From a virus, in the IMG/VR virus record IMGVR_UViG_3300049215_000191, positions 1-23,188 of that record: a stretch of DNA of 23,188 bases, one strand, 5' to 3'. The notes beneath the pieces are model-generated. The model saw only the letters and a list, made by a program, of their open reading frames with translations. It was not told the origin of the DNA and made no database searches. This document shows positions 1 to 23,188 of the stretch, piece after piece. A program made the position numbers and the translations under genes. Position 1 is the first letter of the stretch, and each line of letters starts with the position of its first letter.

Positions 1-7
1 GAATACT

Positions 8-35
8 AATATAACACATTATTACCAGATGTCAA
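8..35 (-). promoter_or_regulatory. Outward IS promoter, left copy
   Basis: On the minus strand TTGACA (30-35) is followed after 16 bases by TATATT (8-13), a good match to the bacterial housekeeping consensus. It points out of the window, toward the presumed tnpB of the left element, and so away from the phage genes. It is identical to the pair seen before tnpB at 22884-22911. Confidence 0.5.
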
Positions 36-67
36 GAAAAAAGTGAAAGAAAACGAAAACAATTTTA

Positions 68-102
68 ACGGAGCACAATTCCTACGTCGCCTAAAGGCGA
101 CG
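68..102. other. Overlapping hairpins of the IS left end, left copy
   Basis: Stem 1 pairs CGTCGCC (85-91) with GGCGACG (96-102) around TAAA. Stem 2 pairs 68-73 with 82-87. The single base that differs from the right copy (A84) removes the outermost pair of stem 1 and an internal pair of stem 2, so this copy folds less well. In the IS200/IS605 superfamily subterminal hairpins are the recognition structures for the TnpA transposase. Confidence 0.7.
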
Positions 103-118
103 GTATCCTTGTGATAAG

Positions 119-808
119 ATGATGAAACTATCTGATATATACCAACTTATGCAAACCATTCTTGGTATAGATTGTAGCACGAAAACCATTGGATATTCAG
201 TTATGGAAACTGATGATCAATTCATTAATCCAAAACTAATTATATGTTCATACATAAAACCTCCTCAAAAAGGTAATAGGTTCGAAAGAATAATTGAAAC
301 TCAAAAAATGATTAATATTATACTTAATAAGTATAAACCGAATATAATTGGAATAGAAGAAATTATTAAATTCCTTAAAGGTCGATCGGGAGCTAATACG
401 ATTATTGCGCTCGCACGTATAAATACAAGTGTTGGGCTTACTTGCTATAATTTTTTAGGTTATTGTCCATTAATGTGTAATGTAATGGCAATTCGCCACG
501 GAATTAAATTAGATAAGGCTCTACCAAAAAAAGAACAAATACCGCAATTGATTGAAAATATCTTAGGAATTAAGTTTCCATATGTAATGGATGGTAAAAA
601 AATCTCAGAAGAATCTTATGATTCTGCTGATTCTTGTGCGGTGGCACTTTATACAATAAAACATATTAAAAATTTAGAAGCAAGTCTATTAAAACCAATA
701 AATTTAACACTTCCTAAAAAACGCTTATCGAAAATAAAAAGAGAGCGTAAACTAATTGAACAAGAATACAGAGAAATAATTGGACATGAATATTCAAGAA
801 GCATATAG
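119..808 (+). CDS. RuvC-like Holliday junction resolvase
   Basis: A 229-residue protein with the RNase H-fold layout of RuvC resolvases, which cut four-way DNA junctions formed during recombination or replication before packaging. The acidic residues sit in the expected places: Asp18 in GIDCSTKTIGYS, Glu80/Glu81 in IIGIEE, and Asp168 with Asp171 in YDSADSCAVAL near the C-terminal third. The tail is Lys/Arg-rich (about 200-220) and could bind DNA. The start is uncertain. The ATG at 119 lies inside the IS inverted repeat, while the ATG at 149 (MQTILGIDCS) sits just before the fold begins and may be the original start; neither has a clear Shine-Dalgarno. The gene overlaps the next reading frame. 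The IS insertion probably removed its native upstream region. Confidence 0.82.
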   Translation: MMKLSDIYQLMQTILGIDCSTKTIGYSVMETDDQFINPKLIICSYIKPPQKGNRFERIIETQKMINIILNKYKPNIIGIEEIIKFLKGRSGANTIIALARINTSVGLTCYNFLGYCPLMCNVMAIRHGIKLDKALPKKEQIPQLIENILGIKFPYVMDGKKISEESYDSADSCAVALYTIKHIKNLEASLLKPINLTLPKKRLSKIKRERKLIEQEYREIIGHEYSRSI

Positions 809-1760
809 TACATTAGATGTACAGGACAATATATCTGATATAGACCTAAAATCTATATATAAAAAACTTGCAGTAAAATATCATCCAGATCGATTTAAAG
901 ATGATCCCGATAAATTTAAAAAAATAAATGAAGCTTACCAGCTCATAACTGATTACCGTAAAAATCCTGAAAAATATAATCCACCATCACGCAGTCCATT
1001 CGGTGGTGGCGGATTTAATATAAATTTAAATGATATATTCGGTGGTGGGTTCGGCCGTTCTCAGCAGACAGAAATTAATGCGCCACCAATAAATTTAAGT
1101 ACAAAAATATCTTTCAAGGAAAGTGTTCTTGGAGTTGAAAAAGAGATAGCATATAAGAAAACTATAAAATGTGATGGATGTGATGGTAAAGGTAAAGAGC
1201 CACAATCCAATGGTTGTAAATCTTGTAACGGATTCGGCCGAGTGGTTCAGCAACAAGGAAATATGCATTATTCAAGCAGTTGTAATAAATGCCATGGACA
1301 AAATGTAAAATTCAAAGATTGCATAAAATGTAAATCTAAAGGAGCATTAGAGGTAGATGTTAATGCAAAAATAAATGTCCCACCATGTAATTCTACAATT
1401 CTAAGGATACAAGGAGCTGGGCACTATATGGGATCCGCTGGTCCATTCGGAGATGCATATTCTGATGTGTTTTTGAATGTGACAGTGGAGCCGGATGTAG
1501 ATCTAAAGTTAGATGGAAATAATGTTGTGTGTAATTTACAATTGTCATTAATTGATGCACTGACAGGATGTAGTAAACAAGTAAGAACTATTTATGATAC
1601 GCGCACCGTAGATATTCCCGCCAAATCTAAAAATAGAGACGAAGTGGTGCTTAGTGGTTGTGGGGTAAAACAAGCTAATGGAAGCCAGCGAGTTATACTG
1701 AATATTGATTACGGTGATGTTGATAAGTTGATAGAGTTTCTAAAACAAGAAGGAAAATAA
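786..1760 (+). CDS. dnaJ: DnaJ-type (type I Hsp40) co-chaperone
   Basis: This protein of about 324 residues has the full type I DnaJ order. A J-domain (about 4-60) carries the HPD motif in KYHPDRFKD, which stimulates the ATPase of DnaK. A Gly/Phe-rich linker follows (about 70-92), then a cysteine region (about 129-188) and a C-terminal client-binding part with GAGHYMG and GPFGDAYSDVF. The zinc region has four Cys pairs: CDGCDGKG and CKSCNGFG are canonical, while CNKCHGQN and CIKCKSKG are degenerate. At about 324 residues it is shorter than the cellular protein (about 376). The frame opens with TTG at 780, but ATG at 786 fits the J-domain better; both overlap the resolvase gene. It would recruit the host DnaK, as no DnaK gene is visible here. 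Confidence 0.92.
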   Translation: MNIQEAYSTLDVQDNISDIDLKSIYKKLAVKYHPDRFKDDPDKFKKINEAYQLITDYRKNPEKYNPPSRSPFGGGGFNINLNDIFGGGFGRSQQTEINAPPINLSTKISFKESVLGVEKEIAYKKTIKCDGCDGKGKEPQSNGCKSCNGFGRVVQQQGNMHYSSSCNKCHGQNVKFKDCIKCKSKGALEVDVNAKINVPPCNSTILRIQGAGHYMGSAGPFGDAYSDVFLNVTVEPDVDLKLDGNNVVCNLQLSLIDALTGCSKQVRTIYDTRTVDIPAKSKNRDEVVLSGCGVKQANGSQRVILNIDYGDVDKLIEFLKQEGK

Positions 1761-1763
1761 CAA

Positions 1764-2105
1764 ATGGCGTTTATGACAAATTGTACTACTAAGGGTTGCC
1801 GTAAATCAATGGAACCCTATTTAAATCCGCTAACGATGGAGGTTCATTGTTCAGAATGTGATGCACCAATAGCTAATATTCCAATTTTTACCAAGAACTT
1901 AATGAAAAGTCAAAATCAGGTAAGAAAATCAACCAAGGTAGCGTTTAGTATTCGTTGTGTAAAATGCAAAGTGGAGGCACTACCAAAAATATCTGATGCA
2001 GATAAGCTCGTATGTGTTGGATGTGGTAGTCAATTAAATGTTTCAAAAATATATGAAAATCAAGTTAGAACCATTATTAAAGATGGCGGTCATCAAGATC
2101 TATGA
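1764..2105 (+). CDS. Small protein with two zinc ribbons
   Basis: A 113-residue protein with two four-cysteine sites. The first uses CTTKGC (7-12) and CSEC near residues 31-34; the second uses CVKC and CVGC in the C-terminal half. Both look like zinc-ribbon knuckles, common in nucleic-acid-binding proteins. An AAGGA about nine bases upstream supports the start at 1764, and the stop overlaps the next start as ATGA, suggesting coupled translation. The family is not recognised. Two genes downstream lies a primase core without its zinc-binding domain, so this protein could in principle supply that function in trans; this is inference from context only. Confidence 0.75.
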   Translation: MAFMTNCTTKGCRKSMEPYLNPLTMEVHCSECDAPIANIPIFTKNLMKSQNQVRKSTKVAFSIRCVKCKVEALPKISDADKLVCVGCGSQLNVSKIYENQVRTIIKDGGHQDL

Positions 2106-2398
2106 GTAAAGCACAAGATTTTTCAGATACTATAGAATGGTTAAAAGATCAAACTAACGATAGTGTTCTTTTGGAAGGAGAACATAAAAAATATGTTATT
2201 GAATACTTGTCTGAAAGTATTTTGAAAGCATATGGTATGTCCGGTATCAATTCAGTTTCGGGGAATGAAGTAAAGGAATTATTGTCGGATTTTGTGGTTA
2301 ATCAAAATAGAAAATCATGTGAAGCTATGCAATTTATTATTAGAGAGTTGTACCCACAACATTTAGAAATGATAAACAAATTATTGTTATTAAAATGA
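2102..2398 (+). CDS. Small helical protein of unknown function
   Basis: A 98-residue protein joined to both neighbours by ATGA overlaps (2102-2105 and 2395-2398), which makes it a credible member of the replication group despite its size. The sequence is mostly amphipathic helix, acidic in the first half and hydrophobic at the end (INKLLLLK). No signal peptide, Cys pair or catalytic motif is visible. Its place directly before the primase gene suggests a replication accessory role such as a primase or helicase partner, but no family is recognised. Confidence 0.65.
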   Translation: MSKAQDFSDTIEWLKDQTNDSVLLEGEHKKYVIEYLSESILKAYGMSGINSVSGNEVKELLSDFVVNQNRKSCEAMQFIIRELYPQHLEMINKLLLLK

Positions 2399-3138
2399 CA
2401 CCATTCGATACAATAATAAATTGTTGTAAAGATCTTTTGCATTCTTTTCCACAAGCCAAAGAAACAGCTGACTATGTTCATAGCCGTCTTTCTGATCGTG
2501 CTATTGAACAATGGGAGTTCGGATATTTTCCAAACAATGAAAATCTACAGGTTCTATCATCATTGGTTGGTGATGATATACTAAAATCTTGTGATATTAT
2601 TTATGACAAGATTTATAATGGTGAAAATTATAGATGTAGTACAATGTCTGATTATAATTTAATTATGCCATACAGAAATGTATACGGTAATATAATTGGT
2701 ATTGTTGGTAGAAGTATTCTTTCCGATAATCAAAGAAAAAATAAAAATATATCAAAGTATAAAAATACGCATTTTGCAAAACGATCGAATCTATTCGGAT
2801 TAAATTTTGCTAAAAAGTCAATAATAAAAAACAATCTGGCCGTACTATGTGAGGGACAAATTGATGTTATTCAATCATCTGATAAAGGGCTGGAAAACGT
2901 TGTAGCTCTTGGTTCATCAGGAATGGCGTTTGAACAACTGGCACTATTGATGAGGTATACTAATAATATAATTTTATTGCTTGATAATGATGATGCTGGA
3001 CAAAACGGTGAGAGCAAAATTATACAAAATTATGGTAAATATGCAAATATTAAAAGGGCGCAATTGCCGAAAGGTTATAATGATCTTGACCAATTTTTCA
3101 GGGAAAATGAATTGAAGGATTTAGAATTGATTATTTAA
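2395..3138 (+). CDS. DnaG-type DNA primase catalytic core (TOPRIM)
   Basis: A 247-residue protein matching the RNA polymerase core of DnaG primases. The N-terminal subdomain appears as the stretch around residues 20-46 (RAIEQWEFGYFP), the basic-core segments LIMPYRNVYGNIIGIVGR (89-106) and KYKNTHFAKR (121-130), and NLFGLNFAKK. The TOPRIM fold follows, with Glu153 in LCEGQIDVI, then GSSGMAFEQL, Asp197 and Asp199 in LLLDNDDAG, and YNDLDQFF. These acidic residues bind the catalytic metals. The CHC2 zinc-binding domain that precedes the core in cellular DnaG is absent, as is a C-terminal helicase-binding domain. It would prime phage DNA synthesis. It is the last gene before the terminator at 3177-3210. 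Confidence 0.88.
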   Translation: MTPFDTIINCCKDLLHSFPQAKETADYVHSRLSDRAIEQWEFGYFPNNENLQVLSSLVGDDILKSCDIIYDKIYNGENYRCSTMSDYNLIMPYRNVYGNIIGIVGRSILSDNQRKNKNISKYKNTHFAKRSNLFGLNFAKKSIIKNNLAVLCEGQIDVIQSSDKGLENVVALGSSGMAFEQLALLMRYTNNIILLLDNDDAGQNGESKIIQNYGKYANIKRAQLPKGYNDLDQFFRENELKDLELII

Positions 3139-3154
3139 AAATAAATAATATAAC
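3127..3154 (+). promoter_or_regulatory. Possible promoter before the HTH gene
   Basis: TTGATT (3127-3132) and TATAAC (3149-3154) are separated by 16 bases. The stretch is very AT-rich, so chance matches are likely. If real, its transcript would start just before the hairpin at 3177-3210, making that hairpin an attenuator for the following gene. Confidence 0.3.
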
Positions 3155-3176
3155 ACATAATTCGTGATATATATTA

Positions 3177-3210
3177 GATGGTTAGTCAATAATGATTGAT
3201 CATCTTTTTT
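3177..3210 (+). terminator. Rho-independent terminator or attenuator
   Basis: GATGGTTAGTCA (3177-3188) pairs with TGATTGATCATC (3193-3204) as a 12-base-pair stem that includes three G-T wobbles, with a four-base loop and a run of six T (3205-3210). This is the classic shape of an intrinsic terminator. It separates the primase group from the HTH gene. The Shine-Dalgarno GGAG (3216-3219) begins only six bases after the T-run. Confidence 0.7.
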
Positions 3211-3225
3211 ATTTTGGAGCCAAGA

Positions 3226-3699
3226 ATGAGTGAAAAGCGTACTAACAGAAGTAATAAATATCAATTCTTGTTTGGAGAAGTGCTCGTGGCAATGGAAACG
3301 TTAGAAGCATTCCACGAAGATGCGAGTATATATAAACGTTTAAATCCACATGAATATAATGAAGCCGTGGCAGAACTTGAAGAAAGTCTTAGGATTGAAT
3401 TTTGGCGCCTAGTTAATGATAATCTCACACCAAGACAAAAACAAGTTATAGAATTAGTGAGTCTTCAAAAATTAACACAGCAGGAAGCAGCCAAAATACT
3501 TGGAGTCAATCAAAGCTCAATAACTAAATCATTACATGGTAATGTAGATTATAGTAAAAGGGATGAAAATAATAAAAAAACCAAAATTGTGTATGGTGGA
3601 AGTCTCAGGCGTATACGTAAATTAGCGCTAGAGGATGAAAAAATCAAGGAAATTTTACAACAAATATCTGATTTACGTGAAGAAACTTGGACTAAATAA
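3226..3699 (+). CDS. Sigma-region-4-like helix-turn-helix protein
   Basis: A protein of about 157 residues. Residues 67-104 (LTPRQKQVIEL...LTQQEAAKILGVNQSSI) match the helix-turn-helix of sigma factor region 4 and related transcription activators, which bind promoter -35 DNA or contact RNA polymerase. The N-terminal half is helical and acidic, and no region 2 is evident, so it is not a complete sigma factor. The start at 3226 is fixed by GGAG (3216-3219) six bases upstream; an earlier ATG at 3196 in the same frame lies inside the terminator stem and has no such site. Its position between the replication group and the packaging/virion genes suits a late-gene regulator. A small-terminase role is the main alternative, since those proteins also use an N-terminal HTH. 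Confidence 0.7.
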   Translation: MSEKRTNRSNKYQFLFGEVLVAMETLEAFHEDASIYKRLNPHEYNEAVAELEESLRIEFWRLVNDNLTPRQKQVIELVSLQKLTQQEAAKILGVNQSSITKSLHGNVDYSKRDENNKKTKIVYGGSLRRIRKLALEDEKIKEILQQISDLREETWTK

Positions 3700-3756
3700 T
3701 ATAATCAATCAATATTCCACTATTATTTTAGCATACCTTTTAAGGAAACCACAAAA

Positions 3757-4227
3757 ATGGCTAATTTTTCTATTGATTACGATAACCTTAATAAAATCGT
3801 TAATAATAAAACTTATCGTTTAGATGAGGTAAAACATAGATTAGAGAAAGTGGCGTTTGATTTAGTACGATTTAAAGATGCACAAGATCCAGATGAATTA
3901 TGGGAAATTCAGAGTGCTGATGACGGTAATTACATAGTTGCTCGCTATTCTGAAGAATCGATCGAAACTAAAAAAGCATCCAAAGATAAAACTTGGGATG
4001 TACTCATATCCCAGGCTGGATATATTCATCTATATTATTGTGGAACACCGCTTGCTAAGTTCGCCACAACTGACTTAGGATTATCACAAGAGGATCTTTC
4101 AACCGTTAAACGTTTTCTTCCCGAAAAATTAGCGACAGATAAATCTTTTGTTAAAGCGCTTTTATCTACATTAGATGGTAATATAGAACAAAGTATTTTA
4201 CAATCATTCCCAGAGATACTTAAATAA
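3757..4227 (+). CDS. Unknown protein, 156 residues
   Basis: No family is recognised. The first part is helical and charged; the middle (about 47-95) looks like a small beta-rich unit with WEIQSADDGNYIVARY and YIHLYYCGTPLAKF, and the end is helical. No signal peptide or membrane segment is visible. AAGGA at 3742-3746, ten bases upstream, supports the start. It sits in a run with the next two genes, which it resembles in its mix of short helical repeats and charged residues, so it may be a minor virion protein, but this is context only. Confidence 0.7.
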   Translation: MANFSIDYDNLNKIVNNKTYRLDEVKHRLEKVAFDLVRFKDAQDPDELWEIQSADDGNYIVARYSEESIETKKASKDKTWDVLISQAGYIHLYYCGTPLAKFATTDLGLSQEDLSTVKRFLPEKLATDKSFVKALLSTLDGNIEQSILQSFPEILK

Positions 4228-4238
4228 CAGGCAAACAA

Positions 4239-5864
4239 ATGGACTTCAATCAGATCAAAAATATTACTTCTTCACTATCTAAATCAATAGATGATAATGA
4301 AAAAATACTTTTATCATCTTTTGCAGAAAAGCTTTCTCAAGCATCTGAAGTATATCCAGAAGATCAAACAATTGGGGTGATGTCAAATATAGTAGCAAGA
4401 ATGACTGGTGGTAAAAAATTATTTATTACAAAAGCAGAGGTAAAAGATTTATATAAAAAATTATATTCAAGAAATACTAAGTTTGCTGAAGTATTCTCAA
4501 ATGAATTGGGTCAAGTAGAAAAATTAGCCACTCCAAAAATGTATAAAAGAGATAATATAGAAAACCTTTCTTTGGTTAAGGAGGCTTTCGAAAAAGTAGT
4601 TGATCCAACATTGGCTAATGCATTAGATAGCATTTTTGGTAATGTTGTTCGCGGTAATACAGAAGCGTCGGCTAAATTAGCCGAGTCCGTATGTACACGC
4701 GCATGTGCAAATATAAAATCAGCATCTAAAATCAATGTTGTTAGTGGCGATAATAGATTCATTATATGCCAAGCTTCTTTTGAAACACCAAAAGGTATGA
4801 CAGCAGTATTTATTCCAATAGAAATAATTGCAGGAAAAGCATTATTACCAACGGTATTTATAGGGAATGCTGGGCCAGAAGATTTTTCCAAATCAAATTT
4901 AGAAAAATATATATCAGCAAATGCTGGTAAAAAGCTAACCGTTTCAGATAAATTAGTTCTTCAAGCAGTTAAAAATACAAAAGAAAATGGTATTGAAAAA
5001 ATTAGCAGTGTTGATATGGCATTAATAAAGTTAAATTCAGAAAAAGATACAAAATCTGATTATTTTACTAATAGTATTTTATATCAAAATGCCGAAGTAG
5101 AAGATGAAAATCTAGTTGTAAAAACACCAAAATATCAAGATAAAGATATGGAATCATTCGCAAAAGCTTTTGATTCAGCGGTTGGTGTTGCGAACTTCTC
5201 AATTGGTAAAGATAAAGTAGATGCTGGCAGAAAGGTTATAGCTAATAAGCTAAATAGTTTTGGATTAAAAAATCATCAAGTGTCGGTATTTAGCAGTGAT
5301 AATAAATCGATAACGTATGCGGTATCAGTAAATAATGGCCGGTTAGCTTTTCGTGTTCCAGTGAGCATTGAGAGTGGAAAGGTTCTTGAGCCCAGTATTA
5401 TGCTTGCATCAGGAATGATTGAATCTTTTTCAAAAGATGGAATTAATTCGCTGAATAAAAAAGAGGCAAAGGATTACAAAACAGCATCAGTTGCTTCACC
5501 ATTATACGGTTTAAAAGCAAGCGAACTTGTGCAAATTGTTCGTGAAGCAGTTGCGGAAGAAAATCTCGATAAGGCAGAAGACGCATTGAATGTTCTTTCG
5601 GAATCTGGTGATGATAAAGCATATCAAACAGCATTCGCAGAATATACAAATGGACTTGGAATGAACAAAATTGCAACACAAACGGTTGCTTGCAAAATGA
5701 TTGTAAGAAATGCTTCGAGCAAGCACGACCTATGTGGACATACTGGGCTTCCGCTACACAAAGTGTATCAGGATAAAAATGGTGATTGCCATCCAAACTA
5801 TCGTCGTGGAATGGATGATACATATGAGGGCGCGTATTTACAAAACTCAAAGATATTCTTTTAG
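4239..5864 (+). CDS. Unknown 541-residue protein with internal duplication, probable virion protein
   Basis: Two segments of about 95 residues look like diverged copies of one domain: about 126-220 and about 308-402. Each has a helix with the pattern A-D-S, then a (V)S-x-D-N-(R/K) turn, a beta stretch, F-x-(I/V)-P-(I/V)-x-I-x-x-G-K-x-L-x-P, and a G-x-x-x-x-F-S-K ending. The C-terminal region (485-521) has Cys/His residues in CKMIVRN, HDLCGHTG and GDCHPNYRRG that could bind a metal. No signal or membrane segment is seen. The gene starts 11 bases after its neighbour ends. The family is not recognised; size and position suggest a structural protein, and a major capsid protein cannot be excluded. 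Confidence 0.75.
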   Translation: MDFNQIKNITSSLSKSIDDNEKILLSSFAEKLSQASEVYPEDQTIGVMSNIVARMTGGKKLFITKAEVKDLYKKLYSRNTKFAEVFSNELGQVEKLATPKMYKRDNIENLSLVKEAFEKVVDPTLANALDSIFGNVVRGNTEASAKLAESVCTRACANIKSASKINVVSGDNRFIICQASFETPKGMTAVFIPIEIIAGKALLPTVFIGNAGPEDFSKSNLEKYISANAGKKLTVSDKLVLQAVKNTKENGIEKISSVDMALIKLNSEKDTKSDYFTNSILYQNAEVEDENLVVKTPKYQDKDMESFAKAFDSAVGVANFSIGKDKVDAGRKVIANKLNSFGLKNHQVSVFSSDNKSITYAVSVNNGRLAFRVPVSIESGKVLEPSIMLASGMIESFSKDGINSLNKKEAKDYKTASVASPLYGLKASELVQIVREAVAEENLDKAEDALNVLSESGDDKAYQTAFAEYTNGLGMNKIATQTVACKMIVRNASSKHDLCGHTGLPLHKVYQDKNGDCHPNYRRGMDDTYEGAYLQNSKIFF

Positions 5865-5873
5865 AGGGAACAA

Positions 5874-6584
5874 ATGAAATTATCAGAAAAATTATTACTA
5901 GTTGCAAGCTGGCTTGAAAGTTCAGAAAACGATCTTTTGGTCAATGCTGAATACGATGAAAATTGTTTAAGTATTGTTGCCAGTTCATTGGTAAAAGCAT
6001 CAGAAATGATGCGACAAGGCGCTGAAGAGGTTGGTAAAATTGAGCCAGAAGAATCGGCAATAACGCCAGAAAAACTTGATGAATTAGTAGCAGTTGCTAA
6101 CGCTTTCGATGAAAGCGGTGATGAATTATTGATGAAACAAGCAAATGTGCTTGATGATATTTTATTAACACTAGCATCGCCAAAAAATGCAGTTGCTGTC
6201 GCTAAACAAATGGAAGATGATAGAGTTGAGCAACTAAAAAAAAAGTATAAGGACCCAAAAGTAAAACAAGACGAAATGAATAAAGTTAGTGATTCCGTCG
6301 AAAAAATCGAGAAGAGTCCTAGCTATAAAAAATATCGTGTGCTTCAGCATGAACTTGATACGAGATATTGTCCCGACCATCCGGGTGTTTCCGTTATAAG
6401 AGTTGGCGAACGTCGGGTGCAATGTCCAATGGATCATAAAATTTATGATTATATGACTGGGTATACTACATTAGATGGTGATCATGTTCCCGGTGGTGAT
6501 GTAAGCGAACAAACTAAAATTATGCAACACGAAAATGCCCATACAGTTTTTGATACGAGAAGTCAGAGATTGGGTCAAGAATAA
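5874..6584 (+). CDS. Unknown 236-residue protein with C-terminal Cys/His site
   Basis: The first 115 residues are helical and rich in Ala, Glu and Leu (KLLLVASWLES, LDELVAVANAFDESGDE, VLDDILLTLASP). A charged, probably coiled segment follows (115-160). The end holds C166-x-x-H169 and C184-x-x-x-H188, spaced like a zinc site, within a Gly/Asp-rich tail. GAGGGAA about five bases before the ATG gives a clear ribosome binding site. No enzyme motif is seen and no named family is recognised. It lies in the same run as 3757 and 4239, and a virion or virion-assembly role is likely but unproven. Confidence 0.75.
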   Translation: MKLSEKLLLVASWLESSENDLLVNAEYDENCLSIVASSLVKASEMMRQGAEEVGKIEPEESAITPEKLDELVAVANAFDESGDELLMKQANVLDDILLTLASPKNAVAVAKQMEDDRVEQLKKKYKDPKVKQDEMNKVSDSVEKIEKSPSYKKYRVLQHELDTRYCPDHPGVSVIRVGERRVQCPMDHKIYDYMTGYTTLDGDHVPGGDVSEQTKIMQHENAHTVFDTRSQRLGQE

Positions 6585-6596
6585 TTTTTTGTTGAT

Positions 6597-6611
6597 GCAT
6601 AAATAGTATGC
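6597..6611 (+). promoter_or_regulatory. Short hairpin covering the endonuclease start codon
   Basis: GCATA (6597-6601) can pair with TATGC (6607-6611), burying the ATG at 6608. The loop region reads CATAAATA, one base away from the T4 late promoter TATAAATA. The stem is only five base pairs, so its significance is uncertain. Confidence 0.25.
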
Positions 6612-6988
6612 GATCTAACACAGAAGAATTTATAAAAAAAGCCATAAATAAACACGGTAATAAATATAATTATTCTAAAGTAGAATACATAAAAAGTAAT
6701 CAAAAAGTTTTTATTATTTGTAATAATTGTAAATTAGAGTTTCTACAAAAGCCTAGCGCACACATAAATGGAAATGGGTGCTCAGATTGTGCTCATAAAG
6801 AAGTTGCAAAGCATAATACCAAATCTTTTGATAATTTTTTAGAACTCGCAAAAAATATACACAAAGATAACGAAACAGGATTAGATAAATATGAACGAGC
6901 AGATATTTTAAAATCTGCTGGCTATGATATAGTCTATATATGGGAATATGATTGGCTTGTACAAAAGAAAATTAACAAGGTGGGTTGA
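6608..6988 (+). pseudogene. Internally deleted DUF723/Vsr-like homing endonuclease
   Basis: Residues 6-62 match the DUF723-type DNA-binding repeat of phage homing endonucleases (FIKKAINKHGNKYNYSKVEY, then IICNNC and NGCSDC, with C38, C41, C58 and C61 as a probable zinc site). Residues 72-86 look like the start of a second copy (SFDNFLELAKNIHKDN). Residues 94-116 (ERADILKSAGYDIVYIWEYDW) match the C-terminal end of the Vsr-like (EDxHD) nuclease domain. The catalytic middle of that domain, normally with a FDFYLP and IEYDGxxH-type stretch, is absent, while the reading frame stays open. At 126 residues it is about half the expected size. It is best read as an in-frame deletion remnant, possibly still able to bind DNA. 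There is no good ribosome binding site. Confidence 0.68.
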
Positions 6989-6996
6989 GTAAAATG

Positions 6997-7044
6997 AAAT
7001 ACCCGTGAAACAAAATTTATGGTAAATACCCTATTTTTATAGGG
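6997..7044. other. Gap with direct repeat and small hairpin
   Basis: The 113-base gap between the endonuclease remnant and the next gene holds AAATACCC twice (6997-7004 and 7024-7031). A perfect six-base-pair hairpin, CCCTAT (7029-7034) with ATAGGG (7039-7044) around TTTT, follows. No T-run follows the stem, so it does not look like a terminator. It could be scar or end structure from the endonuclease insertion. Confidence 0.4.
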
Positions 7045-7101
7045 GAAACTAGAATAAATAAATATTTTTAATAAAAAAATGAAACAAATAACAGGTAATA
7101 A

Positions 7102-7854
7102 ATGCCGAAAAATAAAGAAAATATAGCTAAAAGATTCCTAAATCATCCTGATAAAGATGAAATAATTAGTAAGCTTTTAGCTGGTAAACCAAGCGCCGAT
7201 ATAGCTGAATGGCTTAAAGCAAAATATAACCCCATAACTGAAAAAACATTTATTTTTTCAGAAAAATATATTACGTCATTCAAAGATGAATATCTTGATT
7301 TTTATACTGTTATGAAGCAGGATCTGGAAAAAACCAAATCAAATATAACTGCGACTGAGCAAATGCAGATGGAAATACAGGGCACACCGGCATACCACAA
7401 AGCGTTAGAAAAATATACAGATAAAGAAGTTGATGTTAAGTTAATAATAAAAAAATTAGTTGTAAATGCTGAACTTCGTCTATCACAAATGTTTGATATG
7501 ATGCAAGAAGATCCTTATAATTTTAAACCAGATAGAACAATAATCGAATGGTTTAATACATTAATGAATATTCTTGAAAAATATGACGGTGTTCTTAATG
7601 GATCCCCAGATCAAATTAATATTCAGAATAATATAAGTATTCAAGTAGTTGATGAACATATAAATGTTGTATACAATATAATAAAAGAAATACTAACTAA
7701 ATTAGATTATGATACATCATTATTATTTATAGACATGTATAATGAAGAAATTAAAAAAATTAAATCCAATTCCAATCATCAACTGCCAGTTGAGGCAAGA
7801 CTAAAAGAAGCAACTATATTAAGCGAAACAGTCAGCGAAAAACTCAATCAATAG
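7102..7854 (+). CDS. Candidate terminase small subunit (DNA-binding)
   Basis: A 250-residue protein. Residues 21-42 (IISKLLAGKPSADIAEWLKAKY) have the spacing of a helix-turn-helix, as in the N-terminal DNA-binding domain of small terminase subunits and related phage HTH proteins. A helical, charged central part (55-180) suits oligomerisation, and the rest is helical too. It would recognise the packaging site and hand DNA to the large subunit at 12522. Support is positional plus the HTH pattern; the family assignment is not firm, and the HTH protein at 3226 is the rival candidate. The ATG at 7102 is preceded by a weak AGGT. Confidence 0.5.
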   Translation: MPKNKENIAKRFLNHPDKDEIISKLLAGKPSADIAEWLKAKYNPITEKTFIFSEKYITSFKDEYLDFYTVMKQDLEKTKSNITATEQMQMEIQGTPAYHKALEKYTDKEVDVKLIIKKLVVNAELRLSQMFDMMQEDPYNFKPDRTIIEWFNTLMNILEKYDGVLNGSPDQINIQNNISIQVVDEHINVVYNIIKEILTKLDYDTSLLFIDMYNEEIKKIKSNSNHQLPVEARLKEATILSETVSEKLNQ

Positions 7855-7874
7855 CCATTATTAGACATATAGCT

Positions 7875-9533
7875 ATGAAGCACGCGTTTCCTAATTTTTC
7901 TGATTCCATACCAATTCAGCCAGTCTATAATCTTAATAGATGGATGGAATCTATGAAAAATATCTATATTAGAGTTCATCTTGGTGCTTCAAAAAATGAA
8001 GCAGTAGATATGATAACTGCTGATTGGAAACCTATGGAAAAAAATGATTTTCTAAATTGGATGAAGTATTATGAATCCGGCGATCATAAAAAATATAAAA
8101 AAGCGCAACACGCATATTATGTAAATGAGGATACCAATTATTTTCTTCCTAATCCAAAAATGGTGCCACCGAGTCCAATACGGACAATAAATGACCATAT
8201 ATCTAATACTCAACAAGAAGCCGTGAATGTAGCTTCAAAACAAAAAAGTGAAGAAGAAAAACGACAAGCGGTTGAGGATTTACGAAGAAAAATACTTGGA
8301 AGGCTTAATTCGGCAGAAAAACTATTAAGTTCCCAACAAGGTCATATGTTCGCCGGCGCCGATTTTGAAAGACTTCTTTCGTCCATTTTTGAACTAAAAA
8401 AACAAATACAAATAGTAAATAAAATATCAACCGCATCATTGCAGACAGTTGTAGATTTAATTGTCAGACAAGCAAATATCCTAAGTCGTGAGGGCTATGG
8501 TGATGCAAGTTCTTTTATGGTAAAGCTTGCACAGCAAACTCCTGGTGATATGAGTATAAATCTTGGTGATATTCCTGCTGGTGGTAGTCAGCCACAAGGG
8601 GGTGGTAGTCTTGCTAATAATACTCCTGATGTTATGCAACCATTGCCAGGTGGAGCACCAGAAGAAAAAGACATAACAGAAGATAGTGCCGTTGGTAAAT
8701 TCATTGATAATTTAGAAGATGCTGGTATAACTGACACCGTTGATGAAGAAAAAACTGCTGACGAAGGACAAGCAGATGATTCAAATGAAGTAGAGATTGA
8801 TAATGATGTATTTATGGATCAAGAGATTATACCAGAAGGTAAAGATGATTTAGTCGTTGAGGCACAAGTAGTTGCAGATGCTCCTGCTCCAGCGTCGAAT
8901 ACAGATTCAGAGGCTGATAAGACTAAACCAACAATGGCACCTGGTATAACTCCCGAAAATGTAAAGAAGGCACCAGATGTTGAAACACCTAAAACAGATT
9001 TTGATGCCGTCCTTGATAGCGCTTTTGCTAATTTAACAGTTCAAGATGTAATAAATAAACTTGAACAAGTCAATAATATTTTTCGAACCAGAGAGATTGC
9101 CAGACAATTAGCAGTATGTGATCTAATGTTATCAAGACTTGGGCTTGCACAATACTTCCCACAGCTTGGTGAAAGTATCAATAAAAGTCTTGATTCAGGG
9201 CAATATGCGTTAGTTCGTATAGATGAAATATTATCTAAATTGAGAGGTTCAGTTAAATCACCAGAACTTGATCTTGAGGGTAATAATCAAAAAACTCCCC
9301 CAGGAGCTGAAGCAGTTAGATCTAACCTTCAACAACAAGAACAAAAAGAAAAACAGCGTAAAGAAGTTAAAAAACAGATTCAAGATCAAATAGATATGGA
9401 AAAAGCAACAAAGCCAGAGGGTGCCGTTGAGGGCGCTCCGCAAGAACTGGCATCACAACCTATTGAAGTTGAATCTCCAGCCACAGAGGCTCCTGCGCCT
9501 GCACCAAGGCCAGCAGTGGCACCAACAGTATAA
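7875..9533 (+). CDS. Unknown 552-residue protein with disordered acidic linker
   Basis: An N-terminal part (about 10-75, with MESMKNIYIRVHLGASKNEAVD and DFLNWMKYY) and a helical bundle (about 130-215) precede a long low-complexity stretch (about 220-370) rich in Gly, Pro, Asp and Glu. A second helical domain (about 375-457, VINKLEQVNNIF...LAVCDLMLSRLGLAQYF) is followed by a Gln/Lys-rich coil and a Pro/Ala-rich C-terminus. No catalytic motif is visible. The bead-and-linker architecture suits a scaffolding or internal virion protein. It starts 20 bases after its neighbour's stop without an obvious Shine-Dalgarno. No family is recognised. Confidence 0.72.
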   Translation: MKHAFPNFSDSIPIQPVYNLNRWMESMKNIYIRVHLGASKNEAVDMITADWKPMEKNDFLNWMKYYESGDHKKYKKAQHAYYVNEDTNYFLPNPKMVPPSPIRTINDHISNTQQEAVNVASKQKSEEEKRQAVEDLRRKILGRLNSAEKLLSSQQGHMFAGADFERLLSSIFELKKQIQIVNKISTASLQTVVDLIVRQANILSREGYGDASSFMVKLAQQTPGDMSINLGDIPAGGSQPQGGGSLANNTPDVMQPLPGGAPEEKDITEDSAVGKFIDNLEDAGITDTVDEEKTADEGQADDSNEVEIDNDVFMDQEIIPEGKDDLVVEAQVVADAPAPASNTDSEADKTKPTMAPGITPENVKKAPDVETPKTDFDAVLDSAFANLTVQDVINKLEQVNNIFRTREIARQLAVCDLMLSRLGLAQYFPQLGESINKSLDSGQYALVRIDEILSKLRGSVKSPELDLEGNNQKTPPGAEAVRSNLQQQEQKEKQRKEVKKQIQDQIDMEKATKPEGAVEGAPQELASQPIEVESPATEAPAPAPRPAVAPTV

Positions 9534-9541
9534 GGAAGTGA

Positions 9542-10453
9542 ATGAAACTTCGCGACCTATTGAATCTAATTAAGAAAGTAGGTGATCAAAATGGCATTCC
9601 TAATTGCTGGATTGTTGGCGGAACTCCACGTGATAAAATGCTTAATCTTTTGAGACCAGATGAATTGAACGATCTTGATTTAACGACTGGTAATAAATTA
9701 GTTCATAACCTTGCTACTGAGGTTAGTATTGAATTAAAAAAACACTATAATATAGTAGTAAAGAAGGCTGATGATGGGCACACCAGCGTTGTTTTTCCCG
9801 GAAATCAATTTAAACTCGATTTTAGTAGTAATTTTTTAATACCAAGAATTAATCTTCATCTACACCAACTTGGTATAAAAAACCCAACTGATTTAGATCG
9901 AGAAATGTTTTCAAGAGATTTTTATTGTAATACATTGCTAATGACATTAGATCTTAAAAAAATAAAAGATCCCACTCATCAAGGTATTAAAGATATAAAT
10001 AATAAAATTATACGAACTTGTCTTGATCCTGATACAGCGTTTAGGTATAATACTAATCGTATTATTCGTGTTGTATATTTATCAGCTAAACTTGACTTCG
10101 ATGTTGATCCCGAAATAATAAAATGGATATCACAAAATAAAGATATGGTTAGATTATCACCAGATGGATATCTAAAAAAGAATCTCGATAAGGCTATGAA
10201 GAAAAATCCCGAACGAGCAGTAGCATTAATAAATAAAATTAATTTATGGGACGTGATACCAATAACTGAAGATCTCCAACCGTTTTTTTCTAAAAGAACT
10301 ACAACAGTAAAATCATCACAGCGTAATTATGATCTTGGTGAAGGATTTTATGCGAATATGAATAAATACGATAGCGTAGCGGATTTTCGTAAGAAACGAA
10401 TGAAAAAGCGTAAAAAGATATTGCAAAAATTAAAGGACATGAAACTAAAATAA
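9542..10453 (+). CDS. Poly(A)-polymerase/CCA-enzyme-like nucleotidyltransferase
   Basis: A 303-residue protein with the head of class II poly(A) polymerase/tRNA nucleotidyltransferases. WIVGGTPRDKMLN (23-35) holds the GG, Asp44 and Asp46 in NDLDLTTG are the metal-binding pair, Asp93 in FKLDF could be the third carboxylate, and REMFSRDFYCNTL (120-132) matches the base-recognition segment. DPDTAFRYNTNRIIRVVYLSAKL matches the following neck. These enzymes add CCA or A residues to RNA 3' ends. The usual tail is shortened (cellular enzymes are about 400 residues) and replaced by a very basic C-terminus (FRKKRMKKRKKILQKLK). AAGGA five bases upstream fixes the start. Its place among virion-type genes is unusual; the substrate is unknown. 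Confidence 0.85.
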   Translation: MKLRDLLNLIKKVGDQNGIPNCWIVGGTPRDKMLNLLRPDELNDLDLTTGNKLVHNLATEVSIELKKHYNIVVKKADDGHTSVVFPGNQFKLDFSSNFLIPRINLHLHQLGIKNPTDLDREMFSRDFYCNTLLMTLDLKKIKDPTHQGIKDINNKIIRTCLDPDTAFRYNTNRIIRVVYLSAKLDFDVDPEIIKWISQNKDMVRLSPDGYLKKNLDKAMKKNPERAVALINKINLWDVIPITEDLQPFFSKRTTTVKSSQRNYDLGEGFYANMNKYDSVADFRKKRMKKRKKILQKLKDMKLK

Positions 10454-10454
10454 G

Positions 10455-10976
10455 ATGACTAAACTTAATCAACTCCTTCAAAAATATTCCTACAACGAAC
10501 CATATGAAAGTCAATTCGGGTTTGAGGGATCTCCATACTTCCATCGAGGAGACGAAGCATTACCATTTAATCAGTATATTCCGTTGGGTGAATCCACAAT
10601 GGAAAAGCCACAGGATTTAGATAGAATGGAAAATCACGGGAAAGATGGCAAAGAGTTTCCTGAGTTCAAGGAGTTCGATGAAAGAAAAAACAAAAGACTA
10701 AAACGTCTAAAACTATTACGAAAACTGATGCAAGAAAAAAAGAATCCAACATTCACACCGGCACAATTTTCTCCATCACAATATAGTAGTATGACTGGCT
10801 TCGAGGGTATGAATGCATTCACTGGCGGTTATTATGACGCTACACTTGGAGATAATACAGATACATTCGTAAATCCTTGGAATAATATCTATCAATCAGC
10901 CAGTAATACAGTCCAAGAACGAATAAAACTCAGATCATTATTTTTCAATAATTTTGTCAAAAACTCAATACTATGA
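10455..10976 (+). CDS. Unknown 173-residue protein
   Basis: It starts one base after the nucleotidyltransferase stop, so the two are probably co-translated. The N-terminus is aromatic and polar (YSYNEPYESQFGFEGSPYF), the middle (about 70-95) is a strongly basic helix (ERKNKRLKRLKLLRKLMQEK), and the rest is Gly/Thr/Ser/Asn/Phe-rich and probably disordered. No motif or family is recognised. The basic helix could bind RNA, DNA or an acidic partner such as the proteins encoded next to it; that is speculation from composition. Confidence 0.65.
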   Translation: MTKLNQLLQKYSYNEPYESQFGFEGSPYFHRGDEALPFNQYIPLGESTMEKPQDLDRMENHGKDGKEFPEFKEFDERKNKRLKRLKLLRKLMQEKKNPTFTPAQFSPSQYSSMTGFEGMNAFTGGYYDATLGDNTDTFVNPWNNIYQSASNTVQERIKLRSLFFNNFVKNSIL

Positions 10977-11015
10977 ATAATTTAGCATACGATATATCCC
11001 TATTTTGAGGTAAAA

Positions 11016-11897
11016 ATGTCATTATATAAACAAGCCCAATTCTTAGATGCAAACGATTTTGAAAACTTCGGAGACGAAGATGAGGTCGTTTTATACGAAG
11101 AAAAGCCTTCAATGGAAGATGTTGTTGAACTTCATCAGCCGGATAATGCTATGGAAATTACATTCAAACTTCCACCGCTCCCAGGGTCAGATGCAGATAT
11201 GCCATTAGAAGTATCTACCGAAGATCCAGTTGAGGTTGAAAGCAAAGGCAAAAAAGATAAGGATGATAACAAGGTTGAAGAACTCGAGGTTCAAGATCCT
11301 TGGAAGCCACCCTCCCCTGCTGGAATATTAAACTGGGTTCACGATCGTCTTCAAAATTTACCACGCCATTCCGGTAGGGAAACTACGGGTATTGAACGCA
11401 CCATAGCCGTAATGAAACGAATTAACAATGAAATATCAAAAGCTATAGCAAATGATTACAATGGTGAAGTTGATATTGGACGATTAGAAGAGGCTCGTAA
11501 AGAGATTTTTGATGGCATTCATCGTCTCGAAGAGGCGAAAGAAAAACTCGATAATGGATATAAGGGCAAGAAAGCAGATCTTGATGAAAATGGGTTAGTG
11601 AAAGAAGCTAAACAAGATCGAATTGGTGGAATCATTATTACAGTCCCAATTTTGATATCAAGAATTGCAAAAGTATGTATTAATTCTATGGTATCAGGGG
11701 GCAAAGATATTGAAAAAGTTTTTGATGCACAATCAAAAGAATGGAATCTTGATAAACGAGAACAAGCTGAATTAATGGAATTGCTAGAAAATATGGGATA
11801 CTCATCTCCACGAAGAGATCGTGCATATCCTGCAGATCACCAAATGGAATATAAATCGTCAGACAACTTCGATCTATCAAGTAACTACCCTGCATAA
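11016..11897 (+). CDS. Unknown 293-residue protein with acidic N-terminal half
   Basis: Residues 10-95 are acidic and probably disordered (DANDFENFGDEDE, then a Lys/Asp-rich run near 75-90). After WKPPSPAGILNWVHDRLQNLP a helical domain (about 115-195) follows, then a more hydrophobic segment GIIITVPILISRIAKVCINSM (about 205-225), which could be a buried helix or a weak membrane segment, and a polar tail. GAGG about eight bases before the ATG supports the start. The gap before it contains TTTAGCATAC (10981-10990), also found at 3727-3736. A virion or assembly protein is the likeliest reading; no family is recognised. Confidence 0.68.
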   Translation: MSLYKQAQFLDANDFENFGDEDEVVLYEEKPSMEDVVELHQPDNAMEITFKLPPLPGSDADMPLEVSTEDPVEVESKGKKDKDDNKVEELEVQDPWKPPSPAGILNWVHDRLQNLPRHSGRETTGIERTIAVMKRINNEISKAIANDYNGEVDIGRLEEARKEIFDGIHRLEEAKEKLDNGYKGKKADLDENGLVKEAKQDRIGGIIITVPILISRIAKVCINSMVSGGKDIEKVFDAQSKEWNLDKREQAELMELLENMGYSSPRRDRAYPADHQMEYKSSDNFDLSSNYPA

Positions 11898-11903
11898 GGC
11901 TAA

Positions 11904-12500
11904 ATGTCAAATAAATACTTCACACGCAATTCCTCAATTATATCACGCGATAACAGTTCTTTTGATCGTGGTGATAAAACCCCGTCTTGGTTCAATGATT
12001 TTGCCAATAATCTTGAAAAAGAATCGGCAAAACCAAAAAGTCAAGATTATTCATTATTCGATCAAATAAATAGTATTCTTGGTAATAAATCAAAATATTC
12101 TACAGTTGCAGAAGCAGTAGAAGATCTGCAAAAACGCACTGGATTATACGATATTTTACAAAAAAAACAAGCGAGCAATATTGGCAGTAATATACAATTA
12201 TTTAAAGAATTACCGGTTCTAAAAACATATATCGATAATTATGTTGATGATCGCCCTGGAACTTCAGTTGAAGCAGTTATACACGATTTATTAAAAATAA
12301 AAACTATAAAAGAAAAACTTCCAGAGTCAGATGATGTTCCAGCAGAAGTAAAAAAGTATATTAGCGATAAAATAGGTGAATCAAATAGATCGATTGTTAA
12401 AGATGATAGTGATAGTCTTGAGTTAGGAAAAATGGATTTAACACAAGATGTGGCGGTTGTGGATGATCCGCTTGGTATATGTATGCCAGGTGGCAAGTAA
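11904..12500 (+). CDS. Unknown 198-residue protein upstream of TerL
   Basis: It follows the previous stop by six bases and ends 21 bases before TerL. The N-terminal third is polar and Ser/Asn-rich (SIISRDNSSFDRGD); the middle (about 50-150) is a set of short helices with alternating acidic and basic faces (TVAEAVEDLQKRTGLYDIL, SVEAVIHDLLKIKTIKEKL). The end is acidic, finishing in CMPGGK. No HTH is obvious, so a small-terminase role is not well supported even though it directly precedes the large subunit. No family is recognised. Confidence 0.65.
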   Translation: MSNKYFTRNSSIISRDNSSFDRGDKTPSWFNDFANNLEKESAKPKSQDYSLFDQINSILGNKSKYSTVAEAVEDLQKRTGLYDILQKKQASNIGSNIQLFKELPVLKTYIDNYVDDRPGTSVEAVIHDLLKIKTIKEKLPESDDVPAEVKKYISDKIGESNRSIVKDDSDSLELGKMDLTQDVAVVDDPLGICMPGGK

Positions 12501-12521
12501 TATTTTATATTGAAAGATTGA

Positions 12522-15422
12522 ATGTCGGAAGATTTACTATTAGAAAAGATAAAAGATAAACTGTTAGATTTTGATCCGGTTCATTTTGTTGAAAAATATC
12601 TTACGATTGATGGTGATAAGTTTCATCTACAAAAAGGTGGCTGGAAACCATTTTCAGATATTTATAGATATGTTGGTATAAAAGCGATAGAAAAAGACGG
12701 GAAGCCAGTCGTAATAGTTGCTGGGAGGCAGGTTGGTAAAGATCTTGCATTGGATACACCTATTCCAACACCATCTGGCTGGAAAACTATGGGAGATTTA
12801 CAAATAGGGGATAAAGTTTTTGATGAAAATGGTGATATATGTGATGTAATTGAAGTATCACCAATTTATACAGATCATAAATGTTATAAATTAACATTCG
12901 ATGATGGAACGGAAATTGTTGCAGGAGAAGACCATCAATGGCTAACATATACTAAATCAAACAGGAAATCATTACAAAGAGTTAAAAATCCTTCACAGCC
13001 AACAATAAAAAATACAAAAGAAATTATTAATACATTAAATACTAAAACAAGCAAACAAGAAACTAATCATTCTATTCCTATATGTGAGCCAGTAAAATAT
13101 AATACACAAAATCTACCTATTGACCCATATGTTTTCGGCTGTTGGCTTGGTGATGGTTCTTCGAATACGGGAGTGATAGAATGTGCCGATGAAGGCATTT
13201 TGTTAGAAATAAAAAAACATTATATAATAGAAAAAAGGAATATTAAAAATAATAAATCAAAATCTAATGCGTATAGAATAGGTGAAATACAAACTCATCA
13301 TCGTAAAATAGGCGAGCTAACAAATCAATTAAAAAAACTTAATTTATTAAATAATAAACACATACCAGATATTTATTTATATAGTAGTATTGAGCAGAGG
13401 TTTGCTCTTCTTCAAGGGCTGATGGACACCGATGGACATAATGATAAAACTGGAAAACAAGAGTTTTGCAACTATAATAAAAAATTAGCATATCAAGTAT
13501 TAGAATTAATAAAATCATTAGGAATTAAAGCAAGAATAAAAGAAAGTGATGCTAAATTATATGGTAAAGTAATAAATAAAAGATATCATATATATTTTAA
13601 TACATCAGAATCGGTTTTTAGATTACAAAGAAAATTAAATAATATAAAAGAAAAAGTAAATCTAAAAACCACTCATAGATATATTGTAAAAGCAGAGTTG
13701 GTTTCAACAGTTCCTACAAAATGTATAATGGTTGATTCGCCATCACATTTATATTTAGTATCAAAGTCATTTATTCCAACGCATAACACAAGTATGGCTG
13801 CCGCATTAGAAATGTATTTTTGTGGTTGTGGATTATACGGTAATGGTAAAAATCCACCCATAAGAATGGTGCATGCGTTTCCAGAAGCTGCGCTTGCAGC
13901 AGGATATGCAAAAGTAAAATTAAATGCAATGATTAGATCTTCTATTACTATAGATGATGGTAATGAATTAAAAGGAATAAAGAAAAAAACATTTATGCAT
14001 TCATTATTAGATACATCATCTGAAAGTAATGACACTTTATCTTTTAAACAATTTATTGGTGGAAATCATTTATGGATTGAAAGTGTTGGTATGGATGGTA
14101 ACAGATTGATGGGCAAAACGGCAGACATTATCTTCTACGATGAAGTTCAAAAAATGATGTCCATTGCAATAGGTAATTCATCAAAAATACTTACTCAGTC
14201 AAAATACGGTAAACAAGGCGAAGGTGTTCAAGTATTTTTCGGAACTCCCTTATTAAGGGGATCAACATATTGGGATTTATGGAATGCATCATCTCAACAA
14301 TATTTTCATTTAGGTTGTGAAAAATGTAAAGAGTTATTCCCATTATATACGCCTGGAACTAATGATTGGGAAGATATATGGTTATATGGATATACCGTGC
14401 GTTGCACGCATTGTGGGTTCGAACAAGATAAACGAGAAGCAACCGAACGTGGCAAATGGGTTCCATTAAAAGATCAACAGGACTCTAAATATATAGGTTT
14501 TCATATAAATCAATTATATATACCAACATTTACAAAAGAAAAAATTATATCTGAAAAGCCAGAAAACAATCCAATTAATTCAGAAAAAACATATCAAACA
14601 CAGGTTCTTGGAGAGTTTTACCATGGTGAAGCAACCATAATAACTATGGATCAGGTTAGGGAATTATGTGGTGATTCTAACAGGAAGTTCAGAGCAAGTA
14701 TATCATCAGATGAAGACCTCCCGGTATTTTTAGGAATTGATATTGGCGCAAAAAATGATTTAGCACAACTGGTTGATTCTGATAGAGTTAAACCGCAAGG
14801 ACAAAGTTTTAGCACAGCAGTGGTTATTGCAATGACTGGTCCGCAAAGAATGTCAATTGAGTTTGCAACCGCATTCAAAAGAAACGATCTTGCAAGTAAA
14901 AAAGGGCTAATAGAAGAGATAATGAGAAAATATTCAGTTAATTTAGCGGTATGTGATTTAGGGTATGCTAATGATTTAAATGAAATACTTCAAACTGAAT
15001 ATGGAGAAAGGTTTCTTTCATCACAAGCATCTAATAGAGTAAATGAGCATATAAAATTTAATTCAGATATTTTTCCAAAAGTAATTACATTTGAACGTGA
15101 TTTTTGGATAGCTGAGTTATATGAACAAATGAAAAAAGGTAATTTAAGAATACCAATGGGAAGTTATGAACAAGTAGCAATGATGATACAGCATATATGT
15201 AGTATGGAGATAAAACCTAGTATAAGCAGAGTTGGTGATGTAACACCGCATTATGTAAAAGGTGGATCGCCAAATGATTTTTTTATGTCGATCCTTAATG
15301 CATACATAGCGTTTAAATTTTATGTTAGTCAAGGATTTAAAATAAAAAACCCAGCACATATGAGAGATCCAGCAAAAGATAAACCGCCCGTGTTAGTTGC
15401 ATACTTACCGAAAATGAGATAA
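12522..15422 (+). CDS. Terminase large subunit, intein-containing (GpA-like)
   Basis: The motor ATPase and nuclease that packages phage DNA into proheads. The 966-residue precursor contains a 349-residue intein (residues 74-422), leaving a mature protein of about 617 residues. Splicing joins AGRQVGK (67-73) to T423, rebuilding Walker A. Walker B is DIIFYDE (535-541, Asp540/Glu541). A zinc knuckle with C599/C602 and C628/C631 separates ATPase and nuclease and is typical of lambda GpA-like large terminases. The RNase H-like nuclease has acidic residues at Asp740 (FLGIDIG), Asp812 (LAVCDLGY) and Asp919 (SPNDFFMSILNAYIA). The portal gene follows directly. Without splicing the ATPase could not work, because the intein interrupts the nucleotide-binding loop. 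Confidence 0.93.
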   Translation: MSEDLLLEKIKDKLLDFDPVHFVEKYLTIDGDKFHLQKGGWKPFSDIYRYVGIKAIEKDGKPVVIVAGRQVGKDLALDTPIPTPSGWKTMGDLQIGDKVFDENGDICDVIEVSPIYTDHKCYKLTFDDGTEIVAGEDHQWLTYTKSNRKSLQRVKNPSQPTIKNTKEIINTLNTKTSKQETNHSIPICEPVKYNTQNLPIDPYVFGCWLGDGSSNTGVIECADEGILLEIKKHYIIEKRNIKNNKSKSNAYRIGEIQTHHRKIGELTNQLKKLNLLNNKHIPDIYLYSSIEQRFALLQGLMDTDGHNDKTGKQEFCNYNKKLAYQVLELIKSLGIKARIKESDAKLYGKVINKRYHIYFNTSESVFRLQRKLNNIKEKVNLKTTHRYIVKAELVSTVPTKCIMVDSPSHLYLVSKSFIPTHNTSMAAALEMYFCGCGLYGNGKNPPIRMVHAFPEAALAAGYAKVKLNAMIRSSITIDDGNELKGIKKKTFMHSLLDTSSESNDTLSFKQFIGGNHLWIESVGMDGNRLMGKTADIIFYDEVQKMMSIAIGNSSKILTQSKYGKQGEGVQVFFGTPLLRGSTYWDLWNASSQQYFHLGCEKCKELFPLYTPGTNDWEDIWLYGYTVRCTHCGFEQDKREATERGKWVPLKDQQDSKYIGFHINQLYIPTFTKEKIISEKPENNPINSEKTYQTQVLGEFYHGEATIITMDQVRELCGDSNRKFRASISSDEDLPVFLGIDIGAKNDLAQLVDSDRVKPQGQSFSTAVVIAMTGPQRMSIEFATAFKRNDLASKKGLIEEIMRKYSVNLAVCDLGYANDLNEILQTEYGERFLSSQASNRVNEHIKFNSDIFPKVITFERDFWIAELYEQMKKGNLRIPMGSYEQVAMMIQHICSMEIKPSISRVGDVTPHYVKGGSPNDFFMSILNAYIAFKFYVSQGFKIKNPAHMRDPAKDKPPVLVAYLPKMR
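12741..13787 (+). other. Class 3-type intein with LAGLIDADG homing endonuclease
   Basis: It encodes residues 74-422 of the TerL precursor. The start reads D-LALDTPIPTPSGW, with Asp where class 1 inteins carry the nucleophilic Cys or Ser. Trp140 in GEDHQW (block B), Cys401 in TKCIMVDSP (block F) and Thr423 directly after HN make up the W-C-T triplet that defines class 3 inteins, whose first nucleophile is the block F cysteine. The C-terminal end PTHN|T is canonical. Between the splicing blocks lie two LAGLIDADG-type motifs, FGCWLGDGS (205-213) and LLQGLMDTDG (296-305), so it is a full bifunctional intein likely able to home into empty terL alleles. Boundaries are set by the perfect Walker A left after removal. 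Confidence 0.9.
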
Positions 15423-15470
15423 AATTGAATACTTGAATGACTAATGATATAGCATATATCAAGGATACTA

Positions 15471-17327
15471 ATGTCTAGTGGTAAATTTTTACAAAAACAA
15501 GGATTGCCTCCTATCATATCAAATAATACGTATAAAAACGTTTCACAATATCGTAAACAAGAATTAGCAAAAGACGTGGAGCAAGGATTATACAGGGACG
15601 GATCTGGTGATTCTAAAAAAAGTGGATTAGGTCCCGCTTCATATGTTTCTACGTTAAATGGTAATTTGAAAAAAAGTGCTCAGGTGTTGAGCAGTGGTCA
15701 GGCATCAGGAGCTAATTGGCGTGGCGGTAGTGGAGAAGTGACAAGACAAGCACCTGCTGTATATAGCCCGCTGTGGTTGAATTCAAATCTAAATCTTCCA
15801 CGCGATCGTGCCACAATCAATAGTTGGCTACGATCTTTCTACGCCCTCGCACCATTCGTTCAAAATGCTATAAATCTACATTCCACATATCCAATATCAA
15901 AACTAACTATTCGTTGTCCAAATCGCAAAGTTGAAAACTTTTTTAATACAATGATAGAAAATATTGATTTATTGAATATATGTATCCAAGTTGCACAAGA
16001 ATATTGGTTATTAGGTGAGGCGTTCGTATATGGAGAATTAGATCAAACGAACGCAGTGTGGAGTAGATTGGTAATTCAAAATCCAGATTATATGGTGGTT
16101 AAAAAATCAGTTATTGCAAGTGAACCATTAATTATGATGCGTCCCGATGACAATCTTCGCCGATTAGTTTATTCTAATAAACCAGCAGATATTGAGCAAA
16201 GAAGTCAATTAAATGAAACTATAATAGAGCACGTTAAACGTGGCGAAAATATTCCATTAGAAAATCTATATATATCACATTTAGCAAGAAGAATAAGCCC
16301 ATATGAGGTTCGGGGAACAGGATTACCAGTAAGTTGTTTTCGTCAATTAATGCTTTTTGATCAGCTTCGTGAAGCAAAGTTTGCTCAAGCACAGAATATG
16401 ATTAATCCATTAACATTAATCAAAGTTGGATCAGCCGACTATAAGCCACAACCAGCGGATCTTGACATATGGAGAAACGCTTTCGCAGAAGCTCAATATG
16501 ATCAGGACTTCAAAATATTTACACATGAAGCCGTGACGGTAGAACGCGTTGGATATAATTCAGCAGTCATAGATATATCGGGAGATATAACACAATTACT
16601 AAAAGAGATATTTATGGGATTAATGGTTCCACAAGTATTAATGGATGGGGGCGGAGATATAACATATTCTAACGGCGGGGTATCATTGGATGTTCTTCGT
16701 CAAAGATACATGGCATTCCGTAATATGATGAGCAGTTGGTTAAAAAATAAAATATTCGCTCCAATATCAAAACTGAATGAATTTTATGAATATGAAGATG
16801 GTGAGAAGAAACTGATTACTCCAACGGTAGAGTGGAGCCACATGAGTATATTCGACACTATGGATTATGTTCAACAGTTAGTTGCGCTATCAACTGGTGA
16901 TCAAAAACGAGTATCTCAACAAACATTATATCGTTCATTAGGATTAGAGTATGATGAAGAACGTCGTAAAATGAAGAAAGAGGATATTCAAGAAGCCGTT
17001 AGAAAGAAAGAGCTTGCTTCATTGGATGCAATGGCATTGAATGAATTGAGAGCAATGGATGAGGAATCTGAGATTCCAGAGGTAGCGCCAGTTGCATTGC
17101 CAGGAATGGCAAGCCCATACACAGACCAGGGTGGTCAGCAACCAGGAGGCGAGGCTGGCGGCGCAGGATCAGGTTTGCCTCCCCTACCGGGTCTAGGCGG
17201 CCCATCAGGTGGTGGGGGCGGATTAACACCTCCTCCAACAGAAGGTTTACCACCACCGGCCCCATCTGGAGGCGCTACCCCTCCTCCTGGAGGAGGGTCA
17301 ACTCCACCACCGAGTCCACCAAAATAG
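15471..17327 (+). CDS. Portal protein
   Basis: A 618-residue protein directly after TerL, at the size and position of phage portals, the dodecameric ring through which DNA enters the head. A polar N-terminus (1-100) leads to the portal core: WLRSFYALAPFVQNAINLHSTY-like wing start (about 120-140), AQEYWLLGEAFVYGE (about 182-196), the long helical and clip region, LLKEIFMGLMVPQVLMDGGG (about 376-395) and a stem ending near 530. The last 72 residues (547-618) are almost only Gly, Pro, Ser and Thr and are probably disordered; this makes a local G+C-rich patch at 17109-17324. AAGGA upstream supports the start. The gap before it contains TATAGCATAT (15448-15457). Confidence 0.88.
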   Translation: MSSGKFLQKQGLPPIISNNTYKNVSQYRKQELAKDVEQGLYRDGSGDSKKSGLGPASYVSTLNGNLKKSAQVLSSGQASGANWRGGSGEVTRQAPAVYSPLWLNSNLNLPRDRATINSWLRSFYALAPFVQNAINLHSTYPISKLTIRCPNRKVENFFNTMIENIDLLNICIQVAQEYWLLGEAFVYGELDQTNAVWSRLVIQNPDYMVVKKSVIASEPLIMMRPDDNLRRLVYSNKPADIEQRSQLNETIIEHVKRGENIPLENLYISHLARRISPYEVRGTGLPVSCFRQLMLFDQLREAKFAQAQNMINPLTLIKVGSADYKPQPADLDIWRNAFAEAQYDQDFKIFTHEAVTVERVGYNSAVIDISGDITQLLKEIFMGLMVPQVLMDGGGDITYSNGGVSLDVLRQRYMAFRNMMSSWLKNKIFAPISKLNEFYEYEDGEKKLITPTVEWSHMSIFDTMDYVQQLVALSTGDQKRVSQQTLYRSLGLEYDEERRKMKKEDIQEAVRKKELASLDAMALNELRAMDEESEIPEVAPVALPGMASPYTDQGGQQPGGEAGGAGSGLPPLPGLGGPSGGGGGLTPPPTEGLPPPAPSGGATPPPGGGSTPPPSPPK

Positions 17328-17379
17328 CATCATCCCCTAATAATCTCATATATTATTGAACTATATCTAGGAGATATAA

Positions 17380-19083
17380 ATGGATAAGAATGCACAAGAA
17401 CGTGGGCTATTAAATAAACTTCGCGAACATGCTAATATAACAAGTAAATTGTTAGAAGGTATAAATCCTAAGTTTAAAAAAATGATGGATGATCTTCGAA
17501 AGACTGACGGTAAGATTCGTGGATACGCTGAACAGTCAAAAGATCTAATTAAATCAGCAAAATCATTAGTGAATCGAAGAGACTATCTTTCTGCTGCTTC
17601 GACCATGTCTGCGTTCCATGAGAAGTGTAGATATATTGCTGCTGAATTAGATAAGTTCATAAAAAATGTAGATATGGATAGTTACGAAGTTTTGTTGGGT
17701 CAATTCGATGATGAGCAGAAAGAACGTATTTTTGGTTATGACCCCAATAAAGAACTGAATCTAAATGAGGTATCATTTGTAAATGATATGGAAGTAATAG
17801 CATCATTACAAAAACAAGCCGGTCTTTCTGATTGGTGGCATAATTTAACTAATGAGCGTGCAACGGCTATGCGTCAATTAGAAAAACGATTTTCAATATC
17901 TTTTCTAAAAGATTTAAAAAACAACTCAATAAACATTTTTAATGATAGTCAAAGATTTTTACAATTTTTACTAACAACATTTAAAAAATTAGCAACTGCC
18001 TTAGCAAGGGGTAAGCCCAGCATATACATAAGTATTGCAAAAAGTTTCATATCAAAGTTTGATCAATATCATAAATCATTCATTAATTTTTACGAAAAAA
18101 ATATGAAACCACTAAAACAACAACACGAAAAGATGGTTGCTGAAAAGAAACAAGCAGAAGAGCAGGCAAAAACTCAACAGGAACAACTGGCTCAAGAATC
18201 AGCATTAAAGTTTCAACAAGAAAATGCTGGTCAACAAAAACCATTCTCGCCTCCAGCAGGTAATAAAACCAATATGCCATTTGATCTTAATAAAGTTCCT
18301 ATAAGTAGTAAACAAAATACATTAAATAAACTTGATGAATTAAATGATCCAAAGGATCAAGAAGAAGATAAAAAACTTCCATTAATTCAATCAAAACAAT
18401 TTATATCTAAAATAGAAAAAGTAGCATCGACCAATAATGCAAAATCATTGATGCTTGCCATTTTGAAACATTCAGCAGAATTAGAAAACACAAACCCGGA
18501 AGCAAGCCTAAAACTCCTTGCAATTGCCGAGGGGATAAGTGATGATATGAATAATGCTGGGCTTTTCGATGTCTTCAAAAATAAAAAGGAAGAAAAGAAG
18601 CCAGAACAAAAGGAGGAAAATAAACCAGCCCCCTTTAGTCTAACGCCCCCAGAACCCAGAAAGAAACCGTTAGAACACGGTATTCCTGAGGGGCGCATCA
18701 ATAAAAAATATACTGACTTCCCGGTTCTAAGTGCCATACCCGCCGATCAAATTAGGATTACACCAAATACATCGCAACACATAGTAAATATATTTATTAA
18801 AAAACTATATGATATTGGAATAAATGCTGAAAATATAACTGATCAAAATATAATTACAGAACTAAAAAATGCAATTCCTCGTGGAATAATACTAACGAGT
18901 CATAAGGCAGAAGATAATCATAATCCGTTAGATAGACAATTAGAGATATATTCTTATATGAGTTTAAAAAATATAGAGCCATCACTTAATAAAATCGCTA
19001 AACTAAAAATACATTGTAGACTATCAGTATCAAATGGAAGTCTAACAATTAGAACAATAGATAAAAACTTCAGCATAGAATAA
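17380..19083 (+). CDS. Coiled-coil protein of unknown function, probable virion protein
   Basis: A 567-residue protein with one of the best ribosome binding sites in the window (AGGAG at 17369-17373, six bases before the ATG). It is helical and Lys/Glu-rich: an N-terminal bundle (1-110), a second bundle after QKQAGLSDWWHNL (about 145-235), a long coiled coil rich in Gln, Glu and Lys (about 239-290), a Pro-containing linker, a short helical unit with FISKIEKVASTNNAKSLML (about 343-390), a charged Lys/Pro linker, and a mixed alpha/beta end (about 455-567). No catalytic motif is visible. It ends one base before the lysin gene. It may be an ejected, internal head or tail protein; the family is not recognised. 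Confidence 0.72.
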   Translation: MDKNAQERGLLNKLREHANITSKLLEGINPKFKKMMDDLRKTDGKIRGYAEQSKDLIKSAKSLVNRRDYLSAASTMSAFHEKCRYIAAELDKFIKNVDMDSYEVLLGQFDDEQKERIFGYDPNKELNLNEVSFVNDMEVIASLQKQAGLSDWWHNLTNERATAMRQLEKRFSISFLKDLKNNSINIFNDSQRFLQFLLTTFKKLATALARGKPSIYISIAKSFISKFDQYHKSFINFYEKNMKPLKQQHEKMVAEKKQAEEQAKTQQEQLAQESALKFQQENAGQQKPFSPPAGNKTNMPFDLNKVPISSKQNTLNKLDELNDPKDQEEDKKLPLIQSKQFISKIEKVASTNNAKSLMLAILKHSAELENTNPEASLKLLAIAEGISDDMNNAGLFDVFKNKKEEKKPEQKEENKPAPFSLTPPEPRKKPLEHGIPEGRINKKYTDFPVLSAIPADQIRITPNTSQHIVNIFIKKLYDIGINAENITDQNIITELKNAIPRGIILTSHKAEDNHNPLDRQLEIYSYMSLKNIEPSLNKIAKLKIHCRLSVSNGSLTIRTIDKNFSIE

Positions 19084-19084
19084 T

Positions 19085-20170
19085 ATGATATCATCATCTT
19101 TTTCAACCAAATTAAATGACATTAGCCAAGAACTTAGTATGAATCCACGCGATCTTTTGTTGGTTATGTATTTGGAAAGTGGAGCAAACCCAAATGCCGT
19201 TAATAAATCAATCAGAGATCCGGAATATCAGGCAAGAGGGTTAATTCAATTTATGCCAAAAACATTACAAGGAATGGGGATGTCAAAACAGGACTCATTG
19301 ACATTCGAACAAAGACCAGCAGAAGATCAACTGGACTTCGTAAAAAAATATGTTCAATCACATAGAGGGTTGATTGGCGGGAAACCATTTACTTCGGCAA
19401 CACAGTATTATGTTGCTAATGTTTGGCCAATAGCATTGAAAAAATGGAATGGAGATGACCCAGTGAAAAACTCTAATGTTGTCGTACTTGATAGTAATAA
19501 TCCAAAAGAAGCAGGGGCATACAAGGCCAATCCAATATTAGATTATAATAAGGATGGTAAAATAACAGTTGGAGATTTAACGAATACACTAATGAGTATG
19601 GAAAAATCATCAGGGTTCCAAAAAATGCTTTCACAATTTAATAGAGTAGCTGGTAACGGAGAAGTATCAGAAAAAGCAAAGGGTGTGTCACAACCACAGG
19701 AATCAACACAAATGTTAGCAGAAAAAAATATACCACCACCATTGATGAATGAAATAAATAGTTTTCTTGATAGTTTTGCTGGAAAACAAGACTCAGATAT
19801 AATTAAATCTAGTTCATATTTAATATCAATCAATTCAGATAATGATTTTACTTCTAAATTAGAATATGCAAGAATACTATCACTAGCATTAAAAGAAGAA
19901 TTAAATATACAATCTGATATATTTACAAATAATACAGATGTGCAAATACAGTGTGCTATCGACACTGATAGTAAAAAAGGCGAGTTAGTATTGAAAGAGT
20001 TATGCTCAGCAATATCAGATGTGTTTTCAGATGCAACTAAAAAAATAGGTAGTATAAAAATAGATACTAAGATTCTATTAAATAATAAATCTAAGTATCA
20101 AAAATTAGATATAAAATTAGCAGAAACAAATTATAGAAAGTTTCATCTTAAATTCGCGATAGGAAAATAA
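19085..20170 (+). CDS. Lytic transglycosylase-like lysin with EF-hand-like loop
   Basis: The first 125 residues match the lysozyme-like fold of soluble lytic transglycosylases. The catalytic Glu is Glu31 in VMYLESGANPNAVN, followed by ARGLIQFMPKT (50-60) and TSATQYYVANVWP (103-115). It would cleave peptidoglycan glycan strands. Residues 153-164 read D-Y-N-K-D-G-K-I-T-V-G-D, a calcium-binding EF-hand or dockerin-type loop, right after the catalytic domain. The remaining 190 residues are helical then beta-like and of unknown role, possibly virion attachment. No signal peptide is visible, and placement among structural genes suggests a virion-associated enzyme acting at DNA entry, not the lysis endolysin. 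Confidence 0.82.
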   Translation: MISSSFSTKLNDISQELSMNPRDLLLVMYLESGANPNAVNKSIRDPEYQARGLIQFMPKTLQGMGMSKQDSLTFEQRPAEDQLDFVKKYVQSHRGLIGGKPFTSATQYYVANVWPIALKKWNGDDPVKNSNVVVLDSNNPKEAGAYKANPILDYNKDGKITVGDLTNTLMSMEKSSGFQKMLSQFNRVAGNGEVSEKAKGVSQPQESTQMLAEKNIPPPLMNEINSFLDSFAGKQDSDIIKSSSYLISINSDNDFTSKLEYARILSLALKEELNIQSDIFTNNTDVQIQCAIDTDSKKGELVLKELCSAISDVFSDATKKIGSIKIDTKILLNNKSKYQKLDIKLAETNYRKFHLKFAIGK

Positions 20171-20571
20171 TGGATAAGACACAACCAGATAATCCATATG
20201 ATGCTTACAATTCAGCCAATGGCAGTGAGTTGCGTAAATTTTCTGATGAATTATTAACAAAATTTAAGGGCAAAGTTCTTGAAGTATATATTGGCGATCA
20301 AAGCGAAACTATTAATTATGATGATTATTCGGTTCCAAAAAATTGTAGTATATTCGGTAAGCTGATCGATGTATTAGATCGTTTTGTTATTTTTGATTGT
20401 TATTACATTGATCCAAAAACAAAAATATTAAAAACTGATAACTCAGTATACATAAATCTTTTTCAGATTCGTGCTATGACGGAAGTAAACGGAAAGGGTT
20501 CCCTTGGTGATATTTTTCTAAGCGTAGATGCATCAAAAGCGGTGAGAAAACTAATTTTGGCAGGTAAATAA
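20170..20571 (+). CDS. Small beta-rich protein, possible Sm-like barrel
   Basis: A 133-residue protein starting in a TAATG overlap with the lysin and ending in another with the next gene. After a helical N-terminus, residues 32-106 alternate in a way that resembles the Sm/LSm barrel: GKVLEVYIG as a first strand, SIFGKLIDVLDRFVIFDCYYI as a bent second and third strand, and DNSVYINLFQIRAMTEV resembling the closing Sm2 motif seen in Hfq (VYI...I...). This is a pattern-based guess and no named family is recognised. If right it would form rings and might bind RNA or act as a small virion adaptor. Confidence 0.6.
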   Translation: MDKTQPDNPYDAYNSANGSELRKFSDELLTKFKGKVLEVYIGDQSETINYDDYSVPKNCSIFGKLIDVLDRFVIFDCYYIDPKTKILKTDNSVYINLFQIRAMTEVNGKGSLGDIFLSVDASKAVRKLILAGK

Positions 20572-21269
20572 TGTCAAACAATAATATATCAAAAATAATT
20601 ATATATGCACAAGAGTTTGAGGGCTTTTGTAATGATGCATTAATTAAAACTGCCTACATTAAAAAACGAGATGGTAAGTGGGTCATACTATCTGAAAAAG
20701 GTAAAGTATTAGGAGCTTATGATACAAAACAAGAGGCGGTCGTTAGATTGAGGGCTATTGAGTACTTCAAGAACCATAAAAAAAAGAAAGCTTCAAAAGA
20801 AGACAGTTATTCAAGTATTATGAGAGATCTGCGAAAGTCTTCGGATGAAGATACAGTAAAATGTTTTCAAGAAGAATTTAAAAAAGCGTTTGACCAAGCG
20901 GTTATAGATGGTGATGAAGAACCAGAAAAAATTGCATTAGAAAAAGCAAAAGAGAATATAAGAGGTGAGGACGAATTGATGGATAAGGTCGCCTCAGCAA
21001 TTAATCTTGGTGATGCTGAAACAGCTGGAAAATATTTAGCGAATTTAATTCGATTTTTGACGAAAAGAATATCGCCAGAGAGACGGCCTCAGGCATTAAA
21101 TAGTTTAAAACGAAAGATATATTATATTAATGAATATCAAGTCGCTGGGAAAAAGACACCCCCAAGCTCATCTATGGGACAATCAATTACATTGTTAAAA
21201 ACAATATTATTAGAACACGAACCACAATATATTAGAGGTGTTTTAAATTCAATAGTAAAGTATCTATAA
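20571..21269 (+). CDS. Unknown protein with DUF2188-like N-terminal module
   Basis: Residues 28-68 (YIKKRDGKWVILSEKGKVLGAYDTKQEAVVRLRAIEYFK) look like a short phage beta-beta-beta-alpha unit, similar to DUF2188-type domains, that ends in a helix. A Lys-rich linker and a helical acidic region (80-155) follow, then a helical C-terminus. No enzyme motif is seen. Both ends overlap neighbours as TAATG, tying its translation to the possible Sm-like protein and the phosphatase. A role as structural or assembly factor is likely from context, but not shown. Confidence 0.65.
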   Translation: MSNNNISKIIIYAQEFEGFCNDALIKTAYIKKRDGKWVILSEKGKVLGAYDTKQEAVVRLRAIEYFKNHKKKKASKEDSYSSIMRDLRKSSDEDTVKCFQEEFKKAFDQAVIDGDEEPEKIALEKAKENIRGEDELMDKVASAINLGDAETAGKYLANLIRFLTKRISPERRPQALNSLKRKIYYINEYQVAGKKTPPSSSMGQSITLLKTILLEHEPQYIRGVLNSIVKYL

Positions 21270-22033
21270 TGATTAATTTTCATAAAGTCAATAATCATTT
21301 ATATCGTGGTGGTAGTCTTACTCCACAAGATGTTATTCATTTAAAAGAAAAATATGGCATTGAAAAAATAGTTTCATTGGATGAAAACGCTGGAAAAAAA
21401 ATTGATAGAGCTACTAAATTACTTAGTATAAAACACATTATGCTACCAATAGACATTGGTAAGAGGTCATCATTAATAAAATTTTTGCGTCATAATATAA
21501 TAAAATTATTAGACGGTGAAAAAACTTACGTTCATTGTCAGTGGGGACGCGACCGAACAGGTCTTGCAATCGCACTGTATCGTTGCGAACACGACAATTG
21601 GTCCTGCGGTCGAGCATTAAAAGAAGCTAAGAAATATGGATTTGGCATTGGTGTTGATCCAAAAGTAGTTCATTTATATAAAAAACTAATAGCACAATCG
21701 TGCGGGTGCAAAGATAAGGATATGAACTCGGCATATGACATTGTATCCAATCAGCGTGAATATCCCAGTGATTATGCAGATTATTCGTTAGATGCTTGGC
21801 AACAAGGAAGTTGGAGCCCATACGAGGATTATCGCGTTCAAGAGTTTCCTTATGCCCCACAATACCCAGAATATGCTGAACAATATCAATCAAGAATAGA
21901 TCATGATCTGGATGATAGTGATGCATTAAATACCGAGAATATACAGGTTCCTCAGGTAGGACAATGGAACACAAGTACAGAAGGAATCATGGGAGCAGGC
22001 CCAAGTATGATTGGTTCCGGCACTATTATTTAG
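21269..22033 (+). CDS. Dual-specificity-type protein phosphatase with Tyr/Gln-rich tail
   Basis: Residues 1-135 match the cysteine-based phosphatase fold: VNNHLYRGGSLTPQD (7-21) at the start, Asp62 in MLPIDIGKRS as possible general acid, and the P-loop VHCQWGRDRTG (88-98) with Cys90 and Arg96 (H-C-x5-R-T). Such enzymes remove phosphate from Ser, Thr, Tyr or other substrates via a phospho-cysteine. The rest (about 145-254) is unrelated: CGCKD, then a Tyr/Gln/Pro/Asp-rich and probably disordered tail ending in Gly/Ser. It starts in a TAATG overlap with its neighbour. A phosphatase within a packaging/virion cluster is odd; the substrate is unknown. Confidence 0.85.
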   Translation: MINFHKVNNHLYRGGSLTPQDVIHLKEKYGIEKIVSLDENAGKKIDRATKLLSIKHIMLPIDIGKRSSLIKFLRHNIIKLLDGEKTYVHCQWGRDRTGLAIALYRCEHDNWSCGRALKEAKKYGFGIGVDPKVVHLYKKLIAQSCGCKDKDMNSAYDIVSNQREYPSDYADYSLDAWQQGSWSPYEDYRVQEFPYAPQYPEYAEQYQSRIDHDLDDSDALNTENIQVPQVGQWNTSTEGIMGAGPSMIGSGTII

Positions 22034-22043
22034 GTATAAAATC

Positions 22044-22664
22044 ATGGTAAATAAGCGTAAAATATATGCCGTCAATATGACATATGACGTCCCAGATGCC
22101 GAAAAAGACATGGCTACAAAAATAGTTATGCATTTAGATCATCTCTTAAAGATGTTAAAAACATGCGAAGAACATCTCAATTTAATGTATACTCCATTTA
22201 AAGATAATCAAAACATATCTACAGAACAAATATTCGCTGCAAGAGCTGCATTAAGACGATATAGAGATAAAGCAGTAGATAACTTCAATGATTTTAAGAG
22301 ACAGGCGTTCAAGTGTTTCGTTCTTTTACAGCCATTTTCATTCGATTCTCAAATGGTAAAATTAAGTAAATCATTCGTTCTCGCAATATCTGATATAGAA
22401 AAACAAGTAAATAGATTCGTAGATTTATTTTCCAATTTAGAATCTAAAGATTTTGGAACAACGATAGTAAAATCAATAGATAATATAAAAAAAGAATTAG
22501 CACAAATTGAGCAAATTATTGAAGACAGAATGAAAGATCATATACAAAATAATATATTAGCAAGAAACTGGGTAGATACAGTGAGTGATGAACTACAAGA
22601 AAAAGTAGAGAAGAGAATACCGCTATCTATTCAATTAGTAGAGCAGAGAAATAAAAGAAAATAA
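22044..22664 (+). CDS. Helical protein of unknown function
   Basis: A protein of about 206 residues, helical throughout and with heptad-like spacing of hydrophobic residues near the end (SIDNIKKELAQIEQIIEDRM). The frame is open from 22011, but that start overlaps the phosphatase gene; the ATG at 22044 (MVNKRKIYAVNM) lies just after the phosphatase stop and is preceded by a weak AGGT, so it is preferred. No catalytic or metal-binding motif is seen and no family is recognised. It is the last intact phage gene before the IS. Confidence 0.68.
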   Translation: MVNKRKIYAVNMTYDVPDAEKDMATKIVMHLDHLLKMLKTCEEHLNLMYTPFKDNQNISTEQIFAARAALRRYRDKAVDNFNDFKRQAFKCFVLLQPFSFDSQMVKLSKSFVLAISDIEKQVNRFVDLFSNLESKDFGTTIVKSIDNIKKELAQIEQIIEDRMKDHIQNNILARNWVDTVSDELQEKVEKRIPLSIQLVEQRNKRK

Positions 22665-22815
22665 ATGATAATTAATAATATAATGGTAAACGCAAATTGC
22701 AATACTTGTGGTGGATTAATATCTGGGGTGATTAATAATTGTATTAATTCACAACCAATAAAACTATGTTGTTGTGATCCTTGGTATGGTTGTTCATCAT
22801 CTTATCACAAGGATA

Positions 22816-22851
22816 CCGTCGCCTTTAGGCGACGGAGGAATTGTGCTCCGT
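22816..22851 (+). other. Overlapping hairpins of the IS left end, right copy
   Basis: Stem 1 is perfect: CCGTCGCC (22816-22823) with GGCGACGG (22828-22835) around TTTA. Stem 2 pairs ACGGAG (22832-22837) with CTCCGT (22846-22851). The two share bases 22832-22835, so they cannot form together. Such subterminal hairpins are the TnpA recognition feature in this superfamily. Confidence 0.75.
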
Positions 22852-22883
22852 TAAAATTGTTTTCGTTTTCTTTCACTTTTTTC

Positions 22884-22911
22884 TTGACATCTGGTAATAA
22901 TGTGTTATATT
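22884..22911 (+). promoter_or_regulatory. tnpB promoter
   Basis: TTGACA (22884-22889), a perfect -35 box, is followed after 16 bases by TATATT (22906-22911). A start site about seven bases downstream would fall near 22918, leaving only four or five bases before the tnpB ATG. There is no Shine-Dalgarno, so the message would be nearly leaderless. Confidence 0.55.
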
Positions 22912-22922
22912 AGTATTCAGTT

Positions 22923-23188
22923 ATGATCCTCTTACGAACCGTCAAAATCTTTCTCACAAACGCAAAAGAGCAACTTTTGCCTACGGCTATTGCTTATACT
23001 AACGCTTATAACTACGCTTGTCAAGACGGTTATTCAGCAAAAATTACGTCAGGATACGATCTCCATAAACGGACTTATCAAACGATGCGTGAAACGCTTC
23101 CTGCTCAATTAGCCGTTTCCGCAAGAACGAAGGCAACAGAATCATTAGTTTCAATAGCAGGGCTAAAACGAAAAGGTAAAAAAACTTC
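22923..23188 (+). CDS. tnpB: TnpB family RNA-guided nuclease, N-terminal part (cut by window edge)
   Basis: Only the first 88 codons are present. The opening MILLRTVKIFLTNAKEQ matches the usual TnpB start (LRTVKxxL, then a x-x-x-Q segment), the Y-N-Y-A-C stretch follows, and TYQTMRETLPAQLAVSARTKA matches the conserved helix with L-P-(A/S)-Q-L-A-V. The catalytic RuvC-like and zinc-finger regions lie beyond the window. TnpB proteins are RNA-guided DNA nucleases that cut next to a short target-adjacent motif and help their element persist. Here the frame is open to the last base, with no stop or frameshift. Confidence 0.82.
   Translation, partial: MILLRTVKIFLTNAKEQLLPTAIAYTNAYNYACQDGYSAKITSGYDLHKRTYQTMRETLPAQLAVSARTKATESLVSIAGLKRKGKKT

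Follow-up and report, generated by a model that had tools for sequence, protein, structure and literature searches.

Class 3 inteins are defined by a triplet of Trp at B:12, Cys at F:4 and Thr at G:5 (PMC5222942; PMC5050341), together with Ser or Thr at the +1 position (PMC5222942). By 2020, 1,701 class 3 inteins had been counted in nr, and 82.5% of them carried LAGLIDADG motifs (PMC7891396). Among the closest known systems are the TerL1-a inteins of mycobacteriophages, whose insertion point in the large terminase subunit separates the invariant Lys from the Thr (PMC5050341). For the mycobacteriophage Minerva, our alignment places the junction at GK|G or GKG|D, with GK|G the likelier by motif. 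Here we analysed a window of 23,188 nucleotides of viral DNA, and sequence comparison and structural modelling make us highly confident that it encodes a class 3 intein, with an embedded LAGLIDADG homing endonuclease, in the P-loop of a large-phage TerL. The observations behind this reading are an exact insertion, homologues with an empty site, conserved catalytic residues and a predicted fold.

The terL precursor gene (12522-15422; this and its parts described below are on the + strand) is a single open frame of 966 codons with no internal stops. It encodes a 966-residue large terminase subunit of the GpA_ATPase type, interrupted by the intein. The N-extein (12522-12740, 73 residues) ends with VAGRQVGK, the Walker A motif up to Lys73. 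The intein (12741-13787) follows in frame and comprises 349 residues (precursor residues 74-422), beginning with Asp and ending with His-Asn. The C-extein (13788-15419, 544 residues) encodes the remaining ATPase and the nuclease; its first residue, Thr423 (13788-13790), is both the +1 extein residue (G:8) and the Walker A Thr. The exteins sum to 617 residues and are joined as AGRQVGK-TS, such that the insertion point GRQVGK|TS lies between the Lys and Thr of the terminase P-loop. An earlier reading of the sequence alone had placed an intein at 12741-13787 inside Walker A, split between the same two residues, and both the coordinates and the junction proved exact.

Four homologous TerLs (L002, L005, L006 and L007; 58-92% identical) lack exactly residues 74-422 and are uninterrupted at the site, with the L002 protein being exactly 617 residues long. 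The sequence-only reading had proposed a search for intein-free homologues, and had also worded its refuting test such that terminases without these residues would count against an intein. The latter was the wrong way round; an in-frame insert that is missing from homologous host proteins supports an intein. The L002 TerL matches Pfam PF05876 (GpA_ATPase) with 56.1 bits against a cut-off of 25.6. Because this uninterrupted match spans the site (residues 61-297), the insert splits the GpA_ATPase domain; in the window TerL, Pfam places LAGLIDADG_3 and Hom_end within the insert and GpA_ATPase downstream of it. A model of the L002 TerL, of moderate quality (pLDDT 73), matched T4 gp17 by Foldseek (1.5e-10), as well as Sf6 gp2 and the D6E TerL. 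A tblastn search with the intein-free homologue matched Bacillus phage terminases; the phage collection contained no isolate TerL more than 60% identical to that of L002, the closest being about 25% identical. The window, a 23-kb fragment, also encodes RuvC-like, DnaJ-like, primase (Toprim), tRNA nucleotidyltransferase and portal genes. Since the closest TerL family members sit in contigs of 349-448 kb, the source of the window is probably a huge phage.

The splicing blocks, defined according to PMC5222942 and PMC5050341, were located by aligning the intein with its relatives. Block A (DLALDTPIPTPSG, 12741-12779) begins with Asp74, which is not a nucleophile. Block B contains His138 (B:10) and Trp140 (B:12) (12933-12941). 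Block F contains Cys401 (F:4; 13722-13724), the predicted first nucleophile, and His409 (about F:13; 13746-13748), a predicted helper of Asn cyclisation that was placed by inference using the position numbering of PMC7891396. Block G contains Thr420 (G:5), His421 and Asn422 (13779-13787). Thus position 1 is not Cys, Ser or Thr; the triplet is W140, C401 and T420; and Thr423 occupies +1. Every class 3 sequence mark examined is present, in agreement with the class first proposed. That proposal had named W140-C401-T423 as the triplet, of which W140 and C401 stand and T423 was rejected, being the +1 extein residue; the triplet Thr is T420.

Across an alignment of about 22 inteins, Trp67, Thr347 and Asn349 (intein numbering) are invariant and His65, Cys328 and His348 are nearly invariant, while residue 1 varies. 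Trp67, Cys328, Thr347 and Asn349 correspond to precursor residues W140, C401, T420 and N422. In a larger set of 122 intein rows (two mini-intein rows were misaligned at the C-terminus and were checked by hand) the triplet was conserved in 113 (W), 108 (C) and 113 (T). Residue 1 in this set was Ala in 55 rows, Gly in 13, Gln in 12 and Leu in 9, with Asp, Met, Arg and Cys in 5 each; Asp occurs in three lineages.

Pfam Intein_splicing falls below cut-off for a related mini-intein (described below) and is not listed for the full-length intein, so the assignment rests on the block alignment, a profile search and the fold. An NCBIfam search returned weak partial matches to intein-bearing proteins and nothing more. 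When the alignment profile was compared with solved structures, the top matches were the class 3 Mch and Msm DnaB inteins (3e-35 and 3e-34), followed by PI-SceI. The AlphaFold2 (AF2) model of the intein (pLDDT 87.8) shows a HINT splicing fold, and blocks A, B, F and G are all in place in the alignment. Using VIA-align, the modelled splicing domain superimposed on 6bs8 with a Z score of 21.4 (1.4 Å over 127/127 residues, 39% identity), and the whole model superimposed on PI-SceI with a Z score of 27.0 over 322 residues.

Between the splicing blocks lies the endonuclease domain. Its two LAGLIDADG motifs, expected from the first inspection, were recovered as FGCWLGDG (13134-13157; intein alignments) and LLQGLMDTDG (13407-13436; Pfam and intein alignment), and a further segment, NNKHIPDIY (13350-13376), is nearly invariant in about 22 relatives. 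Pfam LAGLIDADG_3 and Hom_end both exceed their cut-offs, and the two motifs with their acidic residues sit within an endonuclease fold. Judged from the two motifs and the one conserved segment, the endonuclease is probably active. The alternative, that the intein splices while the endonuclease is inactive and the element is now inherited vertically, draws on the closest relative, an intein without an endonuclease domain, from which it follows that such loss occurs in this lineage. We consider this unlikely for the window intein, as both motifs keep their acidic residues, NNKHIPDIY is intact and both Pfam families are detected.

That closest relative is a 137-residue mini-intein found at the same site in two IMG/VR contigs (L001 and L003), 76% identical to the window intein over the splicing domain. 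In a tree of 49 inteins the two forms make up one clade (support 99/99). Among 80 TerL-family loci screened by match length, an insert at this site was seen in L001 and L003/L054 only, and a DNA-pattern scan for more alleles of the insertion site returned nothing beyond the three contigs already found. Over 8.7 kb, two metagenome phage contigs, the filled L003 and the empty L002, share 99.85% identity, with a difference of exactly 411 bp at the site (5220-5225 in the empty L002; 5220-5636 in L003 and 1300-1716 in L001, both holding the mini-intein). Outside the site, L002 and L003 differ at 12 positions. Directly 3′ of the insert are four consecutive differing bases, ACG TCC in the empty allele and ACT AGT in the filled allele, both encoding Thr-Ser; in the window, which holds the full intein, these codons read ACA AGT. 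By a rough binomial calculation, the chance of at least four changes in six bases at the background rate is ~5e-11.

Because TCC and AGT are more than one step apart, and because Thr (ACC and ACT) occupies the Ser codon position in the outgroups L005 and L006, two separate origins of the Ser are likely. The sequences are read most simply if AGT was carried along with the intein in a very short 3′ co-conversion tract, and the four clustered synonymous changes are a probable co-conversion footprint. Alternatively, L002 may have lost the intein through conversion from an empty allele, or strains may have been mixed in assembly, yet L001, a separate assembly, has the same junction. We therefore propose only tentatively, as a possibility we rate below even odds by some way, that gene conversion recently transferred the mini-intein from one near-identical phage to another, leaving a 3′ scar of a few bases. 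If the cut came from a full-length relative such as the window intein, phage populations would allow an endonuclease-less mini-intein to move in trans. The empty site, the full-length intein and the mini-intein, found at one site in close relatives, form a natural series, and since two of its members are 99.85% identical, intein gain and loss in a phage population becomes directly testable.

The choice of site appears to follow the position of the P-loop Lys. Most of the TerL family encodes K-GRQVG-A/G/L-TT, with the Lys ahead of the loop as in deviant Walker A motifs, whereas the clade of the window TerL encodes A-GRQVG-K-TT (P-loop columns of the alignment; window 12726-12740). In six huge-phage TerLs with the shifted Lys (L008, L130, L133, L136, L140 and L148), a related class 3 intein lies outside the P-loop, at a G[KR]|T five residues ahead of the Walker B DE; the GKT at this position in the window (14112) is uninterrupted. 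This correlation between site and Lys agrees with an endonuclease requiring a GK|T-like target, and the switch of site with the moved Lys suggests that the target motif, rather than the protein fold, decides where the intein lands. The second-site inteins group in a single clade (97-99% support) and, measured by path, count among the closest to the window intein. Hopping of an intein within the same TerL, from ahead of Walker B to Walker A, was considered and set aside, the tree giving it too little support at the deeper branches.

Further inteins were observed in this survey. The TerLs of L133, L136 and L140 each contain two, the class 3 intein ahead of Walker B and a second insert 9 residues on, which starts with Cys after FFDE or LFDE and ends with HN|C; one of these is mini-sized and two are long. 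Terminases of the PPRHGK|T or PPGTGK|T type (L031, L036, L040-L042, L224 and L233) have inteins of class 3 layout with Ser at F:4 (W-S-T). The +1 residue is Thr in all of them and several lack a nucleophile at position 1 (Leu or Gln); judging by these residues, they are possibly an oxygen-ester variant of class 3, or inactive. The nearest inteins outside TerL are found in viral contigs L131 and L132, at the GVGK|T of small AAA/DnaC-like ATPases, a location which suggests that the intein lineage jumps between P-loop genes.

By extrapolation from the intein family, which supplies the splicing chemistry, the homing and the need of packaging for splicing, the following pathway is predicted. Cys401 would attack the Lys73-Asp74 peptide bond to give a branched thioester, and the acyl group would then pass to Thr423. 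Cyclisation of Asn422, helped by His421 and His409, would be followed by ligation of Lys73 to Thr423, yielding a 617-residue TerL whose P-loop is intact and releasing the 349-residue endonuclease. During co-infection this enzyme presumably cuts terL alleles that lack the insert, and repair copies the intein in. With the Lys and Thr of the P-loop kept apart by the insert, splicing should be a requirement for ATP-driven packaging; that TerL ATPase activity would require it is a sound inference, and a dependence of packaging on splicing has likewise been argued for mycobacteriophage TerL (PMC5050341).

A different chemistry, that of a class 2 or atypical class 1 intein, would have Thr423 attack the N-terminal junction directly, or Asp74 participate, with Cys401 being incidental. 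A residue 1 other than Cys, Ser or Thr is shared with class 2, and the profile also matches gp41-1, a class 1 intein that has the Thr. We regard this alternative as very improbable, since Trp B:12, Cys F:4 and Thr G:5 are conserved in relatives whose residue 1 is Ala, Gly, Gln, Leu, Arg, Met, Pro or Asp, and the closest solved relatives are class 3. Compared with the mini-intein relative, dN/dS was 0.05 for the exteins and 0.17 for the splicing domain, rough values at a dS near 0.9 that indicate purifying selection on both. That the intein is degenerate and leaves terL broken, as might be suspected of a metagenome fragment, is the least credible reading of all, given the open frame, the retention of all catalytic residues, the purifying selection on exteins and splicing domain, and a TerL that is essential for phage packaging.

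Class 3 inteins had been called uncommon in the sequence-only reading, and Asp at position 1 with an intact homing domain a useful variant. Neither description holds. Besides the nr count and LAGLIDADG frequency cited above, viral contigs contain over 590 candidate relatives, and residue 1 varies freely. Annotated phage records matching the intein number 716; nine of them, eight TerLs and one DnaB, were inspected and have the W-C-T residues and a site of the GK|T or GK|S type, with Ala, Arg, Pro or Glu as first residue. The terL intein is thus a new example of a class, an endonuclease domain and a TerL GK|T site that are already known, adding one class 3 intein in the TerL family of huge phages.

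Compared with known systems, the window intein shares its host protein and Lys-Ser/Thr P-loop site with the TerL1-a inteins (e.g. Minerva gp9, PMC5050341), as well as the WCT triplet, the LAGLIDADG domain and a length of about 350 residues. It is only about 32% identical to them, begins with Asp and resides in another terminase family (GpA_ATPase type, huge-phage clade). The TerL inteins of Vibrio phage 489E54-1, Stenotrophomonas phage SOVA965, Klebsiella phage fENko-Kae01, Escherichia phage ECD7 and Bacteroides phage B124-14 likewise have a GK|T or GK|S site, the W-C-T triplet and an H-N end; they are 329-353 residues long, 30-38% identical to the window intein, and start with Ala, Pro or Glu. 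The Mycobacterium DnaB class 3 inteins (6bs8, Msm DnaB1; 6rix, Mch DnaB1) have the same splicing-domain fold and WCT/His arrangement, but are mini-inteins without an endonuclease in a helicase host. PI-SceI has the same layout of splicing domain and LAGLIDADG endonuclease, but is a class 1 intein with Cys1 in the yeast V-ATPase gene. The L001/L003 mini-intein shares the site, Asp1 and the W, C and T residues, and differs from the window intein in missing the endonuclease domain.
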